Of a DNA stretch of 64,000 bases, positions 1 through 64,000 are shown one piece after another. Under the pieces are notes generated by a model. That model searched no databases. It saw only the letters and a list, made by a program, of their open reading frames with translations, and was not told the origin of the DNA. Within the stretch, counting starts at the first letter, position 1; each line of letters starts with the position of its first letter. The stretch comes from Thalassomonas viridans (GTDB lineage: Bacteria > Pseudomonadota > Gammaproteobacteria > Enterobacterales > Alteromonadaceae), in contig NZ_CP059733.1 of the NCBI RefSeq assembly GCF_000948985.2, positions 1,178,001 to 1,242,000 of the forward strand, written 5' to 3'. A program made the translations under genes and the position numbers.

Positions 1-695
1 GAAATAAATTTGTTTCTTTCAACTAATAAACTAAAAACGCTACGTCGGGAAAAGGGCTGGTCGTAAGAGGTATTAGCTAAGGCTTGTGGCTTGTCTGTAA
101 GAACCATTCAGCGAATTGAAGCTGATGGTAAAGCATCTGCAGAATCAACCCTGGCTATTGCTTCTGTTTTTAATTTATCTCCTCAGGCATTGAAAGCAAC
201 TTCTGATGAAATTGAAGTTAATTGGACGAGGAAAATGATTATGAAAAATACGGTAGCTTTGTTAGTTATTTCTGGCGCAATTGGGATGTTAATTCTTTTG
301 GGAGCAAGCGCAAAGTTCTATATGGATGTGGCTTCTGGTTTATTCTTAGTTTTATTTTTGTACGCCGCCACTATAGTAACTTTGGGACACAGGGAATGTT
401 TAAATCACTAACGGGGCTCAAATATTTGTTTACTGAAGAAATGGTTGGCGGCTCTCAAGCTCAATATTTGGGAAAACTTTATAGTAGCCAGGTTAAGTTT
501 TTGTATGGCGGTGCATTAATAGGCTTAATTATTGGCTCTATTGCAATACTGGGTAATGTTGATACCTATGAGAATTTTGTCTTTCAAAGAGCATCTGCTG
601 TCAATTTAATCGTTTTATTTTATGCCGCAGTGTTAAGCGAAGGGGTGTTTAGACCTTTAAGCATTAAATTAAAGACCTGTGACATAAAAGAATAA
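1..695 (+). pseudogene. Decayed XRE-family HTH / MotA-like membrane protein gene
   Basis: Reading frame 1 from the window edge gives an XRE helix-turn-helix (LKTLRREKGWS, stop, [18 protein letters not shown]). The stop is TAA at 64-66, where the HTH consensus has Gln (the intact relative at 11295 reads GWSQEQLAE), so a CAA-to-TAA nonsense change is the simplest reading. Frame 1 continues through a hydrophobic segment to about 390 and then runs into a stop at 409. Frame 3 carries on from about 390 to 695 with a MotA/TolQ-like hydrophobic tail (GGALIGLIIGS, then LSEGVFRPLS). Two independent lesions, one nonsense and one frameshift, argue for a dead gene rather than a sequencing slip. The 5' end lies at or before the window edge. 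A short product from a TTG at 91 cannot be excluded, but it would lack half of the HTH. Confidence 0.7.
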
Positions 696-1229
696 TTCTG
701 TGAAATGATGCTGATGAATGCTGCTAATAAAGTCGTCAACCATCGGGACATAGTAATAAGTAATAGTTGGGAAGCTTGATATCTGCATGTTGAAAAGCAA
801 CTTAATCTCTACCAAGCTAAATAAGCTATCGGAAATATTGTTAGCAAGCCAATATCTGAAAAGAGATTTATTTACCAATATTTAGTTACTTGAGGGCACC
901 AAAATGTCTTATGTTGATGGTTTTATAGCGGCTGTACCTACTACAAACAAAGATAAATATTTAGAGCATGCAAAAACTACTGCTGTTGTATTTAAAGAGC
1001 ATGGTGCATTAAAGGTTGTAGAAACCTGGGGAGATGATGTTCCGGAAGGTGAGGTAACTTCATTTCCAATGGCTGTAAAAAGTAAGGAAGATGAAACCGT
1101 AGTTTTTTCCTGGGTTATCTGGCCGTCTAAAGAGGTTCGCGACGCAGGCTGGCAAGCCATGATGGAAGATCCGAGAATGCAGCCGGAGCAAAACCCAATG
1201 CCTTTTGATGGCCGGCGCTTAATTTATGG

Positions 1230-2526
1230 GAGGGCGTTCAAAATTCTGTGTCAGCCTAAAAATCTCTTAAATATCTAGCACTTCATCAAGGCGGCCATCG
1301 AAGTAAATCGCTAACTGGGACAATGTCAGATTCCAGTTTTGAATCGGCATTGTCCACTTCTTTGAAGAATTCAATATGCCTGCATACAGCAGCTTCATCA
1401 AGCTATTTTCATTCGGGAAGGCCCCTTTCGTTTTAGTCAATTTACGAAACTGGCGATGGACGGCTTCAATGGCATTGGTCGTGTAAATGGCTTTTCTGAC
1501 GTAATCCGGATATTTAAAATAGACACTTAAATTTTCCCATTTGCGGCGCCAGGACTGTAAAACAAGCGGGTATTGGCTTCCCCATTTGAGTTCTAATTCA
1601 TCCAGTGCCATTTCTGCTGCTTCCCGGGTTGCAGCGCGGTAAACAGGTTTTAGGTCATGCATGAAGGCCTTTTGATTTTTTGAGGCGACATACTTCATTG
1701 AGTGACGGATTTGATGAATAACACACAGCTGAACCTCGGTATCCGGGTAAATGGTGGCTATCGCTTCCGGGAACCCCGTCAGGCCATCAACACTGGCGAT
1801 GAGGATATCCTTCACGCCACGGTTATGAAGGTCAGTCAGCACAGACAACCAGTAATTAGCTCCCTCACTTTGTGAGATGTAGAGGCCCAGCAGTTCTTTC
1901 TTCCCTTCAACTGTTAACCCCAGGATGCTGTATACGGCCTTGCTGACATAACGGCCGTTGTCTTTAACTTTGTAGTGAATAGCATCGAGCCAAACAAAGG
2001 GGTAAACCTCATCAAGTGGTCTTTGTTGCCATTCTTTCATCTCGGGTATTAACCGGTCAGTAATACCGCTGATAGTCGCTTGAGAAACCTCTAAGCCATA
2101 CATATCACTGACATGCTGACGTATATCGCTGTAGCTCATGCCCAGGGCAAACATCGATAAAATTTTACTGTCAATTTCATCGGTAAGCTTGGTTTGATTC
2201 TTCTTTATCAGCTGCGGTTCGAAGCTGCCTGTGCGGTCTCTTGGCGTATTGAGTTCGAAGGTACCGGATGAAGATTTAACGGTTTTGGTTGTTGAGCCGT
2301 TCTTACGATTCGGCTCTTCGCAACTCTCTAAATGCTGCTCTAATTCAGCCTGGAGGGCTGCTTCTGTCAGTTGTTTGATTAATGGTGTAAGAACGCCATC
2401 TTTACCATTAAGGGGTTTACCGGACTGTAATGCTTTTAAAGCAGATTCGAAATCAAACGAGTTGGACATGTGTCATTTCCTTTTTCTAATATACTACTGA
2501 AATGACACAGACTTTTGAACACTACC
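1230..2526 (-). mobile_element. IS256-family insertion sequence, 1297 bp
   Basis: The element is bounded by imperfect inverted repeats: GTTCAAAATTCTGTGTCA near the left end and, on the complementary strand, GTTCAAAAGTCTGTGTCA near the right end. An 8-bp direct repeat, ATTTATGG, flanks it. It carries one transposase gene on the minus strand. Size, inverted-repeat type and 8-bp duplication fit the IS256 family. It sits inside a DUF1428 gene. The exact outer bases of the inverted repeats are inferred from the target duplication and could shift by one or two bases. Confidence 0.85.
1267..2469 (-). CDS. IS256-family transposase (mutator type)
   Basis: This 400-residue DDE transposase catalyses cut-and-paste or copy-out movement of the surrounding IS. 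The N-terminal part has the family pattern LTEAALQAELEQHL. The catalytic Asp lies in VWLDAIHYKV (about residue 162), a second Asp in IASVDGLTGFPEA, and the Glu in TTNAIEAVHRQFRK. Length and motifs are those of an intact IS256 transposase, so the element may be active. The start ATG lies about 57 bp inside the right end. The 3' end reaches within 40 bp of the left end, which explains the foreign tail on the interrupted DUF1428 gene. Confidence 0.95.
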   Translation of the reverse strand: MSNSFDFESALKALQSGKPLNGKDGVLTPLIKQLTEAALQAELEQHLESCEEPNRKNGSTTKTVKSSSGTFELNTPRDRTGSFEPQLIKKNQTKLTDEIDSKILSMFALGMSYSDIRQHVSDMYGLEVSQATISGITDRLIPEMKEWQQRPLDEVYPFVWLDAIHYKVKDNGRYVSKAVYSILGLTVEGKKELLGLYISQSEGANYWLSVLTDLHNRGVKDILIASVDGLTGFPEAIATIYPDTEVQLCVIHQIRHSMKYVASKNQKAFMHDLKPVYRAATREAAEMALDELELKWGSQYPLVLQSWRRKWENLSVYFKYPDYVRKAIYTTNAIEAVHRQFRKLTKTKGAFPNENSLMKLLYAGILNSSKKWTMPIQNWNLTLSQLAIYFDGRLDEVLDI

Positions 2527-2622
2527 ATTTATGGTGGTTTTAATGTAATTCTCGATGAATGATACGTGCGTAATAAGGTGCTACGGTTTTTAATTTAGTT
2601 GAGTTATTTGTCTTTGATATAA

Positions 2623-3048
2623 TTGCAATTAATCGTAATAACATGGATGTTTTTAATGATATATTTTGCGCGATTTTTCTTTTGGTTTCTTTTGCTTAGC
2701 AATTTGGTAGCAGATTATTTTGCGGCGGTGTCTACCGAGCAAATATTCACAGAAATATTTTTTCCTTTTATAGAATCATTCCAGTTTCCTATATTGGTTT
2801 TTACGTTAATTGCCCTCTATGGACTGGGGTATAGGCACGCCATTTTCAGTACAGCTATTTATAGAGTTATTGCTGGATTGTATATCGCCAGTGCGGTTTA
2901 TCATATTTTTATGCCGGTTATCATGTACTGGGAGCAATCAAGCGACATAAGTACAGAGTTGATTATTTTCTTTCTAACTGATTTTTGGATATTTTGGATA
3001 TTGTGGAGCAATGAAAAATGTCAGGATGAATTAGTTTACGCCAAATAA
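2623..3048 (+). CDS. Hypothetical small membrane protein
   Basis: This is an unrecognised protein of up to 141 residues made almost entirely of hydrophobic helices: about four membrane segments, with aromatic-rich stretches such as ARFFFWFLLL and FWIFWILW. The end is short and charged (SNEKCQDELVYAK). The listed start is TTG; in-frame ATG codons at 2647 and 2656 are equally possible, and no convincing ribosome-binding site decides between them. It follows the IS-interrupted DUF1428 gene and has no clear operon partner. The composition fits an inner-membrane protein; no function can be proposed. Confidence 0.55.
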   Translation: MQLIVITWMFLMIYFARFFFWFLLLSNLVADYFAAVSTEQIFTEIFFPFIESFQFPILVFTLIALYGLGYRHAIFSTAIYRVIAGLYIASAVYHIFMPVIMYWEQSSDISTELIIFFLTDFWIFWILWSNEKCQDELVYAK

Positions 3049-3077
3049 AATCAGCGTCCCCTTTAGGAAGCTTATAG

Positions 3078-3338
3078 AGTTTAGGCTATAAGCAGATAGT
3101 AACTAAAAAGAATGCTGAAGAAGTCTATCGTTCACTCGTCCCTTTGTTGCACGAACAGATTAAAATAGGAAAGTCTAACGATGACCCTATGATCCAAAAT
3201 GCTCAAAAGGTATTGGAAGAACTTGCACCTTTCGGGGCTCGCCGGAGAAACTTAAAAAGGTGGTATATTGGAGCCAATACAAAACTGCTTGAACTTCCCC
3301 ATGATCCGGATACATTACCTATTGCTTGTTGGTGGTAG
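3078..3338 (+). pseudogene. Possible gene fragment, unknown family
   Basis: An open frame without a good start codon or ribosome-binding site runs to 3338. Its protein-like sequence includes KKNAEEVYRSLVPLLHEQ and ends LPHDPDTLPIACWW. The frame is open only from 3078, after a stop at 3075-3077; the first candidate start is TTG at 3144, in the middle of what looks like a continuous helix. This suggests a 3' remnant of a longer gene. It lies between two unrelated short genes in a region with other decayed genes. A functional 64-residue protein from 3144 cannot be excluded. Confidence 0.35.
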
Positions 3339-3371
3339 AAGACAGTTTGTTATAAATAAAAGACGTGATAT

Positions 3372-3722
3372 ATGAATATTTTAAAGCAGTCCGATGAAGA
3401 AATACTTAAAATCGCCAACCCCATTTTGGATACCATACTCCAGGGTATAAACGAAAAGAACTGGCAACTGTTTTCAACACATTTTGCCGAGTCGATGAAA
3501 ACCGATGAAGCCAGGAAAAATATTACAGAGCAGTGGGCTAATCCTGAACTTCCACAACAATTTAGTTTAGAGAGGGAGTTTTTGGCTGTGTTGAGACAAA
3601 AAGATTGTGTGCTGGTTCTGTGGAAAAATCAAAGCAATGATATTGAAGGTGAGTGTTTAGAAATGCTGTATCTGCAAAGCCAGGGGGAGGAAGTGAAGGT
3701 TATAGGTACCTGGACGAGATAA
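3372..3722 (+). CDS. Hypothetical cytoplasmic protein, 116 aa
   Basis: An unrecognised soluble protein with a helical N-terminus (DEEILKIANPILDTILQGINEKNW) followed by alternating strands, LAVLRQKDCVLVLWK and EEVKVIGTWTR. The layout resembles the small NTF2/SnoaL-like alpha+beta fold (helices, then a sheet), but this is a guess from pattern only. There is no signal peptide or membrane segment. It stands alone between a probable gene fragment and an acyltransferase gene, all on the plus strand. Confidence 0.6.
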   Translation: MNILKQSDEEILKIANPILDTILQGINEKNWQLFSTHFAESMKTDEARKNITEQWANPELPQQFSLEREFLAVLRQKDCVLVLWKNQSNDIEGECLEMLYLQSQGEEVKVIGTWTR

Positions 3723-3817
3723 TTTTTTTAAACCTAAACTGTTATGGTTACCCGGACCGCTAGTTATCGCTGAGTAAGCAGATAAAAGAATAATAATACG
3801 TATTACCGGAGCCCATC

Positions 3818-4879
3818 TTGGAAATAAGAAAATTAAACATGCTGCGGGCACTGGCGGCCCTGATTGTGCTGATAAGCCATTTTAGCGATGCAGCCGGTTG
3901 GTTAGATGCCTGTTTGGGAGGGCGTGCAGGCCAATACGGCGTAATGCTGTTTTTCTTGCTGAGTGGCTTTTTAATGTCTTATCTCTATTTTGACAGGGAA
4001 TTCAGTAAGCAGAATATTAAGCAATACGCACTCGCCAGGGGGGGAAGAGTTCTGCCGCTGTTTTTGTTGGTTGTGTTTATTTCTTATATCTCGCCATTTT
4101 TCGGATATGAAGGTTTATATCCGATCTCAGAGTTCGAAACCCTGGTTTCCCATTTAGTCTTTATCTATGGCGATAGTGTTTTATGGACGATTGCCCCTGA
4201 GATACATTTTTACGTTATTTTTATCGGCTTGTGGTTTCTGGCTTCCTGGAGGCCGGGGTATATTTATGTGCTGATTGCGGCAAGCCTTGTTTTATTGTTC
4301 TTAGCAAACTTTCCCCGCCCGCATGGCAGCATTCAAGGTTTTCAGTATGATTTGCATCTGTTCAGGAGCCTGCCGTATTTTCTCGTAGGCGTGCTTTTGG
4401 GAATGCACTATAAGTCGTTTAAAGTACCTGAATACCTTAATAAAAGTTGGTTTATTCTTGCGCTGGTCTTAATACCTGTCATGTTTCCTCAATTCTCTCC
4501 CGTTGTTTCGGATGCTAAAACAAGAATGTGGCTGAGTTATGAGGTGTTGTTTGTTATGTCGGCAGTGTTCTTTTGCATTGTTTTTCTGGTACCGGACAGG
4601 AGCATTATGCTGTCGAATAAATTAGGTGATTTTCTTGGCAGGATCTCTTATTCACTTTATTTGCTGCATATGCCTATTTTATCGACGGTGAACGAGCTTG
4701 ATATTCAGGTTGAAATGAAGCTTTTGCTATTTTTGCTGTTAAGTGTTGTTGCAGCTTTTATATCTTATGAAACGATAGAAAAACCGGTATTAAAGCTGGT
4801 AAGAAGTGTTGCGGCTAACAAATATAGTTCGCAGCCAGTTGATAGCGTTATAGCGCAACCAGGTCATGCAAATAGATAG
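3818..4879 (+). CDS. Acyltransferase family 3 membrane protein (OafA-like)
   Basis: This is an integral membrane O-acyltransferase of the Acyl_transf_3 / OafA-YrhL family, which transfers acetyl or other acyl groups onto surface polysaccharides or similar acceptors. The N-terminal hallmark RALAALIVLISHF, with the conserved His at about residue 22, and about ten hydrophobic segments are visible; GRISYSLYLLHMP near the C-terminus is also typical. The start is a TTG at 3818 (MEIRKLNMLRA); an ATG at 3839 would remove the conserved charged lead-in, so the TTG is preferred. The length (353) is normal for the single-domain form without an SGNH domain. No glycan genes are nearby, so the acceptor is unknown. 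Confidence 0.85.
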   Translation: MEIRKLNMLRALAALIVLISHFSDAAGWLDACLGGRAGQYGVMLFFLLSGFLMSYLYFDREFSKQNIKQYALARGGRVLPLFLLVVFISYISPFFGYEGLYPISEFETLVSHLVFIYGDSVLWTIAPEIHFYVIFIGLWFLASWRPGYIYVLIAASLVLLFLANFPRPHGSIQGFQYDLHLFRSLPYFLVGVLLGMHYKSFKVPEYLNKSWFILALVLIPVMFPQFSPVVSDAKTRMWLSYEVLFVMSAVFFCIVFLVPDRSIMLSNKLGDFLGRISYSLYLLHMPILSTVNELDIQVEMKLLLFLLLSVVAAFISYETIEKPVLKLVRSVAANKYSSQPVDSVIAQPGHANR

Positions 4880-4929
4880 TAAAGCGGACGTTTTAGTTGT
4901 TATTGGCGAAAAATACAAAGGAGAGTAAA

Positions 4930-5325
4930 GTGTCGAAGTCTGCGGCAATTACGATAAATAATGAGTTTTCAAGAGTAAAGTTTTTAAAAGGCAGAACGCC
5001 GGAAACTACGGATGAGGAAGCCAGGGATGCTTTCGCATTATTGTCTGAATACCGGGATGGCGGGGTATATATTGCCCATTATTCCGGGTTCAGTGAGTGG
5101 GAGAGACATCCTCAGGGGGATGAGTTTGTTCAGGTGGTCGAAGGCAGTACGACTTTGATTCTTTTGGAAGAAAGCCAGGAACGCCGTAATGCGTTATCTG
5201 CCGGTCAAATGCTGGTGATCCCGCAAGGTGTGTGGCATCGTTTTGAATCTCCTGAGGGGGTTAAAGTGATGACAATTACACCGCAACCAACCGAGCATAG
5301 TGTTGAGCACCCGGAAGCTAAATAA
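4930..5325 (+). CDS. Cupin-domain protein
   Basis: A small single-domain cupin of about 131 residues. Motif 1 reads HPQGDEFVQVVEGS and motif 2 reads MLVIPQGVWHRFESPEG, giving the His/Glu/His set expected for a metal site in the beta-barrel. GTG at 4930 is chosen as start because a good GGAG lies 5 bases upstream; an upstream TTG at 4897 has no such site. Many such proteins are dioxygenases, isomerases or simple sensors; nothing here fixes the substrate. It is followed 33 bp later by a thioredoxin-like gene and a PhyH-like gene, which may be co-transcribed. Confidence 0.8.
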   Translation: MSKSAAITINNEFSRVKFLKGRTPETTDEEARDAFALLSEYRDGGVYIAHYSGFSEWERHPQGDEFVQVVEGSTTLILLEESQERRNALSAGQMLVIPQGVWHRFESPEGVKVMTITPQPTEHSVEHPEAK

Positions 5326-5358
5326 CGAACTTTTAGATGATTACAGGGAATAAAAAAT

Positions 5359-5697
5359 ATGAAAATTACAACCACGGGATTTAACCCGGATTATACCGAA
5401 GACGCACCGACCTTTGAGCAGGTAAGCGAATTACCAGGCGATGCAATTCTTGAGTTTGGCGCTCCCTGGTGCAGTCACTGCCAGGAGGCCGCACCGGCAG
5501 TGCAGGAAGTGCTGACGGAATATTCGAACCTGCCCCATATCAAGATATATGACGGCAAGGGGAAACCTTTGGGACGGGCCTTTAAGGTGAAGTTGTGGCC
5601 GACTGTGATTTTATTGCGTGACGGTAAAGAGCTGGCACGCCTGGTACGGCCGGTATCTGCTGAAGAGGTTCGTCAGCTGGTGTCGAAAAATCTATGA
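5359..5697 (+). CDS. Thioredoxin-family protein
   Basis: A 112-residue cytoplasmic thioredoxin-fold protein with the redox motif WCSHC at about residues 37-41 (FGAPWCSHCQEAAP) and the cis-Pro region KLWPTVILL. There is no signal peptide, so it should act in the cytoplasm as a thiol-disulfide reductase. CSHC differs from the CGPC of classic thioredoxin, which would shift its redox potential. An AGGGA ribosome-binding site precedes the ATG. Its stop codon overlaps the start of the next gene (ATGA), so the two are almost certainly translated together. Confidence 0.85.
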   Translation: MKITTTGFNPDYTEDAPTFEQVSELPGDAILEFGAPWCSHCQEAAPAVQEVLTEYSNLPHIKIYDGKGKPLGRAFKVKLWPTVILLRDGKELARLVRPVSAEEVRQLVSKNL

Positions 5698-6464
5698 AAA
5701 ATGAATACGCAGCGAACGGATATTTTGTAGTTAAAGGCTTATTTAAGGCGGATGAGCTGCAAAAGGTGCGGGAAGTTTTGCTGGAGTTTCATGCTTCGTG
5801 GCAGCAAAAAAATGCAGCATTTTATGCCGAGAAAGCCATTAATTCAGCCTACCTTACCGGCACTGAGCATTTGGGTGAGGCTGGCAGAAACGTGTTGTTT
5901 CGCCTTATAGGTTCGTCCCGGCTGATGGATATTGCAGCTACGGTTTTGAAGCGCCAGCCAACCTTTATGAATACGCAGTTATTTTTTGATCCTGTTAACA
6001 AGTCGCAAATGAACTACTGGCACAGGGATCCGCAATATCATTTGTCTGTTGAAGAGCAGCAAGCGGCGCTGGCCGGGCCGGATGTTGTGCATTTTCGGCT
6101 CCCTTTAGTTGATGAACCCGGCATAGAGCTGGTTCCCGGCACGCATCAACGATGGGACAGTGATGAAGAGCTTGAGATCAGGTTAGAACAAAATGGTCGG
6201 AAAAATCATGAGCCTTTGTCTGGCGGCGTAACCGTAGAGCTGGCGGCGGGAGATTTATTGGTGTTTTCTGCCAATATGATCCACCGTGGGTTGTACGGCA
6301 ACGGGCGTTTGTCATTGGATATCTTGTTGTGTGAGCCGGAACCGGACCTGGCAAAGTTTGTCCGTGATGATTGCCTGCCTGATCGAGAAGTTATGGCGTC
6401 CCTTGAAAATGCCGGTGCTTTTGAAAGCACTATCGCAATTAAAAAGAATATTGGCGGCTACTAG
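5694..6464 (+). CDS. Phytanoyl-CoA dioxygenase (PhyH) family protein
   Basis: A 256-residue Fe(II)/2-oxoglutarate-dependent oxygenase-like protein. The metal-binding His-x-Asp lies in NYWHRDPQYH, the distal His in ANMIHRGLYGNGR, and the Arg after it (NGRLSLDI) suits 2-oxoglutarate binding. VELVPGTHQRW is also typical of the family. The substrate is unknown. It overlaps the thioredoxin-like gene by four bases (ATGA), so the pair forms one translational unit; the upstream cupin may belong to it too. The linkage of a thiol reductase to an iron oxygenase could mean reductive maintenance, which is inference. Confidence 0.8.
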   Translation: MKNEYAANGYFVVKGLFKADELQKVREVLLEFHASWQQKNAAFYAEKAINSAYLTGTEHLGEAGRNVLFRLIGSSRLMDIAATVLKRQPTFMNTQLFFDPVNKSQMNYWHRDPQYHLSVEEQQAALAGPDVVHFRLPLVDEPGIELVPGTHQRWDSDEELEIRLEQNGRKNHEPLSGGVTVELAAGDLLVFSANMIHRGLYGNGRLSLDILLCEPEPDLAKFVRDDCLPDREVMASLENAGAFESTIAIKKNIGGY

Positions 6465-6679
6465 CCGATTGCAGTGTTGTGATATTCGTGAAAGATAGCT
6501 CTGCCTGAGTCAGCTCCCACCCTTTAAGTGAATGTTTTTGTTCTTGCCGGAAAATTGCCAATTGACTGGCATTTAGTGGTTTTAAGCCTATATTAAGAAA
6601 AGTACTGGCTTTAGTTCCTGATTTATATCGGGAATTAATTCTTTTAAGCAGCAGTAATGCATATAAGGGAATATATACC

Positions 6680-7072
6680 ATGAAAAAACTATTACTTACG
6701 CTGTTGGTTGTCTGTATTGTAAGCGCTATTTCTCTCACTATTGTACATTTAACCGGAGGCCTGCCGCCGGATGGACGGCCCGGTTGTTTAAAACTCTTTG
6801 GTATATTGGCTTGTATCATTATCGCTGTGGTGTGCATGGTGCTTTTGGGCAGCCTGCTGCTGAATAAGCGTCATGTTTATTATGGCGGCCTGGTTGTCGG
6901 TTTTGGGGTGTCTACCTGGTTCTCTTCTCGTAATATGCTGGGGCTTGCTTCTTGTCCCGAGGTCTTTCACTTAAAATCCTGTTATGTGGTTTTTGTGAGT
7001 ATGATCGCCTTTACCATACTCGGGGTTATGTATTTCCGGGAAAAAATGAAGGAAGAGGCTGGTGAGCAGTAA
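6680..7072 (+). CDS. Hypothetical inner-membrane protein, 130 aa
   Basis: An unrecognised protein with four likely membrane helices: LLLTLLVVCIVSAISLTIV, then LFGILACIIIAVVCMVLLGS, then YYGGLVVGFGVSTW, then YVVFVSMIAFTILGVMYF. The C-terminus is charged (REKMKEEAGEQ). The ATG is preceded by AAGGGAATATATACC, a good ribosome-binding site, which supports this start. It stands alone, with 215 bp before and 328 bp after it. Confidence 0.7.
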   Translation: MKKLLLTLLVVCIVSAISLTIVHLTGGLPPDGRPGCLKLFGILACIIIAVVCMVLLGSLLLNKRHVYYGGLVVGFGVSTWFSSRNMLGLASCPEVFHLKSCYVVFVSMIAFTILGVMYFREKMKEEAGEQ

Positions 7073-7400
7073 TTGTTTTGCTTGCCGGTGTAAACGAAAG
7101 CCGGCAAGAACACCCGTTGTTTTGGAAGTATAGCCTCATACCGACTCAGCCCTGAATACTTATACTTTCAGGACTGAGCTGCATTTATCACTTTTTCTCT
7201 ATTTACCTACATACGGATTTTCACTGTACTCATGGTGTTTTTCTCCGCAGGGGCACAGGTTTATGTCTCTGAAAATACTGGGGTAATGATGGTCGTCAAT
7301 AAAACTGATAAATCCAAAAAAACAGTTGGCTTTAGCCTTCGCAACGTATAGCCTAGCTTAGGTGCCGTTTGAAGTAGCCTTTTGTTTTTAAGGAAGTTAT
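7073..7400. other. Intergenic stretch with two hairpins
   Basis: No convincing gene is seen in these 328 bases. Two stem-loops stand out: CTTGCCGG paired with CCGGCAAG just after the preceding stop (about 7080-7107), and CTCAGCCCTGAA paired with TTCAGGACTGAG (about 7145-7180). Neither has a clean T-run, so they are possible weak terminators of the preceding gene only. Confidence 0.4.
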
Positions 7401-7718
7401 ATGATTTATACAACCACTGAAACCGTTCCCGGTAAAGAAATTGTTGAAGTACTTGGTGTTGTGACCGGTAACGTAGTGCAGTCAAAGCACATCGGGCGCG
7501 ATATTATGGCCGGTTTAAAAAGCATAGTTGGCGGAGAAATTCGCGGTTATACCGAAATGCTTAACGAAGCCAGGAATATGGCGGTTGAACGTTTAGTGGC
7601 AAGTGCCAGCCAGAAAGGAGCTGATGCGGTTGTTGGCATACGGTTTAGCACCAGTGCCATTATGGACGGTTCTTCTGAGATTATGGTGTTCGGCACTGCG
7701 GTTAAACTGGGAGTATAA
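7401..7718 (+). CDS. ybjQ: YbjQ / UPF0145 heavy-metal-binding-domain protein
   Basis: A 105-residue protein matching the YbjQ (UPF0145) family over its full length: the opening TTTETVPGKEIVEVLGVVTGNVV, then GRDIMAGLKSIVGGEI, NEARNMAVERL and GADAVVGIRFSTS. The family forms a pentameric beta-barrel of unknown role, sometimes called a heavy-metal-binding domain without direct proof. The AAGGAAGTTAT before the ATG is a good ribosome-binding site. The next gene starts 34 bp downstream and may share the transcript. Confidence 0.9.
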   Translation: MIYTTTETVPGKEIVEVLGVVTGNVVQSKHIGRDIMAGLKSIVGGEIRGYTEMLNEARNMAVERLVASASQKGADAVVGIRFSTSAIMDGSSEIMVFGTAVKLGV

Positions 7719-7752
7719 CTGCTTAAAGCAGTCTTGATGAGCGGGAGTTTGC

Positions 7753-8103
7753 ATGATGGAGTACGCCTCAGGATTAATTAAGTTAAAACCAGGCACTGAG
7801 CATAAGGTGGAGCTGTGGCGGGAGACTATAGCTTCCCGTCTGGATGAAGCCGTCGCAACCTTGCAGGACGAAGAGGTGCAGATAGAGTCCTGGTTTAAGA
7901 TAGAAATAAACGGCGATAAATACTTGCTTTGGTATTTGCGCGCCAAGTCGATAAAACGTGTTTTCGAAATCTCCATGCAGTTAAAGCATCCCATCGATCA
8001 GTTTCATTATGATCTGATGGCGGAGATCACCGCAGAGGGGGGGAATATTTCGGCCCAGCCCCTGATTGATATACCGCGTGACACCGGTGCGCGTGCTGTT
8101 TAA
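7753..8103 (+). CDS. DUF6176-like protein
   Basis: A 116-residue soluble protein with the pattern I associate with DUF6176: GLIKLKPGTEHKVELWRETIASR, then EVQIESWFKIEINGDKYLLWYL, then HPIDQFHYDLM. The fold is probably a ferredoxin-like alpha/beta sandwich similar to the Dabb or NIPSNAP group. No catalytic residues are evident and the function is unknown. The start is ATG at 7753 (or the next ATG at 7756) after GCGGGAG. The family name is from memory, so treat it as tentative. Confidence 0.65.
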   Translation: MMEYASGLIKLKPGTEHKVELWRETIASRLDEAVATLQDEEVQIESWFKIEINGDKYLLWYLRAKSIKRVFEISMQLKHPIDQFHYDLMAEITAEGGNISAQPLIDIPRDTGARAV

Positions 8104-8138
8104 TTTTGTCCCTGTGTGGTTGTTGACGGAGTATTATT

Positions 8139-8588
8139 TTGGTTGTTGGTATTAAAGCAAAACTATTAATCAGCGGCGGTGTTATCGCGGCTGTTGCCGC
8201 CATCTGGCATGTGCTCTGTATTTTTGGCGGGCCGTCCTGGTTTGCTTTTGCCCGGGCGCCTCAGCAGATTATTACTTCTGCCGAACAGGGAACCCTGTTG
8301 GCGCCTGTCGGAACCCTTATCGTTGCCGGACTTATGTTTGCCTGCACCTTGTTTGCTTTTTCTGCGACGGGCCTTATCCGTAAATTGCCTTTGCTGACAC
8401 CGGCGCTAGTAACCATAGCACTGCTGTGCACGGTACGTGGGCTGATTGCTGTTCCTTTCTTTTTAACCCCGGCAGGGGCGGATCTCTGGCAGATCATCGC
8501 CAGTTCGGTTTGGTTATATGTCGGCATTTGTTTTATTGCAGGTGCTTTGCTGCAGTTTAGTGCCGGGAAAAAACACCTGCAAAGCTAG
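8139..8588 (+). CDS. Hypothetical membrane protein, 149 aa
   Basis: A four-helix inner-membrane protein: AKLLISGGVIAAVAAIWHVL, then LLAPVGTLIVAGLMFACTLFAF, then LLTPALVTIALLCTVRGL, then WQIIASSVWLYVGICFIAGALL. It starts with TTG at 8139, supported by GGAG seven bases upstream; no ATG lies nearby in frame. The family is not recognised. The stop codon overlaps the edge of a 162-bp palindromic repeat, so the repeat inserted right at the end of this gene and may act as its terminator. Confidence 0.7.
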   Translation: MVVGIKAKLLISGGVIAAVAAIWHVLCIFGGPSWFAFARAPQQIITSAEQGTLLAPVGTLIVAGLMFACTLFAFSATGLIRKLPLLTPALVTIALLCTVRGLIAVPFFLTPAGADLWQIIASSVWLYVGICFIAGALLQFSAGKKHLQS

Positions 8589-8748
8589 GGCCTGTTTATC
8601 TTTGGCCGTGAATGAGCTTTTTGGCTGTTTTTCCTCCTATCGGCGTTAGAAAAATGTCATGTAGAATAACTACACGTCCATTTTTCTGCCTTGATAGGTG
8701 AAAAAACCGCTCAAAAATCTTCATCCCCTCCAAAGATAAACAGGCCCT
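8587..8748. repeat. 162-bp hairpin repeat, MITE-like
   Basis: The ends are a perfect 19-bp inverted repeat (AGGGCCTGTTTATCTTTGG and its complement), flanked by TA on both sides. Inside, most of the rest also pairs: CCTATC with GATAGG, AGAAAAATG with CATTTTTCT, and GTAG with CTAC around the centre, so the whole unit can fold into one long stem. It encodes no protein. Perfect terminal repeats plus a TA dinucleotide suit a miniature inverted-repeat element mobilised by a Tc1/IS630-type transposase, which is inference. A diverged relative is seen at about 35.06-35.20 kb. Confidence 0.75.
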
Positions 8749-8759
8749 AATAAAATCTA

Positions 8760-9284
8760 TCATCGGCTTGTTTTAGTTATTGATTGCAGAAAGCTGGCAA
8801 TATCGGCTTTTGAGCGTAAATGGTAGAGGGTTTTTGTTTTGGCGGCCTCGGCGACATACTTGCGATATGCCGGGGTCAGTTTTTTATGGCACAGCCAAAG
8901 CACGCGGTAACTGTTAATTGTGCTTTTGAGCAGTGGTGTATTTTCCGGCCAGCCTTGCGGGGGCTGAAAAAGCCCCTTGAGAAAACGTTTGCTTACCCAC
9001 CAAAAATGTACCTGGATGGGCAGGTCGATATATACCAGAGTGTCGGCCTCGGCAAGGCGGGTCCAGGTGGACTCCAAACAGCCATAGCCGTCTATAAGCC
9101 ATTCGTTTTTAGCTAAGATCTCTGCGTGAGCCGTCAGGTATTGCTGGTGCGGAACTTCGGCGCCGCCTGCGGAGAATTTCACTTTATCCAGCACGTATAA
9201 TTCAAGACCGGTGAGCGCCGCGAGCTTTTTACTGGTAGTTGATTTGCCTGCACCGGCGTTGCCAAAAACGGCTACTTTTTTCAT
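8760..9284 (-). CDS. P-loop small-molecule kinase (FlaR / adenylate-kinase-like)
   Basis: A 174-residue P-loop NTPase with Walker A GNAGAGKST at residues 8-16. LDKVKF and DGYGCLESTW match the FlaR-like topology-modulation/AAA_17 group of adenylate-kinase-like proteins. The usual acceptor of this group is unknown; the topology-modulation label comes from old annotation rather than biochemistry. The ATG follows AGGAGTAAAAA. A short leader peptide and an intrinsic terminator lie directly upstream on the same strand, which suggests control by attenuation. Confidence 0.8.
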   Translation of the reverse strand: MKKVAVFGNAGAGKSTTSKKLAALTGLELYVLDKVKFSAGGAEVPHQQYLTAHAEILAKNEWLIDGYGCLESTWTRLAEADTLVYIDLPIQVHFWWVSKRFLKGLFQPPQGWPENTPLLKSTINSYRVLWLCHKKLTPAYRKYVAEAAKTKTLYHLRSKADIASFLQSITKTSR

Positions 9285-9315
9285 TTTTTACTCCTGTTAT
9301 GCCATGCAAACGGGA

Positions 9316-9341
9316 ATAAAAAACCCGCCTGATGGCGGGTT
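9316..9341 (-). terminator. Intrinsic terminator upstream of the kinase gene (attenuator)
   Basis: On the minus strand AACCCGCC pairs with GGCGGGTT around an ATCA loop, followed by TTTTTT. It lies 19 bp after a short leader ORF and 31 bp before the kinase start, which is the layout of a transcription attenuator. CCCGCCA of the terminator can instead pair with UGGUGGG in the leader (9366-9372), giving a competing antiterminator stem. Confidence 0.8.
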
Positions 9342-9360
9342 GTCGATCAGCTGAGCAGCA

Positions 9361-9429
9361 CTATTCCCACCAAGATTCAGAGATGATGTTAATAATTCGG
9401 ATTGCCTTAAAAGATGCTGAGCTGTTCAT
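9361..9429 (-). CDS. 22-aa leader peptide, Ile-rich with tandem Trp
   Basis: This ORF starts at ATG 9429 after AGGACAAC, a fair ribosome-binding site, and encodes 22 residues: an Ile-rich middle (IRIINII) and the ending ISESWWE. Tandem TGG codons just before a stop and a terminator are typical of trp-type leaders; clustered Ile codons are typical of ilv-type leaders. The two Trp codons and the following G form the strand that can pair with the terminator, so ribosome position would decide the fold. The downstream gene is an uncharacterised kinase, not a biosynthetic gene. Translation has not been shown. Confidence 0.55.
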   Translation of the reverse strand: MNSSASFKAIRIINIISESWWE

Positions 9430-9463
9430 GGTTGTCCTGATGATTATTTGTTCGACACGGTTA

Positions 9464-9480
9464 CAGGCTAGCATAGCCTG
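9464..9480. promoter_or_regulatory. 17-bp palindrome, possible operator or 5' hairpin
   Basis: CAGGCTAgcaTAGCCTG is a perfect 7-3-7 palindrome. It sits between the predicted promoter and the leader ORF, so it is either a repressor site at the transcription start or a hairpin at the 5' end of the leader RNA. Confidence 0.4.
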
Positions 9481-9488
9481 AAGAGAAA

Positions 9489-9517
9489 ATTAACAGGATT
9501 TTCAGTGATCAAGACAA
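9489..9517 (-). promoter_or_regulatory. Predicted sigma-70 promoter for leader and kinase
   Basis: On the minus strand TTGTCT (9517-9512) and GTTAAT (9494-9489) are separated by 17 bp. This places the transcription start just upstream of, or inside, the palindrome at 9464-9480. Moderate match, no experimental support. Confidence 0.4.
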
Positions 9518-9661
9518 TTTTTCACCTGTTTTTATTTCCCGTGCTTATTTGCCATCCGGTTGATAAATAGTGATATGATGGATTTTGCAATATCTTTATG
9601 CCCCTTAGTTTTCCTCCCGGGGCGATAAAACTTAAGTCGGGAGCAGGATACAAAACCGCTG

Positions 9662-10621
9662 ATGGAATTATTATTTTTAGGTACCTCATCAGGTACTCCC
9701 ACAAAAGCCAGGAACGTGTCGGCAACGGCGATAAAAGTCCCGAATGCCAAAAGTTGGTGTCTGGTTGATTGCGGTGAGGGCACCCAGCACCAGGTTTTAA
9801 GGACCAACTTGTCTTTAAACAGTTTGCAGGCGATTTTTATCACCCATGTGCACGGGGATCACAGCTATGGTTTGCCCGGTTTGCTGGCAAGCGCCGCCAT
9901 GGCCGGGCGACAGGACAAGTTATACCTGGTGGGCCCGCCACAGATAGAGGCCCTGATTAACGCCGTTTGCACCCTGACCGATTTATACCTGCCTTATGAG
10001 CTGGTGTTTATCGATTCTGCCAGGCTTAATGATTGCCCGCCGGATTTGGACCTGGGGGTTAGTGCAATTAAATTATCGCACCGGGTGCCGTCGCATGCGT
10101 TCAGTTTCAGTTACCAGGCCCACGAGCGCAAGCTGGATATTGATAAATTAAAGCGTGCCGGTATCAGGCCCGGTCCTCATTGGGGCGAGTTGCAAAAAGG
10201 CAGGAATGTCGAGCTCGACGGCAAGCTGCTTATTGCAGATGATTATCTGTTGCCGGCGCCGCAAGCCCGGAAGATTATTATCTGCGGCGATAATGATACG
10301 CCGGACTTACTGTCGGATGAGGTGAAAAACGCCAATGTCGTAGTGCATGAGGCAACCTACACCTATGATATCGCGCAGAAGGTGGGCAGTGGGCCTATGC
10401 ACAGCAGCGCAAAAATTGTCGCTGAATTTGCCGGTGAACATCAGGTAGATAATCTGGTGCTGACGCATTTCAGCGCCCGCTATCAAAATGATGGCTCAAA
10501 GAGCCCTTCTATTTTTGATATTGAACAGGAAGCCAGAAAATATTATAGCGGCAACCTTGTACTCGCCCAGGATTTTGACGGCTACAGGCTGGATAAAAAT
10601 GGTGTACTTACCAAGCTTTAA
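9662..10621 (+). CDS. rnz: Ribonuclease Z-like metallo-beta-lactamase-fold protein
   Basis: A 319-residue MBL-fold phosphodiesterase. GTSSGTPTKARNVSA matches the PxKxRN substrate loop of tRNase Z, and THVHGDHSYGLPGLL is the HxHxDH zinc motif with the GLPGLL that follows it in RNase Z. Further zinc ligands appear in LSHRVPSHAF, ICGDNDT and LTHFSARY. RNase Z removes 3' trailers from pre-tRNA. The gene stands alone with a few bp to the GFA-like gene downstream. The length fits the short bacterial form. It could instead be an arylsulfatase-like relative, but the PTKxRN loop favours RNase Z. Confidence 0.85.
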   Translation: MELLFLGTSSGTPTKARNVSATAIKVPNAKSWCLVDCGEGTQHQVLRTNLSLNSLQAIFITHVHGDHSYGLPGLLASAAMAGRQDKLYLVGPPQIEALINAVCTLTDLYLPYELVFIDSARLNDCPPDLDLGVSAIKLSHRVPSHAFSFSYQAHERKLDIDKLKRAGIRPGPHWGELQKGRNVELDGKLLIADDYLLPAPQARKIIICGDNDTPDLLSDEVKNANVVVHEATYTYDIAQKVGSGPMHSSAKIVAEFAGEHQVDNLVLTHFSARYQNDGSKSPSIFDIEQEARKYYSGNLVLAQDFDGYRLDKNGVLTKL

Positions 10622-10653
10622 CCGGCTCGCCCTAAAACACAGGAGATAGTTAA

Positions 10654-11073
10654 ATGACATTTCAATACCCGGGTAAATGCTCATGCGGCAACGTGGAGGT
10701 AACAATCACCTTACCTGAGAAATTGGCTGCTTATGCCCCCAGGGCCTGTGATTGTGACTTTTGCACCGCCAGGAACATCCAATATCTGTCACACCCTGAC
10801 GGAAGCTTAGTGATTAACAGCGCCACTTCGCTGGAAGTCTACCGGCAGGGTTCTAACCAGGCAGATTTCTTAGCCTGTAACCGCTGTGATGATGTGATTG
10901 CGGCAAGCCTAAAGACAGGTGACGGCATTTTGGGGGCGTTAAACGCTACCTTGTTATCGGATTACGCCATGCTGAAAACGCCCGAAGCGGTATCGCCTAA
11001 GTTATTAAGCGCCGGTGATAAAGTGAACCGGTGGCGAAGCGTCTGGCTAAAGGTTAAGGTAAATGAAAACTGA
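10654..11073 (+). CDS. GFA-family zinc-binding protein
   Basis: A 139-residue protein with the CENP-V/GFA zinc pattern: GKCSCGNVEV at the N-terminus, CDCDFCTARN in the middle, and ACNRCDDVI where the usual Cys pair near FC..CG stands. Members were named for glutathione-dependent formaldehyde-activating enzyme, but most have no proven activity. CAGGAGATAGTTAA gives a strong ribosome-binding site. It follows the RNase Z-like gene by 32 bp on the same strand. Confidence 0.8.
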   Translation: MTFQYPGKCSCGNVEVTITLPEKLAAYAPRACDCDFCTARNIQYLSHPDGSLVINSATSLEVYRQGSNQADFLACNRCDDVIAASLKTGDGILGALNATLLSDYAMLKTPEAVSPKLLSAGDKVNRWRSVWLKVKVNEN

Positions 11074-11294
11074 TATTGCCTGCCCTTATTTACCTGTTTG
11101 ATATGCCTGCTTTTGAACGTTAGCTCAGGAGCAAGTTTTAAATTTCCTTATTAGCTGGAAGACTCGTATGGGATTTATTATTATTTGTAAGTGATTGTTT
11201 TTTAATGGTTGTCATGTTTGTGTCAGGTAAGTGACGTACACTTTCAGGTCGAATTTTGCTGATATTTATCGCGAACAACAGATAAGGATAAGAA

Positions 11295-11777
11295 ATGATA
11301 GTTCGAAAATTAAGACTTCAACGGGGTTGGTCTCAGGAGCAATTGGCTGAGTTAAGCGGTTTAAGTGTCAGGACCATTCAGCGGATAGAAAGAGGGCAAA
11401 GTGCCGGACTGGAGTCGATGAAATCCTTGGCTGCTGTTTTTGAAATTGAATTAACGGAATTACAGCAGGAGAAAGCGATGAACGATAAAGCTATGAGCGA
11501 CAAAATACAAGTGTCAGCCCAGGAAGAAGAGGCCATTGAATACGTCAGAAACATTAAAGATTTTTATACTCACCTGATCACTTACCTGTTGGTGGTGGCA
11601 GGTTTGTTTGTGTTCAATTATATCGTCACCCCGGGTTATATTTGGGCCTGGTGGACTGCCCTGGGGTGGGGTATAGGAGTTGTTTCCCATGCCCTGAGCG
11701 TGTTTGAAGTTGTTAACCTTTTTGGCGCTGACTGGGAAAAAAGACAAGTCGAAAAAAGGCTGGGCAGAAAACTGTGA
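11295..11777 (+). CDS. XRE-family HTH protein with 2TM domain
   Basis: The N-terminal 55 residues form an XRE helix-turn-helix ([29 protein letters not shown]). A charged linker follows, then a 2TM domain with two hydrophobic segments, [19 protein letters not shown] and [19 protein letters not shown], and the family ending [18 protein letters not shown]. It is probably a membrane-tethered DNA-binding regulator; its target is unknown. The ATG follows AAGGATAAGA. The decayed gene at the left window edge carries a very similar HTH. Confidence 0.85.
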
Positions 11778-11823
11778 ACAATTTCGCTTACTTGGGAATT
11801 TATTATTTAAAGAGGAAATTATA

Positions 11824-12156
11824 GTGGCCTGGATTGTTTTAGTGGTTGCCGGGATGTTTGAAATTGTGTGGGCGGTAGGGCTTAAACATACGGAAGGATT
11901 TACCAGGCTCTGGCCTTCGGTGATCACCTTGGGCGCCATGTGGATCAGTTTTGCCTGCCTGTCGTATGCTCTAAAAACTATTCCTATGGGCAATGCCTAT
12001 GCCGTGTGGACAGGAATAGGCGCCGTTGGCGTGGCTATTGTCGGTATTGTCTGGTTTAACGAGCTGGCGGATATCCGGCGTATTGCCTGTATCGGCCTGA
12101 TTGTGTTGGGGATTGTCGGTTTAAAATTGCTGGACTCGGGGGCAAGTACGGCGTAG
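11824..12156 (+). CDS. sugE: SMR-family efflux protein SugE/Gdx
   Basis: A 110-residue four-helix small multidrug resistance protein. [26 protein letters not shown], with the essential membrane Glu at residue 13 and the SugE-type WAVGLK, places it with the Gdx subtype, which exports guanidinium in exchange for protons. GTG at 11824 is chosen because GAGGA lies seven bases upstream and the mature family N-terminus starts there. The open frame extends further 5' inside the previous gene, but without support. No guanidine riboswitch was found upstream. It works as an antiparallel dimer in the inner membrane. Confidence 0.9.
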
Positions 12157-12215
12157 CGGCTTATGCCCGTGGCGATAGGTTTTAATGTGCAATGCAGGCT
12201 GTTGATGGAGAAAAA

Positions 12216-12746
12216 ATGGCAAAGAGAGTCCTGGAAGTGGTGGATTATGATCCGGCCTGGAGCAAGCGCTTTGCCGATGAGCAAAGCATGCTGGCGCAAG
12301 TCCTGGGGGAAACGGTCCTGAAAATTCATCATATCGGCAGTACCTCGGTGCCCGGCCTGGCAGCAAAACCTGTGATAGATATTTTGATGGAAGTACCGGG
12401 GCTGGATGAACTGGACGGCAAAAACCAACTGATGGAGTCTCTGGGTTATGAGGTGAAAGGGGAAAACGGTATTGCGGGCAGGCGCTATTTTCAAAAAGGC
12501 GGCAACAACAGGAGCCACCACCTGCATGCCTTTGTCGCAGGCGATGAAACCCTGGCCCGGCACCTGGCGTTCCGGAATTATCTGGCAGCACACCCGCAGA
12601 TAGTGCAGCAATATGGTGAGCTTAAGCTGGCGGTTATCCGGGCGGGGCATAATATCAGCGAGGCTTATATGCAGGGTAAAAATGAATTTATCCAGCATCA
12701 TGAGAAACTGGCGCTTAGTTGGTACTTCAATCAACAGGTCGCTTAG
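12216..12746 (+). CDS. GrpB-family (UPF0157) nucleotidyltransferase-like protein
   Basis: A 176-residue GrpB/UPF0157 protein. IHHIGSTSVPGLAAKPVIDILMEV is the signature block: a nucleotidyltransferase-like GS motif followed by an acidic strand. RRYFQKGG and HHLHAF are also typical. The cellular role is unknown. The start at 12216 follows GGAG six bases upstream; an earlier in-frame ATG at 12192 has no ribosome-binding site. Genes of this family are often found as movable single genes in accessory regions, which suits the neighbourhood. Confidence 0.85.
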   Translation: MAKRVLEVVDYDPAWSKRFADEQSMLAQVLGETVLKIHHIGSTSVPGLAAKPVIDILMEVPGLDELDGKNQLMESLGYEVKGENGIAGRRYFQKGGNNRSHHLHAFVAGDETLARHLAFRNYLAAHPQIVQQYGELKLAVIRAGHNISEAYMQGKNEFIQHHEKLALSWYFNQQVA

Positions 12747-12792
12747 TTAAGAGTTCTGCAGTTACCGGTTCGTTTAAGCAAGGAAAAAGAAT

Positions 12793-13506
12793 ATGACCAG
12801 GATGACTAAACATATAGGCATTGTCGGCTGCTCGGCGGAAGGAGCGGCTTTGTGTTATAAAACCATTTGCACCGAAAGCCCTGATATTTTGGGAGCGCAT
12901 GCCCATCCTGAAGTTTCCATGCACACCCATTCGCTGGCGGATTATGTCAAGTGCCTGGACGATAACAACCTGGCCGGCATAGGCGAATTAATGCTTTCTT
13001 CCGCCGCTAAGCTGAAACAGCAGGGGGCGGATTTTGTTATCTGTCCCGACAACACCATTCATCAGGCATTTGATTATGTTAAATCCCGTTCTCCTTTGCC
13101 CTGGCTGCATATTGCCGAGGTGGTGGTGGCCAGCGCTAAGGCAAGAGGTTTTCGGCGGCTGGGCATTTTGGGCACCCGCTGGCTGGTGGAAAGTGAGGTT
13201 TATCCGGAGAAGATCGAAAGTTCAGGGCTTGGCTGGCAAAGACCTGAGGCTGCGGAAACTGCCGAAATCGGCCGTATTATCATGGAAGAGCTGGTTTACG
13301 GAATTTTTAAACCTGAATCCGTCGCCTACTTTCAGCAGGTGATTAAGGGCTTAAAGGACAAGGGCTGTGATGCGGTTATTTTAGGCTGCACCGAAATTCC
13401 CCTGATCATCAACGATGACAATTCTGTGCTGCCAACCTTGAATTCCAACCGTTTGCTGGCCTTGGCGGCGATTGCCGAGGCGACAGGTGGGCAGCCATCA
13501 ATTTAG
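12793..13506 (+). CDS. Aspartate/glutamate racemase-family protein
   Basis: A 237-residue Asp/Glu/hydantoin racemase-fold protein. Both catalytic cysteines are visible: the first in VICPDNTIHQAF (about residue 86) and the second in ILGCTEIPLI (about residue 203), so cofactor-independent racemisation is possible. RRLGILGTRW is the usual motif at the start of the second domain. The substrate is not decided by sequence. The ATG follows AAGGAAAAAGAAT. It stands between a GrpB gene and a GyrI-like gene, with about 50 bp on each side. Confidence 0.85.
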   Translation: MTRMTKHIGIVGCSAEGAALCYKTICTESPDILGAHAHPEVSMHTHSLADYVKCLDDNNLAGIGELMLSSAAKLKQQGADFVICPDNTIHQAFDYVKSRSPLPWLHIAEVVVASAKARGFRRLGILGTRWLVESEVYPEKIESSGLGWQRPEAAETAEIGRIIMEELVYGIFKPESVAYFQQVIKGLKDKGCDAVILGCTEIPLIINDDNSVLPTLNSNRLLALAAIAEATGGQPSI

Positions 13507-13546
13507 GATATAGTTTTACTGTACTGTGATAAGTAAGGATAAGATT

Positions 13547-13996
13547 TTGAAAATTCAGTCGATTGAAGGTTTTGAACTGACGGGACTGGTTACCCGTACC
13601 AATAATAGCAATGAAATGGACCCGGCAAAGGCGAAAATCGGTGATCTCTGGCAGAGGTTCTATGCCGAAGCGGGGGCTGCTTTGTTGCCCGAATCGAAAG
13701 TCTACGGGGTTTATAGCAACTATGAGTCGGATGCGTCCGGCGATTTTGATGTTGCCGCCGCAGCCGATGTTTTTGCCGGGCAGGGAATAACCGGGGCTGA
13801 GACTGTGAGTGTAAAGCCGGGCCGCTATCTGGTGTTTTCCGCGCAAGGGGAAATGCCGGGGGCGGTGATCAGTTTATGGGAGCAGATCTGGCATTACTTT
13901 AACGACAGCAATTGTCCCCACCAAAGGGCCTACCAGAGCGACTTTGAACATTATCAAGGCGAATCTCAGGTGGATATCTATATCGGCATCGATTAG
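13547..13996 (+). CDS. GyrI-like small-molecule-binding domain protein
   Basis: A stand-alone GyrI-like/AraC effector-binding domain of 149 residues, with no DNA-binding part. Typical elements are the opening FELTGLVTRTNN, KVYGVYSNYESDASGDFDV, SVKPGRYLVFSAQG and the end SQVDIYIGID. Such domains bind small lipophilic or cationic ligands, or inhibit gyrase in the case of SbmC. TTG at 13547 is preferred because AAGGAT lies 6 bases upstream; a GTG at 13526 has no such site. It converges on the oxidoreductase gene at 14054. Confidence 0.75.
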   Translation: MKIQSIEGFELTGLVTRTNNSNEMDPAKAKIGDLWQRFYAEAGAALLPESKVYGVYSNYESDASGDFDVAAAADVFAGQGITGAETVSVKPGRYLVFSAQGEMPGAVISLWEQIWHYFNDSNCPHQRAYQSDFEHYQGESQVDIYIGID

Positions 13997-14014
13997 GGCC
14001 TGATTTGCTGCGCT

Positions 14015-14040
14015 GGCCCCGCACTTAGCTGTGCAGGGCC
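14015..14040. terminator. Hairpin between convergent genes
   Basis: GGCCCcGCAC pairs with GTGCaGGGCC around a TTAGCT loop. It lies between two convergent stop codons. There is no long T-run, so it may be a weak or bidirectional terminator. Confidence 0.45.
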
Positions 14041-14053
14041 GAAAAGGCAGGAG

Positions 14054-14689
14054 TTAGTAAGCAATACCTATACGGGTATTGTGATGCTCTGTTTTTTCCG
14101 CCTGGTCCAGTAAGGCGACGGCATAATCCTGTACCGAAATTTTGCTGTTGCCTTCGCTGTCCGTCAGCAGCTGATCGCCGCCCAGGCGGTAGTTGCCGGT
14201 GCGCTCGCCGGGGAAAATTTCTGCGGCAGGGCTGATAAAGAGCCAGTCGAGGGGGCTGTCACTTTGCCTGAAGATCTCTAGTGCCTGGGCCTGGGCCAGG
14301 GCTTCATCTTTATATTCTGCGGGGAATTCGGGTACTGTGACCAGTGTTACCCCGGGAGCAACTTCCAGGCTGCCGGCGCCGCCCACCCAGAGCAGGCGTT
14401 TGGTACCGGCTTGCGGCAGTTCAGCCAGCAAGCGCCGGGCAGTTTCAGGCACCATGTCATGGTTGCCTTTCGCGCGGCCGCCTATGGCGGCAATCACCAG
14501 ATCCGCTCCGGCTACGGCTTCATTTAATCCGCCTTGGGCCAGTAAATCCAGTGAATGGCTTGTCACTCCGCTTTGTTCCAGTTTAACGGCGTCACGGCTG
14601 ATGGCGATAACTTCATGCTGACGGTTAAGGGCTTCGGTCATTATGGTGGAACCGATCCAGCCGGTGGCGCCTAAAATTGCAATTTTCAT
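14054..14689 (-). CDS. NAD(P)-binding oxidoreductase (NmrA/YwnB-like)
   Basis: A 211-residue Rossmann-fold protein of the short-chain/NmrA-like type. KIAILGATGWIGSTI is the dinucleotide-binding GxTGxxG motif; ADLVIAAIGGR and LLWVGGAGSLEV are core strands. It lacks the classic YxxxK catalytic pair, as is usual for this subgroup, which reduces quinones or flavins or acts as a sensor. A LysR gene is divergently transcribed 162 bp away and is the likely regulator. Confidence 0.8.
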   Translation of the reverse strand: MKIAILGATGWIGSTIMTEALNRQHEVIAISRDAVKLEQSGVTSHSLDLLAQGGLNEAVAGADLVIAAIGGRAKGNHDMVPETARRLLAELPQAGTKRLLWVGGAGSLEVAPGVTLVTVPEFPAEYKDEALAQAQALEIFRQSDSPLDWLFISPAAEIFPGERTGNYRLGGDQLLTDSEGNSKISVQDYAVALLDQAEKTEHHNTRIGIAY

Positions 14690-14851
14690 ATTTACTCCAA
14701 TGGTTTATGTATTTGGCTTAAGTTTGCTTTAGCCTTGCCCTGCGGGGTTTGGCTTTGATGGCGCTATTATCTTTTGCTTTTATCTTGTAATAAATATTCA
14801 AAAATGAGCATAATTGTTTCTTAAATTGAAATAATTTTTGCGAGAAATTAA

Positions 14852-15757
14852 ATGGATAAGTTTGAAGCCTTAACCAGCTTTGTTGAGGTGGCCAGTACCG
14901 GCAGTTTCACCCGGGCTGCACAGCAGCTGGATCTGAGCCGGGTAAAGGTGACCCGGCATGTGCAGGAGCTGGAGAGCTGGCTTAATGTCCGTTTGTTTCA
15001 CCGGACCACGCGCAAGGTGACCCTGACGGCGCCGGGGCAGGATGTGATGCAGCACTGCCAGCGCATTCTTAACGAAGTGGCGGGCCTGGAAAGTTTGGCT
15101 CGCAGCCATAACGAAGAGCTGATGGGGGAGATTCGTATTGCCACCCCGATAGGCTTTGGCCAGAACCTTTTGTATGAGCTGGTGGAAACCTTTACTGCGC
15201 GCCATCCCAAGGTAGTGATCCAGCTGATGATGTCGGACCGTAATGCGCAGCTTGTGGATGAGCGCATTGATGTGGCGCTGCGTTTTACCGACCAGCCGGA
15301 TGAAGCTTTTATCGCCCGCCGCCTGATGTCGATTGAAAGCGCGGTATGCTGCTCTGAGCAGTACCTGCACAAGCATGGGCCTGTCAGCACCCCGGAGCAA
15401 CTGGAGCAGCATAATTGCCTGATCCATCTCAGCCAGCGTCGCTGGTCTTTCCTGGTGGATCAGCAGCAGATGCGGGTGCCGGTCAGCGGCAGTATCTGTG
15501 CCAACGACCTCGGGGTTTTGGTGCGGGCGGCGCTGAACGGCGCCGGGGTCGTGTATCTGCCTTGTGATCTTGCCAACCCCTATCTGCAAAGCGGGGAATT
15601 AATTCAGCTGCTGCCGGAGGTGCCTTTGCCCGTAATGTCTTTGTGGGCGGTGTATTTGTCGCGCAGTTACCAGCGGCCGGTGGTGCGGGCGTTTATCGAT
15701 TTCCTGGCACAGCAGTGGCAGGAGGATATACGGGTTGCCGGGCCTGAGCCGGTTTAA
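14852..15757 (+). CDS. LysR-family transcriptional regulator
   Basis: A 301-residue LysR regulator. The winged HTH occupies residues 1-60 (FVEVASTGSFTRAAQQLDLSRVKVTRHV), and the effector-binding domain follows from about 90 (GEIRIATPIGFGQ). It belongs by pattern to the CrgA/DsdC-like large subgroup that often controls an adjacent oxidoreductase; the divergent gene at 14054-14689 is the natural target. The intergenic region is AT-rich and suits a shared operator. The inducer is unknown. Confidence 0.9.
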   Translation: MDKFEALTSFVEVASTGSFTRAAQQLDLSRVKVTRHVQELESWLNVRLFHRTTRKVTLTAPGQDVMQHCQRILNEVAGLESLARSHNEELMGEIRIATPIGFGQNLLYELVETFTARHPKVVIQLMMSDRNAQLVDERIDVALRFTDQPDEAFIARRLMSIESAVCCSEQYLHKHGPVSTPEQLEQHNCLIHLSQRRWSFLVDQQQMRVPVSGSICANDLGVLVRAALNGAGVVYLPCDLANPYLQSGELIQLLPEVPLPVMSLWAVYLSRSYQRPVVRAFIDFLAQQWQEDIRVAGPEPV

Positions 15758-15790
15758 CGGGGATTGTTGACGTATTTGGCGTAATGAAGG

Positions 15791-15811
15791 GGCTGGTGCA
15801 TGACACCAGCC
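15791..15811 (+). terminator. Stem-loop after the LysR gene
   Basis: GGCTGGTG pairs with CACCAGCC around CATGA, between the convergent LysR gene and the PPC-domain protein gene. A short GGTTTT follows; likely a modest terminator for the plus strand. Confidence 0.45.
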
Positions 15812-15837
15812 GCCGGTTTTAAAGTGAAGGGGTTATG

Positions 15838-17325
15838 TTATTCACTGTACAGGTAGTTCTGCTTGCAGATATGTCCCAGCACTACGTATTGCACCACATC
15901 ACCGCCGACACCTATGCCGGGGTAACCGGGAACTTCCAGACGCCAGGCGCCGTAGTTGAAGTCGGTCTCCCACCAGCTCTTGATACCGTTGCGGTACTGG
16001 TAATGGGGCAGGGAGGTATGACCGCCGTAGCAGGTGCCCAAATCGACATTGCCGGCGACCTGACCGTTGCTGCCGGTAACCAGGGAGTAGTCAACAAAGT
16101 GCAGGAAGTTGTCCGGGTTGTCATCGACATTTTTATCGACCCTGAGTTTGACTTCTATGCCTTCGAGCGGCTGGCCGCTGGAGTCGAGAATGGTGGCATC
16201 CCAGCGCAGGTTTTTATGGGCCTGGGTGGTAAGGTAAGTGCCGGTGGCATTAAGCGGCACCCGGGCCAGTCCCGGCTCGCCTTCACCCTCTACCGAATAA
16301 TCCCCTAACCTGGCGGCTTTGGAGCCAAAGGCCAGCTGGTAGTTATGGCTGGTATTGACCGCAACCGCCGGATTCGGGCTGACGCGGATGTTAAGCGTCT
16401 GGTTGGGCTGCAGGCTTGACAGGCTGTAGGTCTTGTTGCTTTCCAGCACCTGCCAGCCGCCGTTGTAAAGCTCCAGTTGCCATTCGTTGTTGCTGTAGCT
16501 GTCGTACAGGGTAAAGCTGGTGTCCTGGCCGCGTACGGCAGTGAAATGGTAATAGTCGACATCGGTTGCGCTGTCCATATTGCCGGACACGCGGTTCATT
16601 TTATCCGGCAGCGCGGTCGAGGTGGCCACGGTGTCGTTATATTCGTAGCTGTCGATTGCGGTATTGGCAACGGCTGCAAAATTAAAATCGCCGCCGTCGG
16701 CTGCAACCACGTCTATATACCAGTAATAATGGCCCGGCTCGGTCAGCGCAAGCACGGCTTCGTCGCTGTTGCCGGTATTGGCTGAGCTGCCCATGACCGT
16801 CAGGCTGTCACCCGCTTCATGGCGGAACAGCGTCAGGTTGGCGTCTGTCTGGGGGTTTTGCCCCACCAGGAAGACCGTGGTTTTTGCCCGCTGGGTGATC
16901 TCAAAGTGATAGCAGGAAGCACTGCCGGCGGTTGAGTTGCTCAGGGTATATAAAGTATCAATATTCAGTGTCGGGCATAACGGGGTGATAGCCGCCGTTT
17001 CCGCCGTCAGGCTGACGCGCTCCTGAGCCGGTTTTAGCGGCACTTTGACACTTGGCCGGGGAAGGGTTTTGAATACTTCGGGCGCGGCGTCTTGGGTGTC
17101 AAGCATCAGGTAGCTGGTTTCGTCTAAAGCCGGTATCTCCTGAGATAAAGGCTTGGTTGCCATTTCTTTTTCAGCCGCCAGCTGCTCAAGGCCGGTTGCC
17201 GCCTGCCCGTAAGCGTCAACTGTGCCGCCTGGCTTTAAATCAAGGCCGTTGGCGCAGGTGAGCGTACTTGTACCGCAAGCAAGTGCCAGCAATGAAACTT
17301 TAAAGAAATCAGGGGTATTTATCAT
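15838..17325 (-). CDS. Secreted PPC-domain protein
   Basis: A 495-residue exported protein. The N-terminus has a signal-like hydrophobic run (FFKVSLLALACGTSTLTCA). Two bacterial pre-peptidase C-terminal (PPC) beta domains follow, at about 112-220 (YHFEITQRAKTTVFLVG, then PGHYYWYIDVVA) and about 220-335 (EYNDTVATSTALP, then DVDYYHFTAV). The last 150 residues look like an Ig-like or adhesive beta domain with a Cys pair. No protease domain is present, so this is not a peptidase but a protein built from domains usually attached to secreted peptidases. It stands alone between a LysR gene and an endonuclease I gene. Confidence 0.75.
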   Translation of the reverse strand: MINTPDFFKVSLLALACGTSTLTCANGLDLKPGGTVDAYGQAATGLEQLAAEKEMATKPLSQEIPALDETSYLMLDTQDAAPEVFKTLPRPSVKVPLKPAQERVSLTAETAAITPLCPTLNIDTLYTLSNSTAGSASCYHFEITQRAKTTVFLVGQNPQTDANLTLFRHEAGDSLTVMGSSANTGNSDEAVLALTEPGHYYWYIDVVAADGGDFNFAAVANTAIDSYEYNDTVATSTALPDKMNRVSGNMDSATDVDYYHFTAVRGQDTSFTLYDSYSNNEWQLELYNGGWQVLESNKTYSLSSLQPNQTLNIRVSPNPAVAVNTSHNYQLAFGSKAARLGDYSVEGEGEPGLARVPLNATGTYLTTQAHKNLRWDATILDSSGQPLEGIEVKLRVDKNVDDNPDNFLHFVDYSLVTGSNGQVAGNVDLGTCYGGHTSLPHYQYRNGIKSWWETDFNYGAWRLEVPGYPGIGVGGDVVQYVVLGHICKQNYLYSE

Positions 17326-17436
17326 ATTAAAAATCCTTATTTTATGATGAGCCGCAGGAATGAATGTGCGACCTACGAAGACTACTGGAGTTTCAGGGGG
17401 TTGTATACAAAATCAGCGATATTTATGTTCTGGATC

Positions 17437-17468
17437 AAAAAAACCTCCTGAAAAGCGGAGGTTTTTTT
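17437..17468 (-). terminator. Intrinsic terminator downstream of endonuclease I gene
   Basis: A run of seven A, then ACCTCC, an eight-base loop, GGAGG and seven T. The hairpin works in both directions; it lies 37 bp after the stop of the minus-strand nuclease gene and just before the next minus-strand gene. Confidence 0.85.
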
Positions 17469-17504
17469 ATTTTGCGGGGGTTAACCGGGAATTAACTTTG
17501 GCGG

Positions 17505-19130
17505 TTAGTTCCAGATTCTGTTGACATATTCAGGATGGTCAACGAAGGGGTTACGGTTGCCCTGGTGAGTGTGGGCCGCGTTGTTGCGGTCGATTTCTTT
17601 CTGGCTTACCGGGTCGTTGGCGTGCCATTGCAATAACATGCTGACCACCCAAGGTTCAAACACTGACGTTGAGGTGCCGTTTAATACCGCATCGCCGTAG
17701 CTGCTGATGCTCTGCCAGCTGGCGATTTGGTCTTCATAGCGGGTAGCCATATAGAAGTAAGCACGGGCCAGGTCGCCTTTAAACTCATCGATAGGCTCGA
17801 AGACGGTACCGCTGTAACCTAAGCTGCTGGAAGCCGAGCCCAGTTTGCTGCCGTTGGACGAGGTATAAGTGGCAGAGGCAACTTCACCATAAGGGTAGCT
17901 GCTGCGTACCGAGTTTACCTTGCCGTCGGTGGCAAAGATATGGTGGATATCCGAGTTCATCGGCTCGTGATCGCCGCCGAACCAGCTGCGCGGGAAGGAA
18001 TGTTCGCGGTTGTAGCAATCCCCTTCACCCGAGTAGCTGCCGCACTGATTGCTGACTTTTGTGAAGTTGTAGGGATCTGAGCCGTTGGGATTTTCCGAGT
18101 AGATGTCCAGGATAGTGCCGTCTTTCTCGTAATAAGTATCTAAGGCATTGCTGCTGTAGAAAGTCCAGATGGCGGAATAGCCGCGGGTGGTGTGGTTGTT
18201 GATCAGGTTATGCAGGGCGGTTTTCAGGGTATAGCCGGTTTGGCTGGTAATGCTGTCGTAGTAGTTGCCGGGATCTGTACCGCCGCCGTTATCACCGCCG
18301 CCTGAGCCGATAGTGAAGTTGGTGCTTTCGCTGCTGGCGAAGCTGCTGCCGGATGCCAGTGTGCTGCCGCCCGAGGTTAATTCGTAGGAGCCGTTGCCGA
18401 AGTTACAGCAGATACCGTCGCCGTAGCTGTCGCTGATGGTGAAGGTGTAGTCACCGTCGGCTAAACAAAAAGTTTCGTTGTAAGTGGTGTTGTTGGCCAG
18501 GGTCGAGCTGCTGGCGACTGTGCTGCCGCTGCTGGTTTTTAAGGTCCAGCTGGTTTCTGAGGCATAACCGTCTGTGGTCAGGGTCAGCGTTGCTTCGGTA
18601 TTGGCACAGCTGTTGCCGTTGCCGCCGCCATTGTCGGTCGAGGTCGGCTCAAAATCGTCAACATACACGGTTTCCGAGCCGTCAAAGCCGGTGACATCGT
18701 AAAAGCGCAGGCCGACATCGACATTGCCGGTGGCGGTTGCCGTGTAGGTATAGCTGATTTGCTGCCACTGGTTAACCAGGCTTTCATTGGAATAGCCCTG
18801 GTAGCCGTTGACATATAGCCGGGCTTTGACGCCGCCTTCGGTATGGTAAACCCAGGTTGAGAAGTTATAGGTCTGGCCGGACACCAGGGAAACGGATTGG
18901 CGGAAGTCTGTGGAGGACTGGGTGCCGGTATTGACTGTGATTGCTGCGGCGCTGGAGCCGGATTTTACTATTGAGCCTTCCTGGCTGACACTGATACCGC
19001 TGTCTATGGTTGTCCATGAGTCCGGCTTGCCGCTGGTCCAGTTTTCAAAGGAACCGTTAGTTACTTGGGCCATGGCGCTGCCGCTGAGCAGGGTAAGCAG
19101 GCACAAAGCATTTAAGCTATTGTTTTTCAT
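17505..19130 (-). CDS. Secreted multidomain endonuclease I
   Basis: A 541-residue extracellular nuclease. A signal peptide (LNALCLLTLLSGSAMAQ) is followed by a carbohydrate-binding-like beta domain at about 21-165 (NGSFENWTSGKPDSW), a second beta domain with the Cys-rich turn SYGDGICCNFGNGSY at about 175-280, and a C-terminal endonuclease I domain from about 295. NREHSFPRSWFGG holds the catalytic His, SDIHHIF and RNPFVDHPEY are family marks. Endonuclease I degrades DNA non-specifically in periplasm or medium. The start at 19130 is chosen for GAGGAAGACA upstream and a clean signal peptide. The N-terminal additions make it about twice the size of E. coli EndA. Confidence 0.9.
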   Translation of the reverse strand: MKNNSLNALCLLTLLSGSAMAQVTNGSFENWTSGKPDSWTTIDSGISVSQEGSIVKSGSSAAAITVNTGTQSSTDFRQSVSLVSGQTYNFSTWVYHTEGGVKARLYVNGYQGYSNESLVNQWQQISYTYTATATGNVDVGLRFYDVTGFDGSETVYVDDFEPTSTDNGGGNGNSCANTEATLTLTTDGYASETSWTLKTSSGSTVASSSTLANNTTYNETFCLADGDYTFTISDSYGDGICCNFGNGSYELTSGGSTLASGSSFASSESTNFTIGSGGGDNGGGTDPGNYYDSITSQTGYTLKTALHNLINNHTTRGYSAIWTFYSSNALDTYYEKDGTILDIYSENPNGSDPYNFTKVSNQCGSYSGEGDCYNREHSFPRSWFGGDHEPMNSDIHHIFATDGKVNSVRSSYPYGEVASATYTSSNGSKLGSASSSLGYSGTVFEPIDEFKGDLARAYFYMATRYEDQIASWQSISSYGDAVLNGTSTSVFEPWVVSMLLQWHANDPVSQKEIDRNNAAHTHQGNRNPFVDHPEYVNRIWN

Positions 19131-19304
19131 TGTCTTCCTCATTTCTCTTTTTCTTTTTGTAGTGCTAGTTGTTATTCTTTTTGCCGGGAGAGCATACCTG
19201 GCAAGCCGCAAAAGTAAACCATTATCGATCGGATTTAATACAAAAATATTACAATTGAAACATTTTTCACTTTACATTAACTTTAATAATACAAACCTTA
19301 AGCT

Positions 19305-20387
19305 TTATTTAGGGTAGCCGGTCATTTCCAGAAATCCTTTGCCTCTGTGGCTACCGTGAAAAGACACCATGCCTTCGAAATATTCGATGCCGAAGGAGAG
19401 CACCTGCTGGCGGTTGAGGGTCTCTATCCGTACGTCTATGCCCTGATCCGGTATGGTCAGGGTGAAAGCATCCGGGTATCTCTGTCCGGGATTATGTTCG
19501 CTGCTCAGGCGGATATCGGCCGCCTCCAGTGGCTTGATTTCCCCGTTCCTGGACATCAGGCTGCCGGAGATAAAATCCTCTTTGTTCGAGCGCAGGCGGT
19601 AGACCATCAAACGGGTGTCGTGCTCCAGCCTCAGGGAGAACCAGTCCCAGCCGAGCTGGTCTGTTGTCAGCATTTTTGAGCCCCATTCGCGGTCGAACCA
19701 GGCATCGCCGCTGACCTGTTGCCAGCGTCCCTGCCACCAAATTTTGCCGGTCACCTGGATAAAAGGGTGGGAGTAGTAATAGCTGGCGATATCTTCTTCG
19801 TGGTGCCGCGGGTTATAGCCCTGCTCCCCCTGCAGGAAAAAGGGGTTGGCGCTGGTCAGTGTCAGTATCGCCTGCCAGCCGGCTTTGCCGGGTTCGCCGA
19901 AGGTGACGGTGGCGGGGAGCAATTCACTGCTTGATTGCCAGGACCAGTCGTCAATGACGGCGCTGAAGGGGTAGTGGTTGATGGCCACATTCTCGAATTC
20001 CCGGCGGCCCTGGCGAAATGCCGAGCTGTGGCTTTGCGTATCTGCCAGGGCGGCATGGGCAAAGTACCAGTGGCGCTTTTTATGGGCGGTCCGGAATAAG
20101 GTCCATTGTGCCGACAGCTGCTGCCCCTGGTGGGTGGTTAACAGGGCATTGAGGTACCACCATTCATGCTGGAACAAGGGATGGGGCCAGTGATCTTCCG
20201 GCAGCTGTACTTTATATTGACGGCTGACCTGCTGGTATTGTTCGCTGTGGCGGTTTAAATACTGCAAAGGGGAGCTGGCTGGCTTGTTCGCTTTATCGCA
20301 GGCACTGAGCAAGGTGAAGACCAGGCACCACAGCAAAGGTGTTAATATTGGTTTCGATATTGGTTTTAATATGGGCTTAGGCTTCAT
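19305..20387 (-). CDS. AttH-like lipoprotein (CrtC/lipocalin-like fold)
   Basis: A 360-residue lipoprotein of the AttH/predicted secreted hydrolase family, related to carotenoid hydratase CrtC. The lipobox LLSAC ends a hydrophobic signal near residue 30. WPHPLFQHEWWYLNALL and AWFDREWGS, then WDWFSLRLEHD are the family signatures. It starts at 20387, overlapping the permease stop by four bases (ATGA), so it is translationally coupled to the ABC genes. In the AttEFGH systems this protein is the periplasmic or surface partner of the transporter. The transported substrate is unknown. Confidence 0.85.
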   Translation of the reverse strand: MKPKPILKPISKPILTPLLWCLVFTLLSACDKANKPASSPLQYLNRHSEQYQQVSRQYKVQLPEDHWPHPLFQHEWWYLNALLTTHQGQQLSAQWTLFRTAHKKRHWYFAHAALADTQSHSSAFRQGRREFENVAINHYPFSAVIDDWSWQSSSELLPATVTFGEPGKAGWQAILTLTSANPFFLQGEQGYNPRHHEEDIASYYYSHPFIQVTGKIWWQGRWQQVSGDAWFDREWGSKMLTTDQLGWDWFSLRLEHDTRLMVYRLRSNKEDFISGSLMSRNGEIKPLEAADIRLSSEHNPGQRYPDAFTLTIPDQGIDVRIETLNRQQVLSFGIEYFEGMVSFHGSHRGKGFLEMTGYPK

Positions 20388-22870
20388 CGTTTGCCCGGCT
20401 CCAGTTGATAAAGCGGCAGCAGCAGGGCCGGTAGCAGGCATAATAAGCCGGTGAGACCTGTGTTGAGAAAAACACCGGCGTTAAGCTGCAGCGGCATCGA
20501 CCAGCCAAAGGAAGCGGGCAGGGCTTTGCTTACCAGGGTATCGGCGAGGATCACTGCCACCGGGGCGCTGATGATGATACATCCCAGCGCCATCAGCAGC
20601 CACTGGCCCAGCATAAAGCGGAACAGGGCGCCGCGGCTGTATCCCAGGGATTTTAAAATCACCAGCTGCGATCTTCTTGCCAGCTCCAGGGTATTGGCAG
20701 ATAAAAACAGCCCCAGGCAGGCGATGCAGATCAATACCAGGGCGATGGCCCGGGTGATGATAAAAGTTTGTTCGAATATCTTCAGCGCCAGCTGCTTGCT
20801 CTTAGCCATGACTATGATCTGCTGCGGGGCAAGGTGCAGCTGTTCGCTCAGCGCCTGTATCAGCTGCTGTTTTTGCTCTTGTCCGCCTGTTGTCAGATAC
20901 AGGGACAGGCCCCTTTCGGTCAGGGAGAAGTTTTGTGCCTGCGCCATCGATAAAGGCAGGGTGAGTTCAAACCCGGGGTTGCCGTAATCATGATAAATGC
21001 CCTGGATACGGCAACTGAGACTGGCCTGTGGCTGGCGGACGGTTATCTGCTGGCCTATTGCCAGCTGGCGTTTGATGGCCAAAGGTTCATTGATAAAGCA
21101 GCTGCCGGGGGAATCGATTTCGGCTTTTTCTTTAAACATGATAGCGGCGAGTTGCCTGGGGGAGGAGTATACGCCTATATCCAGCTGATCCTGCGCCAGG
21201 GCGGCGGTGCCCCGGTAGGAAAAAGGGGATTCCGCTATGTTGGCTTGTGTTTTTATCCAGGCCAGCAGTTTGGGCTTTTGCTCCGGGGTAAAGCGGATGT
21301 AGAGATCCTGGGCCAGGTTCTGATCCAGGTATTGGTGAAAAGCCTCTTCAAAGCTGTTGATCATTAAGGCGGCGGCTATGCTGGTGGTCAGGGCCAGGTA
21401 AAAGGCCGCCAGCGGCAGGCGGCGTCTGCCGACCTGGCTGCGGGCGTCCTGCAGCAAAAAGCCCAGGGTAAAGTTGCGGCTAAAGGGACTTAACCGGCTT
21501 AAGTGCCTGAGTAGGGCAAAGGCTATCCGCAGCAAAAAAGGCAACAGGGCAATTGAGGCTAACAGCAATAAGCCGTATTTTGCCATGATCAGGTGCCAGG
21601 GGGATATGCCGGAGATGCCGGTTTCTCCCCCCGGCAGGGGGCCGGGAAACAGTAAGAAGGCTAGCAGTAATACCAGGGGAGCGGCCGGCATTGCCTGTTG
21701 CCAGCTGCTTTGTTTTTGCCTGTCTGTGGCCTGGCTTGAGGCTTGCCGGACGAAGCGGCTGATATGGCCGGTTGCCATGCGGCGAAACTGCCTGGCCAGG
21801 GTGGTGAACACCGCCACAGCAGCTATCAGCAGGGACCACAGGGCATACAGGGGATGCCAGCTCAGCTGGCCGCTGATGTTGAGGTCATAGATTTGTTCCA
21901 GGGTCAGTCCCAGCAAGGGCAGTAAAGCCGATACCAGCAAAAATGCGATGCCTGTCCCCAGGATGGAGGTGATAAGGATTAGGGCCAGGGCTTCCATGAC
22001 TAACATATGGGACAATGCCGGCAGGGAAACCCCGAGCAGCCGCAGCCGGGCGGCGAGTTCGCTGCGCTTGCGCCAGGCCTGCTCTCCCGCCTGGAAGGCG
22101 ATAAACCAGCTGACGATAAAGGCCAGGATCGCCAGCGCCGATAAATTCATGTGTAAGGCGTCGGCAAAACCGCTGCGCTGCTTTAAAGACCAGGCCGTTT
22201 GCAGGGTCAGGTGCGGCGGCAGGGTTTGGCTTAGCCTGGCCTGCTCGGCTTCGCTCAGGGCGGGGGAGACTAGTTGGCTAAAGCCGCGGAGTTCGGGAAA
22301 GAGCTGCCAGGCCAGGACGATGTCGATCAGCACCTCGCTGCCCCAGTTGCCCTGCCGATGATAGCGGCTGTCCAGCAGGCGCTTGTCGGCTAAAATAACC
22401 GCCTGGTTTGGCGTCAGTCCCAGCCGTTTACGGGCTTGGGGGCCGATATGGATTTTTTCCGTATCATAGTCTGCGTTGGTGAGCGCCAGCGACACTAAGT
22501 CGAGCCCTTTGAATGTGATGCTGTTGCCTGAGCTGAGTGTTTTTTTGAAAACCAGCTCCGGGGTTAAGCGGTGAAAGCCGGCACGGCGCAGGCGGACAAA
22601 GTCGCTTTTGCTGATGTGGTTGCCCTGTTTGGGTAAAACGTAGAAAGCGGCCGGCGGGGTTAGGCTGAGATCTGCCCGGGCATACTGGCTTTTGCTGGCA
22701 TGGTTTAACATAAAAATGCTGAGTAAAGTGCTGGTGGCTATGGCCAGGCTGAGAATAAAGCCGGTATTGAGTAGCCCCTGGTAGCGGTATTGGGCCAGTA
22801 TGACCCTGACGAGTAAGGCATGTTCGTGCAGGTTTTTGGCTGCGCTTTTGAGCAGGGGGGCTCTAGCCAT
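20384..22870 (-). CDS. FtsX-like ABC permease (AttF/AttG-like), single large subunit
   Basis: An 828-residue permease with an N-terminal membrane anchor, an extracytoplasmic region, a cluster of three membrane helices at about 240-365, further hydrophobic segments around 400-455, a second periplasmic region, and three more helices near the C-terminus. It thus has two FtsX-type halves in one chain, where AttEFGH systems are described with two permease genes (AttF and AttG); this could be a fusion. ATG at 22870 follows GGGGAGCAAA; its 5' end overlaps the ATPase gene by 8 bases. Such transporters act on lipids or lipoproteins (LolCDE/MacB group) rather than importing nutrients. Confidence 0.8.
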   Translation of the reverse strand: MARAPLLKSAAKNLHEHALLVRVILAQYRYQGLLNTGFILSLAIATSTLLSIFMLNHASKSQYARADLSLTPPAAFYVLPKQGNHISKSDFVRLRRAGFHRLTPELVFKKTLSSGNSITFKGLDLVSLALTNADYDTEKIHIGPQARKRLGLTPNQAVILADKRLLDSRYHRQGNWGSEVLIDIVLAWQLFPELRGFSQLVSPALSEAEQARLSQTLPPHLTLQTAWSLKQRSGFADALHMNLSALAILAFIVSWFIAFQAGEQAWRKRSELAARLRLLGVSLPALSHMLVMEALALILITSILGTGIAFLLVSALLPLLGLTLEQIYDLNISGQLSWHPLYALWSLLIAAVAVFTTLARQFRRMATGHISRFVRQASSQATDRQKQSSWQQAMPAAPLVLLLAFLLFPGPLPGGETGISGISPWHLIMAKYGLLLLASIALLPFLLRIAFALLRHLSRLSPFSRNFTLGFLLQDARSQVGRRRLPLAAFYLALTTSIAAALMINSFEEAFHQYLDQNLAQDLYIRFTPEQKPKLLAWIKTQANIAESPFSYRGTAALAQDQLDIGVYSSPRQLAAIMFKEKAEIDSPGSCFINEPLAIKRQLAIGQQITVRQPQASLSCRIQGIYHDYGNPGFELTLPLSMAQAQNFSLTERGLSLYLTTGGQEQKQQLIQALSEQLHLAPQQIIVMAKSKQLALKIFEQTFIITRAIALVLICIACLGLFLSANTLELARRSQLVILKSLGYSRGALFRFMLGQWLLMALGCIIISAPVAVILADTLVSKALPASFGWSMPLQLNAGVFLNTGLTGLLCLLPALLLPLYQLEPGKR

Positions 22871-23561
22871 TTTGCTCCCCAAGAAGCCGGCGGCTGAGGC
22901 AACCGTCTTTAAGCTGGTAAACCTTATCCATTTTTTCGGCGATTGCGCTGCTGTGGGTCACCATTAACAATGCGCTATGGTGGGATTTGGCCAGGGAAAG
23001 CAGTAGCTTGACTACCTGGTCGCTGTTGCGGTTATCCAGGTTGCCTGTGGGTTCGTCCGCCAGTAGCAGCTTGGGCCGGGCACTTAATGCCCGGGCGATT
23101 GCCACCCGCTGCATTTCTCCGCCGGAAAGGGTATCGGGGTAGTGCTCCAGCAGGTGGTCTATACCCAGATGTTTTGCCAGGCTCAGGCTGTGGCTTTCAT
23201 CATACCTGCCGGCCAGGCGTGCGCTGAAACCTATGTTGTCGAGCACGTTTAAGCAGGACAACAAGTTATAGTGCTGGAAAATTATCGCCAGGGTTTGTTT
23301 GCGCAACCGGCTGCGTTCTTTATCTGTGGCGCGATGCAGCGGCTGGCCGGAAACATAAATTTCTCCCTGCTGCAACGGTTCCAGCGCGGCAATCAGATTG
23401 AGCAGGGTGGTTTTGCCGCTGCCGCTGTCTCCGGTCAGGGCGACACACTCTCCCGGTGCGATTTCCAGGGAAATCCGGGTTAACAGCCAGCGCTGAAGAT
23501 GGCCGTCATGTATCTGGTGGTTAAGGTTGTTGATGGTTAATGGCATGTCTAATGCCGTCAT
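22863..23561 (-). CDS. ABC transporter ATP-binding protein (AttE/LolD-like)
   Basis: A 232-residue ATPase of the LolD/MacB group. Walker A is GDSGSGKTTL, the Q-loop is IIFQHYNLLSCLNV, the signature is LSGGEMQRVAIARAL, Walker B is LLLADEPTGNLD, and the H-loop is MVTHSS. ATG at 23561 follows AGGAAGCAAA. The gene overlaps the permease gene downstream and starts 41 bp after the stop of the glycosidase-like gene, so all four genes (24898 to 19305) form one minus-strand operon. Confidence 0.9.
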   Translation of the reverse strand: MTALDMPLTINNLNHQIHDGHLQRWLLTRISLEIAPGECVALTGDSGSGKTTLLNLIAALEPLQQGEIYVSGQPLHRATDKERSRLRKQTLAIIFQHYNLLSCLNVLDNIGFSARLAGRYDESHSLSLAKHLGIDHLLEHYPDTLSGGEMQRVAIARALSARPKLLLADEPTGNLDNRNSDQVVKLLLSLAKSHHSALLMVTHSSAIAEKMDKVYQLKDGCLSRRLLGEQNG

Positions 23562-23602
23562 TTTGCTTCCTGTTGTTGCTGTGTTTTTCCCTCTCCGTAT
23601 AG

Positions 23603-24898
23603 TTAATATTGGCACTGGGGCGTTGAAAAAGCACTGTTTAAGTTATTGAGCAAGCTGGTCAGATCCGGGGCACTCACCGAGATATGGGCCTGGGGATGGA
23701 TCATTATGCCGTGAAAATTCGCCGCCGGTTCCCGGTAGATACAGGGACCTGTGGTGGTTGACTGGGGCAGTTGCAGCGGGGGAAAGTTAAAATTTGTTGG
23801 CGGCCGGGTCCGGAACGGGGCTACGGCGTTGCTGGAAAAGGCCGGTTCGCCCCAGCCAAAAGCTGCATGGTTATAGAGGCCGGCATAATGCCAGGCATAA
23901 TCGAATTGCTGCTGGCTGAAGCTGTAACCATTGCTGTTGGTGGTCAGGGATAGCACCTGCATGGGAGGATTGAGGTTATAGCTGGCCTGGTAGGCGGTTA
24001 ATTTTGCCTGTTTGCTTTCCAGGGCATTTTGTCCGGCCCAGTTGCTGTTTTTGATCACAAAGCTTTCACTGAGGTAATAATCTATACCGCTTGGGGGCGG
24101 GTTGCCGTTTGGGTTCATCATGGTGCCCATATAGCTGCTGGTGTTGATATCTGCACCGAAAACGTCGTCGGGATCCCAGGCATTGACGATAACCGCTAAC
24201 CCCAGGGATTTGGCATAATTGACCGCATAGCTCTGGCGTGCCCTGTCGGTGCCGAAGTCATAGCCGTAGTCATCGAAGAATATCCCGGCGTCGATATGGC
24301 TGAACCCTTGAAATAATTGCAGCCATAAATCAATACGTTGCCCTATTTCCGCCTGGGAATAGTCATTGGTGCTGCGGCCTAAGTCCAGGTAGCCGAAAAT
24401 GCTTATCCTGCGTCCTGTTGTCGAAATTTGCTGGTTGATTTTACTTAAGATAGTGCCTGTGTTGAGATGGTCGCCATGGCTGCTTAGCTCCAGGCCCGCG
24501 CCGAGCACGATAAAATCGTAGCGGCTGAAATCGGCGGCGACTTTGGTCAGGTCCCAAAAATTACTGCTGTAGTTAAATGATGACGGCCAGCCGTAATAGA
24601 CCAGCAGGGATTTTGGGGTTGTGCCTGTACCGGCTAAGGATGCCTGCTGCCGGGACGTGTCCGGAGTAAGGCTGGCACTGTGCGGCCGTGCCTGGCTTTG
24701 CAGTTGCCGCAATTCGTCCTTGGTGGCAACAGGGGTAAGATCCTGATTCATCAGTTCGACACTGATGTGTCTGCTGGCAAATGCCGGAAGCAGGAAGTAC
24801 AGGCTGAACAGGAAAATTGCGCTTTTGAGCAGTAAACTGCCCGGTTCAGGCAGTGCCTTGGCGCTTATATAGCGCGCTATGATAGATTGAGCCTTCAT
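23603..24898 (-). CDS. Exported TIM-barrel protein, glycosidase-like
   Basis: A 431-residue protein with an N-terminal signal or anchor (LLLKSAIFLFSLYFLLPAFAS). The body looks like a TIM barrel of the spherulation-specific family 4 / GH114-like type: LLVYYGWPSSFNYS, FIVLGAGLELSS, ISIFGYLDLGRS, and DAGIFFDDYGYDFG with paired Asp on strand four, then LAVIVNAWDP. Polysaccharide cleavage (for example polygalactosamine) is possible but not shown. It is the first gene of an operon with an AttEFGH-like ABC system, which makes it a candidate cargo-processing or cargo-related enzyme. ATG at 24898 has AGGA eight bases upstream. Confidence 0.6.
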   Translation of the reverse strand: MKAQSIIARYISAKALPEPGSLLLKSAIFLFSLYFLLPAFASRHISVELMNQDLTPVATKDELRQLQSQARPHSASLTPDTSRQQASLAGTGTTPKSLLVYYGWPSSFNYSSNFWDLTKVAADFSRYDFIVLGAGLELSSHGDHLNTGTILSKINQQISTTGRRISIFGYLDLGRSTNDYSQAEIGQRIDLWLQLFQGFSHIDAGIFFDDYGYDFGTDRARQSYAVNYAKSLGLAVIVNAWDPDDVFGADINTSSYMGTMMNPNGNPPPSGIDYYLSESFVIKNSNWAGQNALESKQAKLTAYQASYNLNPPMQVLSLTTNSNGYSFSQQQFDYAWHYAGLYNHAAFGWGEPAFSSNAVAPFRTRPPTNFNFPPLQLPQSTTTGPCIYREPAANFHGIMIHPQAHISVSAPDLTSLLNNLNSAFSTPQCQY

Positions 24899-25490
24899 GT
24901 GATAAGTCCTTTTCACGGCTACCGGCATATGTTCTGGGCTGCCGGAAAGTGTTTTTCAAACAGTATAGAAAAATTCTGCCGTATTGGAATATTTTTAGTA
25001 GTAAAGACCTACTAACAGGGTAGGACATGATTATTAAAGGGCAGGACAGCTGAAAAATTCCACTATATAAGGTTAATTGTCAGCCTGAGAACTGCACGGG
25101 TTTGTATGGCAGATCCAGTTAGCAGGCTGCTGGTTATTTCGCCCTTTGTTGAGTGATAGTTAAGCGTATAATAGCCCCGGGATAAAAAAAATGGCTGAAA
25201 GTTGTTGTAAAAGTATTCGGTGGTTATTCTAAAATATGCTTAACCATCTGTTTTTGTATATCGTATACAGTATTTGATATTTCCAATTAAATCACTATCT
25301 TTATCTTGATATTATTGTATGCAATTTTAAATTATACCATTTTGGTAGAATAAATATTTAAAAATAGCGAATAAAGTCTCGTTTTTGCCGCTTTTTATGC
25401 TTGACGTAGTTTTTTTTTTCTGAAACGGCCAATTCTTATTTGCTTTTTTGTTATTGGAGTGATTATTCTATTTCCTAATTTTTAATCAAT
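24899..25490. other. Long divergent intergenic region before oadGAB
   Basis: About 590 bases without a convincing gene, strongly AT-rich near the right end, between the divergent glycosidase-like operon and oadG. It contains a good -10 (TATAAT at about 25168), a 15-bp palindrome at 25255-25269, a 13-bp palindrome TACCATTTTGGTA at 25335-25347 and a T-run at about 25410. The length suggests regulation or an untranslated leader of the oad transcript; no small RNA can be defined from sequence alone. Confidence 0.4.
25255..25269. promoter_or_regulatory. Perfect palindrome TGTATATCGTATACA, candidate operator
   Basis: TGTATA and TATACA flank a TCG centre. GntR/FadR-type regulators of organic-acid genes commonly bind TGTATACA-like palindromes, and the next operon decarboxylates oxaloacetate, so this is a reasonable operator candidate. 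The link is inference. Confidence 0.4.
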
Positions 25491-25766
25491 ATGGATGTAA
25501 GGATGGATCAGATATTTATTGAAGCAGGCACCCTGATGCTTGCCGGTATGGTATTTGTTTTTGCTTTTTTAGGCTTGCTGGTTATTATTATTTCAACGGT
25601 GTTAGCCCCCCTGGCAAACAAATATCCGGATGCCAAGCCTTCATCTGTACCTGTACCCGCCGCTAAAAGTGATACAAACACTGAACAGGGAATATCACCT
25701 GCTATCGTTGCGGCAATCACCTCTGCAGTTGTTCGTTACCGCCAACAACATAAAATAACGAAATAG
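25491..25766 (+). CDS. oadG: Oxaloacetate decarboxylase gamma subunit
   Basis: A 91-residue single-span membrane protein: a short N-terminus, one helix ([21 protein letters not shown]), a linker rich in Pro/Ala/Ser and a soluble C-terminal tail. OadG anchors the alpha subunit to the membrane beta subunit, and in known systems holds a zinc ion through C-terminal residues. The first ATG at 25491 lacks a clear ribosome-binding site; ATG at 25503, four residues on, matches the usual N-terminus and is equally likely. It is the first gene of oadGAB, 11 bp before oadA. Confidence 0.85.
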
Positions 25767-25777
25767 GAACACGAAGA

Positions 25778-27571
25778 ATGACGAAACCACTAGGTATTAC
25801 CGAGGTTGTCTTAAGAGACGGGCACCAATCCCTTTTAGCGACACGTTTACGACTCGAAGATATGTTGCCTATCGCAGCTAAGCTTGATGACATAGGTTAC
25901 TGGTCCATTGAGTCCTGGGGCGGCGCCACCTTTGATTCCTGTATTCGTTATTTGGGGGAAGATCCCTGGGAGCGTATCCGCGCCCTGAAAAAGGCGATGC
26001 CGAAAACCAAACAGCAGATGTTGTTCCGCGGCCAGAATATTCTGGGTTACCGCCATTATGCCGACGATGTGGTGGAGAAGTTTGTCGAGCGCGCCCATGT
26101 CAACGGTATTGATGTGTTCCGTATTTTTGATGCCATGAATGATGTCCGCAACCTGCAGACGGCGATCAAAGCCGCGGTCAAGGTAGGGGCGCATGCCCAG
26201 GGCACCTTAAGCTATACCGAAAGCCCGGTGCATACCCTGGAAGGCTGGCTCACTATGGCCAAGCAGCTTGAAGACATGGGGGCGCATTCTTTATGTATTA
26301 AAGACATGGCGGGGTTGTTAAAGCCTTACGACGGTGCTGAGCTGATCAGCAAACTCAAAGAAACCGTGTCTTTACCTATTTCCCTGCATTGCCACGCCAC
26401 GACCGGCTTAAGCATTGCCACCCATATGAAGGCGATAGACGCCGATGTTGATGTTATCGATACCTCGATTTCTTCCATGAGTATGACTTACGGCCATTCT
26501 CCCACGGAAACCCTGGTGTCTATGGTGGCAGGGACTGAACGCGATACCGGCCTGGATATGGTAAAACTGGCGGAAGTGGCTGCTTACTTCCGCGATATCC
26601 GGGAAAAATATGCCCAGTTTGAAGGCAGCCTTAAAGGCGTGGATGCCAGGATTTTACTGGCCCAGGTGCCGGGGGGCATGCTGACCAATATGGAGAACCA
26701 GCTGAAAGAACAGGGGGCTGCCGACCGCCTCGATGAAGTTTTGACGGAAATTCCCAAAGTACGCAAAGACTTAGGCTATATTCCCTTGGTAACGCCGACC
26801 TCGCAAATTGTCGGCACCCAGGCGGTGCTTAATGTGCTGACCGGCGAGCGTTATAAGTCTATCACCAAGGAAACCGCCGGGGTATTAAAAGGCGAATACG
26901 GCGCCACCGCGGATAAGGTGAATGCCGAACTCCAGGCCCAGGTATTAAACGGCGGGCAGGCCATTACCTGCCGTCCCGCCGATTTGCTGTCGCCGGAAAT
27001 GGATAAGCTGACGCTGGAGCTGGAAGGCCTGGCCCAGGAAAAAGGCATTTCCCTGGCAGAGGAGACAGTCGACGATGTCCTGACCTATGCCCTGTTCCCG
27101 CAGATCGGCCTGAAATTCCTGGAAAACCGCGATAATGCCGACGCTTTTGAGCCTGAGCCCGGCCTGGTTACCACCGAGCCGAAAGCAACTGCCGAAGCGG
27201 CGCCGACTAATAAGGCCAGCGCGGCGGCTGAAAGCTATTCCGTGAGTGTTGACGGTAAGGTTTATGATGTGGTGGTGGGGCCGGGAGGCGCCATCAAGGA
27301 TATCAGTTTTGCCGCCGTGGGGGATGAAGCCATTAAGCAGTCGACCTCGGTCAGCGCCGAAGAAACCCTGAATGCGCCGCTGGCGGGTAACATCTTTAAG
27401 GTGCTGGTAAAACCGGGAGACAGGGTTGCCGCCAATGATGTGGTGATCATTATGGAAGCGATGAAGATGGAAACGGAAGTTCGCGCCGTCACCGACGGTG
27501 AAGTGACCGCCCTGCATGCCAAAGAAGGTGATTCGGTTGCCGTTGGTGAAGCCTTACTGAGCCTGGTATAG
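25778..27571 (+). CDS. oadA: Oxaloacetate decarboxylase alpha subunit (biotin-containing)
   Basis: A 597-residue carboxyltransferase. The N-terminal HMGL-like TIM barrel (about 1-270) opens with [17 protein letters not shown], which holds the metal-binding Asp; PYC_OADA-like helices follow to about 480. An Ala/Pro-rich linker leads to the C-terminal biotinyl domain, with the biotinylated Lys in [12 protein letters not shown]. It moves the C4 carboxyl of oxaloacetate to biotin, releasing pyruvate; the beta subunit then decarboxylates carboxybiotin and pumps Na+. Length and motifs are complete. It lies between oadG and oadB with 11- and 9-bp gaps. Confidence 0.95.
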
Positions 27572-27580
27572 GAAAAGCCG

Positions 27581-28714
27581 ATGGAATCCTTAAATACTTT
27601 ATGGCTATCCACTGGCCTGGCCAACTTTGAGCTGGGCCAGATCATTATGATGCTGGTGGGCTGTGGTTTATTGTACCTGGCGATAGCGAAAAGCTTTGAG
27701 CCTTTGCTGCTGGTGCCTATGGGCTTTGGTGCGATATTGACCAATATTCCGGTGGCGGGCTTTTCCGAAGTCGGCGGCCTGTTGCATTATATCTATTATG
27801 CGGGCATAGATACCGGCATTTTCCCGTTGCTGATCTTTATGGGGGTGGGGGCCATGACGGACTTCGGCGCCCTGATTGCTAACCCGAAAACCTTGTTTTT
27901 AGGGGCGGCGGCCCAGTTCGGGATTTTTGCGACCTTATTCGGCGCCATTGCCTTAAATGCCGTGCCCGGTTTTGAGTTCAGCTTAAAAGACGCTTCGGCG
28001 ATCGCCATTATCGGCGGCGCCGACGGTCCGACGGCAATATTCCTGGCGTCGAAACTGGCGCCGGATTTATTAGGGGCGATTGCCGTGGCGGCTTATTCCT
28101 ATATGGCGCTGGTGCCTATTATTCAGCCGCCGATCATGCGTGCCCTGACTACCGAGCAGGAGCGTAAGATAGAGATGTCTCAGTTGCGCCATGTGACTAA
28201 AATCGAGAAAGTGGTTTTCCCGCTGGCGGTATTACTGATGACCATCTTCTTTTTACCGGCGGCAACGCCACTGGTGGGCATGTTCTGCCTGGGCAACCTG
28301 ATGCGTGAATGCGGCGTGGTAGACAGGTTAAGTGCCACGGCGCAGAACGAACTGATCAATATCGTGACTATCTTTTTGGGGTTAGGGGTCGGCTCTAAGC
28401 TGAGTGCCGATAAATTCCTCAATGTTGAAACTTTAGGTATCCTGGGCCTGGGGGCGGTGGCGTTCTCTATCGGTACAGCTTCCGGGGTATTAATGGCCAA
28501 GGTTATGAATAAGCTCTCCAAAGAGCCGATTAATCCCCTGATCGGGGCGGCCGGAGTGTCTGCCGTACCTATGGCGGCGCGGGTGTCGAACAAGGTAGGC
28601 CTGGAAGCCAATCCCCATAACTTTTTGCTGATGCATGCCATGGGACCCAATGTTGCCGGTGTGCTTGGCTCTGCGGTAGCAGCGGGGATATTGTTGGCTT
28701 TAGTTGGCGGATAA
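27581..28714 (+). CDS. oadB: Oxaloacetate decarboxylase beta subunit (Na+ pump)
   Basis: A 377-residue integral membrane protein with about ten hydrophobic segments. [19 protein letters not shown] is the family signature holding the conserved Asp that takes part in carboxybiotin decarboxylation and Na+ transport; [14 protein letters not shown] and [25 protein letters not shown] sections near the end are also diagnostic. It converts the energy of decarboxylation into a sodium gradient across the inner membrane. AGGAAAAGCCG precedes the ATG. A tandem-repeat array follows 78 bp after its stop. Confidence 0.95.
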
Positions 28715-28792
28715 GCGCCGGCAAATCATAGGTTGCAGATAGACTGCCCGGTTCTAAAGGTGAACATAGCCTCTATGCTCACCTTTGTTATA

Positions 28793-29020
28793 TACAGGAT
28801 GTATGGTATGCCGCGGTTGCATGGAAGCAAAGGAGTGGCGGTACAGGATGTATGGTATGCCGCGGTTGCATGGAAGCAAAGGAGTGGCGGTACAGGACGT
28901 ATGGTATGCCGCGGTTGCATGGAAGCAAAGAAGCGGCGATACAGGACGTATGGTATGCCGCGGTTGCATGGAAGCAAAGAAGCGGCGGTACAGTATGTAT
29001 GTTATTGCTCCTGTACAGCT
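28793..29020. repeat. Tandem array of 49-bp repeats, four units plus a degenerate one
   Basis: Four near-identical 49-bp units lie head to tail (28793-28841, 28842-28890, 28891-28939, 28940-28988); a decayed fifth runs to about 29020. Each contains TACAGGATGTA (an 11-base palindrome) and TTGCATGGAAGCAA (stem TTGC/GCAA). Units differ by single changes. A length of 49 is not a multiple of three, so the array is not a coding repeat. There are no unique spacers. On the minus strand each unit reads GCATACCATACATCCTGT, which links it to the 50-bp array at 36.15-36.47 kb. Confidence 0.9.
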
Positions 29021-29236
29021 AAAAACTTTCATCGCCTTCGTCAGATGTTTCATCGTTTCTTCGTTTTTTTCGTTATTTTTTTCAGGCACAGACGCTTGCC
29101 CTGAAACCCCAGGCTAATGCTTGCTTAATAAGTTTTTAATACAAAGGCTTAATTACGCGGCTGTAATACTCCCCGCTTTTGGCATATCCCGTGCTCTGCC
29201 AATACCAGTGTTACGATAAAACTGAAGGTGGTTTTG

Positions 29237-31384
29237 ATGGAATTATTACACATGAGTTTACAGCTGAAAGTTACCTTGCTTAAACGCCTGGCAGTGATAG
29301 GGGGATTAGTTATTTGTGTCTGTTTATTGGTTTCTGGCGGCTTTATCAAGCAGGAAACACAGTTAAACGAGGGCGGTAAAGTTTCTTACCTTATTCAGGG
29401 GCACAGCAGTGCCGTGCTTAAACAACTGGCCCGGCGCCAGCAGCTGGCTGTCAGTCATGAATTGCCTCTGATAAATGCCATTGCCGCCGAGTTAACGCCA
29501 GGTCAGCACGAGCAGCTGCTTAAATCCCCTGAGGTCAGGCGCATTATGGTAAATGCCCGTGTGGCGACTACCGCGGGTGTTGTCGCTGACAGACTGGTCG
29601 GAGAGCCGTTTTTAACTTTTTTTAGAAAAAAGGTCAGCTGGAAGTTCAGGAACAAGAGTGAAAAACAGGCGCGCCTGGCCAGGATTAAATTGTCATGGCC
29701 GGTTGAGAACGGCATTTTGCGGGCTTTTGTGATCAATCATCAAACTGAAATTGACACCCGGGATTTAGCCGTAAGCAGTGACGGCACTTTTAACCATTTA
29801 ATTTTACCGGCTTCACTGTTAGGCAGCAGCGACAGGATAGCTGCCGGTGAGACAATAAAATATAGCATGAAGTTTACTGTCCAGCCGACTACAGACACCG
29901 GGCTTTATTCTATTCTTCTGAGGTTTTCCAAGGATAATTCCAAGTTTGTGTTTGAAGAAGGCCAGGGGCGTTTGCTGGGGGGACATGGTGAAAACCTGCG
30001 TAATACCGAATATCCGGAGGCGGTCGGCGCCGAGCAGTTATATCAGCAGGGGATTAATGGCCAGGGGGTAACGGTAGCCGTGATCGACAGCGGTTTGCGG
30101 GACGTGCTGAAAAGCAGCATGCAAAACATTAAAAAAGGCAACCGCATCAAAGCCTTTTATAATGCTATCGACGATACTTTAGTGGATACCCAGGCATTTG
30201 ACAGCGGCGATGCCGAAGAAAACGGTTATTTGCAGGACGGAAACGGTCACGGCACTCATGTTACTTCGATCATTCTCAGTTTTTTAAAGAACGTGGATCA
30301 GGAAACCGGCCTGGCGAAAACCTCCCGTAACAGCATAGCGCCGAAAGCGAACCTGGTGGCGGTTAAAGCACTGGATGCCAGCGGCCAGGGCAGTTATGCC
30401 GATGTGATCCGGGCGATTGGTTTTGTTGTCGATAACAAGGACAAATATGATATTCGCGTGCTCAACCTGTCTTTGAGCGCGCCGGTAAAATCCCATTACT
30501 GGGACGATCCGTTAAACCAGGCGGTGATGGCTGCGTGGAAGGCGGGCATAGTGGTGGTGGCCTCTGCCGGTAACGGCGGGCCTGATGCCATGAGTATCGG
30601 GGTTCCCGGTAACAACCCTTATGTGATCACCGTAGGCGCCACTTCGGACGCTTACTCCAGTGATTATGCCGACGATGACTTTTTGGCGGCATTTTCCGCA
30701 GCCGGTCCTACCTATGAAGGTTTTGTCAAACCCGATGTGGTGGCCCCCGGTGGTCATATTCTCGGACTGATGCACGGTGATGATCAGCTTGCCCTTGTGC
30801 ATGACAATTATCAGGATGGAGAGGGCTGGTTTATGATGTCGGGCACCTCTCAGGCGGCAGCGATTGTTTCCGGTATTGCTGTGCTGATGATACAGGAAGA
30901 ACTGGACCTGACCCCGGATGATGTAAAATGTCGGCTAATGAGCAGCGCCAAACCTGCAGTGAACAGTCAGGGAGAGTTGGCGGTCAGTGTTTTCCAGCAA
31001 GGGGCCGGTTTGGTTGATGCCTATTGGGCGGTGCACTCTACAGCTATGGGCTGTGCCAACCGGGGGCTGGATATAGAGGCGGATATTGCCGGCACCAGTC
31101 ATTTCGGTGGTTTTGCCAACCAGGATGAGCATGGCAATTATTATGTTCAGGGGCTGGAAGGAAATGGGTATCTTTGGGGAGAAGGCTATCTGTGGTCGGA
31201 CGGCTATTTGTGGTCGGACGGTTATTTATGGGCGGACGGCTATCTGTGGGCAGACGGTTACCTGTGGTCGGACGGTTACCTGTGGTCGGACGGTTATTTA
31301 TGGGCGGACGGCTATCTGTGGTCAGACGGTTACCTGTGGGCAGACGGGAGTATCGAGGCCAATACCTGGGTCAGCCAGGAATAA
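29237..31384 (+). CDS. S8-family subtilase with C-terminal GYLW(S/A)D repeats
   Basis: A 715-residue exported serine protease. A signal or anchor helix (LAVIGGLVICVCLLVSGGF) is followed by an inhibitor-like propeptide region (about 40-110), an unknown beta region (about 125-250) and the subtilisin domain from about 265. The triad is visible: Asp in VAVIDSGL (about 283), His in GNGHGTHVTSI (about 340) and Ser in MSGTSQAAAI (about 538). The C-terminus has ten exact hexapeptides GYLWxD and ends with a short tail. ATG at 29237 is chosen for AAGGTGG just upstream. The tail is not a standard secretion signal such as PPC; its role may be surface or substrate binding. Confidence 0.9.
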   Translation: MELLHMSLQLKVTLLKRLAVIGGLVICVCLLVSGGFIKQETQLNEGGKVSYLIQGHSSAVLKQLARRQQLAVSHELPLINAIAAELTPGQHEQLLKSPEVRRIMVNARVATTAGVVADRLVGEPFLTFFRKKVSWKFRNKSEKQARLARIKLSWPVENGILRAFVINHQTEIDTRDLAVSSDGTFNHLILPASLLGSSDRIAAGETIKYSMKFTVQPTTDTGLYSILLRFSKDNSKFVFEEGQGRLLGGHGENLRNTEYPEAVGAEQLYQQGINGQGVTVAVIDSGLRDVLKSSMQNIKKGNRIKAFYNAIDDTLVDTQAFDSGDAEENGYLQDGNGHGTHVTSIILSFLKNVDQETGLAKTSRNSIAPKANLVAVKALDASGQGSYADVIRAIGFVVDNKDKYDIRVLNLSLSAPVKSHYWDDPLNQAVMAAWKAGIVVVASAGNGGPDAMSIGVPGNNPYVITVGATSDAYSSDYADDDFLAAFSAAGPTYEGFVKPDVVAPGGHILGLMHGDDQLALVHDNYQDGEGWFMMSGTSQAAAIVSGIAVLMIQEELDLTPDDVKCRLMSSAKPAVNSQGELAVSVFQQGAGLVDAYWAVHSTAMGCANRGLDIEADIAGTSHFGGFANQDEHGNYYVQGLEGNGYLWGEGYLWSDGYLWSDGYLWADGYLWADGYLWSDGYLWSDGYLWADGYLWSDGYLWADGSIEANTWVSQE
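31166..31345 (+). repeat. Ten 18-bp coding repeats (GYLW-S/A/G-D/E)
   Basis: Exactly ten 18-bp units encode GYLWGE once, then GYLWSD or GYLWAD nine times. The codons for Gly, Tyr and Leu vary (TAT/TAC; CTT/CTG/TTG/TTA), while the amino acids do not. This shows selection at protein level after expansion, not just recent DNA slippage. Confidence 0.95.
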
Positions 31385-31391
31385 AGGTAAA

Positions 31392-31412
31392 CAGCCCGGC
31401 CTGGCCGGGCTG
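31392..31412. terminator. Strong hairpin between convergent genes
   Basis: CAGCCCGGCC and GGCCGGGCTG pair around one T, giving a 10-bp GC-rich stem between the subtilase stop and the pdxH stop. No T-run follows; it probably acts as a bidirectional terminator with help from other factors. Confidence 0.5.
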
Positions 31413-31440
31413 CATGACGTGAGCGACTATCTTACCGGGG

Positions 31441-32094
31441 TTAAGGGTGCAGTTTATATTGCTGCCAGTTGTCCCCGGCTTTTTCGAAACAGATCCTGTC
31501 GTGCAGACGGCTGGCGCGCCCCTGCCAGAATTCAATGTATTTGGGTTTTACCCGCCAGCCGCCCCAAAATTCAGGGTGAGGTACCTGCTGACCGGCAAAC
31601 TTGTCGTTGAAGTATCTAAACCGGGATTGTAATTCGTTTTCTTCGCTGATCTTCTGACTCTGTTTTGAGGCCCAGGCGCCTACCTGGCTGCCGCGATCCC
31701 GGCTGTGAAAATACTCGGCAGATTCTTCCTGGGTGACTTTTTCAACTTCCCCTTCGATACGGATTTGTCTTTGCAGCACATTCCAGTGAAACAGCAGGGC
31801 AACCTTATTGTTTTCTTCCAATACCTGGCTTTTGCGGCTGGCGTAATTGGTATAAAAGACAAAGCCTTTTTCATCGAAAGACTTCAGCAATACCATACGT
31901 GAACTCGGGTAGCCGTCTTTGGAGCAGCTGCTGATCGACATGGCTTCGGGCAATAAAATGCCTGATTTATTGGCGTCTTTAAACCAGAGGTCGAATAAGG
32001 TGATGGGATCCGTGTCGGCTGAAATTTCCGGTAATGGCAATGCAACACCCTGACCAAAGGTGAAAAGACAGCGCAGTTTTTCTAAAAAAGTCAT
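31441..32094 (-). CDS. pdxH: Pyridoxine/pyridoxamine 5'-phosphate oxidase
   Basis: A 217-residue FMN enzyme that oxidises PNP or PMP to pyridoxal 5'-phosphate, the last step of vitamin B6 synthesis and salvage. Typical blocks: DPITLFDLWFKDA, PSSRMVLLKSFDEKGFVFYTNYASRKS (FMN binding), QIRIEGEVEKV, HSRDRGSQVGAWAS, and the C-terminal WGGWRVKP, EFWQGRASRLHDR. Length equals the E. coli enzyme. It acts as a dimer in the cytoplasm. It lies alone between convergent and tandem neighbours. Confidence 0.95.
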   Translation of the reverse strand: MTFLEKLRCLFTFGQGVALPLPEISADTDPITLFDLWFKDANKSGILLPEAMSISSCSKDGYPSSRMVLLKSFDEKGFVFYTNYASRKSQVLEENNKVALLFHWNVLQRQIRIEGEVEKVTQEESAEYFHSRDRGSQVGAWASKQSQKISEENELQSRFRYFNDKFAGQQVPHPEFWGGWRVKPKYIEFWQGRASRLHDRICFEKAGDNWQQYKLHP

Positions 32095-32201
32095 GAATTG
32101 AGTCAGTTACAGGCTAAAACGAATAAAACAGGGGCGTATAGTAGCAGTTTTTGGCTAAGAGCGGAGAGAAAAAAGGACAATTATCTTGAGTTATTTTGCA
32201 A

Positions 32202-32226
32202 CAGGCCGGCCTTTGGGGCCGGCCTG
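32202..32226 (-). terminator. GC-rich hairpin after the M20 peptidase gene
   Basis: CAGGCCGGCC pairs with GGCCGGCCTG around a five-base loop, 15 bp after the stop of the minus-strand M20 gene. The following T content is low, so strength is uncertain. Confidence 0.55.
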
Positions 32227-32240
32227 CAGTGCTGTCCCTG

Positions 32241-33539
32241 TTATTTCGGGCTTGCCATATAGTCCAGCGTCAGATTGGTGAGCAGCCTGACCCCAAGTTT
32301 CATGCCGCTTTCATCAATACGGAACTCCGGGGTGTGGTGATCCGGGGCCTGGGATTTGGGCATGTTTTTGTCTTTGCCGCCGACAAAGAGATACAGGCCG
32401 GGAACCTGCTCCTGGAAGAAAGAGAAGTCTTCCGCGCCGGTGACGGCACCTGTGACCCTAGCGTTGCCTTCACCTGCGGTGGCTTCAAGCACGGGCAGCA
32501 TTTTACGCATAAGCGACGGGTCGTTATAGGTGATGGGATAACTGTAATCCAGCGGTAAGGTGACTTCGGCGCTGGCATTCATGCTTTGGGCTATGCTGTT
32601 GACCTTGTTATGTACCGCTTTATGGATATGCTGGCGAATATTGGGGTTAAGGGTGCGGATAGTGCCCACCAGTTCCACTTCGCTGGGAATTATGTTGGAG
32701 CGGTTGCCGCCGTGGATCATGCCGATGGTGACTACAGCGGCGCTGTCGATCAGTTCAACTTCTCGGCTGACTATGGTTTGTAAGCCCATGATCACCTGGG
32801 CGGCGGTGACTATGGGATCAACACTGTTCCAGGGATAGGCGCCGTGGGACTGTTTGCCCTTGATTACTACCTTAAAGGGATCAACCGCCGCCATAATACC
32901 GCCCTCGCGGTAATAAACGGTGCCGACATCCTGATCTGAGCTGATATGCAGGCCGAAGATGACATCGACATCGGGAGACTTAAGCACGCCTTCCTTGACC
33001 ATAACTTCAGCGCCGCCGGTTTCCCCCGCGGGCGCCCCTTCTTCTGCCGGCTGGAAGATAAATTTCACTTTCCCTTTTAACTGGTCTTTCATGGTGGTGA
33101 GAATTTTCGCTGCCCCCATCAACATGGCGATATGGGTGTCATGGCCGCAGGCATGCATTACACCGACATCAAAACCTTCATGCGTGGTGCGTACCTTGGA
33201 AGCAAAGGGCAGATCAACCGCTTCCGTAACCGGCAGGGCGTCGATATCCGCCCGCAGGGCAACAACAGGTCCGGGTTTACCCGAGTCGAGCACGGCAACG
33301 ACCCCGGTTTTGGCAATACCGGTTTGTACCTCCAACCCCAGGGATTCAAGATATTTGGCTATGGCCTTTGCGGTTTCGAATTCCCGGTTGGACAGCTCAG
33401 GGTACTGGTGAAAATGGCGGCGCCATTTGATTACGTCACCTTCAATCTGATCCGCTAAACGGTCAACCTGGGAGTTGGTCGCATATGCCGGGGCTGTCAG
33501 GCCAAAGCCAAGTACGAGGGGGAGCAGGATTTTTTTCAT
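32241..33539 (-). CDS. Exported M20-family amidohydrolase (hippurate hydrolase-like)
   Basis: A 432-residue metallopeptidase-fold amidohydrolase with a signal peptide (KILLPLVLGFGLTAPAYA). The metal ligands are in MHACGHDTHIAM (Cys/His pair typical of the IAA-amino acid and hippurate hydrolase branch), FIFQPAEEGAPAGE and FGLHIS; GAEDFSFF and DHHTPEFRIDE close the site. A dimerisation domain occupies about 215-330. It should hydrolyse N-acyl amino acids in the periplasm. Periplasmic location is unusual for the branch but known in marine bacteria. It stands as a single gene. Confidence 0.9.
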   Translation of the reverse strand: MKKILLPLVLGFGLTAPAYATNSQVDRLADQIEGDVIKWRRHFHQYPELSNREFETAKAIAKYLESLGLEVQTGIAKTGVVAVLDSGKPGPVVALRADIDALPVTEAVDLPFASKVRTTHEGFDVGVMHACGHDTHIAMLMGAAKILTTMKDQLKGKVKFIFQPAEEGAPAGETGGAEVMVKEGVLKSPDVDVIFGLHISSDQDVGTVYYREGGIMAAVDPFKVVIKGKQSHGAYPWNSVDPIVTAAQVIMGLQTIVSREVELIDSAAVVTIGMIHGGNRSNIIPSEVELVGTIRTLNPNIRQHIHKAVHNKVNSIAQSMNASAEVTLPLDYSYPITYNDPSLMRKMLPVLEATAGEGNARVTGAVTGAEDFSFFQEQVPGLYLFVGGKDKNMPKSQAPDHHTPEFRIDESGMKLGVRLLTNLTLDYMASPK

Positions 33540-33676
33540 AACTCTCTTTCTTGTTGTTATCGATGAAAAACTAGCTTACTAGATTCAGCAGCTTTGTGCT
33601 AATCGAATAAGAATTCGGCAGGGACTTTTTCCTGGAGACGGGCGCGGACGGGAGCGAGTGTAAAAAGCGACAGGGC

Positions 33677-33850
33677 TTACCAGTCGTCGGTATCATCTAA
33701 CAGCTCTTTGAGTCTTTGCTGTTCTTTGAGTTCGTCGATACGTTTACGTACTTCGCTGTTATGCGCCGCCTGCTCTCCCTGCGGCAGGTCTTTATCGTAA
33801 TCGATCACTTTATTTTTCGGCATCAGATCTTCGGCTGAAAGATTGACCAT
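33677..33850 (-). CDS. Small charged protein, 57 aa, unknown
   Basis: A short acidic-basic protein with a helical C-terminal half (SEVRKRIDELKEQQRLKELLDD, ending DTDDW). No family is recognised. GTG or other starts upstream are possible, but ATG at 33850 has GGGAG five bases before it. The N-terminus (NLSAEDLMPKNKVIDYDKDL) is not membrane-like. Small proteins of this style are common in marine gammaproteobacteria and may bind RNA or other proteins, which is a guess. It lies apart from its neighbours. Confidence 0.6.
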   Translation of the reverse strand: MVNLSAEDLMPKNKVIDYDKDLPQGEQAAHNSEVRKRIDELKEQQRLKELLDDTDDW

Positions 33851-34199
33851 AATACTCCCTCCCTGGGTCAATGTATGTTAAGTAAAATTTTTGCTGCATT
33901 TGATTATTGACCCAACACAATTTGAACATAGGCAATATTTTTTGCTTTTTCAAATTTTGCTGCAGGCGGGTTTGATAACGGCAGTATTTTCCATGTCGGT
34001 CTTTTTGTTTGCTTCCTGATGCTTTCCCGGTTTATTTCTCAGGTTTTCAGTGACAACTTATGTCCTGAAAACCCGGGTTTTAAGCTAAAATGTAGTGAGC
34101 AGCGAACAGCTTGTAAGCTGCGCTTTAAGGAAATCTTTTCGAAGATATTAACGTAAGGACATCGTCGTTAACTGCTGACTTTATTTAAGAGTACATGCT
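33851..34199. other. Intergenic stretch of 349 bases
   Basis: No gene is supported. It holds the divergent promoters of the small gene at 33677 and the gene at 34200. One stem is visible: AGGTTTTCAG pairs with CTGAAAACC around about 34040-34072. Nothing else stands out. Confidence 0.4.
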
Positions 34200-34664
34200 A
34201 TGAATGACGTAGAAAGTAAGAAAGATGTCGAGGTTAAGAACGAGCCTTTAAACAAACGTATGGGCTTAATCGAGGAAAAGCTCAAAAAGTATACCTTGGT
34301 AGGCACCCTGGCCGGCGTGTTACTCGGTGGCGGCGGGGTCTTTGGCGCAGTACAGTGGTTTTACCAGGCACCGTTGGATAAAAAAATAAAGACCTATGAG
34401 TCGGCAATTGCCAGCCTTAAAGGGGTGATTGAGGCCTCAAACAAGGGAGGAGCGAGCGCCGAAGAAGCAAAGGCCTTGCGTATGGAGTTGATAGCCCTGG
34501 ATCGTGATTACCGCAATGCGTTGGGGCTGGTGGCAGAATGCATGGAAATACTGGCAACCCGGGGAATCGACAAGGAATGGCTGCAAAAGGCAGCCAGGCA
34601 ACTGCAGGCCCTGGAGCAGCAAAGGCCGCCTGTGAGTGAAAAAGCCGTCATTCCGGATAAGTAA
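34200..34664 (+). CDS. Hypothetical protein with one membrane span and coiled coil
   Basis: A 154-residue protein of unknown family: a charged cytoplasmic start (DVESKKDVEVKNEPLNKRM), one glycine-rich membrane helix at about 36-58 (LVGTLAGVLLGGGGVFGAVQWF), and a helical, probably coiled-coil region outside it (KIKTYESAIASLKGVIEAS, then LRMELIALDRDYRN). The GGGG in the helix suggests close helix packing or oligomerisation. No partner gene is adjacent. The bulk should be periplasmic if the positive-inside rule holds. Confidence 0.6.
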   Translation: MNDVESKKDVEVKNEPLNKRMGLIEEKLKKYTLVGTLAGVLLGGGGVFGAVQWFYQAPLDKKIKTYESAIASLKGVIEASNKGGASAEEAKALRMELIALDRDYRNALGLVAECMEILATRGIDKEWLQKAARQLQALEQQRPPVSEKAVIPDK

Positions 34665-34838
34665 ATCTCACATTAATATCGCCAGTTTCCTAGCCGGTCA
34701 TCATTTTTGTCATTCCCGGCGCTTTTATCTTCGGCAATTCATTGGTTTGTCCGTTTCAGCTGGTTGCTGATAACCTGCCGTTTTCTTGATAACATAGGGA
34801 TTAAAAGTATAGGGGAATAAAAGCTAAAGGGTGTAACC

Positions 34839-35057
34839 GTGATTATCAGGTTTAATGTTTTTGGCAGGCAGATGTCTGTCCACCAGAAAGATCAGCAATG
34901 GCTGCTCTTTAATGAATCGGATACCGGCATGTCTTCGCGTGTATATGACGTTGTTATTCCTGCGGATCTAACCCGGGATGATCTGGCCGGTTACCTTGAT
35001 GATATTTACCATGAATATGCCACCGACAAGTATCCGGAAGTGGTTGAGCTAGTTTAG
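34839..35057 (+). CDS. Conserved small protein, 72 aa (DUF7661-like)
   Basis: A compact soluble protein: MIIRFNVFGRQMSVHQK at the start, then SSRVYDVVIPADL, and the acidic end LAGYLDDIYHEYATDKYPEVVEL. This pattern recurs in short conserved proteins of gammaproteobacteria (DUF7661 from memory, not certain). The GTG start is supported by AAAGGGTG. No function is known. The stop adjoins a degenerate copy of the MITE-like repeat. Confidence 0.6.
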   Translation: MIIRFNVFGRQMSVHQKDQQWLLFNESDTGMSSRVYDVVIPADLTRDDLAGYLDDIYHEYATDKYPEVVELV

Positions 35058-35200
35058 GGGCTGTTTAGTTGGGATTGTGGATGATTGTTGGATTGCTTGT
35101 ACAGCTGCCGGCGTTAGCATAATGTTATCCGGGGCGCGTCCATTTTTCTGTTTTAAATGGGTAAGCACCGCTTGAAAGTCTTATTTCCTTCCTCAGGCAG
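35058..35200. repeat. Diverged relative of the 162-bp hairpin repeat
   Basis: The stretch shares scattered blocks in the same order with the repeat at 8587-8748: GGGCTGTTTA at the left edge, CGGCGTTAG, then CGTCCATTTTTCTG, then ACCGCTTGAAAGTCTT against ACCGCTCAAAAATCTT. The perfect terminal inverted repeat has been lost, so this is a decayed copy or a relative of it. Like the intact copy it sits directly after a stop codon. Confidence 0.5.
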
Positions 35201-35233
35201 ACCCAATTTTTTAAATCTGACAGGCAGTTACAT

Positions 35234-36115
35234 TTGAATATTCTGATCACAGGCAGCGCCGGCCGGGTAGGGCGGGCCATTTACATTCACATGATGAAAA
35301 CACACCGGGTGACAGGTGTGGACAAAACCCCTTGCTCGACGGCAGATATTGTCGGGGATATCCGGGACAGTGAGCTTATGGAAAAAGCCCTGGAGGGGAT
35401 TGATGTGGTTGTTCATACGGCGGCATTACATGCCCCTCATGTCGGTTTGCTTGCCGATGAAGAGTTTGAAGCTGTCAATGTCAAAGCCACGGAAAAACTG
35501 GCGCTGTCAGGCCTGCAGGCCGGGATTAAGCATTTTGTTTTTACCAGTACCACCGCCCTTTACGGCAGGGCATCGACCCCTGACGGGAGCGCGGGCTGGG
35601 TGGATGAAACGGTTATCCCAAAGCCAAAAACCATCTATCATAGATCTAAGCTTGAAGCGGAAAAGTTGCTGGAAAACATATCGCATTTGTTTGCGTTGCC
35701 GGTTACCGTGCTGCAAATGTCCCGCTGTTTTCCCGAGCCGGCAGATTTAATGGCGGTATACCGGCTTACCCGCGGTATAGATGCCAGGGATGTCGCCCGT
35801 GCCCACGGCTGTGCGGTAGAAAAACGTTTACCTGGCTTTAACCGCTTTATTGTTTCAGGCCGGACCCCTTTTAATCCCGGCTTATGCCAGCGCCTGTTTA
35901 CGGATGCAGCCGATGTGATCCCTGAATATGCACCGGCACTGGCACAGGAGTTTGCCCGCCGGGGCTGGTCTTTGCCCTTAAGCCTGGATCGGGTGTATGA
36001 TTCGGCGCTGGCGCAGCAGCTCCTGGATTGGCAGCCTAAATACGGTTACTTGAGTGTTCTGGAAATGCTGGATAATGAGATGGCGGAGGTGTTGCCATTA
36101 CCGGCTTTGCCTTGA
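35234..36115 (+). CDS. NAD-dependent epimerase/dehydratase family protein
   Basis: A 293-residue extended short-chain dehydrogenase. NILITGSAGRVGRAI is the GxxGxxG dinucleotide motif; VVVHTAALHAP, then FVFTSTTALYG and YHRSKLEAE give the Ser/Tyr/Lys catalytic set (YHRSK). The substrate is unknown, most likely a nucleotide sugar or a small ketone. It starts with TTG at 35234 after CAGGCAGT; no ATG lies near the conserved N-terminus. The stop is followed by the 50-bp tandem-repeat array. Confidence 0.85.
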   Translation: MNILITGSAGRVGRAIYIHMMKTHRVTGVDKTPCSTADIVGDIRDSELMEKALEGIDVVVHTAALHAPHVGLLADEEFEAVNVKATEKLALSGLQAGIKHFVFTSTTALYGRASTPDGSAGWVDETVIPKPKTIYHRSKLEAEKLLENISHLFALPVTVLQMSRCFPEPADLMAVYRLTRGIDARDVARAHGCAVEKRLPGFNRFIVSGRTPFNPGLCQRLFTDAADVIPEYAPALAQEFARRGWSLPLSLDRVYDSALAQQLLDWQPKYGYLSVLEMLDNEMAEVLPLPALP

Positions 36116-36150
36116 TGGTTTTTCTTTAGTGTTTTTTGACTGCTTGGTTA

Positions 36151-36466
36151 TGTACATCCTATTCGTTGCTGTTCCATGACATCCTGTCATCACAGCATAC
36201 CGCACATCCTGTGCATCGCTGTTCCATGACATCCTGTCACCACAACATACCGCACATCCTGTGCATCGCTGTTCCATGACATCCTGTCACCACAGCATAC
36301 CGCACATCCTGTGCATCGCTGTTCCATGGCATCCTGTCACCACAGCATACCGCACATCCTGTGCATCGCTGTTCCATGACATCCTGTCACCACAGCATAC
36401 CGCACATCCTGTGCATCGCTGTTCCATGACATCCTGTCACCACAGCATACCGCACATCCTGTGCAT
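36151..36466. repeat. Tandem array of 50-bp repeats, about six units
   Basis: The period is exactly 50: GTTCCATG recurs at 36171, 36221, 36271, 36321, 36371 and 36421. The first half unit (36151-36170) is degenerate. Each unit contains two short palindromes with the same loop: TGACAtccTGTCA and GCACAtccTGTGC. The block GCATACC-N2-ACATCCTGT is shared with the minus strand of the array at 28793. A length of 50 is not a multiple of three and there are no variable spacers. Confidence 0.95.
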
Positions 36467-36500
36467 AAAAAAAGCACCTGATGGGAGACAGGTGCTTTTT
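36467..36500 (-). terminator. Terminator of the nap operon
   Basis: AAGCACCTG pairs with CAGGTGCTT around an eight-base loop; on the minus strand it is followed by seven T. It lies 25 bp after the napC stop and directly abuts the tandem-repeat array. Confidence 0.9.
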
Positions 36501-36524
36501 GGCTTCAGAAAACGGGTAAGATGT

Positions 36525-37112
36525 TTACCAGCCTTCAACTCCTTTCATGTCAGGCAGGTGATGGGCAATCCCTTTGTGACAGTCGATACAGGTTTTTTCA
36601 CCGCTGGCCAGCGAGGTGGAATGCTGCTTGGCTGCCCGCTGGCTTTGACTGGTGAAATCCATGTAGTCAAAGTTGTGGCAGTTACGGCATTCCAGCGAGT
36701 CATTGGCCTTAAGGCGGCGCCATTCGTTTTCGGCCAGCCTGCGACGCTGGGCGAGAAACTTCTCCCGGGTATTAATGGTACCGAAGATCTTACCCCAGAC
36801 TTCTTTTGAAGCCTGCATTTTCCGGGCGATTTTGTCGGTCCACTTGTGGGGCACATGGCAGTCAGGACAGGTGGCCCGCACACCGGAGCGGTTGGTAAAA
36901 TGTATCGTGGTTTTCAGTTCCTCATAGACATTGTTTTCCATCTCATGGCAGGAAATACAAAACTCTTCGGTATTGGTGAGTTCCAGTGCGGTATTAAAGC
37001 CACCCCAGAAAATCACCCCGGCGATAAACCCCCCGATAACCAAAGCACCTAAGCTGTAATAACCGCTGGGTTTTTTCAGGGTTTGCCAGCCAATTTTTAT
37101 GATGTTTTTCAT
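36525..37112 (-). CDS. napC: Tetraheme cytochrome c NapC
   Basis: A 195-residue NapC/NirT quinol dehydrogenase. An N-terminal membrane helix ([19 protein letters not shown]) anchors four CxxCH heme sites: [24 protein letters not shown] and CIDCHKGI. It takes electrons from the quinol pool and passes them to NapB-NapA in the periplasm. It is the last gene of napEFDABC, 9 bp after napB, and is followed by a strong terminator. Confidence 0.95.
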
Positions 37113-37121
37113 GGCGGCCTC

Positions 37122-37592
37122 TTACTTCTGTGCGGTTTGTGATTTTTGCTTCATGATGGCGTGCATATCAATAAACTCGTTTTCCACCGGGGGCTTGGTA
37201 TCGAGCTGGGTGACATGGCACTGGTTACAAAAATAACGGCGCGGTGAAATCTCCGCCAAAAAGTTACCGTCACGGTCCATAAAATGGGTGACGCTGACCA
37301 TAGGCGCCTGCGACTCTTCGGTGCGCTGACGGCTATGGCAGGACATACATTTATTGGTGTTGAGGTTCACCTCATAGTTACGGGTTTTATGCGGGATCAC
37401 CGGCGGCTGCATCGGATAATTACGCGCCTGCTTGATGTCGCTGTTGATCACCTTAGGGATAATCCCGGGCTTTTTCTGCTGGTCTATGCTGGTTTTCTCA
37501 CGCAGTGTGGCGACTTCGCCCGGCGCCGCCAAGCTTGAGGTCACGGGTAGCAAAACAGATAACAGCATGCCAATTTTTATCAAATTTTTCAT
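37122..37592 (-). CDS. napB: Diheme cytochrome c NapB
   Basis: A 156-residue periplasmic protein with a signal peptide (LIKIGMLLSVLLPVTSSLAA) and two heme sites, NKCMSCHSRQ and FCNQCHVTQ. NYPMQPPVIPHKTRNYEVNL and APMVSVTHFMDRDG are typical NapB blocks. It is the small subunit of the nitrate reductase, carrying electrons from NapC to NapA. It lies between napA (10 bp) and napC (9 bp). Confidence 0.95.
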   Translation of the reverse strand: MKNLIKIGMLLSVLLPVTSSLAAPGEVATLREKTSIDQQKKPGIIPKVINSDIKQARNYPMQPPVIPHKTRNYEVNLNTNKCMSCHSRQRTEESQAPMVSVTHFMDRDGNFLAEISPRRYFCNQCHVTQLDTKPPVENEFIDMHAIMKQKSQTAQK

Positions 37593-37602
37593 GAGAGCTC
37601 TC

Positions 37603-40101
37603 CTAAACCTTAACCACTTTAACGGCGCATTTTTTATAGTCGGTCTCTTTGGATAAGGGATCTGTGGCGTCTAAGGTCAACTTGTTCACCAGGCGTCCGG
37701 CATCAAAGAAAGCCATGTATACCAAGCCTTTAGGCGGCTTGTTGCGTCCCCTCGTTTCCACGCGGGTTTGTACTTCACCGCGGCGGGACACTATGTTCAC
37801 TAAATCTCCCCGGCGCATGTTGCGTTTTTTCGCATCATCCGGGTGCATATAAACCACGGCGTCCGGCATGGACTTGTACAGCTCGGGCACCCTCTGGGTC
37901 ATAGAGCCGGTGTGCCAGTGCTCCAGGACCCGGCCGGTGGACAACCAGAGATCGTATTCTTCATCCGGAGATTCGGCTGCCGGCTCGTAGGGCAGGGCGA
38001 AGATAACGGCCCTGCCGTCCGGTTTGCCGTAGAATTCAAAGTCCTTGCCGGGTTTGACATAAGGATCTGAGCCTTCTTTAAAGCGCCACAGGGTTTCCTT
38101 GCCGTCCACTACCGGCCAGCGCAGGCCGCGTACCTGATGGTAAGTATCGTAAGGGGCAAGGTCATGGGCTTTGCCGCGGCCGAAACCTGCGTATTCTTCG
38201 AACAGGCCTTTTTGCAGGTAGAAACCGAAATCTCTCGATTCCTGGTTCAGGCGGTCTTTGGGAATCTCATCCAGGGAGTACTTATTCACCTGGTCGTTTT
38301 TATACAGGATATCGTATAAGGTTTTGCCCCGGTACTCAGGTTTTTTCGCCAGCAGCTCTTCCGGCCAGACTTCTTCCACCTTAAAGCGCTTGGAGAACTC
38401 CACCAGCTGCCATAAGTCGGATCTGGCATCCCCCGGCGCCTGCACCATCTGGTACCAGGCCTGGGTCCGGCGTTCGGCGTTGCCGTAAACCCCTTCTTTT
38501 TCCACCCACATGGCGGTAGGCAAGATCAAGTCAGCGGCCTGGGCGCTCACCGTGGGGTAAGGGTCGGAGACGACAATAAAGTTGTCCGGGTTGCGGTAAC
38601 CGGGGTAAATCTCTTCGTTGATATTGGCCCCGGCCTGCATGTTGTTGGTGCACTGGGTCCAGTAGAAGTTGAGTTTACCGTCTTTAAGCATACGGTTTTG
38701 CAGCACCGCATGGTAACCGGGTTTTGGCGGGATAGTGCCGTCCGGCAGTTTCCAGATTTTTTCCGCCATTTTACGGTGTTTGGGGTTTTTCACTACCATA
38801 TCTGCCGGCAGGCGGTGGGCAAAGGTGCCGACTTCGCGTGCGGTACCGCAGGCGGAGGGCTGGCCGGTGAGTGAAAACGGACTGTTGCCCGGGGTAGAGA
38901 TCTTACCGGTTAACAGGTGGATGTTATATACCAGGTTGTTGGCCCAGACGCCGCGGGTATGCTGGTTAAAGCCCATGGTCCAGAAAGAACAGACCTTGAT
39001 TTTAGGATCCGCGTATAACTCCGCCAGGGCTTTGAGTTTGTGCTCAGGCACACCGGAAAGCTTGGAAGTATATTCCAGGGTGTAGGTGCTGACAAACTTG
39101 GCATATTCCTTAAAGCTGATGGCTTTGGAGCTGCCTTTGGTCTTGCCGTTGTTTTTCGCTTTTTGCTCCAGCGGGTGCTCGGGACGCAGGCCGTAACCTA
39201 TATCGGTTTCACCCAGGCGGAAGTTGGTGTGTTTGTTGACAAAGTCGTGATTGACGCGGCCGGTTTCAATGATGTAGTGGGCGATGTAGTTCAGAATCGC
39301 CAAATCCGTCTGCGGCGTGAAAATCATGCCGTTGTCTGCCAGGTCGAAACTGCGGTGCTGGTAGGTGGATAACACATGTACCTTCACGTGCGGCGCGCTT
39401 AAGCGGCGGTCGGTGATCCGGGTCCAGAGGATCGGGTGCATTTCCGCCATATTAGAACCCCAGAGCACCATGGCATCCGTGGCTTCCATATCGTCGTAAC
39501 AGCCCATGGGCTCATCGATACCAAAAGTACGCATAAAGCCGCCCACGGCTGAGGCCATACAGTGACGGGCGTTGGGGTCTATGTTGTTGCTGCGAAAACC
39601 TGCTTTCATCAGTTTTACCGCGGCATAACCTTCGGGCACTGTCCACTGGCCTGAGCCGAACATGCCGATGGAAGTGGGACCCTTGGCCTTTAAGGCGGCC
39701 TTGGTTTTCTCTTCCATAATGTCAAAGGCGCGTTTCCAGGAGATAGGCGCAAATTCCCCGTCCTTATGGAACTCGCCGTTTTTCATGCGCAGCAGTGGCG
39801 TGGTCAGGCGGTCTTTACCGTACATGATCTTCGACAGGAAATAACCTTTAACACAGTTAAGGCCTTTGTTGACCGGTGATTTAATATCACCGTGCGTTGC
39901 AACCACTTTGCCGTCCATTACCCCGACATTGACACTACAACCGGTGCCGCAAAAACGACACGGGGCCTTGTCCCATTTGAGTTTGGTAAGATCACTGCTG
40001 GTGATCAAGTTGGATGCGGCAGCGGGTACTGAAACCCCGGCTACGGCAGCGGCCGCAGCAACAGCGTTTGCTTTGATAAATTCTCGGCGGTTAATCGTCA
40101 T
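37603..40101 (-). CDS. napA: Periplasmic nitrate reductase catalytic subunit NapA
   Basis: An 832-residue bis-MGD molybdoenzyme that reduces nitrate to nitrite in the periplasm. The N-terminus has a twin-arginine signal ([19 protein letters not shown]). [13 protein letters not shown] and the later NCVKGYF hold the 4Fe-4S cluster; the Mo-ligating Cys is in [16 protein letters not shown]. The C-terminal molybdopterin-binding part contains [21 protein letters not shown]. Length matches NapA. AGGTGAGGCC precedes the ATG. NapD, encoded just upstream, should bind its Tat signal. Confidence 0.97.
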
Positions 40102-40110
40102 GGCCTCACC

Positions 40111-40431
40111 TTATATCGTAGTTTCGGGCAAAAATTGATGGTATACCGGCGCCAGGTTATAGAGGCCGGTATGGTATTTCAGGGCGTCGATCTTCTCTCC
40201 GATTCCTTTCTGGCTATAGTCTTCAATGGTAAAAACGATTTTTCCTTCAGGACTTACGGCATGAATTTCGGCACCCTTGAGCTGTTTTATTTGTTCTTGT
40301 ACTTCAGCTAACTGGGTTATTACGGCGTGGGCGACAAAGCTGGCGACATGATATTCGCCGCTTTGTTCTGAGCTGTCCGGTGTATACTGGCTCACGCCAT
40401 TTTGCTCATTGGTTAAAACATTATCTGGCAT
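40111..40431 (-). CDS. napD: NapA maturation chaperone NapD
   Basis: A 106-residue cytoplasmic protein. The core EYHVASFVAHAVITQLAEVQEQI, then IHAVSPEGKIVFTIED and the end LYNLAPVYHQFLPE match NapD, which binds the Tat signal peptide of NapA and prevents premature export. The N-terminal 27 residues are longer than usual. Start at 40431, the second of two adjacent ATG codons, because GAGG lies six bases upstream; 40434 is also possible. It overlaps the 3' end of napF by 11 bases. Confidence 0.9.
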   Translation of the reverse strand: MPDNVLTNEQNGVSQYTPDSSEQSGEYHVASFVAHAVITQLAEVQEQIKQLKGAEIHAVSPEGKIVFTIEDYSQKGIGEKIDALKYHTGLYNLAPVYHQFLPETTI

Positions 40432-40948
40432 CATCTGCCTCACTGATAAAAGTAAAAGAGAGTGAGTCCTGCGGACATGTGGTAATACAGGCGCCACATT
40501 GGGTACAGTCGGCAAGATTCAATTCCGGTTTGGCTATGCTGGTATCCTGATAGCTAAAGGTGATGGCCTGGGTTTCACAGACATCCTGGCAGCTGCGGCA
40601 ATAAATCTCGTTTTTGGCCAGGCATTTATTGTTAATGCCTAGGGCTGCCGGCCAGGGGGCTTGTTGCCCTGAGTTTATTTCTGCCTGCGGCTTGAATAAC
40701 GGCTTTTCGCAGCTTTGAATACATTGCTGGCAAAAAGTACATTCACCTTTGGAAAAGTCTATCTTGGGAAAGCCTTGTTCATCCCGAACGATAATTTGTG
40801 TTTCACAGCTCTTGATGCAGTCCTGGCATTGGTCACAACCTGAGGTAAACACAGCTTCACTGATAATCCAGGGCAATCTCAGCTCGGGTTTATGGCTCAG
40901 CTTTCCTCTAAATAACCGGCGCCTTGCCGGGTTTTCTAAGCGGTCCAT
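40421..40948 (-). CDS. napF: Ferredoxin-type protein NapF
   Basis: A 175-residue protein with several 4Fe-4S motifs: CDQCQDCIKSCE, CTFCQQCIQSCEKP, CRSCQDVCE and CTQCGACITTCP. MDRLENPARRRLFRGK at the start matches the conserved NapF N-terminus, so ATG 40948 is preferred (AAGG eight bases upstream). NapF is cytoplasmic and thought to help load iron-sulfur cluster into NapA. It starts 10 bp after napE and overlaps napD. Confidence 0.9.
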   Translation of the reverse strand: MDRLENPARRRLFRGKLSHKPELRLPWIISEAVFTSGCDQCQDCIKSCETQIIVRDEQGFPKIDFSKGECTFCQQCIQSCEKPLFKPQAEINSGQQAPWPAALGINNKCLAKNEIYCRSCQDVCETQAITFSYQDTSIAKPELNLADCTQCGACITTCPQDSLSFTFISEADDAR

Positions 40949-40958
40949 TTCGGTTGCC

Positions 40959-41120
40959 TTATGCTCCCGGCGGTCCGAACAAGATTTGACTGATCCAGAC
41001 CATAAATCCGAAGCCGCCAACAATAATGACCGACAGGATAGGCGCTAAAAAAACCGCCAGAAAAACGAAGGTGTTTCGTTCATGATTCTTTTGTGATTCA
41101 GCAGAGTTAGGCTCATTCAT
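40959..41120 (-). CDS. napE: Small membrane protein NapE
   Basis: A 53-residue protein with a polar start (MNEPNSAESQKNHERN) and one long membrane helix (TFVFLAVFLAPILSVIIV and on). FLAVFLAPILSV and GFMVWISQILFGPPG are typical NapE blocks. It is the first gene of the nap operon, 10 bp before napF. Its function is unclear; it is a constant companion of nap genes. It is short enough to be missed by length cut-offs. Confidence 0.9.
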   Translation of the reverse strand: MNEPNSAESQKNHERNTFVFLAVFLAPILSVIIVGGFGFMVWISQILFGPPGA

Positions 41121-41180
41121 GATGTGCTCGTATATTGATTTGTAGTCGAAGTTATTGTGCCAGTTCCGCAGGGGAAGGAA

Positions 41181-41194
41181 TTGATCAGGATCAA
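41181..41194 (-). promoter_or_regulatory. FNR box upstream of napE
   Basis: TTGATCAGGATCAA is an exact TTGAT-N4-ATCAA FNR consensus. On the minus strand a possible -10 (ACAATA at 41158-41153) lies at the distance expected if the box is centred near -41.5. This supports anaerobic activation of napEFDABC by FNR. No clear NarP heptamer pair was found. Confidence 0.85.
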
Positions 41195-41395
41195 CGAATA
41201 TTCAATAGCCATTAATAATGTGAGGTTTTTCAACATAGCTAAACAGCTTTATCAGACCTTGCCGGCTACGGCCAGACAGGGTTAAGTCTTGTGGAACCTA
41301 GTTAAGCATAGATGAATTTCCCGTTTTGGCCTTGCTTTTTGCCATTGCCCGGCAAAGATTGCTAAACTTGGCTTTTTTTCGACAGAGGGTCATCA

Positions 41396-43645
41396 GTGCC
41401 TAAGCAAGAGCCGCATGTTTCGCAGGACGGGATAGCGCAGCCGCAGTTTTTTTCCTGGGTTAAATCTTATGCCGGGCAGGCGCTGGCTGCCCGGCAAAGA
41501 CGCCTGGTGGTGTTGGCCGGTGATACCGGCTGGGGACTTTCCCTGTTAAAGGCTTTGCCTCCTTTTGCAAACCGTGGCGAAAAACACGGAGAAAAGCCGG
41601 AGGCAGGTGATGATACCTGGCTGATCTACAGTGATTCGGCGGACGGGATGTCGCCGTTAACCGGGCATAAGACGGCAGAGATATCCGTTAGCGACCGCAA
41701 AAGCTACCGCCATCATTTGGGCACGGAGAATACCTATCTGTTGTTTGATGGCGGGGAAGATGATGAGGGCTTTAATATCGATGCCCTGGCTGCCTTGTCC
41801 GGTACCCTGGTGGCGGGGGGGATATTATTTCTTTTGCTGCCGCAGCATGGGAAGGGTTTTCCGGTGCAAAGCAACAGCATTTTTCTGCAAAGGTTTTTCC
41901 GGGAACTGGCCGGGGATAATGCCGCCTGTATTCTTGAGCAGGGAAAACCCCTGCCGCCAATAGCTGAATATACTGGCCCTGAGTGTCCGGCACAGCCTCC
42001 TTTGGCTTTGGGCTGTAAAACCCCGGAGCAGGCCGATGCGGTACAAAACATCATCAAGGTCGTAAAAGGCCACAGGAGCCGGCCTCTGGTGTTAACCGCC
42101 GACCGGGGCCGGGGTAAATCCTCGGCGCTGGCCATAGCGGCTGCCGAGCTCTTGGCCGGGGGGAGCAAAACCGGGGAAAAAATGCACATAGGGATCACCG
42201 CCCCGCATTTGCAGGCGTGTGAGGTTTTTTTCCGGCAATTGCAGGTCTCCCTGCCCGGGGCGGAATTTTCCGGCGGGCGTTGCGTGCATGCCCATGGCGT
42301 GATTGAGTTTTTCCCCGTGGATGTGCTGCTGCACCAGCAAGCCCAATTGGGGTTATTGCTGGTGGATGAAGCGGCGGCGATCCCGGTTTATTTGCTGCAG
42401 CAATTACTGGCGTGTTATCACCGCATGGTGTTTTCAACCACGATACACGGCTATGAAGGGGCAGGAAGGGGATTTACCCTTAAATTCAGGCAAATCCTGC
42501 AACAGCAAACGCCCGGCTACCGGGCCTTGCATGTGCACCAGCCTATCCGCTGGGCTGGGGATGATCCCCTTGAAGCTTTTATCTTCAGGGCCTGCCTGTT
42601 AAAGGCGGCTTTAGCCGAGGTTAATGATGGCGACCACCCCGTCCCGCATGCAGATGAACGCCGGAATGAAAGCGAATTTCTCCTGTTAACACCCGAAGAC
42701 TTGCTCGCCGACGAGGCCCTGCTGGAGCAGGTGTTTGCCGTGCTGGTAACGGCGCATTATCAGACTAAACCCAGCGATTTAAAAATGTTGCTAGATAACC
42801 CCCGGATGCGTATTTTCTGCCTGAAAAGACAGCAACAGGTGCTTGCCGTGGCTTTATTGATGCTTGAGGGCAAGGCGGCAGCGGACGAGGTCGAGGCGGT
42901 GAAAAACTCGCGGCGCAGGTTAAGGGATCAGTTTATTCCGCAGTCGCTGATGAGCCATAACGGTGTCGATCAGGCTTTCGGGTACAGCTACTTGAGAATT
43001 ATGCGCATTGCCGTGCATCCCGTGTATCAGCAGCAGGGTTTAGGCAGTAATTTTCTGGCCCAGTTGCAGGAATATGGGCAGGCGCAGCAGATCGATTTTA
43101 TCGGCTCAAGTTTTGGCGCCAATGCCCACTTGCTGTCATTTTGGCTGAAGGGAGGTTACCAGTTGGCGAGAATAGGTTTTACTCCGGACGCCTCCAGCGG
43201 CGAACATTCGGCTCTGGTGCTTAAAGCCTTAAATGACAACGGCCGGACATTGCAGCAGGATATCCACCGCCAGTTTTACCGCAGTTTTGATTATTTGTTG
43301 CTTGATGAATACCAACACTTGCCGGTGGCGTTAATCGCCCTGATTTTATCTTATTGCCCCCGGGAGTACCTGCCCGAACTCAGCGATTTTGACCGGGATA
43401 CGGTTGCGGCCTTTGCCGCCAGACAAAGGTTGTTCAGCAGTTGTGTTTACAGCTTGCATTTATGGCTGAAGACTCACCTGAGCGGACATAACAACCGGGT
43501 TTTTTATCCGCTGATCAGCCGGGTGTTATGTAAACTTAGCACCAGTGAGGTATGCCGGATGTACGGTTTTACCGGGAAAAAGGCATTTAACCGGCACCTG
43601 GTTACCCTGGTGCAGGAAGCGCTGGATGATGAGGGAGCGGATTAA
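41396..43645 (+). CDS. tmcA: tRNA(Met) cytidine acetyltransferase
   Basis: A 749-residue TmcA, which makes N4-acetylcytidine at the wobble base of elongator tRNA(Met) using acetyl-CoA and ATP. An N-terminal DUF1726 domain is followed by an RNA-helicase-like part with Walker A TADRGRGKSSALA (about 232-244) and Walker B LLLVDEAAAIP; the GNAT domain carries RIMRIAVHPVYQQQGLGS, the acetyl-CoA loop, and the tRNA-binding C-terminal domain follows. It starts with GTG at 41396 after AGAGGG. Somewhat longer than E. coli TmcA (671). Confidence 0.95.
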   Translation: MPKQEPHVSQDGIAQPQFFSWVKSYAGQALAARQRRLVVLAGDTGWGLSLLKALPPFANRGEKHGEKPEAGDDTWLIYSDSADGMSPLTGHKTAEISVSDRKSYRHHLGTENTYLLFDGGEDDEGFNIDALAALSGTLVAGGILFLLLPQHGKGFPVQSNSIFLQRFFRELAGDNAACILEQGKPLPPIAEYTGPECPAQPPLALGCKTPEQADAVQNIIKVVKGHRSRPLVLTADRGRGKSSALAIAAAELLAGGSKTGEKMHIGITAPHLQACEVFFRQLQVSLPGAEFSGGRCVHAHGVIEFFPVDVLLHQQAQLGLLLVDEAAAIPVYLLQQLLACYHRMVFSTTIHGYEGAGRGFTLKFRQILQQQTPGYRALHVHQPIRWAGDDPLEAFIFRACLLKAALAEVNDGDHPVPHADERRNESEFLLLTPEDLLADEALLEQVFAVLVTAHYQTKPSDLKMLLDNPRMRIFCLKRQQQVLAVALLMLEGKAAADEVEAVKNSRRRLRDQFIPQSLMSHNGVDQAFGYSYLRIMRIAVHPVYQQQGLGSNFLAQLQEYGQAQQIDFIGSSFGANAHLLSFWLKGGYQLARIGFTPDASSGEHSALVLKALNDNGRTLQQDIHRQFYRSFDYLLLDEYQHLPVALIALILSYCPREYLPELSDFDRDTVAAFAARQRLFSSCVYSLHLWLKTHLSGHNNRVFYPLISRVLCKLSTSEVCRMYGFTGKKAFNRHLVTLVQEALDDEGAD

Positions 43646-43654
43646 AGGGCTGGC

Positions 43655-43906
43655 CTACTCCCGGTAATCGGTATTTTCTATCAGCCACAGCCAGTGTTTG
43701 TGCATACAGAAATAGTCGCACCTTTTATCCCGGGCCTGCATGATATCTTCATGTTTCATCAGGCGGCCGACATAATAGAGGATTACTTTTGCCAGCGAAC
43801 AGCTCGGGTATTCGCTATAGGTCGAGGTCAGTACTTTTAACCAGTCCTCCAGGCGGGTAAATTCAGCTGACATCTGCGGAGCCGGTTTGTTGTTGGCTTT
43901 GACCAT
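43655..43906 (-). CDS. Unknown small protein, 83 aa, His/Cys-rich end
   Basis: An unrecognised soluble protein. The middle is helical (EFTRLEDWLKVLTSTYSEY) and the last part carries Cys, His and Trp: KRCDYFCMHKHWLWLIE. ATG at 43906 is chosen because GGAAATAAT precedes it; an ATG at 43921 overlaps the upstream gene's stop. It forms a two-gene unit with the 62-aa gene 15 bp upstream, and the pair faces a Fur box. A role in iron or metal handling is inferred from that box only. Confidence 0.65.
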   Translation of the reverse strand: MVKANNKPAPQMSAEFTRLEDWLKVLTSTYSEYPSCSLAKVILYYVGRLMKHEDIMQARDKRCDYFCMHKHWLWLIENTDYRE

Positions 43907-43920
43907 ATTATTTCCTTTCA

Positions 43921-44109
43921 TTAGTTGTCGATTTCCATCAGGCTGCAGTTGAGCAAGGATTGCCAGACGATTTTTTTGGCGTTTTTATCCAGGCATTTAC
44001 ATTCATTGCAGTGCAAAACACCGCTGATAATCAACCGGGCAAGCAGGCAGCCGGATAATTCCACTTGTGCTTTTTCCGGAAAAAATTCGTCGTGTGCGAG
44101 AGATTCCAT
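43921..44109 (-). CDS. Unknown small Cys-rich protein, 62 aa
   Basis: An unrecognised protein with five Cys in 62 residues, four of them outside a central cluster HCNECKCLDKNAKK, and another in LSGCLLARL and LLNCSLME. The clustered C-x2-C-x-C pattern suggests metal or iron-sulfur binding. The ATG follows GAAGGAAACAGCATC. It is the first gene after a near-perfect Fur box at 44174-44194, 65 bp upstream, so iron-dependent repression is likely. The following gene (43655-43906) is almost contiguous. Confidence 0.65.
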   Translation of the reverse strand: MESLAHDEFFPEKAQVELSGCLLARLIISGVLHCNECKCLDKNAKKIVWQSLLNCSLMEIDN

Positions 44110-44173
44110 GATGCTGTTTCCTTCGGATCAATAAGCTGATGCTATTAAAATAGAATATCTTATATTTAAATGC

Positions 44174-44194
44174 AAATGATAATTGTTATCATTT
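44174..44194. promoter_or_regulatory. Fur box
   Basis: A perfect 9-3-9 palindrome: AAATGATAA, TTG, TTATCATTT. It matches the Fur consensus GATAATGATAATCATTATC closely. It lies between the divergent small-gene pair (65 bp away) and the ABC transporter genes (82 bp away), so it could repress either or both under iron sufficiency. Confidence 0.85.
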
Positions 44195-44276
44195 GATGTT
44201 TTTTAAAAAAGACCCGATAAAAATGAAGTGAGCAGGCTAGTATTTAAGGAAGTGATCGCAAAGGATAAACCAAGTT

Positions 44277-45158
44277 ATGCAGCCGGTGATCTGTGTTGAA
44301 CAGCTGACAAAAGTATATGATGAGGTGGTGGCTGTCGACAATATCAGTTTTACCATAGGCCGCGGGCATTGTTTTGGCCTGCTCGGCCCCAATGGCGCCG
44401 GGAAAACCACTACCATAGAAATCATGGAGGGCATTATTGCCCCCAGCCGGGGACAGGTGCATTATCGGGGGCTGACCAATGGCCGTGATATCAGCCATCA
44501 AATCGGCATCCAGTTCCAGCATACCGCTTTACAGGATTATTTAACGGTAAAGGAAACCCTGGAGTTGTTTGCCGCCTTTTACCACCAGACCTTGCCGCTG
44601 GAACAGTTAGTTGTGCTGTGTGATTTGCAGGAGTTTCTTCATAGGGATAACCGTTTGCTCTCCGGCGGGCAAAGGCAGCGCTTGCTGCTGGCGCTGGCGC
44701 TGATAAATGATCCCGCCATAGTTTTTCTGGATGAACCTACCACAGGCCTGGATCCCCAGGCGCGGCGACATTTCTGGCAACTACTGAAAAATATCAAAAG
44801 GGAAGATAAAACCCTGGTGCTGACCACGCATTATATGGATGAGGCCGAACAGCTTTGCGATGAAATTGTGGTGATGGATCACGGGGGGATTATCGAAGCC
44901 GGCACGCCGCAGCAGTTACTCAGCAAGCATTTTGACGAGGTGTTTATTTATTTGCCCCGGGAGCAGATCAGCAGGGCGTTGGCTGAGCAGCATCACTGGC
45001 GCTTGCTGGCGGACAGGGTGGAAATTACCAGCAAAAATGTCGAGCAGACGCTAGCCTTGTTAATAGCAAACCGGGTTTCGCTGGAAGGTTTGCATGTCAA
45101 GTCGGCAAATTTAGACGATTTGTTTTTAAAGTTAACCGGACATTGCCTGAGGGCCTGA
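44277..45158 (+). CDS. ABC-2 type transporter, ATP-binding protein (DrrA-like)
   Basis: A 293-residue ATPase of the DrrA/NatA/CcmA group. Walker A is GPNGAGKTTTIE, signature LLSGGQRQRLLLALAL, Walker B IVFLDEPTTGLDPQ, and the H-loop LTTHYMDEA. A C-terminal extension of about 75 residues follows, as in export-type DrrA proteins. It is coupled to the permease gene 18 bp downstream; together they form a typical two-gene exporter. A Fur box lies 82 bp upstream of the ATG, so export of an iron-related molecule is possible, which is inference. Confidence 0.9.
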   Translation: MQPVICVEQLTKVYDEVVAVDNISFTIGRGHCFGLLGPNGAGKTTTIEIMEGIIAPSRGQVHYRGLTNGRDISHQIGIQFQHTALQDYLTVKETLELFAAFYHQTLPLEQLVVLCDLQEFLHRDNRLLSGGQRQRLLLALALINDPAIVFLDEPTTGLDPQARRHFWQLLKNIKREDKTLVLTTHYMDEAEQLCDEIVVMDHGGIIEAGTPQQLLSKHFDEVFIYLPREQISRALAEQHHWRLLADRVEITSKNVEQTLALLIANRVSLEGLHVKSANLDDLFLKLTGHCLRA

Positions 45159-45176
45159 TCTCCGGTTGGGGTGAAG

Positions 45177-46181
45177 ATGAACATTAAACGCTTTTATGCG
45201 GTATTTAAGGCACGCAATATTGAATTTTTCCGGGACAAGTCGTCGCTGAGCTGGAACCTGGTTTTTCCCGTGCTGCTCCTGGTTGGTTTGTCTGTTATCT
45301 TTTCCGGGGACGGGCGGGCCGTGTATAAGGTGGGGGTGATGGATTTAGCGAACGTAGAGGCTGCTTTTACCGATACCCGCTATATCGAATTTATCGGTTA
45401 TCATCACCTGGAAACCGCGAGGCAGAAGTTGTCCCGCCATCATATCGACCTGCTGATCGATTTTGCCGGGAACCGGTATTGGGTGAACGAGCAGTCACCG
45501 AAAAGCTATTTGGCGGAGAAGATATTTCTTGCTTCGCAGACGGGCTTTGCCCGGGAGGAAGCCAGCGGCAGGCAGATACGTTATGTTGACTGGGTCTTGC
45601 CCGGGATCCTGGGCATGAACATGATGTTTAGCTGCCTGTTCGGGGTGGGTTATGTGATAGTGCGCTACCGGAAAAACCTGGTGTTAAAGCGCCTGAAAGC
45701 CACGCCGCTCTCGGCTTTTGAATTTGTTTGCGCCCAGCTGTTATCCCGCCTGTTTATCGTTATGCTGATCTCTGTGGTGATTTATGCCGGCTGTAACATG
45801 TTTTTTGATTTTTATATGTCGGGCAGTTATGTCGATCTGTTGCTGATAGGTATTTTAGGGGGTTTTAGCCTGATCACCTTGGCTTTGCTGATGTCCAGCC
45901 GCAGCAAGAGCGAGGAGCTGGTGGGCGGTTTGCTGAATATGACCTCCTGGCCCATGATGCTGTTATCCGGCGTCTGGTTCAGCCTGGAGGGTGCTCCCGA
46001 GTTCCTCAAACACTTTGCCGATTTTTTACCTCTGACCCATCTGGTTAAAGGCGCCAGGGAAGTGATCACCGAAGGCGCGTCCCTGGCGCAGATCAGTGAT
46101 CACTTACTGGCACTGGCGCTGATGAGTACTGTTTTCCTTTCCCTGGGGGCCTGGCTGTTCAGCTGGAATGACGAGGGCTAG
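45177..46181 (+). CDS. ABC-2 type permease (DrrB-like)
   Basis: A 334-residue membrane protein with an N-terminal helix (LSWNLVFPVLLLVGLSVIF), a periplasmic loop of about 100 residues, and five C-terminal helices, among them ILGMNMMFSCLFGVGYVIV and LFIVMLISVVIYAGCNMFF. ABC-2 hallmark segments LKRLKATPLSAFEFV and WPMMLLSGVWFSLEGAP are clear. ATG at 45177 is preferred to GTG at 45171 because of GGGG seven bases before it. It forms the exporter channel with the ATPase encoded just upstream. Confidence 0.85.
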   Translation: MNIKRFYAVFKARNIEFFRDKSSLSWNLVFPVLLLVGLSVIFSGDGRAVYKVGVMDLANVEAAFTDTRYIEFIGYHHLETARQKLSRHHIDLLIDFAGNRYWVNEQSPKSYLAEKIFLASQTGFAREEASGRQIRYVDWVLPGILGMNMMFSCLFGVGYVIVRYRKNLVLKRLKATPLSAFEFVCAQLLSRLFIVMLISVVIYAGCNMFFDFYMSGSYVDLLLIGILGGFSLITLALLMSSRSKSEELVGGLLNMTSWPMMLLSGVWFSLEGAPEFLKHFADFLPLTHLVKGAREVITEGASLAQISDHLLALALMSTVFLSLGAWLFSWNDEG

Positions 46182-46193
46182 CCTGTATAGGGG

Positions 46194-46982
46194 CTATTGC
46201 CAGCCCTGAATTATGGACTCCACCAGGCGGGCGGTTTCTTGAGGCCGCTCCAGCGGAAACATATGCCCGGCCTTGTTAATGCGTTTGATTTGGATGTTAT
46301 TGGTGCGGGCAAAGCGCTTAAAGACAAAATGCGGGTAGAGATCGCTTTTCTCCCCGTAAATCAGGGCCGCCGGCACGGTGAGTTTGTTTTTATAGCGCGA
46401 CAGATTGGTGGGCAGGTTGCGGAAAATGCCCGCTTCGATTTCCGGGGAAAAGTTAAGTTCCAGGCGCTGGTTGCGCTCGGTTACGCAGTGTTTGGCATAA
46501 TCTTCCAGGCAACGCTTGTCAAAGTGGTGGAATAACTTGCGGTTGGCAAACTGGCTGACCATATTGCTACCTGCCGGCCAGTTGTTCCGGCGTATTTCCG
46601 CTTTGCCTGCCGGGGTGATTTTGTCGATCAACGGGGTGTTTTTGAGCAGCCCCATCAGGCTTGCCAGCGGTCCGGTCAGTACCGGAGGATCTAACATGAT
46701 CAAACCTTTAAATAGCCGGGGTTGCTGACAGGCAGCCATATAAGACAGCACGCCGCCGAATGAATGGCCGAGACAGATCACCGGCTCTCCTTGCTGGCGG
46801 ATGTAATCGATTAATTCTTCCACCAGATTTTTCCAGTTGTTGTCCAGCGGGTACCTGGGATTATGCCCGTATTGCGGGTTTGCTGCCAGACGGTAATCGT
46901 CACTGAAATAGTTAAAAAAAGTTTGGTAGCTGGCGGCGGGAAAGCCGTTGGCATGGACAAAATTGATAATGCTTGTACTCAT
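46194..46982 (-). CDS. Alpha/beta hydrolase
   Basis: A 262-residue alpha/beta-hydrolase-fold protein. The nucleophile elbow GHSFGG (about residue 75), NFVHANGFPAASYQ near the oxyanion region, an Asp in IYGEKSDLYP and the catalytic His in NKAGHMFPLERP are present. No signal peptide is seen, so it is cytoplasmic. The substrate is unknown; esterases and C-C hydrolases share this pattern. It converges on the ABC-2 permease gene, 12 bp apart. Confidence 0.85.
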   Translation of the reverse strand: MSTSIINFVHANGFPAASYQTFFNYFSDDYRLAANPQYGHNPRYPLDNNWKNLVEELIDYIRQQGEPVICLGHSFGGVLSYMAACQQPRLFKGLIMLDPPVLTGPLASLMGLLKNTPLIDKITPAGKAEIRRNNWPAGSNMVSQFANRKLFHHFDKRCLEDYAKHCVTERNQRLELNFSPEIEAGIFRNLPTNLSRYKNKLTVPAALIYGEKSDLYPHFVFKRFARTNNIQIKRINKAGHMFPLERPQETARLVESIIQGWQ

Positions 46983-47212
46983 AAACTGATCTTTATTTTT
47001 TGTGTTTAAGGGCGTTTCCGCCGGTGGTGGAGAGCATCGCAGTCAAAGTATAGATCAGGCTGTAGCGGTCAATAATAACCGGGCAGCCGGGAATTCGTTT
47101 GTCAGGTGCCTCGCTTTGTCGTCAATCGTATCGGGATAAGTTCTGTGTCCGGAGAATTCAAACGTGCGTTTGATTTATTATGGACTGTATCCGGGACAAA
47201 TGAAAGGGGGAT

Positions 47213-47716
47213 TTACCGGGTTTTCCCGGCAAAATTGCGGATTAACCCGGCAAGTTGTTCTATTTTGATGTTGGATAACTGGCGGTAATCAAAATAAGGG
47301 CTGATGATCAGTTTCTTGGCTTCATTAACGGCAAAGTCCTGCGACAGCCAGAAGCAGCGTTCGGCCAGGCCCGTTTTCGCGGCATAGGTACGCCCCATAA
47401 TAATGCTGACGGCCTGATTCTCATTGTCGTTAAACTCAGGCAGGGAAAACAGCAGTGCCTGTTGGCCATGGGCCTGCAATAATTCGTTGTCCCTAAATGC
47501 CTGCCAGCTGGCGGCGCAGTCCGGGTGCAGCTGGTGCCATAATTTGGCATAGACATTAAAGATCTTTCGCCAGTGGTTGCCGGTTAAATCGGCAATATTT
47601 TTGATCTCACCCGGTTTCATGGCCATAAGCGAGCTCAGCTCCCGGTAATGGGGAAGGGGCGGAATATTCTCGATATAAACCTTAAGGATTGCATTGGCTG
47701 TGCCTAAACCTGTCAT
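47213..47716 (-). CDS. Conserved hypothetical protein, 167 aa
   Basis: A soluble protein of unrecognised function: a first helical part (NAILKVYIENIPPLPHYREL), NHWRKIFNVYAKLW, and a centre with LLFSLPEFNDNENQAVSIIMGRTYA followed by ISPYFDYRQLSNIKIEQLAGLI. DUF6942 is a possible family from memory but uncertain. No catalytic motif is evident. It stands alone; 230 bp of non-coding sequence separates it from the hydrolase gene and about the same from the DUF3545 gene. Confidence 0.6.
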   Translation of the reverse strand: MTGLGTANAILKVYIENIPPLPHYRELSSLMAMKPGEIKNIADLTGNHWRKIFNVYAKLWHQLHPDCAASWQAFRDNELLQAHGQQALLFSLPEFNDNENQAVSIIMGRTYAAKTGLAERCFWLSQDFAVNEAKKLIISPYFDYRQLSNIKIEQLAGLIRNFAGKTR

Positions 47717-47898
47717 GGCGGTTACCTGATCTGTGTGCGAGCTTTATTTTCTGGCGGTTAAAGTATACCGGCGGGGAAATTTTATAAAGATTTTTTTGTT
47801 AAAAGAGGTGGTTAAAGCAGGAGTCGGCTGATACCCGGATATGGCTGTTGTTGGGGGTATCTTGGGCTTAATGCTAAGTCAGGGAAATGTCGGCAATA

Positions 47899-47924
47899 AA
47901 AAACCCGGTAGCTACCGGGTTTTT
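47899..47924. terminator. Bidirectional intrinsic terminator
   Basis: AAAAACCCGGTAG and CTACCGGGTTTTT form a perfect self-complementary unit, with A and T runs on both sides. It follows the minus-strand DUF3545 gene by 22 bp. Confidence 0.9.
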
Positions 47925-47945
47925 GAGTCAGGTTATCTGAGGTAG

Positions 47946-48116
47946 TTAAAACTCATCCAGCATATATTCCAGTGAGTCCTCATATATCCTTAACTCTTTT
48001 TCTAATCGATATTTTTCCCTAAGTGTTTCGATTTCACGCCACTTACGTTTTTTACCGCTTGATTTCGTCTTAGGTTGTACTTCAAATGAGTCTAAGACAC
48101 TGTTACGTTTATCCAT
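47946..48116 (-). CDS. DUF3545 family protein
   Basis: A 56-residue highly basic then acidic protein. SGKKRKWREIETLREKYRLEKEL is the DUF3545 core found in Vibrio, Shewanella and relatives; the role is unknown. ATG 48116 has AAGGAGGAGC eight bases upstream, a near-perfect ribosome-binding site; a longer reading to 48158 adds a Cys/Arg stretch without such support. It ends in a strong bidirectional terminator, so it is a monocistronic gene with high expected translation. Confidence 0.8.
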   Translation of the reverse strand: MDKRNSVLDSFEVQPKTKSSGKKRKWREIETLREKYRLEKELRIYEDSLEYMLDEF

Positions 48117-48274
48117 GAAAAGCTCCTCCTTCCTACAACTGCACCTTTTTAATATCACATTCGATTTGATATTAAAATCATTTTCTCAACAATTTTTGCT
48201 GAAAAAATGACATTTTTTCCGGTGCAGTCGCCGTAAAGGCTTAGCAGTTCTGGCTTAGACCCGAATGAAAAAAA

Positions 48275-49228
48275 TTACAGCAATTCGGCTAATTGTTGCT
48301 CAAGTTTTTCCTGATCTATGGCAAAGTTACGGATCCCTTCGGACAGTTTTTCGGTAGCCATAGCATCCTGGTTCATCATCCAGCGGAACTGGTTTTCGGT
48401 TAATGCCGGCTCCGGCGCAGCTTTTTCCTGTTCCGGGTTAAGCTGCTGAACAACGGGCTCGTTTGACTGGGCCAGTTCGTCCATTAGTTGCGGGCTGATG
48501 GTTAAGCGGTCGCAGCCTGCCAGGGCTAAAATTTCGCCGACGTTGCGGAAACTCGCCCCCATGACCACGGTTTTATAACCTTGTGCCTTGTAGTAGTTAT
48601 AGATCTCGGTGACGGAGATCACGCCGGGATCTTCGCTGGCGCTATATTCGGTTTTATCCGTGTTGGCTTTGTACCAGTCGAGGATACGGCCGACAAAAGG
48701 TGAGATCAGGTAAACGCCGGCTTCGGCACAGGCACGCGCCTGGGCAAAACTGAACAGCAGGGTCAGGTTACAGTTAATGCCGTTTTTTTCCAGCTGCTCG
48801 GCGGCTTTAATGCCTTCCCAGGTTGAAGCGGCCTTGATCAGGATACGGTCATTGCTGATACCGGCTTCATTGTACATGGCCATCAGCTTTTTCGCTTTGG
48901 CAACCGTGCCCTGGGTATCGAAAGACAGGCGGGCATCAACTTCGGTAGAAATACGGCCCGGGACAATTTTTAAAATTTCCACACCTATCAATACCGATAA
49001 CTTGTCGGCGGCGTCCATGATCTGCTGCTTGGCATCATCCGATTGTTCTTTGGCCCAGTTGACCGCCTGCGTCAGCAAGTCCTGATAAGACGGCAGGGAA
49101 GCGGCTTTTAACAGCAGTGACGGGTTTGTGGTAGCGTCTTGTGGTTGAAATTTGGCGATTGCTTCAATATCGCCGGTATCGGCCACTACTGTGGTCATTT
49201 GTTTTAACTGGGAAAGCTGGTTGCTCAT
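48275..49228 (-). CDS. tal: Transaldolase
   Basis: A 317-residue class I aldolase of the pentose phosphate pathway; it transfers a dihydroxyacetone unit from sedoheptulose 7-phosphate to glyceraldehyde 3-phosphate. The opening [30 protein letters not shown], then [15 protein letters not shown], the Schiff-base Lys in [13 protein letters not shown] and [12 protein letters not shown] are diagnostic. Length equals E. coli TalB. Its upstream region carries an ISAs1-family copy about 240 bp away. Confidence 0.97.
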
Positions 49229-49466
49229 GACATCTACCTTAAATTGGATCTTTTTTAAAACGAAAGTTTAACCTGCTTATATTGAAAAAATATTACGACA
49301 TATAAGCAAAGTCCGGGTGAAATTGTGACAGTATTTTGCTCAAATTACTATATGAAGCGGCCGTTATCTGGCAAAATTTCACCTTTTATTGGGTTTATTT
49401 ACTCACTGTAAGACAGCTAACTATATATAAAGTTGACACTTGTGACAACTTTTATCCCTGTCTCTG

Positions 49467-50736
49467 CAGGGCAAACGGGTCTAAATCATACAGCTTTAAA
49501 TCCAACGGTTAATACTTTCATCATATAATTATTATCCCAACCGGCCTTTAGACGCTTATTTTTTACGCCAACTTTGGCACTGAGCTCATTTTTAAGTAGG
49601 TTAAGCGCTACTTTATTCATCAATGCTATATTTTCAGCAGCATGTCCGCTACGAAGCCGATTTTGGTCTTCGTTAAAGCTAACATCCAATTGCCAATGCA
49701 GCTTATTCTCAACGTGCCAATGACTACGTATCGCCATTGCCAAAAATTCGGCACTTTTATCTGCATGGCTCGTTATGTAATAGCGTTTCTCTCTCGATAC
49801 CTTGCCACCACTTTCCCTCGTTGAATCCACCACAGCTATCGCTTTGACGGTATTCCATTTAGGATGGCGCTCTATAAGCCAGTCCACATCTGTTGTTAAC
49901 CAAATATCCCGCTGTTCAACACGACCGTGCTCACCATCCACTGTTTTATGAACGCTATGTTCTACTGTGCTGAAGTGCTTAGCTAACTGAGTTTCTAAGA
50001 AAAACTTCACGTCATCATGAAATTCCCCTTGGTTCCCCTTAAGTGCCAATAAATAATTCGCCTCTTTATCAACTATTTGGTCACCAATTTTATACTGGCA
50101 ACCCATGGCATCTGTTGTGATGGTTGCCCCTTTAATATCTAATAGCTTTAACAAGATTGGGATGGCTGTAATTTCATTAGACTTATCTGCAACTTTAACC
50201 TGACCAAAACAGAGATTATTCTTTACAGACCAAGCACTGACTATATGTATTGCAGGGTTACCAGAAGCTTTATCAAGCGTACTGCGCATCACTTTACCGT
50301 CAATGGCGACAATATCATCATTTAAGTGACCTAACTGGCTAACCCAACGGATGAATGCCTCACCAAATTCTTTGGGATTTAATCGGTTTAATACATCACC
50401 GAAGGTATCATGGCTTGGAATGCCATGAGATAAATCTAAAAACTCACTAAACCAATCTTGCTTAGATTTGCCATATTCTTCAATTGCGCAGAAATCATCG
50501 CACCCACAGATAATGGCGCATATTGAAATGGTTAATATATTAACCAGGGGGTGGCGCTGAGTTCGAGTTACACGAGGGTCGGTTAGATCACTAAATACTT
50601 GGCTGATAGTCGTCTCTGTCATTGTCTTTATTCAAGCAAAGGCTACTATAAACCACGATCATAATGATCAGTCAAATGATCACGGAATAAATACTTCAAA
50701 ACAAGCTAATTGATTAAATTAGACCCGTTCGCCCTG
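49467..50736 (-). mobile_element. ISAs1-family insertion sequence, copy 1, 1270 bp
   Basis: The ends are inverted repeats beginning CAGGGCAAACGGGTCTAA (left) and CAGGGCGAACGGGTCTAA (right, complement). A 10-bp direct repeat CCTGTCTCTG flanks it at 49457-49466 and 50737-50746. It carries one intact transposase gene. It landed between the divergent tal and yaaA genes. Its length and visible ends equal those of copy 2 at 54921-56190, in inverted orientation. Confidence 0.93.
49486..50622 (-). CDS. ISAs1-family transposase, copy 1
   Basis: A 378-residue DDE transposase of the ISAs1 (H-repeat-like) family. The N-terminal DDE_Tnp_1-associated part has FSDLTDPRVTRTQRHPLVNIL; catalytic region blocks are IVAIDGKVMRSTLD, ITTDAMGCQ, LALKGNQGEFH and the C-terminal SHWHVENKLHWQLDVSFNEDQNR, with Asp, Asp and Glu expected there. 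The protein is identical to that of copy 2 over its full length, so both elements are recent and may be active. Confidence 0.95.
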   Translation of the reverse strand: MTETTISQVFSDLTDPRVTRTQRHPLVNILTISICAIICGCDDFCAIEEYGKSKQDWFSEFLDLSHGIPSHDTFGDVLNRLNPKEFGEAFIRWVSQLGHLNDDIVAIDGKVMRSTLDKASGNPAIHIVSAWSVKNNLCFGQVKVADKSNEITAIPILLKLLDIKGATITTDAMGCQYKIGDQIVDKEANYLLALKGNQGEFHDDVKFFLETQLAKHFSTVEHSVHKTVDGEHGRVEQRDIWLTTDVDWLIERHPKWNTVKAIAVVDSTRESGGKVSREKRYYITSHADKSAEFLAMAIRSHWHVENKLHWQLDVSFNEDQNRLRSGHAAENIALMNKVALNLLKNELSAKVGVKNKRLKAGWDNNYMMKVLTVGFKAV

Positions 50737-50814
50737 CCTGTCTCTGCTGTTTTCTCTGTTTTATGCTGTGGTATAGTGGGCATAAATAACCTGATTAAAA
50801 ATTAAATATAGCTT

Positions 50815-51588
50815 ATGTTACTTGTTGTCTCACCGGCCAAAAACCTGGACTTTGAATCCCCTTTGGCGACAGATGTTTATACCCAGCCGTCCCTGCTTGA
50901 GCATAGCCAGTCGCTGATCGACACCTGTGTAAAACTTACCCCGGCAGAAATTGCCTCCCTGATGAGTATCAGCGACAAGCTGGCGGGCTTAAATGCCGCC
51001 CGTTTTAGCGAATGGCAGCAGCCTTTTACTCCGGAAAATGCCAGGCCGGCAGTGTTGGCATTTAACGGCGACGTCTACAGCGGCCTGGATGCGAAAACCT
51101 TCAGTGAAGAAGACTTTGCCTTTGCCCAGAAGCATATGCGTATCTTGTCCGGTTTATACGGTTTGTTAAAACCGCTGGATCTGATGCAGGCTTACCGCCT
51201 GGAAATGGGGACTAAGCTGGAGAACAGCAGAGGCAAAAACCTTTATGAGTTCTGGGATACCATAATTACCGAGGCATTAAACCAGGCACTGGTGGCGCAG
51301 GGGGATGATGTTTTGATCAACCTGGCCTCCAACGAGTACTTTAAAGCAGTGAAAAAGAAAAAACTGGCGGCGCAGGTGATCACACCTGCCTTTAAAGACT
51401 GGAAAAACGGCCAATATAAAATGATCAGTTTTTACGCCAAAAAAGCCCGTGGCCTGATGGCCCGCTATATTCTCCAGAACCGGTTGACGGATGTTGAGCA
51501 GCTTAAAGGTTTTGAGTTGGGCGGTTACCAGTACAGTGAAGAATTCAGCAAGGGCAATGACTGGGTCTTTACCCGCAAGGAAGTGTAA
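50815..51588 (+). CDS. yaaA: Peroxide stress protein YaaA
   Basis: A 257-residue YaaA/UPF0246 protein. [16 protein letters not shown] at the start, [35 protein letters not shown], and SNEYFKAV are family landmarks. In E. coli YaaA lowers free iron and limits hydroxyl-radical damage under peroxide stress, and a DNA-binding fold is known. The gene begins 78 bp after an IS, so its original promoter may be partly displaced. Confidence 0.95.
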
Positions 51589-51679
51589 GGGCATTAGCGT
51601 AGGCGGGGAGGAGGCTTCCTCCCCACTTTAGCCGCCAGCAGCTATACTGATTAATGAGTCAGTTGCCTGGAGTATGCCG

Positions 51680-51904
51680 ATGGATGTAACTTTATTAGTT
51701 ACCAAGTCTGATTATTGTTTACCTAATCTGCAATGCGAGTTTCAAAATTTAGGTGTTCCCTACCATATTGAATATATTGAAAATAATCCCGAGCTGGTCA
51801 GCGCCCACCAAATCCGCCATTCGCCGAATATCTTGGTGGACGGTAAACTGGTTTTCCGTCACCAGCCGACCCCGGGAGAATTGAAGGAATATTTTGCCCG
51901 CTAG
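51680..51904 (+). CDS. Glutaredoxin-like small protein
   Basis: A 74-residue protein with a thioredoxin/glutaredoxin-like pattern: VTLLVTKSDYCLPNLQCEF, strands, then SPNILVDGKLVFRHQPTPGEL, which recalls the TVP and GG turn of glutaredoxins. It lacks a standard CxxC; Cys residues are five apart (C-x5-C), so redox activity is uncertain. ATG at 51680 is preferred because GGAG lies seven bases upstream; ATG at 51674 is too close to it. It is 85 bp downstream of yaaA. Confidence 0.65.
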   Translation: MDVTLLVTKSDYCLPNLQCEFQNLGVPYHIEYIENNPELVSAHQIRHSPNILVDGKLVFRHQPTPGELKEYFAR

Positions 51905-52098
51905 GGAGACGTTTGAACCCCGCATCAGTTCTTGAAGGTGTTAGCTGAGTTAACACCTTAAGCCTGTTTTGTCTTTTCTCTGCTTATCCGTCCGGCCATT
52001 TTAGCCTCAGGTGATTTTTTTGTTTTTTTATCGGCGGATTACCGGGATAATGCGATCTGCATTCGCGAAAATGATTTTTAGCCTAAAAAGGATTTAAG

Positions 52099-52878
52099 AT
52101 GAAAAAAGCCTACCCTATCCCTTTGATTTTTACGCTGGCTACAGCAACGGCTGCTGCCGGGGAAGCGGAAAAAAACTGGCAGATAGCCAGTGAGCTCGGC
52201 ATTATCCTCACCAGCGGCAATACCGAGAGCAGCACCCTTAAAGGGGCCATCACCGCCAAACAGGAACTGCAACGCTGGCGCAACGAATATAAATTTGAAA
52301 CCTTATACAAGAAGGATGAGGTGAGCCGGGACGACGGCAGCAAGGAGAACGAACGCACCAGCGAAAGGTATTTCGCCTCGGTGCAGGGTAACTATAAGCT
52401 TAATGAGGATAGCAGTTATTTCTTTGTTTACGGCTCGCATCTGTCGGATTACTTTGGTGCCTACCGCAATGAAAGCGTACTCTCTTTGGGTTACGGCCAG
52501 CGTTTGCTGAAAGGGGAAAATTATTATCTAGACGGTGAAATAGGCCCGGGTTATAAATATTTCGAGTATGCCAAAGACAGCGCCGCCCTGGACAGCAAGG
52601 GCAATTTACTGGCAGGTACCACCGACGGCGAAGTCATAGCCTTAGGTAAGCTCAACTTTCACTGGGATATCAACGAATTTGTGAAGTTTCGCCAAAGCCT
52701 GGCGATGGAATACGGCAGCACTAATACCAAAAGCCGCTCGGAAACCGAGTTGATGTCCAAACTCAGCGACGCCATGCAGATGAAACTGGGGTTTTATGTT
52801 ACCCATAATTCAGATGTTGCCGACGATAAGGAAAATACCGATACCGAAACCCTGGTAACCTTGATTTACAACTTTTAA
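52099..52878 (+). CDS. DUF481 outer-membrane protein (YdiY-like)
   Basis: A 259-residue exported protein: a signal peptide (KKAYPIPLIFTLATATAAAG), then amphipathic beta strands throughout, as WQIASELGIILTSGNTESSTLKG, RYFASVQGNYKLNED, and the final aromatic LVTLIYNF, a typical outer-membrane barrel end. DUF481/YdiY proteins form small barrels induced by acid in E. coli; their function is unclear. AAGGATTTAAG precedes the ATG. It converges on srmB. Confidence 0.85.
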   Translation: MKKAYPIPLIFTLATATAAAGEAEKNWQIASELGIILTSGNTESSTLKGAITAKQELQRWRNEYKFETLYKKDEVSRDDGSKENERTSERYFASVQGNYKLNEDSSYFFVYGSHLSDYFGAYRNESVLSLGYGQRLLKGENYYLDGEIGPGYKYFEYAKDSAALDSKGNLLAGTTDGEVIALGKLNFHWDINEFVKFRQSLAMEYGSTNTKSRSETELMSKLSDAMQMKLGFYVTHNSDVADDKENTDTETLVTLIYNF

Positions 52879-52916
52879 GTTGAGTCTTTGTTTTTGGCGG
52901 GGAAAAAGGGGAAGCG

Positions 52917-52943
52917 GCGAGCGGCAGTTACGCCGCTCGTCGC
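52917..52943. terminator. Hairpin between convergent genes
   Basis: GAGCGGC pairs with GCCGCTC around a short loop, extended by flanking G-C pairs, between the DUF481 and srmB stops. No good T-run; likely weak. Confidence 0.4.
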
Positions 52944-52974
52944 ATTTATGCCGCTTAGTCCTGATTGCTAAGGG

Positions 52975-54213
52975 TTATTTCTTTTTGTTGCGTTTGGCCT
53001 GCTTCTTGGCCTTGGCCTTTTTCTGGGCCGCGGTTTTTTTCACTTTAGGTTTTTTCAGGCCGACCCTGGCTTCTTTGTTTTTCGGTCGCAGTTCTTCAAT
53101 CACGCGCCGTTGCAGGCGTTCCTCCATATAACGCTCGATTTTGCCGATCACCGCCATATCATGGGCTTCCACCAGGGAAATCGCGGTGCCTTTATTGCCG
53201 GCGCGCCCGGTGCGGCCGATCCTGTGCAGGTAGATATCGGCTTTGCGCGGCATATCAAAGTTGATAACGTGGCTGATATCATCGATATCCAGGCCGCGGG
53301 CGGCGACGTCTGTGGCCACCAGGATGTTTACTTTTTCCTGTTTTAACCTGTCCACCGAGCTGTTGCGTTTATCCTGCGGCATTTTGCCTTCAAGCCAGGC
53401 ACAGGGCAGCTCTTCGCCGTACAGTTTGCCGGAGAGGTATTGCACGGTTTCCCGTTTATTGGCAAAGACCACGGCTTTTTTTACTTCTTCCTGCCTGAGG
53501 ATGTGGGTCAGCAGTTTAAACTTATGCTCGGTATTATCCGCCAGGTGCAGCCACTGGTGGATTTTGGCTTTTTCCTTGCGCGAAGGCTCGGACTCCAGGT
53601 AAACCGGATCTGTGAGTACTTCCTGGGCAAAGCGGATCACCGGCGAGCCTTCCAGCGTCGCCGAGAACAGCATGGTTTGTTTGCGCCAGCGGGCTTCTGC
53701 CACTATGCGGTTGATGGTCTCGGCAAAGCCCATATCCAGCATGCGGTCGGCTTCATCCAATACCAGGATTTCTATTTCCCTGGCGTCAAACTGTTCGTTT
53801 TCGATATATTCCAGCAAACGCCCCGGGGTGGCGATCAGGATATCCGTGGTGGAGGTTAAAATTTCTTTATGGCTGCCGTAGTTGACGCCACCTGTGATCA
53901 CCCCGGATTTTATCCTGGTTAAGTCCGTCAGCTTTTCTGTCTGCTCATGGGTTTGCAGGGCAAGTTCCCGGGTCGGGGAGAGGATCAGTACCCGGGGAAA
54001 ACCCGGTTTGCTTCTCGGATAGTCAAGCAGGTGCTGGGCTGCCGGCAGGATAAAAGCTGCGGTTTTGCCCGTACCTGTGGGAGCCGATGCTAGGACATCT
54101 TTTCCTGCCATGGCTTCAGGTAATACTAACTGCTGGATGGAAGTGGGCTTTTTAAAACCGGCGTTTGCGACACCGCCCAGTAATTCATTGTCTAAATCAA
54201 ACTGCTCGAACAT
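52975..54213 (-). CDS. srmB: ATP-dependent RNA helicase SrmB
   Basis: A 412-residue DEAD-box helicase. Motif Q region TSIQQLVLPEA, Walker A ASAPTGTGKTAA, PTRELALQ, ATPGRLLEY, DEAD in VLDEADRMLDMGF, SAT in LFSATLEG, and HRIGRTGRAG are all present. A basic C-terminal tail (KKPKVKKTAAQKKAK) fits SrmB, which helps early 50S ribosome assembly. The DRMLDMGF form and length favour SrmB over RhlE or DbpA. Acts in the cytoplasm. Confidence 0.9.
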   Translation of the reverse strand: MFEQFDLDNELLGGVANAGFKKPTSIQQLVLPEAMAGKDVLASAPTGTGKTAAFILPAAQHLLDYPRSKPGFPRVLILSPTRELALQTHEQTEKLTDLTRIKSGVITGGVNYGSHKEILTSTTDILIATPGRLLEYIENEQFDAREIEILVLDEADRMLDMGFAETINRIVAEARWRKQTMLFSATLEGSPVIRFAQEVLTDPVYLESEPSRKEKAKIHQWLHLADNTEHKFKLLTHILRQEEVKKAVVFANKRETVQYLSGKLYGEELPCAWLEGKMPQDKRNSSVDRLKQEKVNILVATDVAARGLDIDDISHVINFDMPRKADIYLHRIGRTGRAGNKGTAISLVEAHDMAVIGKIERYMEERLQRRVIEELRPKNKEARVGLKKPKVKKTAAQKKAKAKKQAKRNKKK

Positions 54214-54316
54214 GCTTGTCTATATGTCTTGGAAATCAGGATGTGCAGATTATAGTGGCAAAGTGCTTTTTTTCCTAAGCTTCTTATGAAATTTCACTCA
54301 AATCGCTATTTTTTGC

Positions 54317-54832
54317 TTATAAGTCTGCGAACTCTTCCAGTATTTGCTGGCACCAGCTGGCAATGCGTTCATCGGTGAGCTTGTACTGGTTTTCGTCATC
54401 GATGGACAAGCCGACAAAATGGCTGTTATCTTGGGTAAGGGCTTTTGAAGCGGCAAATTCATAACCCTGGTTCGGCCAGTAACCGATAATGGTTGCTCCC
54501 GAGGGCACAATAATGTCGTGCAACATGCCCAGGGCGTCCTGGAACCACTCGCTGTAGCCGATCTGATCCCCCATGCCGTATAAGGCGATCACTTTATCGC
54601 TAAGAGCCAGGCCGGCGGCTTCTTCCCAGTGGGATTCCCAGTCTTCCTGTAATTCGCCGTAATCCCAGGTGGAGATGCCGAAAATAAGAAAGTCATAATC
54701 CAGGCACCGGGATAAAGGCACGTCTTTAATATTGTGCAGTTCAACCAGGGACTCGCCGATAACGGATTGTATCTTTTCTGCCGCCATTTCCGTATAGCAG
54801 GTGGTGGAACCATAAAACAAGCCAATTTTCAT
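54317..54832 (-). CDS. fldB: Flavodoxin FldB
   Basis: A 171-residue long-chain flavodoxin. The phosphate loop GSTTCYTEMAAEKI replaces the classic T/S-x-T-G-x-T, as in FldB; then FLIFGISTWDYGELQEDWESHW and VIALYGMGDQIGYSEWFQDA follow, and the end is LTDERIASWCQQI. It carries electrons at low potential, with a role in stress. It diverges from the IS inserted 88 bp upstream. Confidence 0.9.
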   Translation of the reverse strand: MKIGLFYGSTTCYTEMAAEKIQSVIGESLVELHNIKDVPLSRCLDYDFLIFGISTWDYGELQEDWESHWEEAAGLALSDKVIALYGMGDQIGYSEWFQDALGMLHDIIVPSGATIIGYWPNQGYEFAASKALTQDNSHFVGLSIDDENQYKLTDERIASWCQQILEEFADL

Positions 54833-54920
54833 TACTTCTTACTCAACCGGTATTCAGGGGAAATTGCTGCGCGAGTTTACCAGAAAGGCAGGCGTCTTTG
54901 CCAGTTTAGGCGTATATTGA

Positions 54921-56190
54921 CAGGGCGAACGGGTCTAATTTAATCAATTAGCTTGTTTTGAAGTATTTATTCCGTGATCATTTGACTGATCATTATGATC
55001 GTGGTTTATAGTAGCCTTTGCTTGAATAAAGACAATGACAGAGACGACTATCAGCCAAGTATTTAGTGATCTAACCGACCCTCGTGTAACTCGAACTCAG
55101 CGCCACCCCCTGGTTAATATATTAACCATTTCAATATGCGCCATTATCTGTGGGTGCGATGATTTCTGCGCAATTGAAGAATATGGCAAATCTAAGCAAG
55201 ATTGGTTTAGTGAATTTTTAGATTTATCTCATGGCATTCCAAGCCATGATACCTTCGGTGATGTATTAAACCGATTAAATCCCAAAGAATTTGGTGAGGC
55301 ATTCATCCGTTGGGTTAGCCAGTTAGGTCACTTAAATGATGATATTGTCGCCATTGACGGTAAAGTGATGCGCAGTACGCTTGATAAAGCTTCTGGTAAC
55401 CCTGCAATACATATAGTCAGTGCTTGGTCTGTAAAGAATAATCTCTGTTTTGGTCAGGTTAAAGTTGCAGATAAGTCTAATGAAATTACAGCCATCCCAA
55501 TCTTGTTAAAGCTATTAGATATTAAAGGGGCAACCATCACAACAGATGCCATGGGTTGCCAGTATAAAATTGGTGACCAAATAGTTGATAAAGAGGCGAA
55601 TTATTTATTGGCACTTAAGGGGAACCAAGGGGAATTTCATGATGACGTGAAGTTTTTCTTAGAAACTCAGTTAGCTAAGCACTTCAGCACAGTAGAACAT
55701 AGCGTTCATAAAACAGTGGATGGTGAGCACGGTCGTGTTGAACAGCGGGATATTTGGTTAACAACAGATGTGGACTGGCTTATAGAGCGCCATCCTAAAT
55801 GGAATACCGTCAAAGCGATAGCTGTGGTGGATTCAACGAGGGAAAGTGGTGGCAAGGTATCGAGAGAGAAACGCTATTACATAACGAGCCATGCAGATAA
55901 AAGTGCCGAATTTTTGGCAATGGCGATACGTAGTCATTGGCACGTTGAGAATAAGCTGCATTGGCAATTGGATGTTAGCTTTAACGAAGACCAAAATCGG
56001 CTTCGTAGCGGACATGCTGCTGAAAATATAGCATTGATGAATAAAGTAGCGCTTAACCTACTTAAAAATGAGCTCAGTGCCAAAGTTGGCGTAAAAAATA
56101 AGCGTCTAAAGGCCGGTTGGGATAATAATTATATGATGAAAGTATTAACCGTTGGATTTAAAGCTGTATGATTTAGACCCGTTTGCCCTG
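54921..56190 (+). mobile_element. ISAs1-family insertion sequence, copy 2, 1270 bp
   Basis: It has the same ends (CAGGGCGAACGGGTCTAA left; CAGGGCAAACGGGTCTAA right, complement) and the same length as copy 1, opposite orientation. Its own 10-bp target duplication is CGTATATTGA, at 54911-54920 and 56191-56200. It landed between the divergent fldB and dsbC-like genes. The target duplications show an independent transposition. Confidence 0.93.
55035..56171 (+). CDS. ISAs1-family transposase, copy 2
   Basis: A 378-residue protein identical to the transposase of copy 1. It carries the same blocks (IVAIDGKVMRST, ITTDAMGCQ, HVENKLHWQLDVSF). It reads toward the dsbC-like gene 145 bp downstream, so outward transcription could affect that gene. 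Complete identity with copy 1 means the two insertions are young or homogenised. Confidence 0.95.
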   Translation: MTETTISQVFSDLTDPRVTRTQRHPLVNILTISICAIICGCDDFCAIEEYGKSKQDWFSEFLDLSHGIPSHDTFGDVLNRLNPKEFGEAFIRWVSQLGHLNDDIVAIDGKVMRSTLDKASGNPAIHIVSAWSVKNNLCFGQVKVADKSNEITAIPILLKLLDIKGATITTDAMGCQYKIGDQIVDKEANYLLALKGNQGEFHDDVKFFLETQLAKHFSTVEHSVHKTVDGEHGRVEQRDIWLTTDVDWLIERHPKWNTVKAIAVVDSTRESGGKVSREKRYYITSHADKSAEFLAMAIRSHWHVENKLHWQLDVSFNEDQNRLRSGHAAENIALMNKVALNLLKNELSAKVGVKNKRLKAGWDNNYMMKVLTVGFKAV

Positions 56191-56315
56191 CGTATATTGA
56201 GATCAAAGTGCAATATTCCTTGCCTTGTGATTGCATTTAATGGCGCTAAGCTGTAATTTTAAGGCAAGGAGTAAGGTCTTATTCACGGAACCGTTAAATT
56301 TAGGAATACATCTGC

Positions 56316-57110
56316 ATGTTTAAAAAATTAATCTCGGGAGCTACGCTGGCTATTTTTGCTTATTCGGCGTCTGTGGCTGCCGAAAAAAGCCAGGATCTTT
56401 TAACTTCGGCAGTTCAGCCTGCTGCTGTGGCGGCCCAGCCTGCCAGCCTGGATGCAAAAGCCTTAAAAGCAAAATTCACCCAAAAGCTGGGCCTGGAAGT
56501 GGAAACCGTAGCCGCGACCCCGCTTGCCGGCATTGCCGAAGTGGTCACGAACCAGGGGCTGTTTTATGCCAGTTATGACGGCGCCTATTTATTCCAGGGC
56601 AAGCTTTATTCCATTGCCAATGAGCCTAAGGATCTGACTGAAGCAAGCATGGCCAAGGTCAGGGTGGCCGGCATGAATAAGTTTGCCAATGACATGATCG
56701 TTTACCCGGCGAAAAATGAAAAACATGTGGTGACAGTGTTTACCGATATTACCTGCGGCTACTGCCGTAAGCTACACGAGCAGATGGACGAATATAACGA
56801 CATAGGCATTACCGTGCGTTATCTTGCCTACCCGCGTGCCGGTATCGTCGACAGAAACGGTAACCCGACCCGGGGCTTCCAGGATTTACGCTCGGTATGG
56901 TGCAGCGAAGATCCCAATACCGCTATGAACAAAGCCAAAGCCGGCTCCGGGGTTACCCACCGTATTTGCGACAAACCGATCGAAGAAGAATTCGATTTTG
57001 GCCGCCGTGTCGGGGTAAACGGCACGCCGGCCATTATGCTGGCCGACGGCACTATGTTGCCCGGCTACCGCCAGCCAAAAGATCTGCTGCAGGTGCTTGA
57101 AAGCCTGTAA
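56316..57110 (+). CDS. dsbC: Thiol:disulfide interchange protein DsbC
   Basis: A 264-residue periplasmic disulfide isomerase: signal peptide (KKLISGATLAIFAYSASVAA), an N-terminal dimerisation domain (about 50-110; GLFYASYDGAYLFQGKLYSI) and a thioredoxin domain with the active site FTDITCGYCRKLHEQM. GVNGTPAIMLADGTMLPGY is the cis-Pro region. It reshuffles wrong disulfides and is kept reduced by DsbD. AGGAATACATCTGC precedes the ATG. dsbC followed by recJ is a common gammaproteobacterial order. Confidence 0.95.
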   Translation: MFKKLISGATLAIFAYSASVAAEKSQDLLTSAVQPAAVAAQPASLDAKALKAKFTQKLGLEVETVAATPLAGIAEVVTNQGLFYASYDGAYLFQGKLYSIANEPKDLTEASMAKVRVAGMNKFANDMIVYPAKNEKHVVTVFTDITCGYCRKLHEQMDEYNDIGITVRYLAYPRAGIVDRNGNPTRGFQDLRSVWCSEDPNTAMNKAKAGSGVTHRICDKPIEEEFDFGRRVGVNGTPAIMLADGTMLPGYRQPKDLLQVLESL

Positions 57111-57183
57111 CTGAGCTTTTACTGCGGCAGTAGTCGCCGGGTGGATGGGTTATGCCTGTGAACCTGGCCGTTTGCGTTATCAG

Positions 57184-57218
57184 GAAGCGTTAATACCTTG
57201 TTATTAACGCTTTCTTTT
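57184..57218 (+). terminator. Intrinsic terminator after dsbC
   Basis: GAAGCGTTAATA pairs with TATTAACGCTTT around CCTTGT, followed by a T-rich run (CTTTT). It lies between dsbC and recJ. Confidence 0.75.
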
Positions 57219-57258
57219 GCCCTTCAGTTTTTTCTCTTGTCATTGCCAAGGATTTTCC

Positions 57259-59022
57259 ATGCTTAAACAGATCATCCGTCGTCCCCAAGTTGCGGATGAA
57301 CACTTATCCTGTGATTTACACCCCCTTATTAAACAGATTTATGCCCGCCGCGGTGTCGCCGGCACCGAGGAGCTAGATTTAACCACGGCCCGGCTGGCGC
57401 CGGTGCAGTCGTTAAAAGGCCTGGACGATGCCTGCCGCATCTTGCATTTGGCTATGGCACAGGGGCAGAGAATTATTGTCATCGGGGATTTCGATGCCGA
57501 TGGCGCCACCAGTACCGCCCTGATGATGGAGGCGTTAAGCCTGCTGGGCAGCAGCAACCATAGTTTCCTGGTGCCTAACCGGTTCGAATATGGCTACGGC
57601 CTGTCGCCGGAGATCGTCGATTTGGCGGCGCAGCAGGGGGCGCAGCTATTGGTGACGGTAGACAACGGCATCAGCTGCCTGGCGGGAGTCAGGCGCGCCA
57701 AAGAGCAGGGGATTTCTGTGGTAGTGACAGATCACCATTTGCCCGGCAGCCAGCTGCCGGATGCCGATGCCATAGTGAACCCGAACCAGCCGGGCTGTAC
57801 TTTTCCCAGCAAGGCGTTAGCCGGGGTCGGGGTGGCCTTTTACCTGATGTTGGCCCTGCGAAAATATTTGCGGGAGCAGCACTGGTTCACCGAAAGGGGC
57901 CTGGCCGAGCCTAATATTGCCCAGCTGCTGGATTTGGTGGCTCTGGGCACGGTCGCCGATGTGGTGACCTTAGACAACAACAACCGTATTCTGGTGTCCC
58001 AGGGATTAAAGCGTATCCGGGCGGGATTGACGCGCCCGGGGATCCAGGCGTTAATCGAGGTTGCCAACAGGAACCAGCAGGCCCTGGTGGCCAGTGATTT
58101 CGGTTTTGCCCTGGGGCCTAGGATCAATGCCGCCGGCCGCCTCGACGATATGTCGTTTGGTATTAACTGCTTATTGTCAAAAGATCTGATGTCGGCCCGG
58201 GCCGCCGCCCTTGAACTGGATGAGTTAAACAAAGCCAGGCGGGAAATTGAACAGGGGATGCAGGCGGAAGCGGAAAGAGTCCTTAAGCAGCTGAAATTTA
58301 ACGAAGATAACCTGCCTTTTGGTATTGCCCTGTTCCGGGAGGACTGGCACCAGGGGGTGATAGGTATAGTGTGCGGGCGGTTAAAAGAGAAATATCACAG
58401 GCCCAGTATTGTCTTTGCCGCCGCCTCGGACGATGGCCTGGATAAGAACCAGGGGGAAATTAAGGGATCGGCGCGTTCGATTCCCGGTTTGCATATCCGG
58501 GATTTGCTTGAGCATATCGACAGCCAAAACCCCGGGCTGATCCTGAAGTTCGGCGGCCATGCCATGGCCGCCGGATTATCCATTAAAGCCGCCGACTTTG
58601 AGCGCTTTCGGCAACTATTCGACCGTTTTGTCGGCGACTGGCTCAACGAAGAGGACTTTCAGGGCAAGTTGCTTTCCGATGGGGCTTTGCCAGTTGCCGA
58701 TATGACCCTGGCCTTTGCCGAAACCATCAGGGAAGCCGGGCCCTGGGGGCAGAATTTTGTCGAGCCTGTGTTTGACGATGAATTCACCCTGATACAGCAA
58801 CGCCTGGTGGGGGAAAAGCATTTAAAAATGGTGGTGCAAAAAGACGGCGAAGTCTTTGACGCCATTGCCTTTAATATTGATATCAAGGCCTGGCCCAATA
58901 TTCACGCCAAACAGGTACATCTGGCCTACCGCCTGGACATTAACGAATTCAGGGGCAAGCAAAGTTTGCAGCTGATGGTGGAACAGCTGAGCCTGGCGCA
59001 ACCGGCTGCAGAAGCGCTGTAA
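57259..59022 (+). CDS. recJ: Single-strand-specific 5'-3' exonuclease RecJ
   Basis: A 587-residue DHH-family nuclease working in recombination and repair (RecFOR pathway, mismatch repair). DHH-type motifs: VIGDFDADGATSTALM, LVTVDNGIS, VVVTDHHLPG, ALGTVADVV, and in the DHHA1 part FGGHAMAAGLS. ATG at 57259 follows AAGGATTTTCC and fits the E. coli N-terminus; an upstream start at 57217 is not supported. It precedes prfB-lysS as in many relatives. Confidence 0.95.
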   Translation: MLKQIIRRPQVADEHLSCDLHPLIKQIYARRGVAGTEELDLTTARLAPVQSLKGLDDACRILHLAMAQGQRIIVIGDFDADGATSTALMMEALSLLGSSNHSFLVPNRFEYGYGLSPEIVDLAAQQGAQLLVTVDNGISCLAGVRRAKEQGISVVVTDHHLPGSQLPDADAIVNPNQPGCTFPSKALAGVGVAFYLMLALRKYLREQHWFTERGLAEPNIAQLLDLVALGTVADVVTLDNNNRILVSQGLKRIRAGLTRPGIQALIEVANRNQQALVASDFGFALGPRINAAGRLDDMSFGINCLLSKDLMSARAAALELDELNKARREIEQGMQAEAERVLKQLKFNEDNLPFGIALFREDWHQGVIGIVCGRLKEKYHRPSIVFAAASDDGLDKNQGEIKGSARSIPGLHIRDLLEHIDSQNPGLILKFGGHAMAAGLSIKAADFERFRQLFDRFVGDWLNEEDFQGKLLSDGALPVADMTLAFAETIREAGPWGQNFVEPVFDDEFTLIQQRLVGEKHLKMVVQKDGEVFDAIAFNIDIKAWPNIHAKQVHLAYRLDINEFRGKQSLQLMVEQLSLAQPAAEAL

Positions 59023-59156
59023 CTTTCCCCGGGAGAAAACCCGGATAATATTGCGCTAAGGCCGGTGAATCCATCGTTTATTTACCGGCCTTAATAGGTT
59101 ACAATGCGCGACTATTTTTTATTCTCATGGCAGCGGCCCTAAGCGCGTTAAATAGC

Positions 59157-60255
59157 ATGTTTGAAGTTAATCCGATACAAAATAAATTAAAAGAAATCCG
59201 CGAACGCACAGATACCCTCAGGGGGTATCTTTGACTACGATCTCAAAGCAGAGCGTTTAGTTGAAGTTTGCCGTGAGCTGGAGTTACCCGACGTCTGGAA
59301 CGAACCGGAGCGGGCGCAAGCCCTGGGGAAAGAAAGGGCTTCCCTTGAAGTTATTGTTAAGACCATAGACGAGCTGGACTCCGGCTGTGAAGATATCGAA
59401 GGCCTGATTGAACTGGCCGTCGATGAAGAAGACGAAGAAACCTTCCAGGACGCACAGGCGGAAGCCGACGGCCTGGATGAAAAACTGCAAAAACTGGAAT
59501 TTCGCCGCATGTTCAGCGGTGAAAACGATCCGGCAGACTGTTACCTGGATATCCAGTCCGGCTCCGGCGGTACCGAAGCCCAGGATTGGGCCAGTATGCT
59601 GATGCGCATGTACCTGCGCTGGGGTGAGGCCCATGGCTTTAAAACCGAACTGATTGAAGTCACCGACGGTGATGTGGCAGGTATTAAGGGCTGTACCATC
59701 AAGTACAGCGGTGAATATGCCTACGGCTGGCTGCGTACCGAAACCGGGGTGCACCGTCTGGTGCGCAAATCGCCGTTTGATTCCAATTCGCGCCGCCATA
59801 CCTCGTTTGCTTCGGCGTTTATTTACCCTGAAGTGGATGACAATATCGAAATCGATATCAATCCGGCTGACTTGCGGGTAGATACCTACCGGGCTTCCGG
59901 CGCCGGCGGCCAGCACGTTAATAAAACCGACTCGGCCATCCGTATTACCCATATCCCCACCGGGGCGGTGGTGCAGTGCCAGAATGACCGTTCGCAGCAT
60001 AAAAACCGCGCCACGGCGATGAAGTTGTTAAAAGCGAAATTGTACGAGCTGGAAATCCAGAAGCAAAACGAAGGCAAGCAGGAGCTTGAAGACGGTAAGT
60101 CGGATATCGGCTGGGGCAGCCAGATCCGCTCTTATGTGCTGGATGACAGCCGTATAAAAGATTTACGGACCGGCGTTGAAAACCGCAATACCCAGGCGGT
60201 GCTTGACGGCGATTTAGACAGATTTATTGAAGCCAGCCTCAAGTCTGGCCTTTAG
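59157..60255 (+). CDS. prfB: Peptide chain release factor 2, programmed +1 frameshift
   Basis: RF2 terminates translation at UGA and UAA. The first 25 codons (59157-59231, [16 protein letters not shown]...) end at an in-frame TGA at 59232-59234; the ribosome must shift +1 (slip at CTT, T skipped) to read GAC TAC GAT on to 60255. The classic signal is intact: AGGGGG as internal Shine-Dalgarno, then TATCTTTGAC. The joined protein is 365 residues, the usual length. The RF2 tripeptide SPF is in [11 protein letters not shown] and the catalytic GGQ in [11 protein letters not shown]. Low RF2 increases the frameshift, so the gene regulates itself. Confidence 0.97.
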
Positions 60256-60317
60256 TGATAAACCAGGGTAACCGGGGCGCAGGTCCGGGTTGCATATTTT
60301 AAGTAATGAGAAATAAC

Positions 60318-61865
60318 ATGACTGAGCAAGTAAAAGCACCGCAAGACGAGAATAAATTGATTGCCGAGCGTCGCGGCAAGTTAGCGCAAATTCGTGAGAA
60401 CTGTCCGGCCAACGGCCACCCGAACCAGTTTGAACGAAAACACTATGCCAATGATTTGCAGTCTGCCCACGGTGAAAAGGATAAGGAAACCCTGGAAGCA
60501 GAAACAGAGGTTTACAGCATTGCCGGTCGTGTTATGGCGAAACGCGGGCCTTTCTTAGTGCTTCAGGATATGACAGGACGTATCCAGGCTTATGCCGACA
60601 AAAATGTGCAAAAAGATATCAAAGCCCGCTGGGGCGTGCTGGATGTCGGCGATATTGTCGGCGTTAGCGGTACCCTGCACAAATCCGGGAAAGGGGATCT
60701 TTATGTCAATATGGACCAGTACCAGTTATTGACCAAGTCTTTGCGTCCTCTGCCGGAAAAATATCACGGTTTATCGGATCAGGAAACCAAGTACCGCCAG
60801 CGTTATGTGGACCTGATGATCAATGAAGAGACCCGCAATACCTTTAAGGTGCGCTCTAAAGTGGTTGAGGGGATCCGCAACTTCCTGGCCCAGCGCGATT
60901 ATATGGAAGTGGAAACCCCTATGCTGCAGGTGATCCCGGGAGGGGCAACCGCCAAGCCGTTTATGACTTACCATAACTCGTTGGATATCGACATGTACCT
61001 GCGTATAGCGCCTGAGCTTTACCTGAAGCGCCTGGTGGTGGGCGGTTTTGAGCGGGTGTTTGAGATCAACCGTAACTTCCGTAACGAAGGTCTGTCCACC
61101 CGCCATAACCCTGAATTCACCATGATAGAGTTCTATCAGGCGTATGCCGACTATGAAGACATGATGAACCTGACGGAAGAGATGCTGCGCACCGTGGCCC
61201 AGGATGTCTTAGGCACGACTATGATACGCAACACCGAAAAAGATGAAAACGGTGAAGTGATCAGCGAAGTTTTTTATGATTTCGGCCAGCCGTTTGAGCG
61301 TCTGTCTATGGTGGATGCCATCTTAAAACATGCGCCTGAGCTGGATGAAAGCATTTTGCGCAACCCGGAAGAAAACCTTGAAGCCTTGAAGTTGATGGCG
61401 CTTAAGGTTGGCGTAAAACTATCCGACGCTTCCCTGGTATGGGGACCGGGTAAATATATCTGTGAAATCTTTGAAGAAGTGGCGGAGCATAAGCTGATCC
61501 AGCCGACCTTTATCACTGAGTACCCGTGGGAAGTCTCGCCGCTGGCGCGCCGTAATGACGAAAATCCGTTTATTACCGACCGCTTTGAATTCTTTGTCGG
61601 CGGCCGCGAACTGGCCAACGGTTTCTCGGAGTTAAATGACGCCGAAGACCAGGCGGCGCGTTTCCGCAAGCAGGTGGAAGAGAAAGATGCCGGTGACGAC
61701 GAAGCCATGCACTTCGATGACGACTATATCCGTGCGCTGGAATTCGGTATGCCGCCTACGGCGGGTGAAGGCATAGGGATTGACCGTCTGGTGATGCTGT
61801 TTACCGATTCGCCAACCATTAAAGATGTGATCTTATTCCCGCATATGCGTCCGCAGGCGGATTAA
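60318..61865 (+). CDS. lysS: Lysyl-tRNA synthetase, class II
   Basis: A 515-residue class IIb synthetase that charges tRNA(Lys). The N-terminal OB-fold (about 55-145: [16 protein letters not shown]) precedes the catalytic core: motif 2 [20 protein letters not shown] and motif 3 [24 protein letters not shown] at 60318 matches the usual N-terminus; ATG at 60306 adds four residues and cannot be excluded. It lies 62 bp downstream of prfB and ends at a strong terminator, an order conserved with E. coli prfB-lysS. Confidence 0.97.
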
Positions 61866-61883
61866 TTTTCTGCCCGGCAGCGT

Positions 61884-61914
61884 AAAAACCAGCAGTCGAC
61901 CTGCTGGTTTTTTT
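61884..61914 (+). terminator. Terminator of the prfB-lysS unit
   Basis: CCAGCAG pairs with CTGCTGG around TCGAC, preceded by five A and followed by a T-run. It lies 19 bp after the lysS stop. Confidence 0.9.
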
Positions 61915-62018
61915 ATGCCTGCGGGTTATGGAGAAACAGCAGCCGGAATGTTGTGAAGCACAGGAAGGCTTTGCTGCATATCGGCAGGAGATAGCCGGCT
62001 TTAAGGCGTAACAGCCAC

Positions 62019-63023
62019 TCAGGATGCGTTAATGCAGCAGTTTTTGCCGGCATTTTTGGCCTTGTATAAGGCCTGGTCCGCCCGTTGGAAAAAGGATGGC
62101 CAGTTGTTGTCATTTGCCAGCTCGGCTATGCCGACAGAGACTGTGATGGTGGGCAGGAAAGTATTTGACTTACGCTGGATCAGCTTGAGATCGGCAACCG
62201 ACAGGCGGATTTGCTCTGCCAGCTCCCTCGCCTGCGAGATGGACCTGTGGGGGGTGACCACCAGGAACTCTTCCCCGCCGTAGCGGGCGGCGAGATCACT
62301 TTCCGATACCGAAGATTTGATGATTTTAGCCACTTTCTGGATCACCTTATCGCCGACCTGATGCCCGAAGGTATCATTGATCTTTTTGAAATCATCAATG
62401 TCTATCACCAGGGAGGAATGACGGTCGTTAATATCCAGTGCCTGGAGCTTGTCATCGCAGCCCCTGCGGTTTAATAAGCCGGTTAAGGCGTCATGTACGG
62501 CTTCCTCCCTGGATTCTTCCAGCTTGCTTTTTAATGAGGTGACTTCTTCACTGGTTTTCGCCAGTTCCTCGGATAACTGCTGGTGCTGCTTTTGGGCATG
62601 GCTGATGGTGCCGATAAGGAAGTTAACGATATTTTTTAGCGGCTTGTGCAGCATTTCATCGCTGAGGGCGTGATCCGCTTTTGCCAGGTTGGCCAGGATA
62701 ACCTCTTCACTTTGTGCCTGGTCATCGATTTTATCCAGGGTCTGGCTCAGGGTTTTTTCAAAGGGCAGCAACAGGTTATTTTCTATGTCATCGCTGTTGG
62801 ATAAAAATTTGACAAACAAATCGTCCAGCAGCACGCCGTCCAGGGCATTTTTTTGCGTCAGCTGGAAATCTATCTCGGCGGTTAACTCGCTGTTTCGCTG
62901 GCTCAGGTAATGATAAATCACCGAATAATTAACCGGGCTCGGGGGGATGGTATGTTCAACCAAAAAAGCGAGGGTTTCTTTGCTTAACGCCGATGCCGAC
63001 TGATAGTTGTCATAATTATGCAT
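62019..63023 (-). CDS. Diguanylate cyclase (GGDEF), soluble
   Basis: A 334-residue protein. The N-terminal about 160 residues are helical and form no known sensor; a coiled-coil (QQLSEELAKTSEEVTSLKSKLEESREE) leads to a GGDEF domain at about 175-330 with DALTGLLNRRGCDDKL, VIDIDDFKKINDTFGH and RYGGEEFLV. GGEEF is an active variant, so it should make cyclic-di-GMP. No inhibitory RxxD motif is evident at the usual place. ATG at 63023 follows AAGGAATACC. No membrane segment, so cytoplasmic. Confidence 0.9.
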   Translation of the reverse strand: MHNYDNYQSASALSKETLAFLVEHTIPPSPVNYSVIYHYLSQRNSELTAEIDFQLTQKNALDGVLLDDLFVKFLSNSDDIENNLLLPFEKTLSQTLDKIDDQAQSEEVILANLAKADHALSDEMLHKPLKNIVNFLIGTISHAQKQHQQLSEELAKTSEEVTSLKSKLEESREEAVHDALTGLLNRRGCDDKLQALDINDRHSSLVIDIDDFKKINDTFGHQVGDKVIQKVAKIIKSSVSESDLAARYGGEEFLVVTPHRSISQARELAEQIRLSVADLKLIQRKSNTFLPTITVSVGIAELANDNNWPSFFQRADQALYKAKNAGKNCCINAS

Positions 63024-63279
63024 GGTATTCCTTTGAGCGCCTCTGTGGTTAATCCATGTTGTGATTGCTAAGCCCAATTAAGATGGTTTTTAACAACAGG
63101 TAATCAACCAAAGAGCCTAATCTTTTTCTTATTATTTTTTGTTTATTATAGGCCAAATTTTACGCGCGCATATTCTAGCAACAAATCCACATTTGCTTCA
63201 ATTGCCATGTCTATATTACCTGCTATTTTTTAATCTGGATCAAGAACTTCAAGGGCATTTGCCGGAAGCAGGGAAGGCT

Positions 63280-64000
63280 TTATTTCGCTGCCCCGGCATA
63301 ATGGTGATTTTTCAGCTCGGTTGCGGCAAAGCGGTTGCGGCCGTCAGCCTTGGCCTGGTAAAGGGCTTTGTCGGCGACGCAGAGCATAGCATTTGCCGAG
63401 GTTTGCTTTTCTGCTTTTGCCGTTGCTATCCCCAGGCTTGCGGTTAACACGTCTGCGGCATCAGAGCAGGGATGGGTTATCCTTAATTCGCGGATACGCC
63501 TGCACAATAAGGTTGCGGTTTTATGGGCCCGTTTTAAGTCGGTTTCCGGCAGGATAATGGCAAACTCTTCGCCGCCGTAACGGGCGACGCTTTCTCCCGA
63601 ACGTTTCAGCAGTTTCTGGATGCAGCGGGCAATTTTGTGCAGGGCCTGATCCCCGGCGGTTTGACCGTAACTGTCGTTATAACGCCTGAAATAATCGAGA
63701 TCCAGCAAGATTAGCGACAGGTAGCGGTTGTTTCTTGCGGCGCGTTTTATTTCCAGGGCAAATTGCTGCTCAAAGAAAAGCCGGTTATGGAGGCCGGTGA
63801 GTTCATCAAGCTGGATGTTCTGGTTAAGCTGATGCTCCGCCCGGACCAGTGCGGCCTGCGTTTCCTTAAGTTTATTATTCTGGCTGCTGTGTTCCAGGGC
63901 ATTGGCGAATATGCCGGCGGCGACTTTTAATAAGGCCAGTTCCGGCGGCGTCCAGGGATGTTGGCTGCCTGAACTGTCAAAGGCGATAAAACCGGGGTTT
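63280..64000 (-). CDS. GGDEF-domain protein, probably with N-terminal GAF, partial
   Basis: The frame is open from the right window edge to 63280. Its beginning looks like the end of a GAF domain (PGFIAFDSSGS, then ELALLKVAAGIFANALEH), followed by a helical linker (KLKETQAALVRAEHQLNQN) and a complete GGDEF domain: DELTGLHNRLFFEQQ, LILLDLDYFRRYNDSYGQ and ARYGGEEFAIIL. GGEEF suggests an active diguanylate cyclase. The start codon lies beyond 64000. It is transcribed in the same direction as the GGDEF gene next to it, about 257 bp apart, but the two do not look like duplicates. Confidence 0.9.
   Translation of the reverse strand, partial: NPGFIAFDSSGSQHPWTPPELALLKVAAGIFANALEHSSQNNKLKETQAALVRAEHQLNQNIQLDELTGLHNRLFFEQQFALEIKRAARNNRYLSLILLDLDYFRRYNDSYGQTAGDQALHKIARCIQKLLKRSGESVARYGGEEFAIILPETDLKRAHKTATLLCRRIRELRITHPCSDAADVLTASLGIATAKAEKQTSANAMLCVADKALYQAKADGRNRFAATELKNHHYAGAAK

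Follow-up and report, generated by a model that had tools for sequence, protein, structure and literature searches.

Within the window, a 64,000-nucleotide stretch of the Thalassomonas viridans genome, two arrays of short tandem repeats accompany the genes oadB and napC, each array being carried by the terminator of its gene. The features are as follows.

27581..28714, plus strand: oadB, Na+-transporting oxaloacetate decarboxylase beta subunit (Pfam OAD_beta, 531 bits); its terminator carries array A
28756..28786, plus strand: intrinsic terminator hairpin of oadB (sequence reading; fold energy -12.8)
28784-28791: T-run of the oadB terminator, TTTGTTAT, short and interrupted (longest run 3 T), running into array A
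28789..28841, plus strand (the GGA strand): array A unit 1, HP1 + GGTAT + HP2 (R1 75.4 bits)
28842..28890, plus strand: array A unit 2 (R1 50.6 bits)
28891..28939, plus strand: array A unit 3 (R1 50.8 bits)
28940..28988, plus strand: array A unit 4 (R1 49.4 bits)
To about 29016, plus strand: degenerate HP1 remnant after unit 4 of array A (Tandem Repeats Finder, sequence reading)
To about 36151, minus strand: partial HP1 after unit 6 of array B
36166..36215, minus strand: array B unit 6 (R1 54.6 bits)
36216..36265, minus strand: array B unit 5 (R1 55.0 bits)
36266..36315, minus strand: array B unit 4 (R1 58.1 bits)
36316..36365, minus strand: array B unit 3 (R1 53.5 bits)
36366..36415, minus strand: array B unit 2 (R1 58.1 bits)
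36416..36467, minus strand: array B unit 1, adjoining the terminator (R1 71.4 bits)
36472 down to about 36466, minus strand: U-tract of the napC terminator (T-run of 7), with array B directly after it
36473..36496, minus strand: intrinsic terminator hairpin of napC (sequence reading; fold energy -15.0)
36525..37112, minus strand: napC, NapC/NirT-type cytochrome c (Pfam Cytochrom_NNT, 265 bits); its terminator carries array B

Tandem Repeats Finder delimits array A at 28793-29005 (period 49 bp, 4.3 copies, 95% matches) and array B at 36154-36466 (period 50 bp, 6.3 copies, 96% matches), matching the four 49-bp and about six 50-bp units of the initial annotation. The arrays are related in opposite orientation, as had been noted: the block GCATACC-N2-ACATCCTGT occurs seven times in the window, five times on the plus strand in array B and twice on the minus strand in array A. 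Both arrays had been placed after the 3' ends of plus-strand genes, which holds for array A behind oadB, but array B adjoins the terminator of the minus-strand napC and not the plus-strand gene on its opposite flank. The absence of spacers, reported from the outset, rules out a CRISPR-like array, and a coding repeat was rejected because the unit lengths are, as stated then, not multiples of three and the stems covary. No Rfam family matched at gathering level in the window.

Read on the GGA strand, the unit of about 50 bp consists of two hairpins, HP1 and a bulged HP2, linked by GGTAT. The small palindromes with a TCC core described initially are real, but the unit comprises three helices and its informative strand reads GGA. 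The linker is GGTAT in 85 of the 115 own-genome units with the HP1 loop motif and mostly TGTAT or AGTAT in the rest. The stems covary strongly, and GGA is retained in the loops, usually within an A(N)GGAX motif in which N and X vary. Among 16 units, each from a different place, 92.4% of pair cells hold standard pairs (shuffled mean 73.8; none of 500 shuffles as high), 11 of 15 pairs changed on both sides (shuffled mean 5.8; none of 500 shuffles), and 46 cells changed on both sides compared with 10.2 after shuffling; the initial claim of covarying arms with preserved pairing is thereby upheld. The number of further pair types (21 versus 18.1 shuffled) is weaker evidence, as 50 of the 500 shuffles reach 21. 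A(N)GGAX-type loops cap HP1 in 115 and HP2 in 104 of 121 distinct own-genome units, and each of the two hairpins in 83 of 89 units from two congeners, all counted among units found with a model that itself contains GGA. At the loci of the named genomes, HP2 carries such a loop in 71 of 90 cases, the HP1 figure (85 of 90) not being evidence since the search pattern demanded that loop. These counts and the folds of five units show several hairpins whose loops read A(N)GGA, giving two putative CsrA/RsmA-type sites per unit, about 26 nt apart. With loop-closing pairs left out, G.U outnumbers A.C in the stems by 137:47 (sums from the pair table), an excess that identifies GGA as the strand that folds; it would also fit a single-stranded DNA hairpin of that strand, which counts against a CsrA-RNA reading.

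At orthologous sites, 21 comparisons at 11 sites covered 273 stem pairs, of which 94 had changed: 58 on both sides and still paired, 20 on one side and still paired, and 16 to an unpaired state. Arm changes that break pairing, which the initial annotation had envisaged as the failure of its structural idea, were outnumbered by those that preserved it. GGA loops were intact in 52 of 54 cases, and stem letters were identical in only 391 of 546. Four mis-assigned loci (L325, L339, L343 and L317) do not enter this count; L317 belongs to the opposite flank of a shared bidirectional terminator. A duplex DNA or nucleoid-protein site, bound for example by IHF, gyrase or a REP-binding protein, would suit the palindromes, their dispersal and their strong fork orientation bias (given below), yet we regard it as very improbable, given stem letters that are free to change while pairing is mostly kept and a G.U/A.C asymmetry which indicates that one strand folds by itself as a single strand.

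Arrays A and B are members of a large dispersed double-hairpin family. The initial annotation had proposed such dispersal while allowing that the pattern might be confined to these two places; the genome search returned no fewer than 150 units, spread over 71 places of the 7.9-Mb genome. The genome contains ACATCCTGT 122 times and a reversed control 13 times; GCATACC-N2-ACATCCTGT was counted 30 times in the own-genome loci examined, some of which overlap. The tandem array is not the family's basic form, because 38 of the 71 places hold a single unit among the 150 hits listed (a few have weaker neighbours outside that list); what had been called a tandem hairpin family stands as a hairpin family. 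Among relatives its distribution is patchy (21 of 59 genomes); it also occurs in many other Gammaproteobacteria, and relatives in one genus outside that class lack the terminator placement. Neither window array is present at the corresponding terminators of three congeners. Of the congener sites sampled elsewhere, 10 of 21 and 8 of 21 are shared, the samples being the best-scoring listed sites rather than a random draw. These shared counts leave out L307 (an ambiguous paralogue) and L342 (matched via the repeats themselves) and include L316, whose partner in the own genome, L051, matches only weakly (21 bits). Recurrent, REP-like gain of the element is the best reading.

The members have in common a placement rule that the initial annotation missed, namely a position immediately behind an intrinsic terminator. 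At least 4 T of such a terminator, in the same orientation, immediately precede the first unit at 61 of 69 places, compared with 1 of 69 for the mirror control (an A-run directly 3'); in front of array A the T-run is interrupted. Downstream, the 69 places divide into 36 with a convergent gene and 33 with a co-directional one. Relative to the replication fork, the elements are oriented 59:8, versus 272:218 for genes. Hairpins that directly adjoin terminators, with these downstream gene orientations, might act as a terminator back-up or mRNA 3'-end element, which would stop or destabilise read-through RNA or shield against transcription from the opposite side. However, no T-run follows the units that were read by eye, two conserved GGA loops and a GGTAT linker would be superfluous in a generic stopper, and in one genome (G003, locus L135) a six-unit array occupies a site with a shrunken terminator hairpin; we therefore think this role quite unlikely.

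As to mobility, Y1_Tnp is encoded in 14 of 21 element-bearing versus 20 of 38 element-free genomes and is absent from G001, G003, G007, G008, G010, G011 and G027, of which G001, G003 and G027 are element-rich. The element was found at none of 20 Y1_Tnp loci at E<=0.01, and in the five of these loci that were scanned, the Y1_Tnp genes lie between inverted repeats of the GGGGTCAG or GGGGCCAG type, which are unrelated to the element. A RAYT/IS200-type transposase was rejected as mobiliser on both presence/absence and flanks. Group II maturase (PF08388) was likewise rejected, occurring in 6 of 21 element-bearing versus 5 of 38 element-free genomes and being absent from the element-rich G002, G004, G006, G008, G010 and G027. 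Neither RAYTs nor group II introns explain the spread. Other hairpin modules sit inside units, inserted between GG and AT or between GGT and AT; the examples cited were read by eye, the automatic scan being noisy and its HP1/HP2 counts unused. The element might be nothing but selfish DNA of the REP/MITE type: a transposase or recombinase would recognise its single-stranded hairpin and insert it into T-tracts on the lagging-strand template, with the GGA loops as enzyme recognition features and no host function. Such an element would account for the patchiness among relatives, the absence of both window arrays from the congeners, the fork bias and the nested modules. We nevertheless consider it unlikely: the search of 59 genomes for Y1_Tnp and group II maturase identified no enzyme, the stems stay paired and the GGA loops are kept at orthologous sites, unlike in inert insertions, and the loop matches a published CsrA site.

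That high-affinity CsrA/RsmE site is an ANGGAX hexaloop directly atop a stem (PMC4005645). The evidence favours a single-stranded fold of the GGA strand, with A(N)GGAX loops and a position at terminators, as expected of an RNA site of CsrA type, over an element of duplex DNA (nucleoid). The initial suggestion, which left RNA processing, nucleoid and protein binding side by side, was too broad, and its nucleoid option is disfavoured; its observation is confirmed and its interpretation partly supported. In the own genome, the Rfam CsrB model (RF00018) identifies three CsrB-like sRNA candidates (67.7, 55.9 and 39.5 bits), followed in rank by the arrays at C1:4251040, 1800394 and 1665802 (E 0.004, 0.007 and 0.024), which are sub-threshold, the best reaching 20.3 bits against a gathering score of 71. 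The same model also gives one non-array match in this genome (E 0.1) and weak matches (E<=10) in 8 of 14 control genomes. The CsrC model matches another array (E 0.028; best 20.7 bits against a gathering score of 61), and three of the four arrays searched with Rfam gave no Csr-type match. CsrA is encoded in all 27 element-bearing genomes and in 199 of 397 genomes overall, a co-occurrence confounded by phylogeny (nine families); the csrA gene of this species lies at C1:5497999-5498154.

With modest confidence, we lean towards a REP-like double-hairpin element behind terminators that is predicted to act as a CsrA decoy or recruiter via read-through RNA; CsrA binding, read-through transcription and titration are the steps that we infer. 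The element would be placed immediately 3' of an intrinsic terminator, pointing the same way as the gene that ends there, and would then expand in tandem. As it lies behind the terminator, its RNA would be made only by read-through: a polymerase passing the terminator would add a tail of GGA-strand sequence in which each unit folds into a pair of hairpins bearing A(N)GGAX or AGGAX loops, and this tail may bind CsrA. Each copy would serve as a small CsrB-like decoy or recruit CsrA to the read-through RNA, in amounts that follow transcription of the host gene; more tandem units would mean more CsrA sites, and dozens of loci together could form a decentralised CsrA buffer. Against this decoy or recruiter reading, the fork bias (59:8) and patchiness (21 of 59) suit selfish DNA without regulation. 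More tentatively, and with some doubt, we suggest that this is a mobile element of a class not described before, with a predicted CsrA-binding RNA as its payload and the intrinsic terminator as its target. Its copies, one of them behind a CsrB-like sRNA gene, would turn read-through of central genes into a distributed CsrA sponge, a decentralised CsrB evolving by transposition and tandem duplication.

If correct, CsrA titration in many marine Gammaproteobacteria would involve a mobile repeat family in addition to one to three sRNA genes, CsrA level would be coupled to terminator read-through genome-wide, and REP-like repeats would gain a concrete regulatory role. Even with a partner other than CsrA, hairpins placed to the base at terminator T-runs, explained by neither RAYTs nor group II introns, represent an unexplained kind of mobility.

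Among known systems, the double-hairpin elements of mitochondrial DNA are small, dispersed and presumed mobile but organellar, and we know of no terminator targeting or CsrA motif in them. Group IIC introns have the same target, a position right behind the hairpin of an intrinsic terminator, but they are large ribozymes that come with a reverse transcriptase, and the maturase expected in element-bearing genomes of a group IIC derivative is absent from several element-rich ones. REP elements of the GTAG and CGTC superfamilies resemble the element as short extragenic palindromes with many dispersed copies, mostly 3' of genes and patchy; CGTC REPs also lack a dedicated transposase and are defined by a CGTC tag, an 8-9 bp stem, a 4-5 nt loop and a CCA tail (PMC3733652). 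Unlike REPs, the window units have two hairpins with conserved GGA loops and lie at the terminator T-run; they have no GTAG tetranucleotide at the hairpin foot, the linker being GGTAT or otherwise mostly TGTAT or AGTAT, neither CGTC tag nor CCA tail appears in unit alignment A1, and no RAYT association was found at the 20 Y1_Tnp loci. The RrA/B/F sRNAs of E. coli rrn operons are, like the proposed array RNAs, terminator read-through products with GGA hairpin loops; according to the available part of the report, they bind CsrA in vitro, have only modest phenotypes and lie behind the first rrn terminator as three near-identical copies between two terminators, and are not described there as a dispersed repeat family with tandem units of about 50 bp (PMC8144298). 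The CsrB/CsrC/RsmX/Y/Z sRNAs (Rfam clan CL00106) have in common with the arrays serial hairpins with A(N)GGAX or CAGGA(A,T)G loops. In contrast to CsrB/CsrC, the arrays score far below the gathering level, are built from a double-hairpin unit of about 50 bp with a GGTAT linker, are patchy and mobile-like, and occupy dozens of loci behind the terminators of other genes rather than one dedicated gene.

Tandem Repeats Finder (TRF) recovers both repeat arrays as the initial annotation had described them, and each array lies at the end of a terminator hairpin:

28793-29005, GGA strand plus: array A, four 49-bp units
28756-28786, plus strand: oadB terminator hairpin; array A starts at its end
36154-36466, GGA strand minus: array B, six 50-bp units
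36473-36496, minus strand: napC terminator hairpin with seven T; array B starts at its end on the minus strand

The T-run of the oadB terminator is short and broken (TTTGTTAT). Within the 64-kb window, neither a gathering-level Rfam family match nor a tRNA (ARAGORN) was found. The subtilase gene at 29228-31384 contains an internal 18-bp/72-bp repeat (31169-31347; TRF score 281) whose period is a multiple of three.

The dispersed family proposed by the initial annotation is borne out genome-wide, with at least 155 matches to R1, a search model built from element units. The 150 candidates scored fall at 71 places, 38 of them with a single listed unit and the others with up to seven, and ACATCCTGT occurs 122 times in the genome versus 13 for its reversed control. 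It is near certain that this family is real, large, structured and terminator-bound.

Aligning 16 units, each from a different place, yields a common plan. Hairpin HP1 ([stem]-A-GGA-X-[stem]) is followed by the linker GGTAT, a 5-bp outer stem, GG or GA, the inner hairpin HP2 ([stem]C-A-(N)-GGA-X-G[stem]) and an ARGA-type bulge before the outer stem closes; both GGA loops and the linker are among the invariant or near-invariant columns. The arms covary as had been claimed, with two-sided changes in 11 of 15 stem pairs and 92.4% of pair cells paired versus 73.8% after shuffling (0/500 shuffles as high). Pairing falls to 16-46% when one side is slid by 1-3 columns, a control biased toward the drawn structure, which derives from the same 16 sequences. 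Of the five covariation measures, the number of further pair types stands out less (21 versus 18.1 shuffled, reached by 50/500). The de novo RNAalifold structure is consistent with the drawn one (14 pairs, 10 with double changes), and five units folded singly adopt the drawn structure (z-scores -1.9 to -3.7).

G.U exceeds A.C within the stems in all three alignments (39:17, 57:19 and 41:11, excluding the two loop-closing A-X positions), and the strand bearing the GGA loops is therefore very probably the one that folds. Because the units are non-independent, the model slightly favours G.U and DNA hairpins likewise favour G.T over A.C, this excess fits RNA and single-stranded DNA alike.

Placement was scored at 69 of the 71 places. 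At least four T directly precede the first unit at 61/69, array A (three T) being one of the eight exceptions, while the mirror A-run on the 3' side occurs at 1/69. In 96% of cases the 44-nt segment upstream reaches a folding energy of -10 kcal/mol or better, compared with 29% of random stretches from the same loci. At 62/69 places the closest gene upstream shares the element's strand, its stop codon lying a median of 58 nt away; the downstream gene is convergent at 36 and co-directional at 33. Among sites found without requiring T, the T-run is present at 32/42 in two congeners and 15/23 in other genera. Several of the sites lacking it still have a terminator hairpin, whose T-run is shorter; the named-genome scan is unusable for this count because its pattern contained TTTTAT. 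Of 20 upstream genes scanned, ten exceed a curated NCBIfam cut-off (ilvC, rpoD, RnfH, rpmE (L31), pstS, phoR, leuD, glnS, acetyl-CoA ligase and methylmalonate-semialdehyde dehydrogenase), seven have matches below the cut-offs and three have no match.

On the main contig, the GGA strand is plus at 28/34 places below 3.36 Mb and minus at 32/34 above. GC skew in the fetched stretches switches sign between 3.23 and 3.79 Mb (it is about zero at 2.41 Mb), and the GGA strand is therefore co-oriented with the fork at 60/68 places. Across the fetched loci, co-oriented versus opposed counts are 59:8 for elements and 272:218 for genes of at least 150 aa. None of the listed elements lies within 2.56-3.80 Mb of this contig, a span of 1.24 Mb that surrounds the inferred replication terminus. 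The second contig (1.2 Mb) holds only three places among those listed; its arrays at C2:6166-6267 and C2:1172282-1172383 (L059, L060) have equal scores and an identical 49-nt upstream flank, suggesting a duplicated stretch.

The oadB and napC terminators of three congeners (G001-G003) are present with no such element directly behind them, so arrays A and B are probably gains of this lineage. Further downstream of napC, G001 carries a different double-hairpin module (L418) with the linker TGCTTA. Among best-scoring sites, leaving out L307 and L342, 10/21 in G001 and 8/21 in G003 share place and strand with an element of our genome. Tandem copy number differs at shared sites, the RnfH locus carrying one, three or six units, and at one bidirectional terminator (L177, 3001-3053; L317, 6001-6053) the element lies on opposite sides in our genome and G001. 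In 21 pairwise comparisons of orthologues (11 shared loci, one with another genus), 179 of 273 stem pairs are identical, 58 have changed on both sides and 20 on one side while staying paired, and those with an unpaired partner number 13 and 3. The GGA loops are intact in 52/54, while stem letters agree at 391/546 positions. Pairing and loops are maintained either by selection acting at each site or by recurrent conversion or re-insertion.

Y1_Tnp genes occur in 14/21 element-bearing versus 20/38 element-free genomes and group II maturase in 6/21 versus 5/38. The element-rich G001, G003 and G027 have no Y1_Tnp gene, and none of the 20 Y1_Tnp loci retrieved contains an element at E<=0.01. Y1_Tnp genes of relatives (L344, L345, L349, L356, L357) have inverted repeats of GGGGTCAG or GGGGCCAG type on either side, resembling the TIRYTs of PMC3733652. 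Nested insertions are discrete modules, a second double hairpin on the opposite strand (…GGATG…TACTTA…GGA…) that splits the linker into GGT and AT in L386, L314, L321 and L264; in L242 the insertion splits a loop into GG and AT. This second type has a TACTTA or TGCTTA linker and GGA loops, often antisense inside GGTAT and sometimes in tandem alone (L039 at about 4466-4620, C1:204466-204620; L386; L314; L321; L187; L264; L418 in G001).

Matches occur in 21/59 relatives, with 38 at zero. All four genomes of the genus have at least 93 each (at most 98 candidates scored), and the remaining positives have 46, 23, 19, 13, 12 and then fewer. The named-genome scan gave at least 119 stretches with the element, and R1 gave 125 matches across the 80 of these that were searched with it; the matches listed include Colwellia, Cognaticolwellia, Thalassomonas, Rheinheimera, Bowmanella, Marinobacterium, Amphritea, Neptunomonas, Bermanella, Solemya symbionts, Sedimenticola, Thiolapillus, Pseudohongiella, Woeseiaceae and Bdellovibrionales/Bacteriovoracaceae. 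A phylum sample was positive in 27/397 genomes (no more than 14 candidates scored per genome). Ten of the positives belong to a single genus from outside the class (g151), where the loci read show the same double hairpin with no T-run before it. Linkers there are of AAATG/GAATG type (L368-L370, L374-L376, L380, L381, L384), and several elements adjoin a CTTTGCGT/ACGCAAAG-type repeat.

The loop core is A(N)GGAX closed by a C-G pair, N and X being variable. It is found in 115/121 (HP1) and 104/121 (HP2) distinct units of our genome and in 83/89 for each hairpin in two congeners, shares that are somewhat flattering as the units were found with a GGA-containing model. The core also agrees with the CAGGA(U/A/C)G repeat of CsrB and with the SELEX consensus. 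Three CsrB-like sRNA candidates (L443-L445) score under the 71-bit gathering threshold of the Rfam CsrB model:

C2:705672-706020, plus: 67.7 bits
C1:2153569-2153902, minus: 55.9 bits
C1:1889972-1890242, plus: 39.5 bits; its terminator carries an element at C1:1890239

Their sense strands hold 21 (L443) and 15 (L445) GGA motifs. Three element arrays rank next (E 0.004-0.024), followed by a non-array match (E 0.1); control searches gave weak matches (E<=10) in 8/14 genomes. Searching four arrays against all of Rfam gave one CsrC match (E 0.028) and three arrays without a Csr-type match. CsrA (PF02599) is present in 27/27 element-positive genomes and 199/397 overall, a co-occurrence confounded by phylogeny because the positives span nine families. 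The high-affinity CsrA/RsmE site is, according to PMC4005645, an ANGGAX hexaloop directly atop a stem. Binding of element RNA to CsrA is likely; that the family serves physiologically as a distributed sponge for CsrA is put forward tentatively.

Among titles and abstract openings from a literature search outside subscription papers, none concerned this double-hairpin family or dispersed CsrA-site repeats at terminators; REP superfamilies were checked against PMC3733652 and PMC12306157. The RrA/B/F RNAs of E. coli, as described in PMC8144298, arise by read-through of the first rrn terminator, carry GGA loops, bind CsrA in vitro and have modest phenotypes, providing a precedent for a CsrA-binding terminator read-through RNA.
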